From the NCBI GenBank assembly GCA_029101305.1, contig JAQXQS010000116.1, positions 1-44,913 of the forward strand: a DNA stretch of 44,913 nucleotides, written 5' to 3'. Shown in pieces: positions 1-44,913 of the stretch. Position numbers and translations under genes: made by a program. Numbering within the stretch: position 1 is the stretch's first letter; the number at the start of each line of letters is the position of its first letter. Under the pieces are notes generated by a model. The model was given only the letters and a program-made list of their open reading frames with translations, was not told where the DNA came from and made no database searches. This DNA is from Clostridia bacterium. GTDB lineage: Bacteria; Bacillota; Clostridia; Lachnospirales; Lachnospiraceae.

Positions 1-1161
1 GACCATGGCATCAATGTCTTCTCTTTGAAGTTTGGCCTGTTTTAATGCTTCCTCCAAAGCTCGTTCTGCCCCCATTGCTGCACCAGCTCCGGTTGGCAGA
101 ATGATCCCTGTTACGATTTCTCCATCTTTATTTAGAATCACAACATCCGTACTCGTAGATCCGCTGTCGATCCCTGCAAAATATCCTTTTCCCATTTTCT
201 TTTTTTCCTTTCTGTCTCCCTGATCTGTCTGCTCCAGTGTTTCCGGCTGTATGCTCTCTGCAAATGCCTCCAGCCTGGTAAGGAGCTGCCCGCTGCTCTG
301 AATGGTATAATCGGATTCTATTTTTAGAAGAGGTACATCTGTGTGATTCTTGATATCTGCGTATTCAAAGCTATAGAAATCACAAAATTTCACAGTATGG
401 TAAATAATCCCGGCAATAGACGGGTCATTATAAAGCTTCTTTCGTCCGGCAGGATCCAGCATGCGCATACATGGGATCTGGCCAAGAAGCTCCCCGGCAT
501 ACCATTCCATAAGTCTGTCAAACTGTTCCTCTGAAATATTTTCAGTTAACAGTTCATTGTCCTGGGGTGTCCTTTTTGTACTTTCTTCTCCTGTTGAAAG
601 GTATTCTTCAGGCGGCAGACAATCTCCAAGGGAACGGTTATGTACACAGGTATCATTTTCTACAGGCAGCGGCATTGCCTTGCTGGTCATTTCAAACAGT
701 TCCTGTCCCATCCGGGCTCCCAGTACTGCAATATGCGGCTCTGTGATCTTCTTCGGGGCACGAAATGCTGCTTTAAAAGCCTTCGGATCAAAAGTAGTTC
801 CTTTATATTCTCCATATGCCTTTGCCAGTCCCTTTAACTGCATTGCCATACGCTCCCTGCTGCAGGCACTGTCACAGTGAAGTACATCCAGAATATAGAG
901 GAAGTCCAGTTTTCCACTTTCCAGCAAAATATCATATACGCTTCGAATGGTATCGCAACAGCTTACCAGTACCAGTTCCTTTATTTTTCCCTCCATTACA
1001 GCTTCCAGAAGTGTTTTTCCAAAGCCGCAGATATTAGGATGGGCTACCTGGTCTGCCAGATCAAAGCCATCTGGCATGTGATTAAAGTTTTCCACGTCGC
1101 CCCCAAAAGCTTCAAGAAGCTCTATAGGGGTGTATTTACAGACATAATAGGTTTTATTCAT
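1..1161 (-). CDS. 2-hydroxyacyl-CoA dehydratase subunit fused to BadF/HgdC-type activase (partial, runs off left edge)
   Basis: The minus-strand frame is open from an ATG at 1161 to base 1 without a stop, giving 387 residues and continuing outside the window. Residues 1 to about 310 resemble the HgdB/FldC-type dehydratase subunit: SCCDTIR near residue 70, HCDSAC near 95, and a C-terminal stretch with FCDFYSFEY and SSGQLLTRLEAF. After a short charged linker (EQTDQGDRKEKKK) residue 323 opens an ASKHA-type activase, MGKGYFAGIDSGSTSTDVV, with the phosphate-1 loop DSGSTST. In this family the activase uses ATP to push one electron into the iron-sulfur dehydratase. The start overlaps the upstream dehydratase gene by 8 nt and has a GGGAGG Shine-Dalgarno, so the two are translationally coupled. 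These parts are usually separate genes; here the frame is continuous. The substrate cannot be told. The activase C-terminus is not visible. Confidence 0.88.
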   Translation of the reverse strand, partial: MNKTYYVCKYTPIELLEAFGGDVENFNHMPDGFDLADQVAHPNICGFGKTLLEAVMEGKIKELVLVSCCDTIRSVYDILLESGKLDFLYILDVLHCDSACSRERMAMQLKGLAKAYGEYKGTTFDPKAFKAAFRAPKKITEPHIAVLGARMGQELFEMTSKAMPLPVENDTCVHNRSLGDCLPPEEYLSTGEESTKRTPQDNELLTENISEEQFDRLMEWYAGELLGQIPCMRMLDPAGRKKLYNDPSIAGIIYHTVKFCDFYSFEYADIKNHTDVPLLKIESDYTIQSSGQLLTRLEAFAESIQPETLEQTDQGDRKEKKKMGKGYFAGIDSGSTSTDVVILNKDGEIVTGIILPTGAGAAMGAERALEEALKQAKLQREDIDAMV

Positions 1162-2425
1162 TTTTGTTACCTCCCAGCATTTCCAGGAAAGCACCCAGTC
1201 TGGTGGAGGTCTGGCCTTCTCCTCCGTGGCTTCTGTCACAGCCGTCCCCATCCAGGATCAACAATGGCAGACCTGCTTCCTCAAATTTCTTTTTCGCCAG
1301 CTGTGCGGATCCCAGTGTATGCTTGCAGCCCCAGTGCCCAAACCAGACTACGCCATCTGCACCGGCCTGTTTCGCATGGCGGATTCCTGCTTCGATTCTT
1401 CTAAGTGCGCTGCCATTCAGGGAATGATAAACCATTCTTCCTGCCATTGCTTCAAAAGGTTTTTCAGGGTCAAAATCCGGTTCACAGGTTTCTGCCAGCT
1501 CACAGCCTACAATCTGCGCTTTTTCACTAAAACATAATTCCTGGCGTACTGCATCCGACCAGAAAGGAATGGTGTGCATCCAGTAAATATGTTTTCCTTT
1601 TGCAACCGGTGCCTTTTGAATATCTTTCAGAAGCTGACTGGTATATTTTTCCTCTTCCGGAGTTCCGAGCAACAGGTTATTTGTCATGCCGGCATATAAT
1701 GGTGTGACCAGATCCGATGGAACATAACGGTCAGCCCGTGCCTGCTGGAAGTTTTTATAATTTTCCAATGTCTTCTTACTGCGTACAAGTCTTTGAATCA
1801 AAGCTTCCTCTGTGATCTTTTTCCCGGTATGCTTTTCCAGAAATATACTGAGTTCTTTCAATTGATCTACCACATACCGGACACTGTCTTCTCCCTGCTG
1901 CCATGGGACATCGATTGCAAAAGACGGTACCTGATAAAAATCAGCCAGTGTTCGGAAGGTAAGCAGGTTTGCATCACAGGTCAGATTGGTATAAACAATA
2001 CATTTCGGCTTTGGCAAAAGACCTTTTTTCGCCGCACCGAGAAAGGTTTTGTGATAACTGCATAAGGTTTCTGCGATTCCCTGGTTTTCTGCTTGCTGTA
2101 AAAAAGCCCTCTCAGCTTTGCTGGCAGATAGATAACAGGAGAAGCCTTCTACGTTATAAGGATGTAAATCCACTTCCTGAAGCATTTCACAGGGAGTAAA
2201 TATACTTACGATTGCGGAACTGTCAGGATTTTTCAGTGGATGGAGCATGGTGTCCATCATCAGATGTGCAAGATACCGGTCAGCTGGCATCAGCTTTTTG
2301 TCCGGTGCAAAACGAAATTTCAGATTCTGGGCTTCCCAGCCGGTTTTTAAGAGCCACTGGGCAGTTTTAGGATTTGTATCTGTCAGGTTTTCTACATAAT
2401 GACCAAATGTCTCGATTATATTCAT
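1154..2425 (-). CDS. 2-hydroxyacyl-CoA dehydratase family subunit
   Basis: A 423-residue protein of the HGD-D family (HgdA/HgdB, FldB/FldC, YjiM-like). Likely cluster cysteines lie in FTPCEML, NLTCDANLL and GHWGCKHTLG, and the end carries the family signature GQTSTRLGAFLEML. It probably forms the iron-sulfur heterodimer with the dehydratase half of the downstream fusion protein, eliminating water from a 2-hydroxyacyl-CoA or carrying out a related low-potential reduction (family knowledge; substrate unknown). The start at 2425 (MNIIETFGHY) is chosen over an upstream in-frame ATG at 2539 because GAGGAAG lies about 10 nt before it and because the upstream ATG would precede the promoter at 2490-2518. 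It is first in a two-gene operon and overlaps the fusion gene by 8 nt. Confidence 0.9.
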   Translation of the reverse strand: MNIIETFGHYVENLTDTNPKTAQWLLKTGWEAQNLKFRFAPDKKLMPADRYLAHLMMDTMLHPLKNPDSSAIVSIFTPCEMLQEVDLHPYNVEGFSCYLSASKAERAFLQQAENQGIAETLCSYHKTFLGAAKKGLLPKPKCIVYTNLTCDANLLTFRTLADFYQVPSFAIDVPWQQGEDSVRYVVDQLKELSIFLEKHTGKKITEEALIQRLVRSKKTLENYKNFQQARADRYVPSDLVTPLYAGMTNNLLLGTPEEEKYTSQLLKDIQKAPVAKGKHIYWMHTIPFWSDAVRQELCFSEKAQIVGCELAETCEPDFDPEKPFEAMAGRMVYHSLNGSALRRIEAGIRHAKQAGADGVVWFGHWGCKHTLGSAQLAKKKFEEAGLPLLILDGDGCDRSHGGEGQTSTRLGAFLEMLGGNKNE

Positions 2426-2489
2426 TGTCTTCTCTTCCTCATTATGATTTGTAATTAATTTTCTTTTCCCAAATAAAACACAATTGTAT

Positions 2490-2518
2490 ATTTTAGTTTT
2501 ATCTAAAAAAAATGTCAA
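2490..2518 (-). promoter_or_regulatory. Strong sigma-A promoter for the dehydratase operon
   Basis: Read on the minus strand, TTGACA (2518-2513), a 17-nt T-rich spacer and TAAAAT (2495-2490) form a near-consensus promoter about 65 nt upstream of the dehydratase ATG. It sits directly behind the dinB terminator. Confidence 0.75.
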
Positions 2519-2524
2519 GAAAAA

Positions 2525-2546
2525 AGCCTGCTTATACAAACAGGCT
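2525..2546 (-). terminator. Intrinsic terminator of dinB
   Basis: On the minus strand, AGCCTG and CAGGCT flank a 10-nt loop and are followed by a T run. The hairpin begins just 2 nt past the dinB stop codon and separates dinB from the dehydratase promoter. Confidence 0.75.
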
Positions 2547-2547
2547 C

Positions 2548-3813
2548 TTACTTTTCATTATCTGACTCCATTTGTGCTTTCGCCTTCCGTCCAATCCCGG
2601 CATTACTGTTCATAATACTTGCCCTTGTAATTTTATCATTTCCAAATTTCATGCGGATGGCATCCATGGTTGCATCCAGCTTCTGGCGCTGCTCCCTCTT
2701 CCTGGTGTCTTCAAACAAGGACATCTGTTCAAAGCCATCCTCTGTAAGCCCAGTAAGTGCCACTCCGATCAGCCGCAGCGGCTGTTCTTTCCAGAACTCT
2801 GTAAAAAGCCGCCTGGCATTGGTATATATTTCATCTGTCACATCTGTAGCATTGGCAAGCTTCATCTGATGGGATCTGTTTTTGAAATCAAGAGTGCGGA
2901 AGGTGACGGAAATGCAGGTGCACTTTTTCCCCTTGCGACGCATTCTGGTAGCTACCACATCGCACTGTTCCAGCAGAATTGGCTGAATCTGCTCCATGGA
3001 TACAATATCGTCATTAAAGGTTTTCTCCACGCTGAAGCCCTTACTCTCTTCAGGCACCTCCAGAACAGGAGAATCATCAATGCCTCTGGCATACTGGTAA
3101 AGCTGATGTCCTGTTTTTTCTCCCAGAAGATTCTGTATGGTAGATTCTTTTTCACGTGCCAGTTCGCCAATGGTACGGATTCCAAAATCGATCAGCTTTT
3201 TCTCTGAGGCTTTTCCCAGGAATAACAGGTCTCTTATGGGAAGAGGCCACATTTTTGCCGGAATTTCTTCTTGGAAAAGAGTATGCACTTTATTCGGCTT
3301 CTCAAAATCCGAGGCCATTTTCGCAAGCAGCTTATTCGTGGAAATCCCTACATTTACCGTAAAGCCAAGTTCTTCATAAATCTTATCTTTTATTTCATGC
3401 GCCGTTGCAACCGGATCCGGATAGATCAGGGAGGTTCCTGTCATATCCAGAAATACCTCATCAATGGAAAAGGATTCCATTGCAGGCGCATAAGATTTAC
3501 AGATTGCCTTGAACGCCTGGGAGTTCCTGGTGTACAAGCGGAAATCGCTTGGAACAACTACCAGATTGGGGCATTTCCGAAGGGCCATGGCAACTGGTTC
3601 TCCCGTCTGTACGCCGTATTTTTTCGCCGGAATGGACTTGGCAACTACAATCCCGGTCCGCGTCTTTGGATCCCCGCCTACTGCAGATGGTATTTCCCGC
3701 AAATCCGGCAGACCTTCCTTTACTCTTCTGGCAGCTTCCCAGGAAAGAAATGCGCTGTTCACGTCAACATGAAAAATTAACCGTTTTATATGGCTCACAT
3801 CCTTATTTTTCAT
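2548..3813 (-). CDS. dinB: DNA polymerase IV (Y-family translesion polymerase)
   Basis: About 421 residues of a Y-family polymerase. The catalytic palm opens with IFHVDVNSAFLSWEA, whose Asp is a metal ligand, and continues with SFSIDEVFLDMT, the second acidic cluster. GISTNKLLAKMASDFEKPN and a helix-hairpin-helix-like thumb region (LLFLGKASEKKLIDFGIRTIGEL) follow, then the little-finger domain. It ends with a charged tail rather than an obvious LF clamp motif. Family role: error-prone bypass of damaged templates. The start is uncertain. ATG 3813 (or GTG 3816) has no clear Shine-Dalgarno; a GTG at 3798 is also possible. Monocistronic, ending in its own terminator. Confidence 0.93.
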   Translation of the reverse strand: MKNKDVSHIKRLIFHVDVNSAFLSWEAARRVKEGLPDLREIPSAVGGDPKTRTGIVVAKSIPAKKYGVQTGEPVAMALRKCPNLVVVPSDFRLYTRNSQAFKAICKSYAPAMESFSIDEVFLDMTGTSLIYPDPVATAHEIKDKIYEELGFTVNVGISTNKLLAKMASDFEKPNKVHTLFQEEIPAKMWPLPIRDLLFLGKASEKKLIDFGIRTIGELAREKESTIQNLLGEKTGHQLYQYARGIDDSPVLEVPEESKGFSVEKTFNDDIVSMEQIQPILLEQCDVVATRMRRKGKKCTCISVTFRTLDFKNRSHQMKLANATDVTDEIYTNARRLFTEFWKEQPLRLIGVALTGLTEDGFEQMSLFEDTRKREQRQKLDATMDAIRMKFGNDKITRASIMNSNAGIGRKAKAQMESDNEK

Positions 3814-3844
3814 CACATTGTAAAAAAGTGGTAAAATTTAATTT

Positions 3845-3869
3845 CAGAGCGTGCATGAAACACGCTCTG
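3845..3869 (-). terminator. Hairpin after the TIR gene
   Basis: A perfect 9-bp inverted repeat (CAGAGCGTG / CACGCTCTG) with a 7-nt loop lies 24 nt past the TIR stop codon and is followed on the minus strand by AAATTAAATTTT. It probably ends the kinase-DHHA1-TIR operon. Its sequence resembles the AGCGTGCTTGAAAAA repeats seen elsewhere in the window. Confidence 0.6.
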
Positions 3870-3892
3870 CCTCAAAATCTATTATGGATTCA

Positions 3893-6814
3893 TCACTCAC
3901 AGTGATAAGCTCTTTTCTGCTCCTCGGTCAGGCTCTGACCTCCAAGGAATTCCTCGCCCTTTTGGTAAGTTTCATCCATAGAAAGAAAGGTCACAGCATA
4001 TAAAGTCTGTACACCGTCGTAGATTACAACCTCGCCATCCTCATTCATTCCAAGACCGCCCTTTATGCTTGCAATGGGGGAAGCTGTAGCGTCCTTGCTA
4101 TAGATATCCAGTCTTGTCTCACCATTATCAGAAAGATATAGAGCTGCAAAATACGGTTGACCTTCCGGTGCAGAGAAATGGTACAAAGTATCTGCCTTTG
4201 CAATCGTCAGTACTACCTCTCCGGTAGAATTATCCACCACAAAAGCACCTTTGTCACTACTGCAAAGAAGTGTATAGCCTGGAATGTTATCCGCCCAGGA
4301 GAAGTTACCCAGATCAATTCTTGTAATTTCCCGTTTTTCTGCATAATTATACAGAACATATTCCTTCTCACCAGCTGGCTGATAAAGAACATAATCGTCC
4401 ACTGCACTGCCGCTGAAATTTGTGATTTTCCGAGAAAGGATCTCTTTTCGATCTGGATCCAGAATACATATCGTATCCACGCCATCGTCTCCTCCCAGTA
4501 TTTCAATTAAATAACCGGACACAGAAATATATGCATTTTTACAGTTCTGCGGAACCTCTTCTGTATGAGCTGGTTCCAGGTCTTCGGCACTTTCATCTGA
4601 TTTCTCATAGTCATACTCTTTCAAGAGACCATCTTCTACCATAAACGCACCATTAACTTCAAGATTTCCATCTGTTCCATCTGGAAGTTCCTTCACCAGT
4701 TCTCCACTTTCCGCATCATAGACTGTGATGGTTCCGTCCAGATTGTTACAGCTTACCAGGGAATCATTCACCACATTCATATAGGATACTTTCTGATTGA
4801 ACTGGGCGCCTTTTAAAGTAGACAGGTCAACTGCATAGGAATTGGTACTGCAATTTACCATCATCAAGTCATTCCGTCGGATAACATAGTCAATGGTTTC
4901 ATTGGCGCCTTTTTTCATAGTGCCTGTCTTGGCTGCGGTTCTGTCATTCAGCTGATAAATACGGAATTCATAAGAATTCAACCTGTAAGTGGCAATATAT
5001 TTTTTTCCTGCACGTACTTCCGAACAGCCGTTTCCATCACCTGGAAGACTTCCAATTATGTAGGGGATATCAGTATAATCTACATATTCCACAGCTCCGT
5101 CACTGGTGCAGACTGCAAAAGTAATCTCGTCGCCATCCCCAATATATTCTGCATCTGTAATATTATTAGAGGTCCTATAGGCATGCAGTACTTTTCCTGT
5201 TTTTATGTCTGCGCAGGCAAGCTCGGACGCATTGCGGTAATAAAACATTTCCCTGTCAGGATCTACATAACAGATATCTGTTGTGATCTGTGTATCTGTA
5301 GGGTAAACCTTACCTTCGTCCATATTCAGACTGCAATAGCACAAATCAGCACTATCCAGGAATACTAACTGATGACCTGTCCAGGAAGTGTCATTGTATA
5401 CAATATTTATATATTTTCTATCATCCAGCTTCTTTACAATTTCACCGCTCTTCACATCTATGATATAAAGAGTATTCATGACATCGTCTTCTTCCCAGAA
5501 TTCACTGAATGCAGCATATTTTCCATCATCACTCATTCCATAATACATGCCGTCATCGCAGTCAAAACTACACTCTGAAATCAATTCCCCCTCTGTGGTA
5601 TAAAAGGTAAGCTTTTTTGCATCTGCATCAAAAGCACTGATCACTGTCTCATCTTTGTTTACGCTTACCGTCATTGCATAAGTGCCTTCCCAGAGCACAT
5701 CAAAGGTATTCATATCAAGGATCTGGATTCCCTCTTCTCCTGCAATGGCACAGCGATGGTCTCCAAAGAATGCAATCTTGGAATTACAGCTCTGATGCCC
5801 GCAATAATACGGGTCTGCTGGGAAATCCGCTACTGTCTTATCTGCTTCTATATCATAAAAATGAATAGAATAATCATCTGCACTTGTCAGATCCACGTAT
5901 GCCACATAATCGTCATAGGGACTAACCTTAAGGGCATCCATAGTCTGTGTGCTAACGTTATTTCTGGCTATATAACCTTTCTGATAGCTATAAGTCTGCA
6001 AAGCATTTGTAAGGGATGCCATAGCCGCACCCTCAAAAGGACGGTCATTTCCCAGATTTTCCGGGAGCCCTTCCAGGGCCAGCATAGCTGCAAGCTTAGG
6101 ATTATCTGCGGAAAAAGCGGTATCCGAATATTCTGAAAGAAGGTACGACTGGGCAGACTGTGTTTTTTTCACCTGGTTCTGCAGTTTCACATTTTCCCGT
6201 ACCATCTGTGCCAGGAAAGCGCAGACTACAGCAAAACAAACGCTGCCAGCAGTAATCCCTCTCTGTAATTTACGCTGTCTCTCGCGCTGGCGGAGCTGGT
6301 CGAACTCGCAGTGCAGCATAGCCGCAAGAATACGCAGCTGTTCTACCTTCATTTTGCGCTTTTGCCTGGCCTGGCTTTCGCCTCTTACGTCTGCGGCCAG
6401 CGGCTCTACTTCTATCTCTGCTCCATCTACGATTCTATGAGTGATCGCATACGGGAAACTATCCTCTGGTTCACCTTCTGCCAATACGGCAATAATATGA
6501 TCGCTTCCCCTAAGCTTCTGGAATAACTCGATCTCCCTCATGCACCATTTGGATTCTTTAAGCCTTGGAGTGCAGATCACAATGAGATACTCTGATTGTC
6601 CCAGAGCTTCTTCAATATTATTGTACAGACTGCTGGAGCTTGGAAGCTCATCTACATCACGGAAAATCCTGCCCACTCTCTTTTTGCCGATTTTTGCAGC
6701 AAGCTTTCCAGGAACACGGTAGTTTTCCAGCATTGTATGTAAAGTCTTTGCCACAAATTCATCATTTCCGCCATGTCTGTAACTGATAAAGGCGGTGTAT
6801 TTCCAGTTCTCCAT
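3893..6814 (-). CDS. Membrane-anchored TIR domain protein with C-terminal beta-propeller-like region
   Basis: A 973-residue protein. Residues 4-125 form a bacterial TIR domain: AFISYRHGGND, the BB-loop-like FRDVDELPSSSSL at 51-63, and SKWCMREIELF at 88-98. E94 aligns with the catalytic glutamate of NAD-cleaving TIR domains such as SARM1, so NADase activity is possible (inference). A basic amphipathic stretch (about 150-186) leads to one transmembrane helix near 187-204. After a helical segment (SADNPKLAAMLALEGLP) come about 650 residues of repeated beta-strand blocks of WD40/PQQ-propeller type. With no signal peptide and a basic flank before the helix, the TIR domain is likely cytoplasmic and the propeller external. 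The ATG overlaps the stop of the DHHA1-like gene (TAATG), so translation is coupled. What it senses is unknown. Confidence 0.85.
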   Translation of the reverse strand: MENWKYTAFISYRHGGNDEFVAKTLHTMLENYRVPGKLAAKIGKKRVGRIFRDVDELPSSSSLYNNIEEALGQSEYLIVICTPRLKESKWCMREIELFQKLRGSDHIIAVLAEGEPEDSFPYAITHRIVDGAEIEVEPLAADVRGESQARQKRKMKVEQLRILAAMLHCEFDQLRQRERQRKLQRGITAGSVCFAVVCAFLAQMVRENVKLQNQVKKTQSAQSYLLSEYSDTAFSADNPKLAAMLALEGLPENLGNDRPFEGAAMASLTNALQTYSYQKGYIARNNVSTQTMDALKVSPYDDYVAYVDLTSADDYSIHFYDIEADKTVADFPADPYYCGHQSCNSKIAFFGDHRCAIAGEEGIQILDMNTFDVLWEGTYAMTVSVNKDETVISAFDADAKKLTFYTTEGELISECSFDCDDGMYYGMSDDGKYAAFSEFWEEDDVMNTLYIIDVKSGEIVKKLDDRKYINIVYNDTSWTGHQLVFLDSADLCYCSLNMDEGKVYPTDTQITTDICYVDPDREMFYYRNASELACADIKTGKVLHAYRTSNNITDAEYIGDGDEITFAVCTSDGAVEYVDYTDIPYIIGSLPGDGNGCSEVRAGKKYIATYRLNSYEFRIYQLNDRTAAKTGTMKKGANETIDYVIRRNDLMMVNCSTNSYAVDLSTLKGAQFNQKVSYMNVVNDSLVSCNNLDGTITVYDAESGELVKELPDGTDGNLEVNGAFMVEDGLLKEYDYEKSDESAEDLEPAHTEEVPQNCKNAYISVSGYLIEILGGDDGVDTICILDPDRKEILSRKITNFSGSAVDDYVLYQPAGEKEYVLYNYAEKREITRIDLGNFSWADNIPGYTLLCSSDKGAFVVDNSTGEVVLTIAKADTLYHFSAPEGQPYFAALYLSDNGETRLDIYSKDATASPIASIKGGLGMNEDGEVVIYDGVQTLYAVTFLSMDETYQKGEEFLGGQSLTEEQKRAYHCE

Positions 6815-7452
6815 TAGTCACACCTCTCGTAGCTTCGTAAAAATACAGATTTTTCAATAATATAAACATCTGACAGGTCGTCCTCACGAACCGCGATATA
6901 ATCTCCCTTATCCCCTTTCAGGTATTTGTACCTGTCCCACTGGGTAAAGACCTTCGTGGATTCTGTAAGCTGTCTGGCAAAAATAGAATACACACCTTTT
7001 GCCTGACAGGTTCTTATATACGGGATAAGCTGATATTCTTCCCCTGTGATCGTATTATGGATCACAGGTTCTTTTTCGCTTTTATATTCCGGTGCACCTT
7101 CTGTGTATTCATAAGAATTCTGGAATTTCTCCTGACGGATAGGATATACTTCCCCATCTATTCCAATCATTATATAGAGATCTTTTGCACTGACACATTC
7201 CATGTCTCCTTCCATGGTACGCACAAGGATTGGTGTGCCTTCCTTGAGAAAATCAGATGTATGAACCACGCCAAGCTTTGTTTTTTTCTTCTGATAGCGC
7301 TTCATCTGCTTCAGATCTGCTTTATATTCTTCAGAGCGCACAATATCAAATCTGGAAAAATAGCTTTCCAGATTTTCTCGAAAATAGTTTTCGTAATCAG
7401 CGTTCTGGTGATGCACCAGAACGCAGGCATTCCGCAAGGAAACCTCCTGCAT
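6814..7452 (-). CDS. DHHA1-like protein, downstream fragment (frameshifted gene)
   Basis: Second part of a gene split by a frameshift near 7400-7440. Dropping one nucleotide in that interval joins it to the fragment starting at 7699 and gives a 294-residue protein. The frame is open from 7584, but only the part downstream of about 7440 reads as natural protein. It first carries a helix (YENYFRENLESYF) expected at the end of a DHHA1 domain. Two similar beta modules follow, one ending VYPIRQEKFQNSYE and the other VYIIEKSVFLRSYE, which look like a tandem duplication of a small barrel. I do not recognise these modules by name. The stop overlaps the TIR start codon (TAATG). ATG 7452 is only a nominal start with no Shine-Dalgarno. 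Confidence 0.6.
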   Translation of the reverse strand: MQEVSLRNACVLVHHQNADYENYFRENLESYFSRFDIVRSEEYKADLKQMKRYQKKKTKLGVVHTSDFLKEGTPILVRTMEGDMECVSAKDLYIMIGIDGEVYPIRQEKFQNSYEYTEGAPEYKSEKEPVIHNTITGEEYQLIPYIRTCQAKGVYSIFARQLTESTKVFTQWDRYKYLKGDKGDYIAVREDDLSDVYIIEKSVFLRSYERCD

Positions 7453-7699
7453 TGGCAGCCTGTCCGCCACCAGCGCCAACAGACTTGGCAAGATATTCGG
7501 CCACTTCGTCAGCGCGCACCTCGTTTGTCTGGCTTCTGATACTGAATTTACATCCGGCTGGATCCTTCGCCCATATAACGCCAAAAGAAATGTCCTTTTC
7601 TTTCATCGCCTGTTCGCATAAATCTCCCATTTTTTCCTGGTCGCGAATTTCGGTCTGCATTAAAAGCCAGTTGCCGTTTTCATCAACAATGTATTTCAT
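7397..7699 (-). CDS. DHHA1-like protein, upstream fragment (frameshifted gene)
   Basis: First part of the split gene: 100 residues before a premature TGA. The ATG overlaps the stop of the histidine kinase (ATGA), so it is translationally coupled. Residues 35-90 match the C-terminal half of DHH/DHHA1 phosphoesterases, with GVIWAKDPAGCKFSIRS and the glycine-rich SVGAGGGQAANAGGFL corresponding to the GGGHxxAAGG substrate loop; the usual His is Gln here. The N-terminal DHH metal-binding catalytic domain is missing, since the gene starts right at the kinase stop. It is therefore unlikely to be a phosphodiesterase by itself and may be a ligand-binding remnant (inference). A perfect 11-bp inverted repeat at 7400-7424 lies in the frame-transition zone. 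Confidence 0.6.
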   Translation of the reverse strand: MKYIVDENGNWLLMQTEIRDQEKMGDLCEQAMKEKDISFGVIWAKDPAGCKFSIRSQTNEVRADEVAEYLAKSVGAGGGQAANAGGFLAECLRSGASPER

Positions 7700-9222
7700 A
7701 CTGTTTCCTTTTCTGCACTTTCCCTGGATATCCAGCGCTTCAAAACATGATACATCTTAGAAAGCTCAATTGGTTTGGAAAGATGTTCATTCATACCAGC
7801 CTGTCTGGCTGCAAAAATATCTTCGGAAAAAGCATTGGCTGTCATGGCAATAATGGGAATATTAAGGGAATCCGGATGCTGGCTTTCCCGGATCCTTCTT
7901 GTTGCATCATATCCATTCATCACTGGCATCTGCACATCCATAAGGATCAGATCATAGTAGCCCTTCGAAGAATTTTCGAACATTTCAAGTGCCATTTTGC
8001 CATTTACTGCTTTTTCATAAGAAACTCCTGTTTCTTCCAGAAATGTACAGGTGATTTCCATATTCAGTTCATTGTCTTCTACAACCAGGATTCTCTTTCC
8101 TCTCCAGTCAGGTGCACTGTCATTTAACTCCAGATCTTCCTGAGATTCCTGATATGGTTCTGCTTCTCTTAATGGAAGCATTACATAAAAACAGGTTCCC
8201 TTACCAGGCTCACTGGAAAGCTCAATTGCTCCGTTCATCAGATGGATCAGATTCCGGGTAATAGTCATTCCAAGACCGGTTCCCTGAAGATTCTCTGTCT
8301 CATGAGCGCGCTCAAATGGTTCAAATACATGCTGCTGGAATTCCTGTGACATTCCTACCCCATTGTCACTTACCTGAAAATGAATGCTTGTGTATCTGGT
8401 ATTTTCATTTTTACTACTCCACGCTAAGAAGCGGATCTCCCCTCCATCCGGAGTAAACTTCACAGCATTTGACAACAGATTTACAAGAATCTGCCGGATG
8501 CGCACAGCATCCCCAAGGAACAGCTCCTCAGGCAGATTAAACTCTGTGACAAAATGATGGCCATGCTTCGCAACAGATGGCCGGATCAGATCTGTAATTT
8601 CTTCTGTAAGCTCTGTAAGCTTCAACGGCTGTTCATCAAGAACAACCTTACCGCTTTCTATTCGGCTCACATCCAGAACATTATTTATAAGGTCCAGTAA
8701 AATCTGGGTGGATTTCTTGATTTTTACAATGTTTTCTTTCAGAATCTCAGGGGAGTCCAGATGACGCTCCAGAATCTGGGTAAAGCCTGAAATTGCATTC
8801 ATAGGAGTACGGATGTCGTGGGACATATTGGAAAGGAAATCCGTTTTTGCCCTGCTTGCCTGTCTGGAGGCTTCACATGCTGCCTTCAGCGCTTCTCTTT
8901 CATCCATCTCTTTCTTATGGATTTCCGTAATATCCCTGATCGCCATTGTGACATAATTAAGTTTTCCCTCGCTTCCGGTAAGAAGAAGTACCACACGGAA
9001 ATATCCGGCCTTGTCTTCGCCCTGAATGGTCTGGCGATAATCCTGTTCCCAGGATTCGATTCCTTTCTGGTACAGACTTTCGAAAAAGGAAATGCCAAGA
9101 TCGATGTTTTCTGGAGCGGACTCGCAGACTGCCCTCATATAATTCCAGCTCTTTATCAATTCTGAATAGCTGCCAGAGGGCTTCATCAGCTCGCCATGAA
9201 TTTCATCCTTGAATTCTCGCAT
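7696..9222 (-). CDS. PAS-containing hybrid histidine kinase, catalytic part (frameshifted gene)
   Basis: A 508-residue frame holding the end of a PAS domain (about 1-100), HisKA with SNMSHDIRTPMNA (phospho-acceptor H135), and HATPase_c with the N box (ILVNLLSNAVKFTP), DNGVGMS and GTGLGM boxes. A receiver domain follows, with phospho-acceptor D429 in LILMDVQMPVMNGY and the signature Lys in LSKPIE. No DNA-binding output domain is present. The first residues (MREFKDEIHG) continue the PAS domain begun in the upstream fragment. ATG 9222 lies within PAS and has only a weak purine-rich site, so it is probably not a natural start. One extra A in the A6 run just upstream would restore a 678-residue protein. 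The stop overlaps the DHHA1-like start (ATGA). Confidence 0.85.
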   Translation of the reverse strand: MREFKDEIHGELMKPSGSYSELIKSWNYMRAVCESAPENIDLGISFFESLYQKGIESWEQDYRQTIQGEDKAGYFRVVLLLTGSEGKLNYVTMAIRDITEIHKKEMDEREALKAACEASRQASRAKTDFLSNMSHDIRTPMNAISGFTQILERHLDSPEILKENIVKIKKSTQILLDLINNVLDVSRIESGKVVLDEQPLKLTELTEEITDLIRPSVAKHGHHFVTEFNLPEELFLGDAVRIRQILVNLLSNAVKFTPDGGEIRFLAWSSKNENTRYTSIHFQVSDNGVGMSQEFQQHVFEPFERAHETENLQGTGLGMTITRNLIHLMNGAIELSSEPGKGTCFYVMLPLREAEPYQESQEDLELNDSAPDWRGKRILVVEDNELNMEITCTFLEETGVSYEKAVNGKMALEMFENSSKGYYDLILMDVQMPVMNGYDATRRIRESQHPDSLNIPIIAMTANAFSEDIFAARQAGMNEHLSKPIELSKMYHVLKRWISRESAEKETV

Positions 9223-9731
9223 TGTTCTTTTTTCTCAAAACCAAGAAGTCTGACACCGGCAGGATTGATAAGTGTAATCTTTTGTTCCCCATTTTCGAAG
9301 GTGAAACGGAGAACGCCGCAATTTATGGAATTTAAAACTCTCTCCAATACTTCCTTCTGCCGGGCTTCTCTTCTCCTGGCTTCTATTTCTTCGCCTACTT
9401 CCATGAACATGCATTGCAGCAATTCATGACCATTTTCCATGCAGATCAGTTTCACATCGCCTTCAATGGCACTGTTATAGGTCTTTAACAGGAAATGGGA
9501 CTGATCTCCCGGAGTTTTCAGATTCCGCAGGATCTCATGGGCATATTTCATATTATCCTCATCCAGATAGGCCTCTGCAGACATAATGCCGCCACTTTTT
9601 AATACGGTCTTCATAACCTGTTCCGCACGTGGATTCGCTCTGTAGATCTTGCAAGTATTTCCAAAGGGAAGCTCCAGATGCAGAATTCCGCAGGGGATAC
9701 TTTCAAATAATTCTTCGTAATCTTTTGACAT
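9186..9731 (-). CDS. PAS-containing hybrid histidine kinase, N-terminal sensory fragment (frameshifted gene)
   Basis: A 181-residue sensory region. It starts at MSKDYEELFESIPCGILHLEL with an AAAGGAAG Shine-Dalgarno, contains one PAS-like domain (about 5-110), a coiled linker (EEIEARRREARQKEVLERVL) and the first half of a second PAS domain (NSINCGVLRFTF to INPAGVRLLGF). The frame then runs out of phase after GFEKKEQ and stops at TGA 9186-9188. The disruption coincides with an A6 homopolymer at about 9229-9234. Inserting one A gives GFEKKRTMREFKDE and continues into the kinase domains. No signal peptide or membrane segment is visible, so the sensor is cytoplasmic. First gene of the kinase-DHHA1-TIR operon. 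Confidence 0.78.
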   Translation of the reverse strand: MSKDYEELFESIPCGILHLELPFGNTCKIYRANPRAEQVMKTVLKSGGIMSAEAYLDEDNMKYAHEILRNLKTPGDQSHFLLKTYNSAIEGDVKLICMENGHELLQCMFMEVGEEIEARRREARQKEVLERVLNSINCGVLRFTFENGEQKITLINPAGVRLLGFEKKEQCENSRMKFMAS

Positions 9732-9819
9732 TTGTTTTCTTCCTTTGTTTTTACCAGATGGATACTAAACCACTGCATTCGTAATCCGGGCTATCGCCCT
9801 ACTTACTTATACAGTTTAG

Positions 9820-9879
9820 CCTGTGCGATATCCATAAATCCAACATGCAAGCATGCTGGATTCATGGCTGCCGCACAGG
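9820..9879. repeat. Intergenic palindromic element, copy 1
   Basis: Outer arms CCTGTGCG (9820-9827) and CGCACAGG (9872-9879), plus an inner 17-bp stem (about 9832-9848 against 9851-9867) with two mismatches that would be G-U pairs in RNA on one strand, closing on a 2-nt loop. The left flank CAGTTTAGCCTGTGC...ATAAAT closely matches the second copy at 36367-36476, which suggests a dispersed element. Confidence 0.6.
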
Positions 9880-10095
9880 ACATTCATAGTAAAAAGCTGG
9901 ACCATATACGAAAATTGCCATCTCAGCTTTCCGTCTATAATCCAGCAATTCTTTTGTTTTTAGTATAACATGCAGACAGCCAGTCGTCTAGATGATTCTG
10001 GCTTTTCATAGTCCTTTTTCAGAGGTAACAGGTCCAAAAACATGAGGCGGAAATACTTTTCATATGTGCCTTGTATACATAATAGTGTAAAACAT

Positions 10096-10124
10096 TTGTA
10101 ACATCTGTTCTTTCTAAATATGGT
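10096..10124 (+). promoter_or_regulatory. Candidate promoter of the symporter gene
   Basis: TTGTAA (10096-10101), a 17-nt spacer and TATGGT (10119-10124). The -10 is weak. A leader inverted repeat (GGTTATTTG at 10144 / CAAATAGCC at 10164) lies between it and the Shine-Dalgarno. Confidence 0.35.
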
Positions 10125-10193
10125 AAAATATATCAATATTTTTGGTTATTTGATAAGAAACGCCAAATAGCCAAGGGATCAAGGAGGGAACAA

Positions 10194-11417
10194 ATGAAAA
10201 ATTTCTACACGTGGTATAAAAAACATATCACAACCGCAATTTTTGCCGGACTGATTCTTGGTATTCTTACCGGACTTTTTCTGGCAGACAGATTCGCCCC
10301 GGTGCTTACTGTTACAAGCCTGGTGGGAAGCATTTATATGAATGCGCTGAATATGATGATTTTTCCATTGGTATTCTGTTCGATCATCATGGGTATCACA
10401 AGTATCGGAAATGCACGTACTACAGGTAAGATCACTGCAGGCGCCATGATCTTCTTTTTATGCACCACTGCTCTTGCAAGTCTCGCCGGACTGATCATTC
10501 CAAGACTGATCAATCTTGGAAAAAATGTAAAATTCGAGATGGCCACCTCTGATATCCAGGCCACAGAAATGACCAGTATCCTGGATACCATCAAAAACCT
10601 GATTCCATCTAATCCGGTTGCCGCATTTGCAAACGGCAATATGCTTCAGGTTCTTGTATTCGCAGTAATCGTTGGATTTACCCTGATCGCAATCGGCGAA
10701 AAAGGTGCACCCCTTCTGAAGGTGATTGACTCCTGCAATGAAGTTTGTCTGAAGGTTATCAGTACCGTTATGTATTTCACACCGATCGGTGTATTCTGTA
10801 CCATCGTTCCAGTTGTTGAAGCAAATGGTACTGAAACTATTATTTCCCTGGCTACACAGCTGATCATTCTGTACATTGCATTCTTTGGATTTGCCTTTAT
10901 TGTGTACGGTGGTTCTGTGAAATTCATTGGCAAGGAGAGCCCGGTCAAATTTTTCAAGGCAATGCTTCCGGCTGCCCTGAATGCGTTTGGAACCTGCTCC
11001 AGTTCTGCAACTATTCCCATCAGCAAGCAGTGTATGGAGGATGAGATGGGCGTATCCAACAAGATCACAAGTATTGCTATTCCTCTTGGCGCTACAGTAA
11101 ACATGGATGCCGTTTCCATCCTTATGTCTTTCATGATCATGTTCTTTGCAAATGCATGCGGAATCAATGTGAGCATTTCCATGATGATCGTGATCCTTCT
11201 GGCAAATGTGCTTCTTTCTGTAGGAACTCCTGGCATTCCAGGCGGTGCTATTGCTTCTTTCGCTGCCCTGGCAACTATGGCAGGTATTCCGGCAGGGGTT
11301 ATGGGTGTGTACATAAGTATTAATACCCTCTGCGATATGGGCGCTACCTGTGTCAACGTTATCGGCGACATGGCGGGCTGCGTAGTTTTGAAAGAAAAAA
11401 TCAAACTGGATGAGTAA
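10194..11417 (+). CDS. Dicarboxylate/amino acid:cation symporter (DAACS family)
   Basis: A 407-residue multi-pass membrane protein of the SDF/glutamate transporter fold. The HP1 serine-rich motif TCSSSATIPIS is near residue 266, the NMD metal and substrate motif (ATVNMDAVSI) near 302, and the HP2 loop GTPGIPGGAIA near 345. This family imports glutamate, aspartate, dicarboxylates or small neutral amino acids with Na+ or H+. The exact substrate is not evident. The usual Asp/Arg substrate-reading region of TM8 reads NTLCDMGATCVNVIGD, so a Ser/Thr-type substrate is as likely as a dicarboxylate. The start has a consensus AAGGAGG 6 nt upstream. Single gene, converging on the alcohol dehydrogenase with a shared terminator. 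Confidence 0.9.
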   Translation: MKNFYTWYKKHITTAIFAGLILGILTGLFLADRFAPVLTVTSLVGSIYMNALNMMIFPLVFCSIIMGITSIGNARTTGKITAGAMIFFLCTTALASLAGLIIPRLINLGKNVKFEMATSDIQATEMTSILDTIKNLIPSNPVAAFANGNMLQVLVFAVIVGFTLIAIGEKGAPLLKVIDSCNEVCLKVISTVMYFTPIGVFCTIVPVVEANGTETIISLATQLIILYIAFFGFAFIVYGGSVKFIGKESPVKFFKAMLPAALNAFGTCSSSATIPISKQCMEDEMGVSNKITSIAIPLGATVNMDAVSILMSFMIMFFANACGINVSISMMIVILLANVLLSVGTPGIPGGAIASFAALATMAGIPAGVMGVYISINTLCDMGATCVNVIGDMAGCVVLKEKIKLDE

Positions 11418-11427
11418 TAAATAATAG

Positions 11428-11486
11428 AAAAGGACTGTAATATTCCAGATCCATAAACTGGTATCCGGGTATTTACAGCCCTTTTT
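11428..11486. terminator. Bidirectional terminator between symporter and alcohol dehydrogenase
   Basis: AAAAGGACTGTAAT (from 11428) pairs imperfectly with ATTTACAGCCCTTTTT (to 11486). A T run on each strand makes it suitable for both convergent genes. Confidence 0.7.
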
Positions 11487-11516
11487 CTTTTACAATTTTA
11501 TCTGTATGGCGATATC

Positions 11517-12662
11517 TTACATAATCTTTCTAAACAGATCTTTCAGATCTTCTACGCTTGCATCTTTCGGATTTCCTGGTGCGCAGGCATCTGCATGGGC
11601 AGATTCTGCAAGAAACTGGAGATCTTCTTCTTTGATTGCTTCCAGCTTCGTCGGGATTCCAACATCAACAGAAAGTTTTCTGACTGCATCAATAGCAGCT
11701 TTTCTGTACTCTTCCTGAGTCATGGAATCAACATCTTTCACACCCATTGCTCTTGCAATCTCACGGTATTTCTCACCAGTGCACTCCTGGTTGTACTCCA
11801 TAACGATCGGAAGCATCATAGCACATGCAACACCATGAGGAGTATCGTATACAGCACCTAATGTATGTGCCATGGAATGAGCGATTCCAAGTCCCACATT
11901 GGAGAATCCCAGTCCTGCGATGTACTGGCCAAGAGCCATTCCTTCACGCCCCTCTTTGGTGTTGTCAACAGCCCCTCTTAAAGATTTGGAGATCAGTTCG
12001 ATTGCTTTGAGATGGAACATGTCTGTCATCTCCCAGGCTGCCTTTGTTGTATAACCTTCAATTGCATGTGTAAGAGCATCCATACCAGTGGAAGCAGTCA
12101 GGCCTTTTGGCATAGAGGACATCATCTCAGGATCTACAACTGCGATGATCGGCATATCATGTGGGTCTACACATACGAATTTTCTCTTTTTCTCAACATC
12201 AGTGATAACATAGTTGATGGTAACCTCTGCTGCGGTACCTGCTGTAGTCGGAACAGCAATAATCGGAACACATGGTTTCTTTGTAGGTGCAGTACCCTCA
12301 AGGCTTCTTACATCCTCAAATTCCGGGTTGGCAATGATGATACCGATTGCCTTTGCTGTATCCATGGAAGAACCACCGCCAATTGCTACAATGTAATCTG
12401 CACCTGATTTCTTAAATGCAGCTACACCATTCTGGACATTCTGGATGGTCGGGTTTGCTTTAATATCAGAATAGATCTCATACTCAAGACCGTTTTTCTC
12501 AAGAATATCTGTAACTTTGCTTGTTACATTGAATTTGATCAGATCCGGATCAGAGCAGACAAATGCTTTTTTGAATGCATGTGCCTTTGCTTCATTTGCA
12601 ATTTCTGCAATTGCTCCTGCTCCATGATAAGAAGTACCGTTTAAATTAATTCTGTTTGCCAT
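11517..12662 (-). CDS. fucO: Iron-containing alcohol dehydrogenase, FucO (lactaldehyde/1,2-propanediol) type
   Basis: A 381-residue group III Fe-dependent alcohol dehydrogenase. It shows the nucleotide-binding GGGSSMDTAKA, the PTTAGTAAEVT substrate loop, and metal-ligand histidines in GMDALTHAIEGY and GIAHSMAHTLGAVYDTPHG. The latter closely matches E. coli FucO, which interconverts L-lactaldehyde and 1,2-propanediol. Specificity for butanol or ethanol cannot be excluded, so the symbol is a best guess. The start at 12662 (MANRINLNG) has AAAGGAAG about 10 nt upstream; an earlier in-frame ATG at 12761 lies inside the regulatory inverted repeat. The TetR gene immediately upstream is the obvious local regulator. 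Confidence 0.85.
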   Translation of the reverse strand: MANRINLNGTSYHGAGAIAEIANEAKAHAFKKAFVCSDPDLIKFNVTSKVTDILEKNGLEYEIYSDIKANPTIQNVQNGVAAFKKSGADYIVAIGGGSSMDTAKAIGIIIANPEFEDVRSLEGTAPTKKPCVPIIAVPTTAGTAAEVTINYVITDVEKKRKFVCVDPHDMPIIAVVDPEMMSSMPKGLTASTGMDALTHAIEGYTTKAAWEMTDMFHLKAIELISKSLRGAVDNTKEGREGMALGQYIAGLGFSNVGLGIAHSMAHTLGAVYDTPHGVACAMMLPIVMEYNQECTGEKYREIARAMGVKDVDSMTQEEYRKAAIDAVRKLSVDVGIPTKLEAIKEEDLQFLAESAHADACAPGNPKDASVEDLKDLFRKIM

Positions 12663-12734
12663 AATAAACAAGCTTCCTTTCTGCGATTTACGCCTTAACT
12701 TTGTTATTATATTAACAACATTAAGATAAAAAGA

Positions 12735-12776
12735 AAAGTTACAGATACGGTGAATTGTCACTTTTTCTGTAACTTT
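12735..12776 (-). promoter_or_regulatory. Long inverted repeat between tetR and the alcohol dehydrogenase gene
   Basis: Perfect 11-bp arms AAAGTTACAGA (12735-12745) and TCTGTAACTTT (12766-12776) enclose a smaller GTGA/TCAC stem. On the minus strand the hairpin is followed by TTTTCTTTTT, so it could terminate the TetR transcript. It also lies just upstream of a TATAAT (12711-12706) that would serve the dehydrogenase, where a TetR-family operator could sit. The two roles cannot be separated by eye. Confidence 0.55.
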
Positions 12777-12821
12777 GTCTATTAATCACAAATATAAATA
12801 TATCTTTTTGGCAATTTTCGC

Positions 12822-13397
12822 TCAATTCAATATGCCTAACTCTGTGAAAAGTTCCTCAAGCACTCCTGGCATACCTTTCACAAGAATCTGTGCAAGCTTT
12901 TCCGGTGTACAATTCAGTTCCCCAAGGACCCATTTTATAGTCATGTAAATGGAACTCTGGCAATACATTTCCAGAAGGAAATGGGTATCTTCATCAAGAA
13001 TTTTTCCGTTTTTTGTACGAATCAGATTTTCGTAGAAATCAAGAATCAGCTCAAAATCATGCTGTCTTAGGGAATTCTGACTGTCATAGCGAAAAGCTGC
13101 TGCAAAAAAGGACTGTTCCTCCTGAATATAAGTAAACTTCTTAACTAACGCATCAGATACCGTCCGTCCCTGTCCCATATGTTCAAAGGATTTTAAAAGA
13201 AGCTTGTCAAAATACCAGTTGATCAGATCATATTTATCCAGAAAATTGCGGTAAAATGTCTGTCTGGTAAGTCCACAGTTTTCTACGATCTGCTTTACGG
13301 TAATATTTTCAACAGGTGTTGTCCGCATACATTCCTTCATGGAATACGCCAGCTTGTATTTGGTTTTTTCCCCTTTTACAGAAGTTATATTCTCCAT
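12822..13397 (-). CDS. TetR/AcrR-family transcriptional regulator (DhaS-like)
   Basis: About 191 residues. The N-terminal helix-turn-helix (TVKQIVENCGLTRQTFYRNF, 20 residues) is typical TetR, followed by DKYDLINWYF, a signature of the DhaS-like subgroup with a C-terminal TetR_C_8-type domain. It is directly upstream of and co-directional with the FucO-like gene, so it plausibly controls that gene (inference from position). ATG 13397 (MENITSVKG) is preferred because GGGGAT lies 6 nt upstream; ATG 13409 has no Shine-Dalgarno. A short hairpin with AGCATGCTTGAAAAA lies at 13414-13436, just upstream of the start. Confidence 0.85.
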   Translation of the reverse strand: MENITSVKGEKTKYKLAYSMKECMRTTPVENITVKQIVENCGLTRQTFYRNFLDKYDLINWYFDKLLLKSFEHMGQGRTVSDALVKKFTYIQEEQSFFAAAFRYDSQNSLRQHDFELILDFYENLIRTKNGKILDEDTHFLLEMYCQSSIYMTIKWVLGELNCTPEKLAQILVKGMPGVLEELFTELGILN

Positions 13398-13453
13398 ATT
13401 TATCCCCATTTCTGGAGCATGCTTGAAAAAGGCTCCATATTACTAATACAGTC

Positions 13454-13491
13454 GGCGATTGTAAGAGCACCAAAGGCGCGGAATAATCGCC
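13454..13491. other. Structured hairpin downstream of galK
   Basis: GGCGATT (13454-13460) and AATCGCC (13485-13491) enclose an inner GCACC/GGCGC stem. No T run follows on the minus strand, so it may stabilise the galK 3' end rather than terminate. Confidence 0.4.
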
Positions 13492-13513
13492 TTTCATTCA
13501 TGGTGATGTCTGT

Positions 13514-14749
13514 TTAGTTAATATGAGCAGCTCCTACCGCGCGGATATCCATCGGATAAACATTGTCTCTTCCTACATACCGGGAAATATATTCTACATA
13601 ATTATCCATCTCTTTTTCCGGAATGACTGTGGCAATTACTCCTGCAAATCCACCGCCATGTACTCTGCAGATACCGCCGCCGATCTTATTCAAAAACAGT
13701 CTGGTAAGAGCAAGGACAAGCGGGATCTTCTGCTCATGGCAGTCTTTGATACAATAGCAGTTCTGAAGAAGCTCCCAGGAAGAAGTACCGGACTCATCCA
13801 GCAGCTTCAGGAATTCCTCGTAATCCGCCTCTTTGATCGCTTCTGCTGCACGTTCTACACGTGAAGTCTCTTCGAAGAAATGAATTGCACGAAGAACAGC
13901 TCTGTCATCCGTGATCTCATTTACATGTGCCAGAAGGTTCTCAAGAGTTGTCTCATGAAGAAGTTCTGCGCCAAGTACCTTCGCTGCTGCTTTCATCTCA
14001 CCTGGAATCTCAGAGTACTCCTGGCTAAGGTCTGCATGACCCTTTCCTGTATTTACGATCACCAGTCTGTGTCCAAATTTTCCAAAGGAAAAATCCAGCT
14101 TGCTGTATTTCAGGTCGTTTCTGTCAGCAAAGTCAAAAAGAACCGGGCCGCCAACAGCACATGCCATCTGATCCATCATACCGGAAGCCTTATCCCAGTA
14201 AACATTTTCTGCATACTGGCCGATCTTTGCATAATCTGTATAAGTCATTTTACTCTCATTGAAGAAATAATCAATGATTACGCAGACCAGCATTTCAAAA
14301 GAAGCAGAAGAACTAACTCCGGCTGCTGCGATAACATTTGTGCTTACATATGCATCAAAACCAGCTGTCTGAAATCCGTTTTTCTTCGCACCCTCCATCA
14401 TACCAGCAACCAGTGCAAAGGTTCCCTTCGGATAATTGGCCCGGCTGATCCGTTCAAGATCCACTACGATTTCATCTCTGTAACCCTCACTTGTAATGTG
14501 AATCACATTTGTTCCGTTTGGCGCTGCCACGCCGATAGTATCCAGGTTGATACTTCCGGCAATAACCTTGCCGCCATTGTGATCCACATGGTTTCCAATG
14601 ATTTCTGTTCTTCCTGGAGATGTAAAGAAATCTGCATGATCATGTTTATAAATTTTCGTAAATTTCTCAGCAAGGTTCTGGAAACGGGCTGCACAGATGG
14701 TGCTCTCTCCATAGATTTTTTCAAGGCTTGTCTTTTCTGGTAAATTCAT
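13514..14749 (-). CDS. galK: Galactokinase
   Basis: A 411-residue GHMP-family kinase that phosphorylates galactose at C1 using ATP (Leloir pathway entry). The galactokinase signature GRTEIIGNHVDHNGG is at 46-60, a variant of the usual GRVNLIGEHTDYNGG. The ATP-binding loop appears as GVSSSASFEML near 142, and the C-terminal GHMP motif as VHGGGFAGVIATVIPE. The start at 14749 (MNLPEKTSLE) has AGGAGAG about 8 nt upstream, better than an in-frame ATG at 14824. It is divergent from an AraC regulator. No galT or galE is in the window. The variant signature leaves some room for a related sugar 1-kinase. Confidence 0.88.
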   Translation of the reverse strand: MNLPEKTSLEKIYGESTICAARFQNLAEKFTKIYKHDHADFFTSPGRTEIIGNHVDHNGGKVIAGSINLDTIGVAAPNGTNVIHITSEGYRDEIVVDLERISRANYPKGTFALVAGMMEGAKKNGFQTAGFDAYVSTNVIAAAGVSSSASFEMLVCVIIDYFFNESKMTYTDYAKIGQYAENVYWDKASGMMDQMACAVGGPVLFDFADRNDLKYSKLDFSFGKFGHRLVIVNTGKGHADLSQEYSEIPGEMKAAAKVLGAELLHETTLENLLAHVNEITDDRAVLRAIHFFEETSRVERAAEAIKEADYEEFLKLLDESGTSSWELLQNCYCIKDCHEQKIPLVLALTRLFLNKIGGGICRVHGGGFAGVIATVIPEKEMDNYVEYISRYVGRDNVYPMDIRAVGAAHIN

Positions 14750-14893
14750 AATTTCACTCTCCTGATTTGTTAAGATTCTTATAATATTTACTACTTTCTT
14801 TCTCGTCCGATGTAACTTCATCAAGTTATTTATTATTATAACCTCTGTTTACTAAATATTACCTTGACTAACATGATAAAAATAAGGAATATA

Positions 14894-14923
14894 TTGCGCT
14901 TTTATATCTTGGTATTGTATAAT
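14894..14923 (+). promoter_or_regulatory. Candidate promoter of the AraC regulator gene
   Basis: TTGCGC (14894-14899), an 18-nt spacer and TATAAT (14918-14923) lead to a leader of about 100 nt. A separate TATAAT on the minus strand (14840-14835) has no good -35 and would serve galK, consistent with activator dependence. Confidence 0.5.
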
Positions 14924-15031
14924 ATTGGCAAATTATATGGGTAATTTATGGAATTCTTCAAAAATGAAGTAAATGAAAGCAACCAGCTGCAAAAATAAAT
15001 GAATGTAGTATTCAAAGCAAGGAGGATGGCT

Positions 15032-15916
15032 ATGTCTGAGCAGATCATCACCAACCAGTTTCAAAAAGAGCTAAAGCAGCATGGGGACGAACATTTCCCC
15101 TTCCTGGTCAGTTACCAGAAGCTTTCCGAATACGAATCCGGTTCTTTTATGTGGCACTGGCATCCGGAAATTGAGATAACCTATGTGCAAAAAGGGAGCA
15201 TGTGCTACAAAGTCAATAATCTTGTATACCATCTAGGCGAAGGGGATATTCTGTTCAACAATTCCGGAGTTCTTCACTCCGGAAACATGGAGAATCAGGA
15301 GGACTGTTCTTATATTCCTGTAACCTTCGATACCCGGTTGATCTATGGATTTTTCCAAAGCACAATCAACAGTAAATATGTAGATCCTGTTATTCAGGAT
15401 TCCAGGCTTCCTGCTCTTTGCATTGATCAGAGTGAGCCTTGGCATAAACCATTCCGTGAGCATCTTTTGCATATTATTTCCCTGGATAAAAACAAACCGG
15501 ATTTTTATGAGCTGGATATTACCATCTGCCTTCAGTCCATGTGGCGACTTCTTCTGGAGCATATAACCTATGAACCACAGATTTCCCGGAAAAGTTCCCT
15601 GGAATATGACCGCATCAAAAAAATCTTATCGTATATTGAAGCCCATTATAGAGACAAAATCACTCTAAACGACATTGCCAAACACATTCATCTTTGTGAA
15701 AGTGAATGTACCCGGCTGTTTAAACGTCACATGAATACAACTTTGTTTGCTTTTCTCCAGGAATACCGGATTGAACGCAGTCTGGAAGATCTGAACGCCG
15801 GAGAACCTATCAGCGATGCTGCTGAAAATGCCGGGTTTACAGATTCCAATTACTATTCCAAGGTGTTTGCGAAGATAAAAGGCTGCAGCCCAAGAGAATA
15901 TCGCAGGCGTCATTAG
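15032..15916 (+). CDS. AraC-family transcriptional regulator
   Basis: A 294-residue regulator with an N-terminal cupin-type sensor (FMWHWHPEIEITYVQKGSM, then GDILFNNSGVLHSG) and a C-terminal AraC double helix-turn-helix (ITLNDIAKHIHLCESECTRL to ISDAAENAGFTDSNYYSKVF, ending GCSPREYRR). Such proteins bind a small effector, often a sugar, and activate transcription. Transcribed divergently from galK, it is a reasonable candidate for galK control (inference). Start 15032 (MSEQIITNQ) is preferred because AAGGAGG is at 15019-15025; upstream in-frame ATGs at 14999 and 15026 are before or too close to it. Confidence 0.88.
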   Translation: MSEQIITNQFQKELKQHGDEHFPFLVSYQKLSEYESGSFMWHWHPEIEITYVQKGSMCYKVNNLVYHLGEGDILFNNSGVLHSGNMENQEDCSYIPVTFDTRLIYGFFQSTINSKYVDPVIQDSRLPALCIDQSEPWHKPFREHLLHIISLDKNKPDFYELDITICLQSMWRLLLEHITYEPQISRKSSLEYDRIKKILSYIEAHYRDKITLNDIAKHIHLCESECTRLFKRHMNTTLFAFLQEYRIERSLEDLNAGEPISDAAENAGFTDSNYYSKVFAKIKGCSPREYRRRH

Positions 15917-15925
15917 TCCATGCGC

Positions 15926-15970
15926 AAAAAGGCTCCGGACCGTGTTTCAAACACACTCCAGAGCCTTTTA
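15926..15970. terminator. Bidirectional terminator between AraC gene and hybrid kinase
   Basis: AAAAAGGCTC pairs with GAGCCTTTT and encloses a GTGTTT/AAACAC stem. A and T tracts flank it on both strands, between two convergent genes. Confidence 0.75.
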
Positions 15971-15978
15971 AACAATCT

Positions 15979-18837
15979 TTATTTCTTGTATATAATCTTC
16001 CCAAGTGTAAGCATAAGCTCTTCTGCACTGATCGGCTTCGCCAGATGTCCGTCCATTCCGGCTTCTTTTGAGGCTTCCCTGTCTTCATCAAATGCATTCG
16101 CTGAAACCGCAATAACAGGTATCTCTGCAAGATCCGGATCCGATAGTTCGCGGATTTTGCGGGTAGCTGTATATCCATCCATTACAGGCATCTGAATGTC
16201 CATAAGAACTGCTGTGTAATAACCTGGAGAAGATTTTATTATTTTCTCTACTGCAATTGCCCCATTTTCTGCCACATCCACCAGAAGACCTGAATCCTCC
16301 AGAATCGCAACTGCGATTTCCCGGTTCAGAATATTATCCTCCGCCAAAAGGATTCGCTTACCAGCAAAAATTTCAGGTGGATAAAATTCTCTGGTCTGGC
16401 TGATCTTTGCCGGGGCATCTGCCAGTCTCTGGCACAATTTCACTACGATCTCAGTTCCCTTGTTTTCTTCGGAATCAATCTGGATCGTACCGCCCATCAG
16501 ATCCACAAATCCTTTTATGATGGTCATACCAAGTCCGGTTCCCTGCACTCCGCTTACCGTAGAGGTAGATTGTCTCTCAAATGGCAGGAACACTTTTTTC
16601 TGGAATTCCTTACTCATGCCGCAACCGTTGTCTTTTACACGTATTTCATAATTTCCATAGTCTTTGTGTTTACAAGGGAACTGAAGGATCCGAAGAGAAA
16701 TCCTTCCTCCCGTCTGGGTGTATTTCACAGAATTTCCAAGAAGATTAACCAGAATTTCCTTCATGCGTAGTTTATCACAATATATATAATAATTCTGGAT
16801 CTGCGAAATATCTATCGTAAATATCTGATTCTTCTCCTGTGCCTGATTGCTGATGATCACGCTGGTCTCATCTACAATATCCCTGATGCTGCATATATTC
16901 TCGTCCAGCTTCGTCTGGCCGCTTTCGATTCTGCTGATCTCCAGTACTTCATTTACGATACCAAGAAGATGTTCACTTGATACTTTGATTTTCGACAAAT
17001 AGTCCTGTACCTTTTCGGAATCATCCCCGGACTGAATAGCAAGATTGGTAAAACCAACTACTGCATTCATAGGTGTACGGATATCGTGGGACATGTTCTG
17101 AAGAAATACCTTCTTTGCCACTGATGCCTGTCTGGCAGCTCCAAGAGCTTCCTCCAGAAGTTCTTTATGCTTCTGCTCTTTTCTGGCAGCTGCCTGCTGT
17201 GCCTGTTCCCGCCGGATAAAATACCAGATGATCAGTAATAATATAGCTGACATGATTCCTGTAAACAGCCATACATGATCCTGTATCACATCGGTCAGAG
17301 TATATGTAGACAGGGTATTCAGATACCGGTAAGTATGATTGAGACCATAGCTCTCGCCAAGAACGCTTATGCCATGGTTCACGACCTGAAGCATACCGCT
17401 GTTCCCATGGGCAACGCCAAAGCAGACCTTCTCTTCATCAGTCAGTGTGATCACATTCATTTTCCGTTCCCCGTGAAGGAGCTGACTGACACGGAGTGCT
17501 CCAAGCAATGTGCTCCCTGCCTCCCCGGAGCTTACTGCTTCGACACATTCTTCAACAGAATCATAGGGAAGGATTTCAGAATCCGGATAATTGGATATAG
17601 TATACCAGTATTGACGCAGATTATTCCTGTTTACCGCTATTTTATCCGTAATCCCCTCTTTATAGGGCTCTTTATAAGCGAGAGAAATGGGAAATTCCAC
17701 TACAGCAGAACTCTGGACAAAACCATTCTGCTCTGAGTACCATTTGCCGTCGCTTACCGGAAAAATCATATCTAGATCACCATTTTTCAGACATTCCAGC
17801 ATATCGTTCTGGTCTTCAAATGGCTGATATACGATTTCCGGCTTATAATTTCCAGGAAGAGCCTGAAACATATCCGGAACAATATCACAAAGAAGTCCCG
17901 TTACAGATCCATCTTTCTGGGTATCACAGTATGGCAGATAATGATCCAGATAACCCACTACGATTTTCTCATGCTCATCCATCCATTTCTGCTCTTTTTC
18001 AGACAGAAAAACACTGACTGTAGTTTCCGTATAGTACTTATTTTTCAGGTCATCCAGATCTGCTGAGTCCTGCTCATTTATAATATTCATAGCCATGTTC
18101 AGTTCATTAAGAAGATCCGGACGGTCTTTCGCAATGCAGATGTAGAAAGGCTGTTTGCCTATTTTTTCCACAGGATTAATCCCAAAATAAGAAGAGACAA
18201 CATTGTCTGCACTTACAAAACCATCTATTTCCTTGTTATTAAATCCCTGTGCACAGGTTTGCAGATCGTCATAATAGACAATTTCAATATCCACATAATT
18301 CTGTATCTTCCATTTTTCAAGAGCAGCAGTCATTCGCTGGTTGTTTCGCAGGGTCCCGATCTTTTTCCCTTTGTAGGAATTCATATCACCACATTTTATG
18401 GAGTCATCATCAGCATTTTTGTAAATATAGAAAGTCTCATTAAGCATTGGCGCATCCGGATAACGGATCAACTGGATCCGGTCAGAAGAATACGCGATTC
18501 CAGCCATCAGGTCAATCTCACCGGAAACCAGCTCTTCATAAAGTGTTGACCAGTCTCCATACACATATTCATATTTCCAGCCTGTATAAGATGCAAGCTT
18601 CTGTAGATACTCATAGCTGTATCCGCTTTTCACCTCATCATCACTGGTGCCCTCCTGGAAATTATGAGAAAAGTAATAGCCTACCCGGACTGTCTTCTGA
18701 CTTTCTGCACATATTTTTACAGGAAAAAAAGCTATAAGTCCCAGGCATAATATCATGCATGGAAAAATATAGCTATTTCTAAATTTCCTGAAAAGATTCA
18801 GTGGTTTATTCTCTTCTTCTTTGCCCTTCTCCATCAT
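15979..18837 (-). CDS. Hybrid histidine kinase with two extracytoplasmic solute-binding sensor domains
   Basis: A 952-residue membrane sensor. A signal-anchor helix lies at about 23-43. Two SBP_bac_3-type (family 3 solute-binding) domains follow at about 48-272 and 290-510, then a transmembrane helix at 520-541. HisKA has phospho-acceptor H584 in QNMSHDIRTPMNA. HATPase_c carries ILVNLLGNSVKYTQ, DNGCGMS and GTGLGM. A C-terminal receiver has D880 in VLMDIQMPVMDGY. It resembles EvgS/BvgS-like sensors of small ligands but without their Hpt domain. The start (MMEKGKEEE) follows AAGGA by about 6 nt. It is last in a unit with two EutS-like shell proteins and EutP, 81 nt after eutP, suggesting a ligand sensor tied to that system. 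No partner response regulator is adjacent. Confidence 0.9.
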   Translation of the reverse strand: MMEKGKEEENKPLNLFRKFRNSYIFPCMILCLGLIAFFPVKICAESQKTVRVGYYFSHNFQEGTSDDEVKSGYSYEYLQKLASYTGWKYEYVYGDWSTLYEELVSGEIDLMAGIAYSSDRIQLIRYPDAPMLNETFYIYKNADDDSIKCGDMNSYKGKKIGTLRNNQRMTAALEKWKIQNYVDIEIVYYDDLQTCAQGFNNKEIDGFVSADNVVSSYFGINPVEKIGKQPFYICIAKDRPDLLNELNMAMNIINEQDSADLDDLKNKYYTETTVSVFLSEKEQKWMDEHEKIVVGYLDHYLPYCDTQKDGSVTGLLCDIVPDMFQALPGNYKPEIVYQPFEDQNDMLECLKNGDLDMIFPVSDGKWYSEQNGFVQSSAVVEFPISLAYKEPYKEGITDKIAVNRNNLRQYWYTISNYPDSEILPYDSVEECVEAVSSGEAGSTLLGALRVSQLLHGERKMNVITLTDEEKVCFGVAHGNSGMLQVVNHGISVLGESYGLNHTYRYLNTLSTYTLTDVIQDHVWLFTGIMSAILLLIIWYFIRREQAQQAAARKEQKHKELLEEALGAARQASVAKKVFLQNMSHDIRTPMNAVVGFTNLAIQSGDDSEKVQDYLSKIKVSSEHLLGIVNEVLEISRIESGQTKLDENICSIRDIVDETSVIISNQAQEKNQIFTIDISQIQNYYIYCDKLRMKEILVNLLGNSVKYTQTGGRISLRILQFPCKHKDYGNYEIRVKDNGCGMSKEFQKKVFLPFERQSTSTVSGVQGTGLGMTIIKGFVDLMGGTIQIDSEENKGTEIVVKLCQRLADAPAKISQTREFYPPEIFAGKRILLAEDNILNREIAVAILEDSGLLVDVAENGAIAVEKIIKSSPGYYTAVLMDIQMPVMDGYTATRKIRELSDPDLAEIPVIAVSANAFDEDREASKEAGMDGHLAKPISAEELMLTLGKIIYKK

Positions 18838-18918
18838 GCCTATCCTTCTTCCCTATTACCTGATTTCAAACTAATCTTATTAAAGCTGCCATTGATCGTC
18901 TGGAATCTCTTCCTGTAA

Positions 18919-19449
18919 TCAGGAAATTCCCTCCGGATAAGTCACCCCTTTCGGAAGGGGATCCCATTCATTAAGGCCAAGACTCTGTTTGAACTTCGCC
19001 TGCTCCAGTGTAAGCCTTGGCATGTCGTCCTGCAGATATTCCATTAATTCATCAATGCCTTCCCTTGTCACATTGTTCACCATGAATATGCGCTCACAGC
19101 CTGCATTGATCAACCACTGTCTTACCATAGGAATATTGGCATATGGGGAATCGATTTTCGTAATAATACCGATCAGCGGACGCAAAATGAAAGAACGGCA
19201 GCTTGCTCCGAACAGATTAAAGGGTTCATCTGCTGCCTGTACAATAGCCACCACATCCGCTTCAAACGAAAAGCAGGCAAGTCCTACACTGAAATGCTTG
19301 GACTCCGCATACTCTCCAGGGGAATCGATGGTATCGTCATTTGAATTGGTATACTGCGTCTTTATGTAATGAAGCTCCTCGCCCTTCAGTGCCTGCGTCA
19401 GCGAAGTTTTACCAGCTTCACTTCTTCCCATTAAAAAAATCTTCTTCAT
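18919..19449 (-). CDS. eutP: EutP/PduV-family microcompartment-associated P-loop NTPase
   Basis: A 176-residue small Ras-like GTPase fold: P-loop GRSEAGKT at 8-15, DSPGEY (G3-like) at 42-47, TKID (G4) at 97-100. It matches EutP/PduV, proteins encoded in ethanolamine and propanediol microcompartment operons; PduV has been linked to microcompartment location and EutP to acetate kinase activity (literature knowledge, not visible here). The C-terminus is about 20-25 residues longer than typical EutP (ending KGVTYPEGIS). It lies 26 nt after a shell-protein gene and 81 nt before the hybrid kinase. The Shine-Dalgarno is weak (GGGG, about 13 nt upstream). Confidence 0.88.
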   Translation of the reverse strand: MKKIFLMGRSEAGKTSLTQALKGEELHYIKTQYTNSNDDTIDSPGEYAESKHFSVGLACFSFEADVVAIVQAADEPFNLFGASCRSFILRPLIGIITKIDSPYANIPMVRQWLINAGCERIFMVNNVTREGIDELMEYLQDDMPRLTLEQAKFKQSLGLNEWDPLPKGVTYPEGIS

Positions 19450-19475
19450 CTGTCTGTGTGTCCCCTATCTTTCCC

Positions 19476-19904
19476 TCAGCTCTTATTAACTTCACAAACT
19501 TTAAATCCCAGCTCCTGGTCAAAGAACCGCACAACCTCTTCCACTGCTGTCTGTACCTGTGACAGCCCGCCAGTCAATATAAGAGAACCGCAAAAACGGT
19601 CCATAAATCCAATCTGTACATCTGCGCTCTTCGTAGCAACATCTGCTGCCACCACCACTGCCTCCCATGGGGTAAAGCGGATCAATCCGATTGACTCTCC
19701 TGTATGGTCTTCCCCTTCATGAACACCGATGTGTAATCCCAGATTCTCATAAATACATGCCTGCGACGGGCTTATTACATGAGCCAGGCAAACCTCTTTG
19801 CCAGGTACACGTACACGGGTCATACGAAGCTTCTTGCCCTTCAGATGTTCATAATTATCATGGAACAGCATTTCCAGCAGTTCTTCCTTCGTTATTCGCT
19901 CCAT
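19476..19904 (-). CDS. EutS/PduU-like microcompartment shell protein with N-terminal extension
   Basis: A 142-residue circularly permuted BMC-domain protein. The core (LRMTRVRVPGKEVCLAHVIS to the C-terminal VCEVNKS) aligns with EutS, including the TPWEAVVVAADVATKSADV and IGFMDRFCGSLILTGGL segments. Compared with its upstream paralogue it has about 18 extra N-terminal residues (MERITKEELLEMLFHDNY...), which could form an amphipathic helix able to contact other shell or cargo proteins (inference). It lies 11 nt downstream of the first EutS-like gene, with an AGGAAG Shine-Dalgarno. EutS/PduU hexamers normally form minor shell facets with a small central barrel. A complete shell would also need BMC-H, BMC-T and BMC-P proteins, none of which is here. 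Confidence 0.88.
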   Translation of the reverse strand: MERITKEELLEMLFHDNYEHLKGKKLRMTRVRVPGKEVCLAHVISPSQACIYENLGLHIGVHEGEDHTGESIGLIRFTPWEAVVVAADVATKSADVQIGFMDRFCGSLILTGGLSQVQTAVEEVVRFFDQELGFKVCEVNKS

Positions 19905-19915
19905 GCTCTTACTTC

Positions 19916-20281
19916 CTATCGTTTCGTAATATTGCAGACTACATAGCCAAGAGAATCACGGAAATAATCTACGATCTCCGTCATAGCTGACATGACATCC
20001 GAAATCTCACCTGTAATGATCAGGGTTCCGGTAAAGCGGTCTGCAAATCCAAGATAAACATTACCACTCTTTACTGCGATATCTGAAGCGATAACAGCAG
20101 ATTCCGGCGGTGTCATATTCATAATTCCAATCGCTGAGGAACGGTAATCCAGCTGTGGGTTCAGTCCCAGCTTCTGATAAATGATCGGTGCCGGGCCGCC
20201 CATTACGTGGGCAAAGGTGATCTCCTTACCAGCTACTGTCTCCTGCACGATTCTGATCTGTTCTCCATGTTCATTTGCCAT
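19916..20281 (-). CDS. eutS: EutS/PduU-like microcompartment shell protein
   Basis: A 121-residue permuted BMC-domain protein of standard EutS length (about 110-120). Diagnostic segments are VAGKEITFAHVMGG, SSAIGIMNMTPPESAVIASD, KSGNVYLGFADRFTGTLIIT and the terminal VCNITKR. First gene of the EutS-EutS-EutP-kinase unit, with a good sigma-A promoter 50 nt upstream. The Shine-Dalgarno is AGAGAGG about 12 nt before ATG. The paralogue downstream shares roughly half its core residues by eye, so the pair probably arose by duplication. Confidence 0.9.
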   Translation of the reverse strand: MANEHGEQIRIVQETVAGKEITFAHVMGGPAPIIYQKLGLNPQLDYRSSAIGIMNMTPPESAVIASDIAVKSGNVYLGFADRFTGTLIITGEISDVMSAMTEIVDYFRDSLGYVVCNITKR

Positions 20282-20330
20282 TTATGTAGTGCCTCTCTTT
20301 CGAAAATAATATCTTCACATTTTATATTTT

Positions 20331-20359
20331 ATTGTACCATCTGATTTTATAAATAGCAA
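20331..20359 (-). promoter_or_regulatory. Sigma-A promoter of the EutS-EutS-EutP-kinase unit
   Basis: On the minus strand, TTGCTA (20359-20354), a 17-nt spacer and TACAAT (20336-20331), about 50 nt upstream of the first shell gene. Confidence 0.6.
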
Positions 20360-20477
20360 GTAAAACACTGTCTTTCACTGCTCTTAGAAGCAATTATTTG
20401 TACAAAATCCCTTTGGTCAATACGCCAATCTCTAAAATACTTCATAAAAAATCTTCGCATTTTCGAAAAATAAGAGG

Positions 20478-20506
20478 GTGACAGATAAGCCATAGTGTGA
20501 TAAAAT
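20478..20506 (+). promoter_or_regulatory. Sigma-A-like promoter of the MATE gene
   Basis: GTGACA (20478-20483), a 17-nt spacer and TAAAAT (20501-20506). Confidence 0.55.
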
Positions 20507-20590
20507 AGCTTTCGCTTCTGGATCAATGAAAACAGAGGCATTAATAATATGTAGCTTTTCAGTATATATTTATGGAAAAGAAGGGGTTTT

Positions 20591-21964
20591 ATGGAAAAAG
20601 ACATGACGAAGGGCCGGCCTTTGCCGGTGATTCTGAAATTTATGCTTCCTCTTATTATCGGAAACATTTTTCAGCAACTATACAATATGGCTGACACAAT
20701 TATCGTAGGCCGCTATGTAGGTGCCGATGCACTTGCGGCAGTTGGTTCCACAGGAACGATCATGTTTCTGATCGTAGGCTTTTCACAGGGAATCACCGCT
20801 GGTTTTTCTGTCCTTACTTCTCAGCGCTTCGGGGCGAAGGATACCGAAGGGGTAAAAGCCAGCGTTGCCAACGGTATTCTGCTCTCTTTGATTTTTACAG
20901 TTCTCATCAGTGGCCTCAGTATGCTCAGTATGCATTCCCTTCTGAAGCTGATGAATACTCCTGATAATATCTTTCAGGATGCTTATACCTATGTAATGAT
21001 CATCAGTGCGGGAATTATCGCCACTATTTTTTACAACCTGTTCTCCTCATTTCTCCGTGCTGTGGGAAATAGCAGGATTCCGCTTATTTTTCTGGTATTT
21101 TCCGCTGTTTTAAACGTTGCACTGGATCTTGTCCTGATCATCAATTTCAAAATGGGAGTGGCAGGTGCTGCTTACGCGACTATTTTTTCCCAGGGAATTT
21201 CCGCGATTCTCTGTCTGATCTATATTTATGTCCGCATGCCGGATCTTGCTCCTGACAGAAGACACTGGAAGCTTCACGGCAGGGAAAGCCGCAATCAGCT
21301 TGCCATGGGAATTCCGATGGCACTCCAGTTCGCCATTACTGCATCTGGAACCATGATCATGCAGGCGGCTATCAACCTTTTTGGTTCTGATGCGGTTGCT
21401 TCCTATACAGCCGCCAGCAAGCTACAGAACCTGGTTACACAGGGTATGATGGCTATGGGACAGACCATGGCGACCTACAGCGGCCAGAATTTTGGAAAAG
21501 GTGATATCAAACGTATCCGTCAGGGCGTGAAAGCAGCCCTTGGTGCTTCTGTTGTTTACGCAGTTGGTGCTGCAGTTCTTGTGGTTCTTCTGCTGAAACC
21601 GGCGCTGGGGTTGTTTTTCACTGGAGATGTGGATATGTCCAGTATGTTCCCATGGGCAAGAACGTATATTTATATGAGCATTATATTCTATATCCCACTT
21701 AGCACAATTTTCGTTTTCCGTAACACCATGCAGGGCTGTGGATATGGTTTTCTCCCGATGATGGGCGGTGTTTCTGAGCTGATCGCCCGTCTGGTTGTGG
21801 CAATGATTTCCATGGCTGTTGCAAGCTATCCGCTTGCATGCTTCTGTGATCCTGCGGCCTGGTTCACTGCCGCTGTTTTCACCGGTGTTTCCTATCTTTT
21901 CGTTATGAAGGATATCCGTAAAAAATATGAGAACCCAGAAAGTCTGTCCCACTCTGCAAAATAA
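20591..21964 (+). CDS. MATE-family efflux transporter
   Basis: A 457-residue protein with about 12 predicted transmembrane helices in two homologous halves. The N-terminal MATE signature is GNIFQQLYNMADTIIVGRYVGADALAAVGSTG; the second-half counterpart lies around SDAVASYTAASKLQNLVTQG. Family role: Na+- or H+-coupled export of cationic drugs or metabolites. Substrate unknown. Start ATG 20591 has AAGAAGGGG 5 nt upstream. It stands alone, divergent from the EutS unit, and ends in a hairpin terminator. Confidence 0.93.
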   Translation: MEKDMTKGRPLPVILKFMLPLIIGNIFQQLYNMADTIIVGRYVGADALAAVGSTGTIMFLIVGFSQGITAGFSVLTSQRFGAKDTEGVKASVANGILLSLIFTVLISGLSMLSMHSLLKLMNTPDNIFQDAYTYVMIISAGIIATIFYNLFSSFLRAVGNSRIPLIFLVFSAVLNVALDLVLIINFKMGVAGAAYATIFSQGISAILCLIYIYVRMPDLAPDRRHWKLHGRESRNQLAMGIPMALQFAITASGTMIMQAAINLFGSDAVASYTAASKLQNLVTQGMMAMGQTMATYSGQNFGKGDIKRIRQGVKAALGASVVYAVGAAVLVVLLLKPALGLFFTGDVDMSSMFPWARTYIYMSIIFYIPLSTIFVFRNTMQGCGYGFLPMMGGVSELIARLVVAMISMAVASYPLACFCDPAAWFTAAVFTGVSYLFVMKDIRKKYENPESLSHSAK

Positions 21965-22002
21965 AGTTTTAACCTAAAGCGAAACATATTTAGTCATACA
22001 CT

Positions 22003-22030
22003 GGAGGTATCTGCAAAAGCAGATATCTCC
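22003..22030 (+). terminator. Terminator of the MATE gene
   Basis: GGAGGTATCTGC, loop AAAA, GCAGATATCTCC (one G-T mismatch), followed by TATTTTATC. Confidence 0.65.
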
Positions 22031-22072
22031 TATTTTATCAACTTTTTAAGCTTTTTTATTAATAGTCCAATT

Positions 22073-23053
22073 TTATTTCTGATCCAATGAAAAAATATAT
22101 TCCAGTGGAAGCAGATGTATTTCTTCAAATATTCTTTTACTTTCTTCTTCACCCATATTTTCCCTGTTTGTGGGCGCAGGAACCTTGATCCGGAAAGCTG
22201 GTTGCTTTCTTGTCTGCATGTAATATTGTTCCGGCGTCCCCATTCCTTTGTATTTTTGCCTTGAAGGTTCTGTCATCTGTTCCCGCTCCAGATGATAGGA
22301 AGAAGATTTCTGCATATGGCGGGCAAGCCGGTAAGACTTTGGAAGACTTCCCAGGCTCTGCTGACTGTGAAAATAAATAATTTCTCTTCCTGATTGTCCA
22401 AAAGTCAGAAGTCCACAGCTCTCATATTCCTGTATCATACGTACCAGCGCTTTTGTCTCATTTTCACTGGCCGGCTCTTCTCCCATTCTGGAATGGATAT
22501 AGTGAAAGGTAGGAAAATTATGGGAAATGTCCACTCCTCTTACATTGTACCCGAAATCTTTTGCCGGAATACTTTGCATGCGAAGCATTTGCCTGTAAAT
22601 CGGATTTCGGATCGTCCCGAAGCCATTCTGGGTGATTTCGTATCCATCCGGATTTAATAATGGAATGATACAGATTCTTATTTTGTTTAATAGATTTCTT
22701 ACCTGATAAAGTTCTTCCAGCTCCCATCCACATTCATATGCCCTGCAATACTCTTCTGCCATCTTCAGCAAAAGCAGCGGCATGATTCTCTGGGTTCCTT
22801 CAACACCGGACACACAAAAGATTGCCTGTTGACTTGTACCGATTTCCAGCATTGGGATCATTCTCTCATCATGACTATTTCCGATCACCCGGAACTGACA
22901 GAAGCTGCTGTAGCGTCCAGCCAGTTCCCATAAGGAATAATAAAGCTTCTCGTACGATATGTTTTGCCCATTTTCCCCATCTCTTTTTATCTCGGTTTTA
23001 TTTTCAATTGGAATTGTCTTCTGTTGAAACTTATTTCCTGTTTCTGATAACAT
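22073..23053 (-). CDS. M14 metallocarboxypeptidase-like protein lacking catalytic residues
   Basis: A 326-residue protein with the fold signature of M14 zinc carboxypeptidases: NPDGYEIT at 134, GVDISHNFP at 173-181 (usually GVDLNRNFP), SENETKAL at 196. The functional residues are replaced. The HxxE zinc motif reads GVEGTQ (83-88), the third zinc histidine region reads TFGQSG (217-222), the substrate arginine is His, and the catalytic glutamate near the C-terminus appears as Lys in FRIKVPAP. It is probably not a peptidase and may bind a peptide or peptidoglycan ligand (inference). No signal peptide. Start 23053 has AGGAGGG 6 nt upstream; an in-frame ATG at 23092 does not. The stop is close to the MATE terminator. 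Confidence 0.75.
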   Translation of the reverse strand: MLSETGNKFQQKTIPIENKTEIKRDGENGQNISYEKLYYSLWELAGRYSSFCQFRVIGNSHDERMIPMLEIGTSQQAIFCVSGVEGTQRIMPLLLLKMAEEYCRAYECGWELEELYQVRNLLNKIRICIIPLLNPDGYEITQNGFGTIRNPIYRQMLRMQSIPAKDFGYNVRGVDISHNFPTFHYIHSRMGEEPASENETKALVRMIQEYESCGLLTFGQSGREIIYFHSQQSLGSLPKSYRLARHMQKSSSYHLEREQMTEPSRQKYKGMGTPEQYYMQTRKQPAFRIKVPAPTNRENMGEEESKRIFEEIHLLPLEYIFSLDQK

Positions 23054-23143
23054 AGTATCCCTCCTGCAGCGGAGGAAAATCTCAGGCAGCATTTCATTTC
23101 AAGTACCAGCCTGTCCCCCGCCGCCAATACCATTATATGCAAA

Positions 23144-23167
23144 AAGGCAGGTCCAAAGACCTGCCTT
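23144..23167 (-). terminator. Terminator of the surface-protein gene
   Basis: A perfect 10-bp stem (AAGGCAGGTC / GACCTGCCTT) with a 4-nt loop; on the minus strand it is followed by a T run. Confidence 0.75.
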
Positions 23168-23183
23168 ACATGCTTTTCTATGA

Positions 23184-23250
23184 TTTTGTTACCAGATTTT
23201 CTATAACTCTCTTATCAGATTTTTTCTACAATTCTGTTATCAGATTTCAT
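23184..23250 (-). repeat. Three imperfect tandem repeats of about 25 nt at the 3' end of the surface-protein gene
   Basis: Plus-strand units begin GTTACCAGATTTTCTA, CTTATCAGATTTTTTCTA and GTTATCAGATTTC. The last overlaps the stop codon region of the surface-protein gene. Confidence 0.45.
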
Positions 23251-25480
23251 CCTCTTTTTTTCTCTTTCTGACGATAACATAACCGCCAGCTACAAGGGAA
23301 AGGCTTGCAAGCATCATCATGGTTGCAATTGGGGAATTATCAGCTGTTCTTGCATTGGTTGCAGAAGAAGAACCTGTATCGCTGTCTGTGCCATCATGAT
23401 TCTCTGCATCATCACCTGTACCGTCCCCAGTACCATCTCCAGAACCGCCATTACCATATCCGTCATCATAGCCATCTGTTGCTGTCGGTGTGATGGTGCC
23501 GGATGGAGTGATAGTGAAGTCAATTGCTTTGGACTTGAACTCCGTCGGAAGTGCCTCTTTCACACCGGTTGCTTCCCACTCAGATCCATTGTAAATATAT
23601 TTCTGGAAGAAGATGTACATCTTAAAGGTCTTCGCCTGTTTGATACCATTTACATTTCCAATAGACCAGCTCTTCTGGTAACCGGTGTCGATATTCTTCG
23701 CGGACATGCTCCAGCCGTAAGGAATCCACTTGGTGTCGCCCTTAACTGGACTTGTATTATCGGTACCAGCACCTGTTACCTTGAAATTGTACATTGTCTT
23801 CGGATAGAATGCTAACGGATCTTCTAATCCGGTAACTTTACTCTCACTGACAGATGGATTAATGGTAGCACGTGTAGTTGGAGTAGGTGTGGTAGGAGTC
23901 TCGGTAGGTGGAGTAGCTTTTGCTTTTAAGGTTATTACTAATGGCTTAACCGCCTGTAAACCATTTACATCTTCACCATATACTACCACTTTGATCGGTG
24001 TATCATAAGCAACTCCGCCGATTGAAATGGAAACCGGTCCATTAATATATCCAGAATCAGTGCTGTCTTTCTTAACTTCATCGAAGCTTGGAGTAGAATC
24101 AGACTTCTTCATCCACGCAATATAATATCTGCCACCTTCACCTGCATCATTGGCATGGAAACTGATATCAACCGTATGATCATATGCCTTGTTCCATGAA
24201 ATAGAATCTGCGGTCAGTTCCATGGAGCTGACTGGGTCTTTCACTTCCTCCAATTCACCAGTAGTACTATTGATTGTATACGTGGCATCAAGATAATGGA
24301 TATGTGCTAAAGCGTCTGCAATTGTTGTACCAGCATTTTCTGCAAGGGCTACAAGAGCCTTTCCAGCTGTAGCATCCGCTCTGCGCACCTGAAGATCTGC
24401 ATCTGCTGCAAGGGCACCTGCCGCTACAATACATGCTTTATCTCCATTTAACACAATGCTGTTGTCATTAACAGAATCGTCTTTATTATCCTTTACAACT
24501 ACAGAACCGGATACACGAATCTCACCTTCACTGTAAATAGCTCCTCCGGTAGTCTCATCTAAGGACTGGTTACCAGTAATGGTACCACCTGCAAGAGCAA
24601 TGGCACCTGATCCGCCTTTGTTGCAGATTGCAGATCCTGCAGCATTCGTCAGGTTACCAGTCAATGTAATTCCATCGGAAATTCCAAAATAACCGGAATC
24701 CATTGACACGATAGAGCCATCTGCGTCTCCTTCTGTCATCGTTCCGTTTACCGTAAGCTCTAATATGGCATCCCCACTTTTACCAGTTCCAAACTGGAAA
24801 GAAGTGTTCGCCCCGGTAACTTTAAACATGTCTCCTTTAAATCCGGAAGCACGGGTGATCGTAACTCCATCCTCAGCAGCTGCAATGGAAACATTTTTAT
24901 CCTGGTCAATTACCAATGTCTCACTGATCTCAATGGAGCCAGTTACGAGAATCTGAGTCAGTGCACCATCCTTACCTACACCTGCTGGTGCTGCTGTAAT
25001 CGCTTCTTTTAAGGACTGATACTCTGTCTGGTTTCCATCAGCAGTCTGAACATAAATCTTGCCAGAAGCATTTTCTTCTGCCTGAACTGCGATATCAGCG
25101 TCCTCCATAGCCATCTCTTCTGTCTCTCCGCTGCCAAAGCCTTCATCTGTGGCTTCTTCTGTACCAGCAGCATTATCCGCAGCTGGTGTCTCTGCAGCTT
25201 CCTGTGTAGGCTCTGCTGCCGGTGTCTGTGCAGAAGCATCTGGTTCAGCCGGAGCATCCGGCTCAGCTGCTGAATCTGTCGCAGAATCTTCTGCTCCATC
25301 AGTGGTATCAGCGGCCGGTTCTGCAACTGCTTCGCTGCCTTCCTCTGACTCTACAGCAACGGCTGCTACATCATCTATCGTCATAGTCTGGGTATCCTCA
25401 GCAAATGCTGCTGTAGCCGGAGCCATGCCGGTTACAAGGGTTCCAGCCATTATAAATGCTAAAAGTTGCTTTTTTTTCAT
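23240..25480 (-). CDS. Large secreted cell-surface protein with C-terminal membrane/sorting anchor
   Basis: A 746-residue protein. A signal peptide (MKKKQLLAFIMAGTLVTGM, likely cut after AFA) is followed by an acidic Ala/Pro/Glu/Thr-rich stretch (about 30-120). A region with beta-helix-like short repeats (about 150-390; TLTGNLTNAAGSAICNKGGSG, GGTITGNQSLDETTGGAIYS) comes next. Two or more Ig-like or all-beta modules, a TP-rich linker (PTETPTTPTPTTRA), another beta module and a Gly/Asp-rich linker follow. The end has the layout of a sortase signal: ARTADNSPI, a hydrophobic helix and RKRKKEDEI, but no LPXTG. Likely displayed on the cell wall. Function unknown. Start 25480 has AAGGAGG 11 nt upstream and its own promoter overlapping the proA stop. 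Confidence 0.82.
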   Translation of the reverse strand: MKKKQLLAFIMAGTLVTGMAPATAAFAEDTQTMTIDDVAAVAVESEEGSEAVAEPAADTTDGAEDSATDSAAEPDAPAEPDASAQTPAAEPTQEAAETPAADNAAGTEEATDEGFGSGETEEMAMEDADIAVQAEENASGKIYVQTADGNQTEYQSLKEAITAAPAGVGKDGALTQILVTGSIEISETLVIDQDKNVSIAAAEDGVTITRASGFKGDMFKVTGANTSFQFGTGKSGDAILELTVNGTMTEGDADGSIVSMDSGYFGISDGITLTGNLTNAAGSAICNKGGSGAIALAGGTITGNQSLDETTGGAIYSEGEIRVSGSVVVKDNKDDSVNDNSIVLNGDKACIVAAGALAADADLQVRRADATAGKALVALAENAGTTIADALAHIHYLDATYTINSTTGELEEVKDPVSSMELTADSISWNKAYDHTVDISFHANDAGEGGRYYIAWMKKSDSTPSFDEVKKDSTDSGYINGPVSISIGGVAYDTPIKVVVYGEDVNGLQAVKPLVITLKAKATPPTETPTTPTPTTRATINPSVSESKVTGLEDPLAFYPKTMYNFKVTGAGTDNTSPVKGDTKWIPYGWSMSAKNIDTGYQKSWSIGNVNGIKQAKTFKMYIFFQKYIYNGSEWEATGVKEALPTEFKSKAIDFTITPSGTITPTATDGYDDGYGNGGSGDGTGDGTGDDAENHDGTDSDTGSSSATNARTADNSPIATMMMLASLSLVAGGYVIVRKRKKEDEI

Positions 25481-25536
25481 TTTAAAAGTCCTCCTTATAT
25501 ATGAGTCCCCCGTATTATGTATTAACATCGAAGTCC

Positions 25537-25565
25537 AGTATATCACATTTCATTAAAAAAATCAA
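25537..25565 (-). promoter_or_regulatory. Sigma-A promoter of the surface-protein gene
   Basis: On the minus strand, TTGATT (25565-25560), a 17-nt spacer and TATACT (25542-25537), beginning 3 nt beyond the proA stop codon. Confidence 0.65.
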
Positions 25566-25567
25566 AC

Positions 25568-26818
25568 CTATGGACGAACCTGTCCATTTCCATAAATGAT
25601 AAATTTTGTGGAAGTAAGTGCCAGAAGTCCCATAGGGCCGCGGGCATGAAGCTTCTGGGTACTGATGCCGATCTCCGCGCCAAAGCCAAATTCAAAACCA
25701 TCTGTAAAACGGGTAGAGGCATTTACATACACAGCCGCTGCATCTACTTCATCCAGGAACTTCTGGGCATTATTATAATCATTTGTAATAATCGCTTCTG
25801 AATGTCCGGTATTATAACGGTTAATATGGCTGATGGCCTCATCTACGCTTCCAACCACCTTAATGGAAAGAATGTAATCCAGATATTCCGTTCCCCAGTC
25901 TTCTTCTGTTGCTGATACAGCATCCGGAATCAGCGCTTTCGCCTCTTCGTCGGCACGCATCTCTACGTTCTTCGTACGCAGGCGCTCTGCAAGTACCGGC
26001 AGAAATGCATCCTTCACTTTCTCATGCACCAGAAGAGATTCACAGGCATTGCATACACCAACTCTCTGGGTCTTGGCATTCATCACAATATCTGCCGCCA
26101 TCTGAAGATCCGCACTTTCATCCACATATATATGACAGTTTCCTGTACCAGTCTCAATAACAGGAATGGTGCTGTTATTTACCACTGCTTTGATCAGTCC
26201 CCTGCCGCCTCTTGGAATCAATACATCCACATATTCATTCATCCGCATAAACTCTCCGGCTGTTTCTCTGGAAGTATCGGCTATGAGCTGGATTGCATCC
26301 TTCGTAACACCATTTTCGTCCAGGATCCTGCGGATGCACTCCACGATCGCTGTATTGGAATGAATGGCATCACTGCCACCCTTCAGGATTACCGCATTGC
26401 CCGTCTTAAAACAAAGGGCAAACGCATCTGCTGTCACGTTTGGTCTCGCCTCATAAATGATCCCGATCACCCCAAGCGGTACCCGTTTCTGACCAATAAG
26501 AAGCCCGTTGGGACGTTTTTTCATTCCAGTGACTTCCCCGATAGGATCCTCCAGGGCTGCGACCTGGCGAAGTCCCTCTGCCATCCCTTCAATTCTGGCT
26601 TCTGTCAGCATCAGACGGTCTACCAGGCCTTCTGGCATCTGGTTTGCCCTGCCATTTTCCACATCAATTGCATTGGCCTTAAGGAGTTCCCCGGAACTGG
26701 CAACAAGGCCATCTGCAACTGCTTCTAATACCTGGTTTTTCTTCGCTGTATCCAGATTACGAAGTACTATTTCAGCCTCTTTGGCATTCCTGCCAAGAGT
26801 TATCAGCATTTCATTCAT
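25568..26818 (-). CDS. proA: Glutamate-5-semialdehyde dehydrogenase (gamma-glutamyl phosphate reductase)
   Basis: A 416-residue ALDH-superfamily enzyme, standard ProA length. It reduces gamma-glutamyl phosphate to glutamate-5-semialdehyde with NADPH, the second step of proline synthesis. Visible features are [20 protein letters not shown] (20 residues), [11 protein letters not shown], and the catalytic cysteine in [15 protein letters not shown], with the C-terminal [22 protein letters not shown] 26818 has AGGAGGAG about 8 nt upstream. Last gene of the proB-DUF896-cyclo-ligase-proA run, 58 nt after the cyclo-ligase; the gap contains a dispersed AGCGTGCTTGAAAA repeat. Confidence 0.95.
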
Positions 26819-26834
26819 TCAATCTCCTCCTTCC

Positions 26835-26862
26835 GATTGCCGGAATGATTTTCAAGCACGCT
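26835..26862 (-). repeat. Dispersed intergenic repeat, copy A (AGCGTGCTTGAAAAT-type)
   Basis: The plus strand begins GATTGCCGGAATGATTTTC and ends CAAGCACGCT. It matches 30605-30633 with one substitution and one single-base indel. Located 14 nt past the cyclo-ligase stop. Confidence 0.6.
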
Positions 26863-26876
26863 ATAATATTATCCAA

Positions 26877-27434
26877 CTAATGCCCAGCCGTATAAATCTT
26901 ACTCTGGGTCACGATCATCTGCGGACAAATGTCCGTGGATTCTGTGGGAACCTGTTCGAACATCTGAAAATCAAATGCTACAGCAAGCCTGAATATATGT
27001 GGATGCTTCTCCAGAAATCGATCATAAAAACCGCCTCCATAGCCCACTCTGTGATTCTGCGGATCAAACGCCACACCAGGCATGATCATAAGTGCGTCTT
27101 CCCATTCCACGGTCTCGCCCTGCACCGGTTCCGGAATTCCGAAATAACCAGGTTCTAACTGGGAGAAATCTGTGAGCCGGTAGAAAAGCATATCTTTTCC
27201 CACGACCTTGGGGACTGCAGTTTCTTTCCCCTGCTTCCAGGCTTCCTCGATTATGTAACGTGTTATTACTTCATGATTGTAGTCTGCATAAGCCATGATC
27301 TGTCTGGCAGTGGAAAATTCAGAAGTCTTCGTCACCAGGTCTGTTATCTGGCGGCTCCACGCTTCTATCTCCCCATCGCTGTACTGCTTCCTGGCTGCAA
27401 ATACCTGCTTCCTAATGAGTCTTTTTTCTTCCAT
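26877..27434 (-). CDS. 5-formyltetrahydrofolate cyclo-ligase
   Basis: A 185-residue enzyme that converts 5-formyl-THF plus ATP to 5,10-methenyl-THF. N-terminal basic RLIRKQVFAARKQ is the usual KxxLRxxxxxxR-like start, and the nucleotide/folate motif PGVAFDPQNHRVGYGGGFYDRFL is complete. Start ATG 27434 (MEEKRLIRKQ) is chosen because GGAGAG lies 4 nt upstream; a TTG at 27446 is the only earlier in-frame option. The first 23 nt overlap the 3' end of the DUF896 gene, indicating coupling. Embedded in the proline operon; a one-carbon enzyme in this position has no obvious pathway link. Confidence 0.92.
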   Translation of the reverse strand: MEEKRLIRKQVFAARKQYSDGEIEAWSRQITDLVTKTSEFSTARQIMAYADYNHEVITRYIIEEAWKQGKETAVPKVVGKDMLFYRLTDFSQLEPGYFGIPEPVQGETVEWEDALMIMPGVAFDPQNHRVGYGGGFYDRFLEKHPHIFRLAVAFDFQMFEQVPTESTDICPQMIVTQSKIYTAGH

Positions 27435-27633
27435 ATTTCTCTCCAAGGTTTACAACAGTGCCATCTGCTTCCTTGATATCAATATTATCCAGCTGATTTC
27501 GGAGATTCATTTTGATCGTGGCAATGTACTCCTTACGGAGCTCTGCCTGCTCTTTTTTCTCCTCTTCAGTAAGACCTACACTCTGTGCCTTATGGTGAAG
27601 GGTGTTAATGCGGTCGATTTTTGTGCTGTCCAT
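27412..27633 (-). CDS. DUF896 (YnzC/UPF0291) small protein
   Basis: About 73 residues of the DUF896 family: a two-helix N-terminal region (KIDRINTLHHKAQSVGLTEEEKKEQAELRKEYI) and the typical tail (RNQLDNIDIKEADG). The B. subtilis homologues YnzC and YneB-neighbour proteins are small cytoplasmic helical proteins of unclear function. ATG 27633 (MDSTKID) has AGGAGGAG at proper spacing; the ATG at 27639 is too close to it. Overlaps the cyclo-ligase gene by 23 nt. Confidence 0.88.
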   Translation of the reverse strand: MDSTKIDRINTLHHKAQSVGLTEEEKKEQAELRKEYIATIKMNLRNQLDNIDIKEADGTVVNLGEKYGRKKTH

Positions 27634-27736
27634 AATCATACTCCTCCTGTAAATTGTCTGTGTAATCTAAATTGTACACGCAAAAGCGTGTTAAAAAGCA
27701 TGCTGCTGTGTACTTTACAAGCATCCTGCTGAAATC

Positions 27737-28594
27737 TTATAACAGTTTCTCTATATAATCTATCAGGAAAAACTCTTCTTCTTTTTTTCCAACAAATAAA
27801 GTCCCACAGGTGTCACCTTCCACGATTCTGTGGATATTATGGAAATCGCCACCGTTTGCAATCACCATGTCCGTACCTGCGGCAGTTGCAATTCTGGCAG
27901 CGGTAAGCTTGGTAGCCATTCCACCTGTACCAACCTTGCTTCCTGTAGAACCTTTCCCCATACCAAGAAGCTTTTCATCCAGTGTCCCAACCGTATCAAT
28001 AAACTTCGCATCTGGATTGGTATTTGGATCATCTGTGAAAAGTCCATCAATATCAGACATAAGGATCAGAAGGTCTGCGCCGATCAAGGCTGCTACCACA
28101 GCGGAAAGCGTGTCATTGTCTCCAAACTTCTCAAGAGACTGCAGCTCATATGTGGAAATAGAGTCATTCTCATTAACAATGGGAATAACCCCCATGGATA
28201 AAAGCTCATTAAACGTATTCTCTGCATTCTTACGGTTAGCATTATTTACCATGGTATTCTTAGTCATAAGGATCTGACCTGCCATCTGGTTGTATTCCCC
28301 GAACAGCTTCTGATAGATCATCATCAGCCTGGCCTGTCCAACTGCTGCACATGCCTGTTTCTGCCGTGGCTCCTGAGGCTTCTCTTTAAATCCAAGTGCC
28401 GCTGCACCAACAGCAATCGCGCCAGAAGATACCAGTACCACATCCTTGCCCTGATTGCGCAGGTCTCCTAACTCTCTGACCAGGATCTCCAGCTTCCGAA
28501 GATTCAGCTTGCCAGTCTGTGCATGGGTAAGAGACGAGCTTCCGATTTTTATTACAATACGCTTCTTATCTTTCAGTCTTTCCCGGTAATTCAT
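27737..28594 (-). CDS. proB: Glutamate 5-kinase (without PUA domain)
   Basis: A 285-residue amino-acid kinase that phosphorylates glutamate, the first step of proline synthesis. Motifs: IVIKIGSSSLTHAQTG, VSSGAIAVGAAALG, PIVNENDSIST, LLILMSDIDGLFTDDP, GTGGMATKLTAARIA. It ends after the kinase fold, so the C-terminal PUA domain of the E. coli enzyme (367 residues) is absent, as in some streptococcal enzymes. Start ATG 28594 (MNYRERLKDKKR) is preferred over TTG 28606, which would leave no spacing after the CGGAG site. First gene of the proline operon. No T-box leader was found upstream. Confidence 0.94.
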   Translation of the reverse strand: MNYRERLKDKKRIVIKIGSSSLTHAQTGKLNLRKLEILVRELGDLRNQGKDVVLVSSGAIAVGAAALGFKEKPQEPRQKQACAAVGQARLMMIYQKLFGEYNQMAGQILMTKNTMVNNANRKNAENTFNELLSMGVIPIVNENDSISTYELQSLEKFGDNDTLSAVVAALIGADLLILMSDIDGLFTDDPNTNPDAKFIDTVGTLDEKLLGMGKGSTGSKVGTGGMATKLTAARIATAAGTDMVIANGGDFHNIHRIVEGDTCGTLFVGKKEEEFFLIDYIEKLL

Positions 28595-28796
28595 TTTATC
28601 TGTCAACTCCGTTATTATATTTCGCTATTCTAACTGCTTTAAGCAGTTATACATTTTTTTATCTTACATCATTTTTATCCATTCGTCCATGGTTTCCTGG
28701 AAACACTTATATAATTTCAAATAATTTTCACATTTTAATAGGGAAAATATATCTGTGCCCATATCGTTTTCTTTGCATGCGTACGCTTATGATTGC

Positions 28797-28831
28797 AAAA
28801 GGGAACGTTGCTGCATTTCCAACGTTCCCTT
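28797..28831 (-). terminator. Terminator of the DUF3048 gene
   Basis: AAGGGAACGTTG pairs with CAACGTTCCCTT around an 8-nt loop; on the minus strand it is followed by TTTTG. Confidence 0.7.
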
Positions 28832-28925
28832 CACGATTCTTATCATTTGTAATTCCTATTATTTGCAATTTCCATTATTGCAATACACATTATTTGTTAT
28901 TCATATTTATAATTCTTATTAGCAA
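28832..28925. repeat. Degenerate AT-rich tandem repeat (about 16 nt units)
   Basis: Successive plus-strand units such as TTATCATTTGTAATTCC, TATTATTTGCAATTTCC, ATTATTGCAATACACA and TTATTTGTTATTCATA, between the DUF3048 stop and its terminator. Confidence 0.4.
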
Positions 28926-28948
28926 TTGTACGCTGAATTACACTGCTT

Positions 28949-29962
28949 CTACTGTAAAGATACGGAATCCACGGAATCCTTCAGCACGATCTCTACCCAT
29001 GTTTTCCCTGGATTCAGCTGAATCTCCTGATCATTGGAATCGTAATAATGAGTAATTCCCCACTGGGAATCCCTGGTCCAGTGAATATCAATTGCCTTAC
29101 CTCTCGTAATATACTTGCCTTCTCCTCCAGACTGGGTATCAATGTTCAGATAACCATTGGGATCATATGGCTGATAGTCTGAGTACTGTAAAATAATATT
29201 CTCACAGGTCAGCTGATTCCCTGTGTTCTGGTCAATATGGGGTGCATTAAACTGGAAACGGCTGTATTCCTTCGTATCTGCGTTATACTCAAACCATGGA
29301 TGATTGTATGCGAAATTATCCAATTTCACAACGTTTGCAGAAACGCCATCATCCAGAGTGGTCTCTGTCCCCTCCGGTGCAAACTGGAAATGACCGGTAT
29401 AATCCTCCTTATACTGCTGACTGTATCCCTGGCTCTGGATACCAGCCTGAAGATGGGAAAAATCTGTGTAAGCATTGTGTGGAGCCACACGGTCTGTACT
29501 ACGGTAATATGCATTTCCCAGTGTCAGTCCATTCAGATTATCTATAAGATGCTGATCCAGGTACTGCAATGCATAGACCGCTTGTCCATAATGGGAATAA
29601 ATGGCATCATACTCATTAGCATAAAACAGGAAATAATCACGGCAGCTTCTGACAGAGCCAATTCTTGGAATATTATCATAGTCCTCAATAACCGCCATAA
29701 GCCGGGTGATCCCGCCTTCTACTGGTGCTTCGTAAATAACACCAGCATTCTCTGTACCACTCTGCGGGGCACCGTTGGTGTCATTGCCAAGCATAACTGC
29801 AATCGGTCTTCTCCTGCCGATACTCTCGGACACATTCTCGCCGGTAAGATAGCTCTTTACGGCAGCTTCCGGGCTCTCTTCTGCCTGAACCGCTACTGTA
29901 GATCCTGCAAGTGCGCAGGAAAGCAACACTCCTGTGAGAAGCTTAAACATTTTTCTTTTCAT
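28949..29962 (-). CDS. DUF3048 (YerB-like) exported protein
   Basis: A 337-residue exported protein. The signal peptide KRKMFKLLTGVLLSCALAG could be cut by signal peptidase I after VQA; LLSC is a poor lipobox, unlike the lipoprotein YerB of B. subtilis. The body carries the DUF3048 N-terminal signature (RRPIAVMLGNDTNGAPQSG, AGVIYEAPVEGGITRLMAV, RIGSVRSCRDYF) and the C-terminal DUF3048_C segment (QYSDYQPYDPNGYLNID). Function in the cell envelope is unknown. AAGGAGG lies 7 nt before ATG. It follows ybeY by 71 nt on the same strand and may be cotranscribed from the phoH promoter, ending at the terminator 28797-28831. Confidence 0.88.
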   Translation of the reverse strand: MKRKMFKLLTGVLLSCALAGSTVAVQAEESPEAAVKSYLTGENVSESIGRRRPIAVMLGNDTNGAPQSGTENAGVIYEAPVEGGITRLMAVIEDYDNIPRIGSVRSCRDYFLFYANEYDAIYSHYGQAVYALQYLDQHLIDNLNGLTLGNAYYRSTDRVAPHNAYTDFSHLQAGIQSQGYSQQYKEDYTGHFQFAPEGTETTLDDGVSANVVKLDNFAYNHPWFEYNADTKEYSRFQFNAPHIDQNTGNQLTCENIILQYSDYQPYDPNGYLNIDTQSGGEGKYITRGKAIDIHWTRDSQWGITHYYDSNDQEIQLNPGKTWVEIVLKDSVDSVSLQ

Positions 29963-30033
29963 GTTATATCCTCCTTATGCCTTATATTTATGATGTCTTG
30001 CGTTCCAAGATCAAATCATACCGACTCCAGATC

Positions 30034-30531
30034 TCAGCGGGTGATTCCAAGCTCATCCAGGGCTTTCGCCTGACGGGCTTCCATGTCCTGTGCTTCCTCG
30101 GGCGTCATATGGTCATATCCTAAAAGATGGAGCATACTGTGTGCAACCAGAAAGCAGAACTCTCGCTTCACGCTGTGTCCATACTCCTCTGCCTGTGCAG
30201 CTGCGCGCTCTGCGGAAATCATTATGTCCCCCAGAAGAAGCTCCCCACTGTCAAGGTCAAAACAGGACTCGTCAACCTCGGCTACAGAATAATCCGCCGG
30301 TGTCTCAAAAGGCAGCATAGGAAAAGAAAGCACATCTGTGGCTCTCTCTATTCCGCGAAATTCTGTATTAACCCGCTTAATTTCTTCGTTATCTGTAAGA
30401 ACCAGATTCACCTGTGCATCCCATGGACATTTCTCCATATCCAGGACTTTCTCTGCAACCATCTTTGCAAGAGCGGGGCAATCAAGCCCAAGGTCGAAAT
30501 CCGTCTCACACTCATATTCTATTGTTACCAA
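30034..30531 (-). CDS. ybeY: Endoribonuclease YbeY (16S rRNA 3'-end maturation)
   Basis: About 165 residues from TTG 30531. The zinc-binding signature HSMLHLLGYDHM (HxxxHxxxxxH) is intact, preceded by RATDVLSFPML and LLLGDIMIS. YbeY processes 16S rRNA and contributes to ribosome quality control. A TTG start is proposed because a perfect AGGAGG lies 8 nt before it, while the upstream ATGs at 30573 and 30552 have no Shine-Dalgarno and add residues (MISKINYMVQEEN) not expected in the family. phoH precedes it, as in many bacteria. The stop is 71 nt from the DUF3048 start. Confidence 0.92.
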   Translation of the reverse strand: MVTIEYECETDFDLGLDCPALAKMVAEKVLDMEKCPWDAQVNLVLTDNEEIKRVNTEFRGIERATDVLSFPMLPFETPADYSVAEVDESCFDLDSGELLLGDIMISAERAAAQAEEYGHSVKREFCFLVAHSMLHLLGYDHMTPEEAQDMEARQAKALDELGITR

Positions 30532-30604
30532 GATGTTTTCCTCCTGTACCATATAGTTTATTTTACTAATCATCTGAAATTATCTGTAAAATACATTTTT
30601 CAAG

Positions 30605-30633
30605 GATTGCAGGAATGATTTTTCAAGCACGCT
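30605..30633 (-). repeat. Dispersed intergenic repeat, copy B (AGCGTGCTTGAAAAAT-type)
   Basis: The plus strand begins GATTGCAGGAATGATTTTTC and ends CAAGCACGCT. It directly abuts the phoH stop codon (TAG, 30636-30634) and matches 26835-26862 almost perfectly. Confidence 0.6.
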
Positions 30634-31653
30634 CTAACGTCTCGTCCTGCGCTCTGCCCGCTTCTGGGTTTTCTCCTGTGCCCTGGCTTCCTCTTTCTCG
30701 AAAGCCTTTACGATATCTTTAACGATCTTACAACGGACAACGTCCCTGTTCGTCAGGGAAATCGTCGCGATATCGTCTACATTTTTCAGGATCGAAGCAC
30801 ATTTCTGAAGTCCGGAATCGGTCTCCTTGGAAAGGTCGATCTGAGTTACATCACCGGTAAGGATCATCTTCGAGCCCGTACCAATACGGGTAAGTGCCAT
30901 TTTTAAAATCGGAAGTGTAGCATTCTGGCTTTCATCAATGATGATCATACTGTTATTCAGGGTACGTCCACGCATGTAAGCAAGAGGGGCAACCTCTATG
31001 ATTCCACGCTCCCGCAGCTTCGCTGCCTGGTCTGGACCGAATACGTCATTTAATGCATCATACAAAGGTTTCAGATAAGGATCAACCTTCTCCTGGAGAT
31101 CGCCAGGAAGGAAGCCAAGCTTCTCACCTGCTTCAATAGCCGGACGGCTGAGGATGATCCTCTCGATCTCGTCATTCCGGTAAAGCTCTGCAGCATACGC
31201 AACCGCCAGATAAGTCTTACCAGTACCGGCAGGACCAATACAGATCGTTACTGTATTATTCTTCAAGGCATTTATATAATTCTTCTGTCCGATCGTCTTT
31301 GTACGGATCGGAATATTCTTGTAATTCAGGGTAACTGCATCTCCCAATACCTTACGGGTACTGTCTGCAATGTCCTCCTCACCGTCATCTTCTTCCTCTG
31401 TCTCATCCAGAAAACGATGGATCATATCCACGGAAAGCTGCTGTTGTTTTCCAAGGGCTTCCTGCATGGCTTCAATGATATTTACAGCTGACCGTATCCT
31501 GCCATCATTGCCTCCACTTACCGTAATACAGGAATTTCTCTGGGTGATGGATACGCCAAGGCGGTTCTCGATCACCTTGATCAGCTTGTCATTGATTCCA
31601 AAAAGTTCCTGTAAAATTTCTAATGAGTCGATCTCTATATTCGCGGATTTCAA
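30634..31653 (-). CDS. phoH: PhoH-family ATPase (YbeZ-like)
   Basis: A 339-residue protein with an N-terminal KH-like region (about 15-65, RLGVSITQRNSCITVSG) and a PhoH ATPase domain: Walker A GPAGTGKT at 140-147, Walker B MIIIDESQN, and GDVTQIDLS. It is linked to YbeY in rRNA maturation in other bacteria. Start is TTG 31653, with AAGGAGG 9 nt upstream; no alternative upstream ATG is in frame. A sigma-A promoter (31720-31748) is present, so phoH-ybeY can be expressed independently of the DUF362 gene upstream. The C-terminus is Arg/Lys rich (KTQKRAERRTRR). Confidence 0.94.
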   Translation of the reverse strand: MKSANIEIDSLEILQELFGINDKLIKVIENRLGVSITQRNSCITVSGGNDGRIRSAVNIIEAMQEALGKQQQLSVDMIHRFLDETEEEDDGEEDIADSTRKVLGDAVTLNYKNIPIRTKTIGQKNYINALKNNTVTICIGPAGTGKTYLAVAYAAELYRNDEIERIILSRPAIEAGEKLGFLPGDLQEKVDPYLKPLYDALNDVFGPDQAAKLRERGIIEVAPLAYMRGRTLNNSMIIIDESQNATLPILKMALTRIGTGSKMILTGDVTQIDLSKETDSGLQKCASILKNVDDIATISLTNRDVVRCKIVKDIVKAFEKEEARAQEKTQKRAERRTRR

Positions 31654-31719
31654 AAAAATGCTCCTCCTTGTGTCTCATAAGAATATGTCTTTGTTACTAA
31701 CAGTAACTTATCTTTCAAA

Positions 31720-31748
31720 ATTATACCACCCTGAGGATAGCTTTTCAA
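31720..31748 (-). promoter_or_regulatory. Sigma-A promoter of phoH-ybeY
   Basis: On the minus strand, TTGAAA (31748-31743), a 17-nt spacer and TATAAT (31725-31720). A GTTACT/AGTAAC hairpin (31693-31707) lies in the leader. Confidence 0.7.
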
Positions 31749-31774
31749 CTTTTACATGAAAACAGGAAACTAAA

Positions 31775-31828
31775 AACTGCTGCAATTATATACTCCGAAT
31801 CAGATTCGAAAGTAAAACTGCAGCAGTT
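31775..31828 (-). terminator. Terminator of the DUF362 gene
   Basis: A 10-bp stem (AACTGCTGCA / TGCAGCAGTT) with an inner GAATC/GATTC hairpin; on the minus strand it is followed by TTTTTAG. Confidence 0.7.
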
Positions 31829-31878
31829 GTATATTTATTACCGTCCCCCACAACAGGTATTACAGCAAAACTCTTTAT

Positions 31879-32883
31879 TTATTCAGCAGTGAACGGAACT
31901 ACGTCTTTTACAGCTTCAGCCGGAGAAATTTCAGCATCTGCATTGTCAATATCAATAAGATGATATAGATCATTTCCCATGCCAATCTCTTTCATGTAGC
32001 TGAGCTGACGCAATCCGTGACGTGTAGTCATACGTTCACACAAGGCCTGTCTGTCATCATCTTTCAATGCAAAGACAAGATCAACAGAAGCCTGGTCCAC
32101 AGCCAGAATATCTGAAGAAGCAACGATGCCGATATTTGGAGTCACCACTGGTTCCGCTCCTACGCCCTCGCAGTCACAGGATACAGACATGTTGCGCAGA
32201 CAGTTGATAAAAGTGATATTCTTTCCGAAATGATCCACTGTCGCCTTAGAGGACTCTGTGATTCTCTCCATCAACTCTTCCTCGGCAATGCTCCATAAAT
32301 TGTCAGAGCCTTTCACTGTATGAATCATCCCTTTACCAATGCGGCCATCCGCGCATCCAATCCCAATATTCTTATTGGAACCACCGAAACCTCCCATGGT
32401 ATGTCCTTTGAAATGGGTAAGCACCAGAAGAGAATCGTAATTTACAATATGGCTTCCCATAGTCATATGGTCAAACCATTTACCTCCCTTTACAGGAAGA
32501 TCAATCGTCCCTTCTTCATCCATAATATCAACAGGGCAAAATGTCCAGCCATTTACCTTAAGGGTCTCGCGATGCAATTCAGTCGTATAGCGGTCTCCTT
32601 CATAATAAGTATTTGTCTCTACAATTGTACCATCCGGAATGTCATTCTTAATCAGATTCTCAACCCATGAACGAGGAATAATATTTGGTCCATGTTTCTC
32701 TCCTGTATGAAGCTTAATTCCAATTTTTCCAGTCATATTCTGATTCACGCGCTCATACAGTTTCTGCAATCCCGCTGGAGAAAGATCTCTTGTAAAATAA
32801 ACAGTTGACACTTCTCCGGTACGTTCGCTGTAAGGAATATAGTGTTCTCCACCTTTGCCAGGTATTATTTTTTTGTGATCCAT
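31879..32883 (-). CDS. DUF362 domain protein
   Basis: A 334-residue DUF362 protein. Typical features: KIGIKLHTGEKHGPNIIP, VETNTYYEGDRY, LVLTHFKGHTMGGFGGSNKN, IGIGCADGRIGKGMIHT. Cysteines in CADGRIG and CDCEG could bind a metal or cluster, but the ferredoxin domain found C-terminal in many DUF362 proteins is missing. Function is not established. Shine-Dalgarno AGGAGG about 8 nt upstream. It has its own 19-bp-spacer promoter with a MerR-type dyad and its own terminator, so it is a separate transcription unit sitting between yqfD and phoH. Confidence 0.9.
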   Translation of the reverse strand: MDHKKIIPGKGGEHYIPYSERTGEVSTVYFTRDLSPAGLQKLYERVNQNMTGKIGIKLHTGEKHGPNIIPRSWVENLIKNDIPDGTIVETNTYYEGDRYTTELHRETLKVNGWTFCPVDIMDEEGTIDLPVKGGKWFDHMTMGSHIVNYDSLLVLTHFKGHTMGGFGGSNKNIGIGCADGRIGKGMIHTVKGSDNLWSIAEEELMERITESSKATVDHFGKNITFINCLRNMSVSCDCEGVGAEPVVTPNIGIVASSDILAVDQASVDLVFALKDDDRQALCERMTTRHGLRQLSYMKEIGMGNDLYHLIDIDNADAEISPAEAVKDVVPFTAE

Positions 32884-32998
32884 ATTTCAAACCTCCTAAA
32901 ACCCTGTTTATGCAGCTGTTCAGCAGCTTCCCTATTACACGCCAAAATGTACTCCTTATCGCCTCTGGCGATAGCACCTTGGCTATCAGTCAGAACCA

Positions 32999-33029
32999 AT
33001 TATAGACCTTAAAGTCCACTTTAAGTCAA
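32999..33029 (-). promoter_or_regulatory. MerR-type promoter and operator of the DUF362 gene
   Basis: On the minus strand, TTGACT (33029-33024) and TATAAT (33004-32999) are separated by 19 nt instead of 17. The spacer holds an 18-bp dyad, CTTAAAGTGGACTTTAAG (33025-33008), which overlaps the -35 by 2 nt. A long spacer with a central dyad is the hallmark of promoters activated by MerR-family proteins, and the dyad resembles NmlR/AdhR sites (CTTAGAGTNNACTCTAAG type). No merR gene is in the window. Confidence 0.65.
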
Positions 33030-33036
33030 GCTCTTT

Positions 33037-34227
33037 TCATAGGGGATTCCTAAGGGATTTTACCCCGCATTTCTCCACCAATGTTAAAGTCCCTTTCATA
33101 ATGCAGCTGTTTTCTTCCATTACCACAGACAGACTACAGTTTTCGATTTTGCTTCCCTTTTCCAGCAAATTCTTTTTATAAGATTTTAATTGTACCATAA
33201 GTTTTTGTTCTGCCTCGTCCTTTGTATAAACAGCCTCCTGAATCTCATACGGTACCCTGATGATTTTCCCCAGAGAAAAGGGAAGGACAAAGTTTTCAGT
33301 CAGCCTCCAGGGAATTTCTTCTACAGAAACGAGGCACTGATTCTCTGTTCCAGTACCAGCACCAAAAATCCAGTTTCCTGTATGAAAATACCAGTTGGTC
33401 TTTGGCATTCCACTTTGAACCCTTTTCTCGTAAAGAAGTGGAATTTCCTTATAGTAGGAAGTCTGGTGGCGTACATAAATATCTGCATCTGCAGAAACGT
33501 ATTTCGTCCGGACCAGCTCCTGGCTGTCATTCAGGATTGGCACCTCCCCCGTTACAAGAACATCACCTTTCTTGCAATTATCGCCTATTCTCACCTGTTG
33601 AGTCCCGCTTCTGATAACTATATTCACAATTTCGCCATCCAGATCTGAAATCAGGTCACAAGGACTTTCAGACTTTTGTATATCTTCTGTAAGTGTTTCT
33701 TCCTGAATCGAAAGGAATAAGCATGTGCCCTGAACCCTGGCAGAAACAAACGTAATATCCGGATATTTTTTCCGAAGAAGGGACGCAATCTGGGAACAAT
33801 TTGCTTTTTTCCGACTTATTCCGTGAATAATGCCCTGCTGATCCAGAAATTCCAAAAGTTGAGGGGTGGAATTGGCTACATTTCCATCAATATGGATATT
33901 CCAGATATGACCGGAGAGCCAGAACAACAAAGAAGCGCAAAAAATAATCCCAATTATGAAGCATTTTCGCTTTTTACTTTTATACATCCAGAATGGCAAA
34001 CCTCTTTTTTGCAATATATGGATATGAACTCTGGTTTTTCTATGTATAGGGGTAAGTTTTCGAAAATTATTTACTGATATATAAGCTGTTATGCTGTTTT
34101 CCGATTGATGAAATACATTTTCCAATGGAATGGCTCTTGCGTGACAGAGATTTAAGAAGCGTTCGATCTGGTCTCCGGATATTGAGATTTTTAAGAAACC
34201 TCTAAGAAACTTTTGGGAACCATCCAT
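33037..34227 (-). CDS. yqfD: Sporulation protein YqfD
   Basis: A 396-residue protein of the YqfD family, required for efficient sporulation in B. subtilis. The N-terminus (FLRGFLKISISGDQIERFLNLC) and the single transmembrane helix (CFIIGIIFCASLLFWLSGHI, about residue 90-110) match the family, with a large domain after the helix including GEIVNIVIRSGTQQVRIGD and KKGDVLVTGEVPI. Start ATG 34227 (MDGSQKFLRG) is preferred because AAAGGAG lies about 11 nt upstream and it matches the usual N-terminus; an in-frame ATG at 34290 overlapping yqfC has no Shine-Dalgarno. Partner of yqfC immediately upstream. Confidence 0.9.
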   Translation of the reverse strand: MDGSQKFLRGFLKISISGDQIERFLNLCHARAIPLENVFHQSENSITAYISVNNFRKLTPIHRKTRVHIHILQKRGLPFWMYKSKKRKCFIIGIIFCASLLFWLSGHIWNIHIDGNVANSTPQLLEFLDQQGIIHGISRKKANCSQIASLLRKKYPDITFVSARVQGTCLFLSIQEETLTEDIQKSESPCDLISDLDGEIVNIVIRSGTQQVRIGDNCKKGDVLVTGEVPILNDSQELVRTKYVSADADIYVRHQTSYYKEIPLLYEKRVQSGMPKTNWYFHTGNWIFGAGTGTENQCLVSVEEIPWRLTENFVLPFSLGKIIRVPYEIQEAVYTKDEAEQKLMVQLKSYKKNLLEKGSKIENCSLSVVMEENSCIMKGTLTLVEKCGVKSLRNPL

Positions 34228-34280
34228 TTGGGTTTCGTCTCCTTTGCTATCTATTTTAAGAACTTTCCCTTCTGATATCT

Positions 34281-34634
34281 TTAGACGCATTCCAGCATTA
34301 CCGCTGTAATCCGGCCCTTTACTTCCATTTCTAAAACATTATAATGAAATATTTCCAGATTTTTCCCTTGAAGAATTACACGTCCCTGGTAGGTAACGAT
34401 GACCAGCTTTTCCGTAGTATAGGATAAAATGCTTTTATAGTTCTCGATCAATACCTGGGCCGGCCCGGTAATGGTAATAATCGGGGCTTTATATGCCAAG
34501 TCACCAGGAAGTTCCATAGCTGTCATAAAACGTTCTGAAACGGAATTATCCGTTTTCTTCCTGCCCCAATGTTTTTCTCCAGTCTTTTTTTCTCTTTCCG
34601 TAACATATTCTTTTCGAAATATATTGACAGGCAT
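34281..34634 (-). CDS. yqfC: Sporulation protein YqfC
   Basis: A 117-residue YabP/YqfC-family protein, associated with sporulation. The core (AYKAPIITITGPAQVLIENY to YNVLEMEVKGRITAVMLE) is standard; the N-terminal 35 residues are basic and longer than usual. GGGAGG lies 8 nt before ATG 34634, but this Shine-Dalgarno lies in a 14-bp hairpin (34635-34684) that also abuts the start codon, so translation may be restrained until the stem is opened. Followed by yqfD. Confidence 0.88.
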   Translation of the reverse strand: MPVNIFRKEYVTEREKKTGEKHWGRKKTDNSVSERFMTAMELPGDLAYKAPIITITGPAQVLIENYKSILSYTTEKLVIVTYQGRVILQGKNLEIFHYNVLEMEVKGRITAVMLECV

Positions 34635-34684
34635 AAAGAAAACCTCCCAGCTTTTCTCTCTAATTTATGCGGAAGGTTTTCTTT
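34635..34684 (-). promoter_or_regulatory. Leader hairpin sequestering the yqfC Shine-Dalgarno
   Basis: In the minus-strand RNA, AAAGAAAACCUUCC (34684-34671) pairs over 14 positions, one a G-U, with GGGAGGUUUUCUUU (34648-34635), with a 22-nt loop. The 3' arm contains the Shine-Dalgarno and ends directly before AUG. On the plus strand the same stem would be followed by TTATT, but no plus-strand gene precedes it. Confidence 0.55.
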
Positions 34685-34797
34685 TTATTCTATGTTAAAA
34701 TTTGTCAAAATCTCCTTTTCCAGAGCAAGTTCCAAAAAGATTTTCTGCCAAATGTGTGCTTCACAATTTATGGAAGCTTTTGCTTATACTTAAGTTC

Positions 34798-35337
34798 TTA
34801 TCGAAAAAGTATCAGTGAAAACCACAGAATAGTATTTCCGCCAAGATTGTATTCCATAGAGTGCTTCTCAACCAGTTCATTTACCACAACTCCGTGGCTT
34901 TCCAGACATGGATGCATTTTCTCTGGAAAACGGCATGGCTTTCCTTCCAGATATGCGCAATGCTCGCAAAGGTCGCAGGATTCCGTAGACAGTGTAAAAG
35001 TCTCAAAGCCCTCACCTTTCAAAAATCCGGCAACTTCTGTAGTCAGCTCTTCATGGGCATCTCTGGTAGCAAGCATTTCCTCCATATTCATCACATCGGA
35101 AACCTCTGCCACACTGGAGAAAAGGATCCCATTTGGGTAGCTGTGAATCCGCTTTCCGCATTCTTCCAGGCTGCCCACGGCAGGCGGACAGGCCCATGTT
35201 GTACCGTAGCGCTCACACTCCTGCTTACAGATCGTGCGCACACGCTCTCGTACTTCTATTTCAGCCGTATCCACAAGACGGTATTCAAAAATAGGATACT
35301 GGGCTATAAATTCTTCAAAGCGATTTGTATCTAACAT
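34798..35337 (-). CDS. DUF2284 cysteine-rich metal-binding protein
   Basis: A 179-residue DUF2284 protein. Cysteine clusters: CKQECERYGTTWACPP, CDLCEHCAY, PCRFPEKMHPCLESHG, consistent with iron-sulfur or zinc binding. Family members are found in anaerobes with no settled function. Start ATG 35337 (MLDTNRFEEF) has GAGAGGA about 8 nt upstream; the earlier in-frame TTG (35352) overlaps the dus stop. It lies 11 nt after dus, so the two are cotranscribed. Confidence 0.87.
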   Translation of the reverse strand: MLDTNRFEEFIAQYPIFEYRLVDTAEIEVRERVRTICKQECERYGTTWACPPAVGSLEECGKRIHSYPNGILFSSVAEVSDVMNMEEMLATRDAHEELTTEVAGFLKGEGFETFTLSTESCDLCEHCAYLEGKPCRFPEKMHPCLESHGVVVNELVEKHSMEYNLGGNTILWFSLILFR

Positions 35338-35348
35338 CTTTGTTCCTC

Positions 35349-36290
35349 TCAATCCACTAAATCCTGCTCGGCAAACAGGCTGGATACTACAGACAAATAC
35401 TCTGGCAAGTGCTGGGATTTCTTTATTTTCTTGGCGTATTTCTCATAATTGGTAAAATTCACTGCCATATAGCTCCATAATTCTTTCATACGGAACAGCA
35501 CGTTTCTTTCCCCGGAAAGGAGCTGCTGATATTCTTCAAAAAGACAGTCGTGAAATTCTCTCAATGTCTTTTTATCCGGAGCGCCACCCTCACGGATCTT
35601 TGTTACCAGTCCCGGATTGGTAATCAGCCCTCTTCCATACATGAAGCAGTCTGTGGCAGGGAAACGCGCCACAATCCGGTTATAGTCATCTGCCGAAAAC
35701 AGATTTCCATTATAACAAAGGGGCATTTTCAGGCGGTTTACAGCTTTCTCGTAGGCTCCCAGGCGTGGCAGCCCTCTATACATATCAGTCTGAATCCTTG
35801 GATGAATGATCAGCTCATATATGGGATATTTCTCATAGATTGCCAGCAGATAATCCCAGTCTTCTTCGTAATGGGTTCCAATTCTGGTCTTAATGGAAAT
35901 TTTCATATCCAGCTCTGAAAAAATCCGGTCAAGAAACCGGTCAAGTTTCTCTGGTTCTGCCAGGAATCCTGCGCCTTTTCCTTTGGCCGTAACCGTTCCG
36001 GAAGGGCAGCCAAGATTCAGGTTCACCTCCTCATGTCCGTAATCCTCCTTCAAAAGACAGGCTGTGCGGATAAAATCGTCTGCATTGCAGGTAAGGATCT
36101 GGGGAACCACGTACATTCCTTCATTTCGCTCTGGTGATACCTCGCAGATTTCCTGGAAGCTGAGATTTTTCTTCGGCTTGGCAGAAATAAACGGGGTAAA
36201 ATATTTATCCATCGGATGGTAAAACCAGTGATACGCCCGGCGGTATATATAATTTGTCACTCCCTCCATGGGAGCCATGTAGTCTTTCAT
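35349..36290 (-). CDS. tRNA-dihydrouridine synthase
   Basis: A 313-residue FMN-dependent Dus enzyme reducing uridines in tRNA. It starts with the FMN-binding MAPMEGVTNYIYR (APMxGVT motif). Catalytic C95 is in NLNLGCPSGTVTAKGKGAGF, phosphate-binding features are KISIKTRIG and LIIHPR, and CYNGNLFSADD and MYGRGLITNP complete the barrel. The C-terminal helical tRNA-binding domain is present. Which Dus subtype is not clear. GAGAGGA lies about 7 nt before ATG. First gene of dus-DUF2284-(yqfC-yqfD). Confidence 0.93.
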   Translation of the reverse strand: MKDYMAPMEGVTNYIYRRAYHWFYHPMDKYFTPFISAKPKKNLSFQEICEVSPERNEGMYVVPQILTCNADDFIRTACLLKEDYGHEEVNLNLGCPSGTVTAKGKGAGFLAEPEKLDRFLDRIFSELDMKISIKTRIGTHYEEDWDYLLAIYEKYPIYELIIHPRIQTDMYRGLPRLGAYEKAVNRLKMPLCYNGNLFSADDYNRIVARFPATDCFMYGRGLITNPGLVTKIREGGAPDKKTLREFHDCLFEEYQQLLSGERNVLFRMKELWSYMAVNFTNYEKYAKKIKKSQHLPEYLSVVSSLFAEQDLVD

Positions 36291-36326
36291 GCAATTCCTC
36301 TCAAATTTCTTTATTGTCCGTAAGGG

Positions 36327-36343
36327 TCTTTTTCAAGTACGCT
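36327..36343 (-). repeat. Dispersed repeat motif, copy C (AGCGTACTTGAAAAAG)
   Basis: The minus strand reads AGCGTACTTGAAAAAGA, matching the core of copies A and B. It is flanked by CCGTAA (36319-36324) and TTACGG (36351-36356), which could form a stem. Confidence 0.4.
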
Positions 36344-36366
36344 TTCCTCATTACGGCTTTTACACA

Positions 36367-36476
36367 ATTTAGGCTGTGCCAGATCATAAATACGGAGCTT
36401 AAAACCAGAGTCTTTTCAACCATCTGTCAGCCATTCGCTGACAGGCACCGTATCAAATGAAGTGCACAGCCAAATT
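36367..36476. repeat. Intergenic palindromic element, copy 2
   Basis: Outer arms AATTTAGGCTGTGC and GCACAGCCAAATT, inner ATACGG/CCGTAT (36390-36395 / 36448-36453) and an apical CTGTCAG/CTGACAG hairpin (36424-36444). The left flank CAATTTAGGCTGTGCC...ATCATAAAT parallels copy 1 at 9820. Lies between mscL and dus. Confidence 0.6.
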
Positions 36477-36520
36477 TCATACCCAACATAGAGATCTGCT
36501 TCCGCAGACATTCCATTCTT

Positions 36521-36940
36521 TTACTTCTCTTCCTCCAGAATAGAAGTACAATGCGGGCATCTTGTAGCTTCCAGAGGAATCTCACTCTTGCAGAACGGAC
36601 ATACCTTAGTGGTGATTTCTTCCTCTTCCTTCGGTGCGGAAAATTTCTCAGCTGCTTTATTCAGTGCTTTCACTATAATAAAGATGATCAGTGCCATGAT
36701 CAGGAAATTGATCACAGCAGTGATAAATTTACCATAATTCAGGGTCGCATCCCCTACCAGCTTCACACTCAGCTGATCAAAGTTAATCCCTCCGAAAATA
36801 CCCAGAATCGGATTGATGATGTCGTCTACCAGAGAAGTAACAATACTGGAAAAAGCGCCGCCGATAATTACGCCGACTGCCATATCCATTACATTACCAC
36901 GGCTGATAAATGCCTTGAATTCATCGAGAAACTTTTTCAT
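36521..36940 (-). CDS. mscL: Large-conductance mechanosensitive channel with C-terminal zinc ribbon
   Basis: A 139-residue MscL. N-terminal KKFLDEFKAFISRGNVMDMA and TM1 (VGVIIGGAFSSIVTSLVDDI, residues 22-41) line the pore, TM2 is near 72-91, and the cytoplasmic helix follows. Unusually for the textbook family, the tail ends in a CxxC...CxxC zinc ribbon (C114, C117, C128, C131; CPFCKSEIPLEATRCPHC). Family role: pressure-release valve on osmotic downshock. The added ribbon may tether or regulate the pentamer (inference). Transcribed alone from a good sigma-A promoter. Confidence 0.95.
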   Translation of the reverse strand: MKKFLDEFKAFISRGNVMDMAVGVIIGGAFSSIVTSLVDDIINPILGIFGGINFDQLSVKLVGDATLNYGKFITAVINFLIMALIIFIIVKALNKAAEKFSAPKEEEEITTKVCPFCKSEIPLEATRCPHCTSILEEEK

Positions 36941-36972
36941 CTTCCCTTTCCTCCCTTGGTTTGATAACGTTT

Positions 36973-37001
36973 ATTATACACGTTTCTCTTTTTTTAGACA
37001 A
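36973..37001 (-). promoter_or_regulatory. Sigma-A promoter of mscL
   Basis: On the minus strand, TTGTCT (37001-36996), a 17-nt spacer and TATAAT (36978-36973). Confidence 0.7.
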
Positions 37002-37099
37002 TGCTATCTGACAAAGTATTTCAATTTATAGTTATCAGAAGGCTCGCACGTGTTTAAAAACCGCTCTAGTAGACTTTTATAGAAAAAATCATTTTCGTC

Positions 37100-37129
37100 T
37101 TGTGCTTTACCATATTACTGTGATAGAAT
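37100..37129 (+). promoter_or_regulatory. Candidate promoter of the aminotransferase gene
   Basis: TTGTGC (37100-37105), an 18-nt spacer and TAGAAT (37124-37129), about 100 nt upstream of the ATG. Confidence 0.5.
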
Positions 37130-37228
37130 AAACAGGATTTTAGCACAAACCTGCTGGTTTACGATCCACAGCACATGGTTCGTTATTTTAATGGTTTGCT
37201 ATTTTAAGAGAAAGAAGGCTTACTGACG

Positions 37229-38386
37229 ATGAAATTTTCTAAAAGACTGGATTTATTTGGAGATGAAATTTTTGCCGCGCTGAATGACAGGCAGCTTGAG
37301 CTTGAGAAACAGGGTAAGAAAATATATAACATGAGTGTGGGAACTCCGGATTTCCACACACCGGACCATATTAAGAAGGCACTTATAGACGCAGCTGCTG
37401 ACGACCAGAACTGGCGCTACAGTCTCCGCGACCTGCCAGAGCTTCTGGATGCAGTCTGTACCTATTACAAAAAGCGCTTCGATGTAGAGATCACACCAGA
37501 TATGGTAATGACAGTCTATGGAAGCCAGGAGGGTATGGGACATCTTGGCATGGCCTTGTGTGATGAGGGAGACGTTGTCCTTCTTCCAGATCCCTGTTAT
37601 CCGGTTTTTGCAGCCGGAAGTAAGCTTGGCGGTGCAGTCCCTTACTATTATCCCCTTGTTGCAGAACACGATTTCCTGCCATTTGTGAAGGATATCCCGG
37701 AAGATATAGCCCGCAAGGCACGATATATGGTAGTTTCCCTCCCATCCAATCCGGTTGGCAGCATTGCGGTTCCTGGGCTTTATGAGGAGATTGTTGCGTT
37801 TGCAAAGAAATATGACATTCTCATTATCCATGACAATGCATACAGTGATATTATCTTCGATGGTGTCGAGGGAGGCAGTTTTCTCGCCACTCCTGGTGCA
37901 AGAGAGGTTGGAGTTGAATTTTTCAGTCTTTCCAAATCCTTTAATGTAACCGGTGCCAGAATTAGCTTCCTGATTGGAAATCCTGAAATTATCGCGGCTC
38001 TTAAGAAACTCCGCAGCCAGATTGACTTCGGTATGTTCCTTCCAATCCAGAAGGCTGCTATTGCAGCTCTTGAGGGACCTCTGGACAGTGTGAAAGAACA
38101 GTGCAGACAGTATCAGGCACGCCGTGACGCCCTTTGCGACGGTCTTGCTTCCATCGGCTGGGAGAAACCAAACGGCAAGGGAACCATGTTCGTATGGGCA
38201 CGTATTCCAGGCGGCCGCACTGACAGTATGGCTTTTTGCATGGAACTGATGGAAAAAGCCGGAGTTATCGTTACCCCAGGCGCAAGCTTTGGTCCTCACG
38301 GGGAAGGATATGTACGTTTCGCCCTTGTTCTTCCACCAGAGAAAATTAAAGAGGCAGTAGAGGCAATCCGGGTGAGCGGAATCTGA
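37229..38386 (+). CDS. Class I/II PLP-dependent aminotransferase
   Basis: A 385-residue fold-type I aminotransferase. NMSVGTPDFHTP is near residue 34, TVYGSQEGMGHLGMAL forms the phosphate-binding region, SLPSNPVG and HDNAYSDIIFDG follow, and the Schiff-base lysine K236 is in FSLSKSFNVTGAR. A C-terminal Arg in GYVRFALV would bind the substrate carboxylate. It resembles the DapL/PatA-like group; substrate not assignable. GAAAGAAGG lies about 10 nt upstream. Single gene, converging on rlmH with a shared terminator. Confidence 0.9.
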   Translation: MKFSKRLDLFGDEIFAALNDRQLELEKQGKKIYNMSVGTPDFHTPDHIKKALIDAAADDQNWRYSLRDLPELLDAVCTYYKKRFDVEITPDMVMTVYGSQEGMGHLGMALCDEGDVVLLPDPCYPVFAAGSKLGGAVPYYYPLVAEHDFLPFVKDIPEDIARKARYMVVSLPSNPVGSIAVPGLYEEIVAFAKKYDILIIHDNAYSDIIFDGVEGGSFLATPGAREVGVEFFSLSKSFNVTGARISFLIGNPEIIAALKKLRSQIDFGMFLPIQKAAIAALEGPLDSVKEQCRQYQARRDALCDGLASIGWEKPNGKGTMFVWARIPGGRTDSMAFCMELMEKAGVIVTPGASFGPHGEGYVRFALVLPPEKIKEAVEAIRVSGI

Positions 38387-38415
38387 TTTCATTAAAAGGT
38401 CTTAGTTCATATAAT

Positions 38416-38465
38416 AAAAATCCCAGATGGAAGTAATTGCATACTTCTTCCATTTGGGATTTTTT
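38416..38465. terminator. Bidirectional terminator between the aminotransferase gene and rlmH
   Basis: AAAAATCCCAGATGGAAG pairs with CTTCCATTTGGGATTTTT around a 13-nt loop, with A and T tracts on both sides. Confidence 0.8.
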
Positions 38466-38484
38466 AGTACTCTATGATTTTGGA

Positions 38485-38964
38485 TCATTTATGGTACGGC
38501 TCATGATTCATGATCCTGTACCCTCTGTAGATCTGCTCCAGCAGAATCATCTGCATCAGCTGATGGGGAAATGTCATCCTGGAAAAACTGAGCTTATAAT
38601 CAGCCCTTTTAAGAACTGCATCAGAAAGCCCAAGCGATCCACCGATCACGAAAGCGATGCTGCTCTTTCCCTGTACTCCAAGCCTGGCGATCAGATCTGA
38701 AAGCTCTACGGAATCCAGCATTTTGCCCTCTATGGCAAGGGCAATCACATAGTCTGTATCCCTGATATGATTCAGAAGCCTGTTTCCTTCCGTCTCCTTA
38801 ATCTGCCGGTTCAATGCATCCGACGCTTTATCTGGTGTTTTCTCATCAGACACCTGAATAAAGCTCAATTTACAATAGCGGCTAAGGCGCTTGGCATACT
38901 CTGCAATCCCATCATTTAAATATTTTTCTTTGATCTTGCCAACTGTGATAATACGAATTTCCAT
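38485..38964 (-). CDS. rlmH: 23S rRNA (pseudouridine1915-N3)-methyltransferase
   Basis: A 159-residue SPOUT methyltransferase of full family length. [40 protein letters not shown], the SAM-knot [18 protein letters not shown], and the C-terminal [27 protein letters not shown] are all typical. It methylates pseudouridine 1915 in helix 69 of 23S rRNA. It is 17 nt downstream of the Dabb gene and ends at a strong terminator. Confidence 0.96.
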
Positions 38965-38981
38965 TTATATTTATTGCTCCA

Positions 38982-39284
38982 TTACATCTCAAAATCCATG
39001 GCTACACGGTCGCAGACATTCGGTCTTACATAAGTATCTGCTACATGGACATGATTTGGATTCACAGCATAAGCAGCCAGTGCCTCAGCACTCTCAAGCT
39101 CTGTGATCAGGCACAGGTCACGTGTACTGAAAGCCAATGGTTCTGTGATAACCTCTGCCTTCAAAAGGCCAGGAACTACGCCTACAAGCCCTTCCAGGTG
39201 TTCTTTAATCTGTGCTTTCAATTCTGGTTTCTTCTCTTCTGGGATTTCTTCCTTGAATGACCACATTACCATATGTTTTACCAT
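38982..39284 (-). CDS. Dabb (stress-responsive alpha/beta barrel) protein
   Basis: A 100-residue dimeric ferredoxin-like fold protein. MVKHMVMWSFKEEIPEEKK, LEGLVGVVPGLLKAEVI and NPNHVHVADTYVRPNVCDR are family features (HxxxxxF near the start, PxH near residue 78). Function unknown; relatives range from plant stress proteins to polyketide cyclases. Start ATG 39284 has AAGGAG about 9 nt upstream, better than an in-frame ATG at 39359. Between ftsK and rlmH, same strand. Confidence 0.88.
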   Translation of the reverse strand: MVKHMVMWSFKEEIPEEKKPELKAQIKEHLEGLVGVVPGLLKAEVITEPLAFSTRDLCLITELESAEALAAYAVNPNHVHVADTYVRPNVCDRVAMDFEM

Positions 39285-39376
39285 TTTAATCGTCTCCTTT
39301 TTTATATTTTGTAACAGTCCGGATTCATACTGATTCTGGGATAAAGGTTCATCTAGCATTTTCTACAAATGCTCTT

Positions 39377-41827
39377 CTACAAGTGCTCTTCCACATAAGT
39401 CTGAAACTCATCCATCGACATCAATACCTTACGCGGCTTGGTACCCTCTTCCGGTCCTACAACCCCGGCATCGCACAGCTGATCCATGATCCTGGCTGCA
39501 CGGTTAAATCCGATCTTATACATCCTCTGCAGCATTCCAATGGATGCCTTCTCTTTCTCGATAATAAATCTTCCAGCCTTTTCAAAATAAACATCACGTT
39601 CGTCTCCGCCAGAGCTTCCTCCAGCTGTAAGAACAGCGTTGTTCATCTGCTGTTCAATCTTATTGTCATAGTCGGATCTTGGATTCTTGTCTGATAAAAA
39701 TTCTACAATGCTGCTGACCTCATCTTCGGAAACAAAAGCTCCCTGAAGTCTGGCAGGCTTCTGATACCCCTGAGGGTAAAAGAGCATATCTCCTTTTCCC
39801 AGAAGCTTCTCTGCGCCATTCATGTCCAGAATGGTTCTGGAATCCACACCGGATGTAACTGCAAATGCAATACGGGATGGCATGTTTGCCTTAATAAGAC
39901 CTGTAATAACATTGACAGATGGTCTCTGGGTAGCGATGACCAGATGGATACCTGCTGCACGGGCCAGCTGGGCCAGACGGCAGATTGCATCCTCCACATC
40001 TCCAGGAGCTACCATCATAAGGTCTGCCAGCTCATCTACAATGATCACGATCTGGCACATTTTATCCGGCCGCTGCTCTCCTTCCGGAAATTTCATCTTC
40101 TCGATCTTACGGTTGAATTCATCCAGATTACGGACTCCGTATTCTGCAAAGGTGTTATAACGGTTCGTCATCTCATTTACTGCCCAATTCAATGCCCCAG
40201 CTGCTTTCTTCGGGTCTGTGACAACCGGAATGAACAGATGCGGGATACCGTTATAAACACTAAGCTCAACTACCTTAGGATCGATCATGATCAGTTTGAC
40301 CTCATCCGGTTTGGCTTTATATAAAATACTGATAATCAATGTATTGATACAAACAGATTTACCAGAACCTGTAGAACCTGCGATCAGAAGGTGTGGCATT
40401 TTAGCAATATCTGCCACAACCGTCTTACCCTCGATATCCTTACCTGCAGCAAACGCAAGCTTGGATTTGGCGTTCATGAATTCCGGTGACTGGATCAGGT
40501 CGCGGAGCATTACCGGACTGTTCTCCTTATTCGGAACCTCGATTCCTACAGCCGCCTTACCTGGGATCGGTGCCTCAATACGGATATCCGGTGCAGCAAG
40601 ATTCAGCTTGATATCATCAGAAAGACCAACAATCTTACTTACCTTCACACCCATCTCCGGCTGAAGCTCATATCTGGTAACGGTAGGACCACAGCTTACA
40701 TTGGTAACCTTGGCATTCACACCGAAATTATACAAAATCTCCTGAAGCTTCTGGGCCGTCTTGCGCAAATGGGAATCGGAATCCCCCTGGGATTTTCCGT
40801 TTCCTCGCTTTAACAGATTTACAGGAGGAAACTGGTATTCCTTCTTCACAGCCGCTTCCTGGGTATTGATCTCATGCTGGATATTAACGATTCCGTTTGC
40901 AATCTCCTGCTTGGAGGATTTGGGATTCTTCGCAGGCTGATGGGAGGCTTTTTCCTCTGGAACAACAGCACTTTCTGAATGTGCTCCACTTCTGGCTACC
41001 GCTTCCCCACTATTGCTTCTGCTGCCGGATGCTGAAAGCATATTCTGCACAGTTGCCATGGCTTCATTAAAATCGACCCCGGCATAGCTGTCTTCCTCAG
41101 CAGCTTCCATTTCGGCCTCGCTTTCGTAGTTTCCGGTAAAGCTACTATGGATTTCTTCAATGTCAGCCTCCTGCATCCCACTTGCTGACAAGCCTGGTTC
41201 TCTCGCAGAATCCTCTCCCATATAAGAGGCTGGTTCTTCTATTTCCATCGGTTCAGAACGATGAATCGCAAATTTCATCTGCGCTTCTTCATGGATATCA
41301 TTGTCAGCTACTGCAAGATTATCTTCCGGGACAGGGTATCCATTGCTGTTTGCATTACTTTCCGGATTCATTACATTTTCCGGATGCTCCCCATTTCCAG
41401 GATACATCGCATTCTCAGGATTCAGTGGAAATTCCCGGATGTCTGCTTCCTCATTTTCCCCAGAATCCTTGTCGCCAAACAGATCTGTACCGTCAAGAAA
41501 CCCAGTGGACGCCGGACTATTTTCTCTTCTTCTGCGCTCCCTTTGGTCCTGTGAGGTCATCTGTCTGTTACGTGCAGATGCCTTTCCAGCTGTTTTGGAG
41601 CGCTTTTTCCCTCTTTGGGACCCCTGTTTTCTGTCAGTGAGAGCCATCCGCTCTGTCTGCTCCTCATCCATTTCCTCTGCTGCAAGAGCCTCTTCCAGCT
41701 CCTGCATTCTTCGCTCACGTCGCTCCCTGGCTGCAATCTGACGCTGCTGGGCCTTCAGCTGCTTCTTCAGCTGGCGCTCTGGTGCGCCTTCCTGGTAAAG
41801 TGCCTGCTGTCCCTTCACCTCTTCCAC
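39377..41827 (-). CDS. ftsK: DNA translocase FtsK/SpoIIIE, motor part (gene interrupted by in-frame TGA)
   Basis: The frame continues directly from the membrane part after a TGA at 41890-41888 and is open to 39377; the first usable start codon would be GTG 41827, which has no Shine-Dalgarno. About 330 residues of charged, low-complexity linker precede the conserved alpha domain ([12 protein letters not shown] onwards). The RecA-like motor has Walker A GSTGSGKS near residue 484 and Walker [14 protein letters not shown]. The C-terminal gamma winged helix ([20 protein letters not shown]) binds orienting DNA sequences. The enzyme pumps chromosomal DNA through the division or spore septum. If the TGA is read as sense, the whole protein is 1,020 residues. 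Separate translation of this part is not supported by a ribosome-binding site. Confidence 0.9.
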
Positions 41828-41887
41828 AATACGGTCGTACAGCTTATATAAGAAGCCCAGGAAAGAATGCTGGGTAATCAGGATCAG

Positions 41888-42439
41888 TCATACCAGGATC
41901 ACAAGCACAAGAATCACATAGGCTCCAATGGTCCCAAATGCGGAAATCGTGGAAATGCAGATCGCGCCTCCCACTACACCACCGCCTGTGCGGTATTCCG
42001 AACTGATCCTGTAATATTCTAAAAGAGTAGTACGCTCCTGGTAACCTTCCGTAAAAAGCTGGGCTACACCGCATAACACAAGAAATAAAACTGCCGCCGC
42101 CGCAGTTTTCTTATATGCAAGCACATTTCCTTTATTGGAAATCAGAAAAGCCGCCATAATAAAAAGCACAATAGGAAAAACGTAAGCCATCAGTCCCATT
42201 ACTCCCATGAGCACCTTACTGATGCTTCCGCCTACCGTACCGCCAAGCCCAATGCAGCTTACCATAAGAATGATAGCAGCTGCCATCAGCACCAGCAGAA
42301 CGATCTCTGTCTGGAAGCCGCTGGATATGGACTGCTTTTCTGCTGTATTTTTCTTAGCCGATGTACGCGCGGAGCTTTTTTTCTTCGCGGAAGTACTTCG
42401 TTTTGTTGTCGATTTCTTTGGCGTATTAGACGCTGCCAT
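41888..42439 (-). CDS. ftsK: DNA translocase FtsK/SpoIIIE, N-terminal membrane part (truncated by TGA)
   Basis: A 183-residue fragment with a Lys/Ser/Thr-rich cytoplasmic tail (KKSTTKRSTSAKKKSSARTS) followed by four hydrophobic helices typical of the FtsK anchor; the last (ISAFGTIGAYVILVLVILV) is cut by TGA at 41890-41888. The same frame continues as [18 protein letters not shown], a normal end for that helix, so the stop is a point change rather than a frameshift. The base after TGA is C, the leakiest context for readthrough in bacteria. Start has GGGGGAG 7 nt upstream. uppP lies 18 nt upstream. Confidence 0.88.
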   Translation of the reverse strand: MAASNTPKKSTTKRSTSAKKKSSARTSAKKNTAEKQSISSGFQTEIVLLVLMAAAIILMVSCIGLGGTVGGSISKVLMGVMGLMAYVFPIVLFIMAAFLISNKGNVLAYKKTAAAAVLFLVLCGVAQLFTEGYQERTTLLEYYRISSEYRTGGGVVGGAICISTISAFGTIGAYVILVLVILV

Positions 42440-42457
42440 TTAAAAGCTCCCCCTTCG

Positions 42458-43333
42458 TCAGGCAAAATTGCTGATTAGCGCTATGGCTCCTGCCACAAAA
42501 CAATAAAATGCGAAATAGCGCAGTTTCGCATGCTGTACTGTCTGAAGCAGGATACGGATCATAAAATATCCCACCACTCCAGCCACGATCATCCCCAGAA
42601 TATAAGTAAATCCAAGAGATACTGTCATCTTCGGTGTGGTAAACTGGCCCACTTCCAGAAACAAAGAACCAAGAACAGCAGGAATGCTGATCAGATAAGA
42701 ATACTTCACGGCCAGCTTCCTTCTAAAACCACATAAAAGGCCGGCACAGATGGTCATCCCACATCTGGATATGCCTGGAAATACAGAAATCCCCTGACAG
42801 ATTCCTACCCACATGGCATTGTCATATGTAACATCCTTAGGCGTCTTGATTCCGCCGATATTACTAAGATCGGTTACGAGAAGGAAAACTCCGGTCACGA
42901 GAATGCATGCTCCTGGAAGCAGCGGTGAAATAGCTGCCCTGGTCACAAGTCTTCTGCAAATATAGCCGATCATAGCCGTAGGAATAAATGAAACGATCAT
43001 AACAGCGGTAAATTTACGGTAGGTGCCATGAACCACCCTTGCATAAGGAAGATTCTCCCCTGTCCTTCTATTATGGAAATAGATATTCACGTTGCCGATC
43101 ACATCCATGGTCATTCCCAGAAGTTCCTCTCCTATTCTACGGATATCACTCCAGAATGCAAAGAAAATCGCAGCCAGTGTCCCCACATGAAGAAGGACTT
43201 CAAAAAGTACTGCGGTGTTACGGGTAATTCCCATCGCATTTTCCATTGCAGCCAGATGTCCGAAACTGCTTACAGGGAGAAATTCTGTGATTCCCTGAAC
43301 AATTCCCAATAAAATTGCCTGTAAAACTGACAT
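42458..43333 (-). CDS. uppP: Undecaprenyl-diphosphatase (UppP/BacA)
   Basis: A 291-residue polytopic membrane enzyme that recycles undecaprenyl diphosphate for cell-wall synthesis and can confer bacitracin resistance. Catalytic motif 1 is GIVQGITEFLPVSSFGHL; motif 2 is PGISRCGMTIC, in which the usual PGxSRSGxT has Cys for the second Ser. A loop of about 30 residues near 85-115 (NIYFHNRRTGENLPYARV) is typical of clostridial members. Start ATG 43333 (MSVLQAILLG) has AAAGGA upstream; the in-frame ATG at 43471 lies before the promoter. First gene of the uppP-ftsK-Dabb-rlmH block. Confidence 0.93.
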   Translation of the reverse strand: MSVLQAILLGIVQGITEFLPVSSFGHLAAMENAMGITRNTAVLFEVLLHVGTLAAIFFAFWSDIRRIGEELLGMTMDVIGNVNIYFHNRRTGENLPYARVVHGTYRKFTAVMIVSFIPTAMIGYICRRLVTRAAISPLLPGACILVTGVFLLVTDLSNIGGIKTPKDVTYDNAMWVGICQGISVFPGISRCGMTICAGLLCGFRRKLAVKYSYLISIPAVLGSLFLEVGQFTTPKMTVSLGFTYILGMIVAGVVGYFMIRILLQTVQHAKLRYFAFYCFVAGAIALISNFA

Positions 43334-43391
43334 AATGATTAATTCCTTTTCTTTAGGATAAGGCAGGCCGAAAAACCCACCAAGTGAACCC

Positions 43392-43420
43392 ATTATAACA
43401 CAAAACCCTCCGGGATACAA
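43392..43420 (-). promoter_or_regulatory. Sigma-A promoter of uppP
   Basis: On the minus strand, TTGTAT (43420-43415), a 17-nt spacer and TATAAT (43397-43392). Confidence 0.7.
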
Positions 43421-43500
43421 CTTTATTCGAACGACTGTTTTGTTACGGTTTTTTATTAGTTTGCAGTTCAATAACTGATTCTAACCAAGAACAAACAAAA

Positions 43501-43540
43501 TCCCCGCCTGAAGTTCCGAAACCGAAACGTCAGACGGGGA
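43501..43540 (-). terminator. Terminator of gltA
   Basis: On the minus strand, TCCCCGTCTGA and TCAGGCGGGGA form a stem with an 18-nt loop followed by TTTTGTTTG. A second weak hairpin (CGCTTTT / AAAAGCG, about 43545-43576) precedes it. Confidence 0.75.
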
Positions 43541-43580
43541 AATACGCTTTTCATAATCTTTTCATCAGAAAAAGCGCATA

Positions 43581-44913
43581 TTATTTTGCATATTTGCTCT
43601 TGATATACTCGTCGATACCGCGGGCACCTGCTTTACCTGCTCCCATAGCAAGGATAACAGTTGCAGCACCTGTAACAGCATCTCCACCAGCATATACACC
43701 CTCTTTGGATGTCTTACCAAACTCTTCGTCAGCGATGATACATTTTCTCTTGTTTACATCAAGGCCGATGGTTGTGGAAGAGATCAGCGGGTTCGGGCTT
43801 GTACCAAGGGACATGATAACAGTATCAACGTCGATGGTAAACTCAGAACCAGGAATCTCAACAGGACGTCTTCTTCCGGAAGCATCCGGCTCGCCAAGCT
43901 CCATACGGATACATTTGATACCGGTTACCCAGTCTTTGTCATCTGTAAGGATCTCAACCGGATTGCAGAGAAGATCAAACTGTACGCCCTCTTCTTTAGC
44001 GTGATGAACTTCCTCTTTACGTGCAGGAAGCTCTGCCTCAGAACGACGATAGATGATATGTACTTCTGCGCCAAGACGAAGTGCAGTTCTTGCAGCGTCC
44101 ATGGCAACGTTACCACCACCAACAACAGCAACTTTCTTGCCGTGTGCGATCGGGGTATCATAATCCTCACGGAATGCTTTCATAAGGTTGTTACGTGTCA
44201 GGTACTCGTTAGCGGAGAATACGCCGTTTGCCTGCTCTCCCGGGATTCCCATGAACATAGGAAGTCCGGCACCGGATCCGATAAATACAGCCTCGAAGCC
44301 CTCATCCTTCAGGAGCTCATCGATTGTTACAGATTTACCAATGATAACGTTGGTCTCGATCTTAACGCCAAGAGATTTTACATTCTCAACCTCTGCAGCA
44401 ACTACTTTGTCTTTTGGAAGACGGAATTCCGGAATACCATAAACAAGAACTCCACCTGCTTTGTGAAGAGCCTCGAAGATTGTTACATCATAACCCATCT
44501 TTGCAAGATCTCCGGCACAGGTAAGTCCGGAAGGACCGGAACCAATAACAGCAACCTTGTGTCCGTTCTTCTGTGCAGCCGGAACTGGTTTGATACCATT
44601 CTCCTTAGCCCAGTCAGCAACGAAACGCTCCAGTTTACCGATTGAAACAGCCTCACCTTTCATGCCGCGGATACATTTACCCTCGCACTGTGTCTCCTGA
44701 GGACATACACGTCCGCAGACAGCCGGAAGAGCACTGGACTCGCCGATGATCTGGTAAGCTTTCTCAAAGTTTCCTTCTTTTACTTCATGAACGAAGCCTG
44801 GGATATTGATAGATACCGGGCATCCTTCCATACATTTTGCTTTCTTACAGCCAAGGCAGCGGTTTGCTTCTTCCATTGCCTCTTCTTTATTATAGCCAAG
44901 GCAAACCTCTTCA
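43581..44913 (-). CDS. gltA: NADPH-dependent glutamate synthase small subunit (partial, 5' end beyond right edge)
   Basis: 444 residues are visible and the frame continues past base 44913 (EEVCLGYNKEEAMEEANRC is the usual GltA N-terminal region), so the true start is outside. Cysteines CLGCKKAKCMEGCP and CGRVCPQETQCEGKC bind two [4Fe-4S] clusters. FAD motif: AVIGSGPSGLTCAGDLAK. NADPH motif: AVVGGGNVAMDAARTALRLG. The C-terminal FAD motif is GVYAGGDAVTGAATVILAMG. It supplies electrons to the glutamate synthase large subunit, or, in homotetrameric and NfnB-like paralogues, acts in NADPH/ferredoxin electron transfer; the latter cannot be excluded without the upstream neighbour. Ends at a strong terminator. 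Confidence 0.92.
   Translation of the reverse strand, partial: EEVCLGYNKEEAMEEANRCLGCKKAKCMEGCPVSINIPGFVHEVKEGNFEKAYQIIGESSALPAVCGRVCPQETQCEGKCIRGMKGEAVSIGKLERFVADWAKENGIKPVPAAQKNGHKVAVIGSGPSGLTCAGDLAKMGYDVTIFEALHKAGGVLVYGIPEFRLPKDKVVAAEVENVKSLGVKIETNVIIGKSVTIDELLKDEGFEAVFIGSGAGLPMFMGIPGEQANGVFSANEYLTRNNLMKAFREDYDTPIAHGKKVAVVGGGNVAMDAARTALRLGAEVHIIYRRSEAELPARKEEVHHAKEEGVQFDLLCNPVEILTDDKDWVTGIKCIRMELGEPDASGRRRPVEIPGSEFTIDVDTVIMSLGTSPNPLISSTTIGLDVNKRKCIIADEEFGKTSKEGVYAGGDAVTGAATVILAMGAGKAGARGIDEYIKSKYAK

Follow-up and report, generated by a model that had tools for sequence, protein, structure and literature searches.

A conserved EutS1-EutS2-EutP gene trio in Lachnospiraceae as a probable satellite locus of a bacterial microcompartment

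Results

Genes and features at the locus

The window, by which we mean the whole 44,913-nucleotide stretch of Clostridia bacterium DNA that was analysed, carries four minus-strand open reading frames at the place where the first-pass annotation had put two EutS/PduU-type shell proteins, an EutP and a hybrid kinase (Table 1). The two shell genes are contiguous, with 11 bp between them; next in line on the same strand, 81 bp beyond EutP, comes the kinase gene. The four-gene stretch contains neither an enzyme nor a BMC-P (vertex) gene, in agreement with the initial description of it as enzyme-free and vertex-free.

Table 1. Positions of the genes and the candidate promoter in the window
Feature	Position	Strand	Description
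EutS1	19916..20281	-	121 aa, permuted BMC-H shell protein (PduU/EutS type), trio gene 1
EutS2	19476..19904	-	142 aa, permuted BMC-H, N-terminal helices and conserved LHIGVHEGEDHTGE loop
EutP/PduV-family Ras-like NTPase	18919..19449	-	176 aa, conserved C-terminal tail
Hybrid histidine kinase	15979..18837	-	Pfam domains; judged outside the trio unit
Possible trio promoter, TTGCTA-17-TACAAT	20331..20359	-	consensus scan, 9/12 matches
FucO-like gene	11517-12761		lactaldehyde reductase by NCBIfam cut-off

The Pfam BMC domain is found in both EutS2 (52.6 bits) and EutS1 (45.4 bits, cut-off 24.5), and both sequences match solved EutS/PduU structures. A predicted model of the EutS2 monomer (mean pLDDT 90) has its best fold matches in the PDB with EutS 4axi and PduU 3cgi, CutR chains being matched as well, and its predicted helices at residues 6-14 and 18-21 bear out the N-terminal helix-like extension that had been suggested. 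On the fold matches of this model and the sequence matches of both proteins, EutS1 and EutS2 have the permuted BMC fold. Both score under the NCBIfam EutS subfamily cut-off of 123 bits (85.6 for EutS1 and 71.4 for EutS2). Another EutS of the same genome, on contig C69, likewise lies under that cut-off, at 109.7 bits.

The third protein matches the Pfam PduV-EutP family at 152.5 bits (cut-off 21). Across 81 sequences each position of its P-loop, GRSEAGKT, is more than 90% conserved, and the longer tail noted at the outset is present and conserved in the same set. It falls short of the NCBIfam cut-offs for the EutP subfamily (125 against 138.35 bits) and for acetate-kinase EutP (53 against 258 bits), and a sequence comparison with the PDB at E<=0.001 gave no match.

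Conservation of the trio

Of 80 fetched loci, 79 have the order EutS1-EutS2-EutP and the remaining one is truncated by a contig end; the order recurs in 11 further distinct genomes, namely seven of 12 family genomes and four genus genomes (L193, L200-L202); the other five of the 12 share EutS2 DNA with loci among the 80 and were not counted as further. EutS1 and EutS2 are adjacent in these relatives, with a widest gap of 633 bp (L116). Apart from antisense frames, no other gene family was found by neighbour clustering in more than eight of the 80 loci, a rough ceiling since the clustering misses members (it recovered EutP in 66/80 and the EutS cluster in 64/80). Mean pairwise identity is 91% for EutS1 (80 sequences), 80% for EutS2 and 82% for EutP (80-81 sequences each). 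In a tree, EutS1 and EutS2 each form their own clade apart from the main-locus EutS (support 0.96 and 1.0), several EutS2 rows having been trimmed to 115 aa by the start rule and therefore representing the core domain only. A plasmid search with EutS2 returned distant matches only, in 31 records, all below 60% identity.

Co-occurrence with BMC-P

In the family sample BMC-P is present in 12 of 13 trio genomes as compared to 78 of 286 others (Fisher p=3e-6), and in the genus it is present in 31 of 36 genomes with the trio as compared to 16 of 28 without (p=0.012); these p values overstate independence because the genomes are related. The five genus trio genomes in which BMC-P is missing are all fragmented (about 120-320 contigs, 82-94% complete), and every one of the five that are assembled into four contigs or fewer has it. 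In many gut bacteria the trio is located apart from the main gene cluster of the organelle; in the family sample trio and BMC-P were on different contigs in 12 of 12 trio relatives. The co-occurrence on separate contigs fits well with the first-pass proposal that the locus is a satellite contributing facets to a shell that is encoded elsewhere. In the source assembly itself neither BMC-P nor any PF03319 match was found, the probable reason being that the operon is interrupted by the end of a contig.

Measured against the satellite loci of Axen 2014, the shell gene set is insufficient (two PF00936 genes in the trio and no PF03319 match in the genome) and the shell genes, EutS1 and EutS2, are contiguous; that definition also calls for no other BMC-associated genes, and since EutP belongs to the trio the strict label is satellite-like.

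The main loci and their EutS

The usual main locus of trio genomes is most often GRM5-type (fucose/rhamnose, 1,2-propanediol). Its gene set is complete in G263, a genome of the same genus, and in some others; in G263, compared with the published Cphy_1174-1187 table (PMC3557285), it comprises GRE, activase, aldolase, AldDH, ADH, BMC-H genes, PduL, BMC-P, PduS, PduT and a DeoR-type regulator, with no EutS or EutP inside. The source genome carries parts of such a locus on other contigs: C69 holds EutS-EutP-aldolase-AldDH up to its truncated end, with the aldolase 90% and the AldDH fragment 88% identical to those of G263, and C219 holds a GRE and an activase, 84% and 78% identical. GRE, activase, aldolase and the cut AldDH are the only GRM5 genes that we saw there. 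A PduL (C143, 45% identical to that of G263, with no BMC genes beside it on its contig) and a second GRE (C2, 36%) were not counted.

An exclusive partnership with GRM5 is unsupported within BMC-P genomes, where the trio is present in 10 of 57 genomes with a GRM-type AldDH and two of 33 without (p=0.2, non-significant). At the E<=1e-120 used in one family search, the source genome's cut AldDH is not counted. Because of the non-significant preference, and because the trio occurs alongside other BMC types in two genomes (G291 and G216), GRM5 is not the sole possible partner.

The trio and other EutS genes are in partial complementarity. Among genus genomes with BMC-P, a non-trio EutS, which we took as the main-locus EutS, is present in nine of 31 with the trio as compared to 13 of 16 without it (p=0.0016); no other EutS was found in the remaining 22 of the 31, and 44 of all 47 have at least one source of EutS, trio or non-trio. 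The 22 non-trio EutS lie within 12 kb of BMC-P in 17 cases and on other contigs in five; in trio-less genomes five of the 13 are off the BMC-P contig, in fragmented assemblies. In all four genomes that combine the trio with a GRM5-type main EutS/EutP, the trio EutS1 and EutP resemble their counterparts in the window more closely than the main EutS and EutP resemble the C69 copies.

These comparisons bear on the possibility that the trio is no more than what rearrangement or decay has left of a normal pdu/GRM operon, with no role of its own. EutS and EutP are a normal part of GRM operons, as on C69, and the first-pass annotation had held that relatives with the genes contiguous with a full operon would point this way. 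One near case exists, the single-contig genome G359, where about 6 kb separate the trio from a complete GRM5-type operon downstream of it; against it stand the separate contigs of the 12 family relatives and the trio's own three-gene form, and for these two reasons we do not regard it as simply a rearranged fragment. The strong conservation of all three proteins, the separate clades of EutS1 and EutS2, and the closer relationship of the trio copies in the four genomes that have both sets also argue against a mere remnant, which we consider improbable.

Promoters and control

A single promoter had been proposed for the locus. The site in Table 1, upstream of EutS1, exists, but as a single site it is weak: the region 18700-20600 holds 10 promoter-like sites as compared to a mean of 4.6 in shuffles. 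In many relatives EutS1 is preceded by a TTGACA...TAGTAT-like sequence. At the main operons we found a motif, TGTTG-N6-GTTGAC. Among the 10 GRE genes for which 143 bp or more of upstream sequence is available, six are preceded by an exact copy, and an exact copy also precedes each of the two operons of the source genome (C219 GRE, C69 EutS). The motif is absent ahead of the other four GRE genes and of four out of six non-trio EutS genes, some of which are inside operons. Before trio operons it occurs exactly in none of 87 distinct upstream stretches (92 were counted first), and with one mismatch in one. The lack of the motif at trio promoters suggests separate control, and the trio is probably regulated apart from the main operon.

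No copy of the motif was found in the window, which counts against including the FucO-like gene in the unit, and we rejected this gene as a member. Its identity as had been annotated is confirmed (NCBIfam lactaldehyde reductase, 660.9 against a cut-off of 537 bits) and the pathway could accommodate its product; in the 80 loci, however, a single match to it (L071, 36%) was found.

EutS hexamers and EutP might instead operate independently of any shell, for instance as a small assembly without BMC-P. The different promoters, the location off the BMC-P contig in every family relative and the lack of a detected BMC-P in the source assembly would all suit such a use; the association with BMC-P, which extends to all five of the least fragmented genus trio genomes, and the partial complementarity with non-trio EutS speak against it, and we give it little credence.

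The kinase

Pfam domains of the kinase are SBP_bac_3, HisKA, HATPase_c and Response_reg; the receiver is as first described, while of the two solute-binding domains claimed only one is detected (residues 66-269, E<=0.001). A kinase directly follows EutP in none of the 80 loci and none of the 11 further genomes, so the conserved unit is one of three genes rather than the four first proposed. Five of the 80 loci have some kinase match farther off (22-41% identity), the nearest being 24% over 312 aa about 0.75 kb downstream (L062), and among 64 genus genomes, with at most 13 candidates scored per genome, 12 others hold homologues (33-42%), none adjoining the trio. Lacking a conserved position next to the trio, the kinase is rejected as a member of the unit and is probably an accidental neighbour in the source genome. 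No terminator-like site was found in the short same-strand gap between EutP and the kinase, so read-through is possible in the source strain. A four-gene signalling module, with the shell proteins and EutP controlled or used through a kinase that senses an external ligand, nevertheless conflicts with this lack of conservation and is very improbable. The shell-derived signalling module that the first-pass annotation had offered loses its kinase and is at odds with the trio's association with BMC-P.

Discussion

We propose, with a probability of roughly 0.78, that the EutS1-EutS2-EutP trio serves as a satellite locus to a bacterial microcompartment. The microcompartment would most often be the GRM5 organelle, which ferments fucose and rhamnose via 1,2-propanediol. 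Alongside the gene identities, conservation, co-occurrence, complementarity and promoter difference described above, we infer shell incorporation, docking and regulation as follows. EutS1 and EutS2 would assemble into permuted hexamers that serve as minor facet tiles of the shell, and EutP, by analogy with PduU-PduV, may dock on a central beta-barrel that the EutS hexamers would project outside the shell. In many genomes the trio would replace the EutS (and EutP) that is elsewhere encoded beside the main-operon aldolase, and in others, the source genome included, it would supplement the main-operon EutS/EutP. The two tiles would presumably be made under separate control from the enzyme operon.

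More tentatively, and we think this rather unlikely, the trio might be a portable outer-face adaptor for more than one microcompartment type: a separately expressed, dedicated EutS pair, with the helix and loop of EutS2, joined to a GTPase for positioning or marking the organelle. Metal binding or gating of the pore could then be the task of the conserved His/Glu/Asp-rich loop.

The PduU/EutS and PduV/EutP proteins of Salmonella look dispensable; in the portion of PMC12487888 consulted, EutP is reported as cytosolic and EutS and PduU as dispensable. As a conserved unit of these proteins alone, which seems to replace the main-locus copy and to be controlled on its own, the trio offers a clean handle on the role of the two families, with three genes that can be removed while the enzyme operon is left untouched. 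It also means that searches confined to main operons undercount shell parts in Lachnospiraceae.

A literature search, with supplementary locus diagrams outside its scope, found no published description of the EutS1-EutS2-EutP unit. The closest known arrangement is that of satellite loci (Axen 2014; Sutter 2021, PMC8217296), which, in the extracts covered, likewise have few contiguous shell genes, no BMC-P and a position off the main locus; the trio differs in that its three genes form a fixed unit and two of them are divergent EutS paralogues. PduV/EutP is near 57% of satellite-like loci according to one passage of PMC4207490 and near a quarter according to another, and separate expression of satellite shell genes has been proposed, in an excerpt of PMC8217296, to tune shell permeability. 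In the parts of these two papers covered, we did not meet partial complementarity with a main-locus EutS.

The PduU-PduV and EutS-EutP pairs of Pdu and Eut microcompartments belong to the same two protein families, and for PduU-PduV an interaction rests on a docking proposal and a preliminary two-hybrid test, as given in the available section of PMC4315436. In contrast to those pairs, the trio has two EutS genes per EutP, is encoded outside the enzyme operon, and is distinguished by the longer EutP tail and by the EutS2 helix and H/E/D-rich loop. The fucose/rhamnose locus Cphy_1174-1187 corresponds in gene set to the main locus of G263, as far as the accessible text of PMC3557285 goes; C. phytofermentans has a PduU gene between those for activase and aldolase, whereas G263 has no gene in this place and carries its trio at another site. 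What is new as compared to all of these is the EutS1/EutS2 pair, the N-terminal helix and His/Glu/Asp-rich loop of EutS2, and the partial complementarity with non-trio EutS.

Results

The four reading frames lie where the first-pass annotation placed them, all on the minus strand, with intergenic gaps of 11 bp (EutS1-EutS2), 26 bp (EutS2-EutP) and 81 bp (EutP to the start of the hybrid histidine kinase gene). EutS1 and EutS2 are permuted BMC-H shell proteins with solved EutS and PduU as top sequence matches, and a monomer model of EutS2, built from an alignment (48 rows) that combined the window sequence with those of the loci, had a mean pLDDT of 90 and EutS, PduU and CutR chains as first fold matches. 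Two helices predicted at the N-terminus (residues 6-14 and 18-21) set EutS2 apart from EutS1, as does its loop LHIGVHEGEDHTGE, which is longer and highly conserved.

The conserved unit is three genes, EutS1-EutS2-EutP. Scanning named genome contigs with EutS2 gave 185 relatives, and among the best 80 of these, kept as loci, the trio was consecutive on one strand in 79, with internal gaps of at most 633 bp (the maximum at L116); L129 lacks EutS1 because its contig starts there. The order is also kept in 12 family genomes and four near-closed genus genomes, together 11 further distinct genomes since five of the 12 duplicate loci among the 80. In a rough neighbour clustering of the 80 loci, no other family, antisense frames aside, stood beside the trio in more than eight, and GRM-type aldolase and AldDH had no match in the available stretches, many shorter than 10 kb.

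The kinase, proposed earlier as a member of the unit, has no conserved position after EutP: it directly follows that gene in 0/80 loci and 0/11 further distinct genomes. Kinase matches of 22-41% identity lie further off in 5/80 loci, the nearest about 0.75 kb downstream (L062). Among the 12 family genomes, a single one shows such a match, 23% identical and some 8 kb off (L159). Homologues 33-42% identical occur in 12 genus genomes besides the window's own (64 genomes, with up to 13 scored candidates per genome), none of them adjoining the trio. Most likely the kinase is not part of the satellite-like locus.

The trio goes with a complete microcompartment. With the EutS2 clade set at an identity of at least 49% (other EutS reach up to 45%), it was present in 13 of 299 family genomes and the vertex protein BMC-P in 90; BMC-P was found in 12/13 trio genomes versus 78/286 without the trio (Fisher p=3e-6, the genomes being related), the single exception being the window's own genome. 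Across the genus the figures were 31/36 versus 16/28 (p=0.012, again among related genomes); the five trio genomes without BMC-P are fragmented assemblies, and BMC-P is present in every one of the five trio assemblies of four contigs or fewer (G307, G312, G314, G342, G359). Of the 12 family genomes that have both the trio and BMC-P, 10 encode an AldDH sharing 66% identity or more with the copy in the GRM5-like locus (fucose/rhamnose/1,2-propanediol type) of the same-genus G263; a preference of the trio for GRM-type AldDH among BMC-P genomes was not significant (p=0.2), and G291 and G216 pair the trio with other microcompartment types.

BMC-P had no match in the window's own assembly (226 contigs, 93.7% complete). 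This is probably an assembly gap, because the main operon starting on contig C69 (EutS, EutP, aldolase, AldDH) stops at the contig end, inside AldDH, and GRM5-like parts lie on C69 and C219: compared with G263, the C69 aldolase is 90% and the AldDH fragment 88% identical, and the C219 glycyl radical enzyme (GRE) 84% and activase 78%. The PduB-type BMC-T on C90 (332.7 bits against the NCBIfam PduB cut-off of 310) is a probable second satellite shell gene; the G263 main-locus listing includes PduT and no PduB. The BMC-H pair on C225 possibly belongs to another microcompartment type. FucO yields 1,2-propanediol, on which the GRM5 dehydratase is expected to act; across the 80 loci the FucO-like gene had no link to the trio.

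Coordinates of features in the window, its genome and relatives
Feature	Location	Observation
Lactaldehyde reductase (FucO)	window 11517-12761	above NCBIfam cut-off
Lone PduB-type BMC-T gene	C90:71623-72336 (L010 9623-10336)	own genome
Two BMC-H genes	C225 (L008 8228-8838)	beside putative xanthine dehydrogenase, molybdenum-cofactor and YgeW/YgeY-like purine genes (labels by reading)
Divergent trio	G216 (L165 978-2614)	two tandem EutP genes, 62% and 59% identical to window EutP
Trio and GRM5-type operon	G359 (L193 4223-11557)	trio about 6 kb upstream of full operon, same strand, unrelated-looking genes between

The full G263 locus holds GRE, activase, aldolase, AldDH, ADH, four BMC-H, PduL, BMC-P, PduS, PduT, DeoR, Fe-ADH and PduO (labels from reading the sequences and the published Cphy_1174-1187 table, PMC3557285), and neither EutS nor EutP is present in it; on C69 these two stand immediately before the aldolase. 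EutS outside the trio was found in 9/31 genus genomes with trio and BMC-P versus 13/16 with BMC-P only (p=0.0016, genomes related), and 44 of the 47 BMC-P genus genomes have the trio, a non-trio EutS or both. Among these, 22 genomes have a non-trio EutS: in 17 it is no more than 12 kb from BMC-P, and in the other five the two are on different contigs. To some extent the trio and the in-operon copy look interchangeable.

The motif TGTTG-N6-GTTGAC, which we infer to be a DeoR operator, stands exactly before 6/10 GRE genes (upstream DNA of at least 143 bp) and 2/6 non-trio EutS genes, some misses being genes inside operons or with short upstream DNA, and often has a TATAAT-like box downstream. 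In the window's own genome the exact motif precedes GRE on C219 (L021) and EutS on C69 (L009), which suggests one regulon split over two places. Before 87 distinct trio operons it was exact in none and within one mismatch in one; their upstream stretches often carry CTTGACA and AGTATGATT instead.

Discussion

By analogy with PduU and PduV, the two EutS proteins of the trio would be minor outer shell tiles and EutP a GTPase docked on them. PduU and PduV interacted in a preliminary two-hybrid test described in PMC4315436, and PduV was predicted to dock at the beta-barrel of PduU on the outer side of the shell. Against this reading, PMC12487888 reports that in Salmonella EutP seemed to be in the cytosol and EutS could be dispensed with. 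We speculate that the helix and loop of EutS2 may alter docking or the pore.

As described in PMC3557285, the C. phytofermentans locus has a PduU gene in the slot before the aldolase, whereas the G263 locus has no EutS or EutP. The earlier idea of a satellite locus is borne out by a trio kept as a unit and co-occurring with BMC-P; it is a satellite-like locus in the sense in which Axen and Sutter use the term (PMC4207490, PMC8217296), in a specific, well-conserved form.
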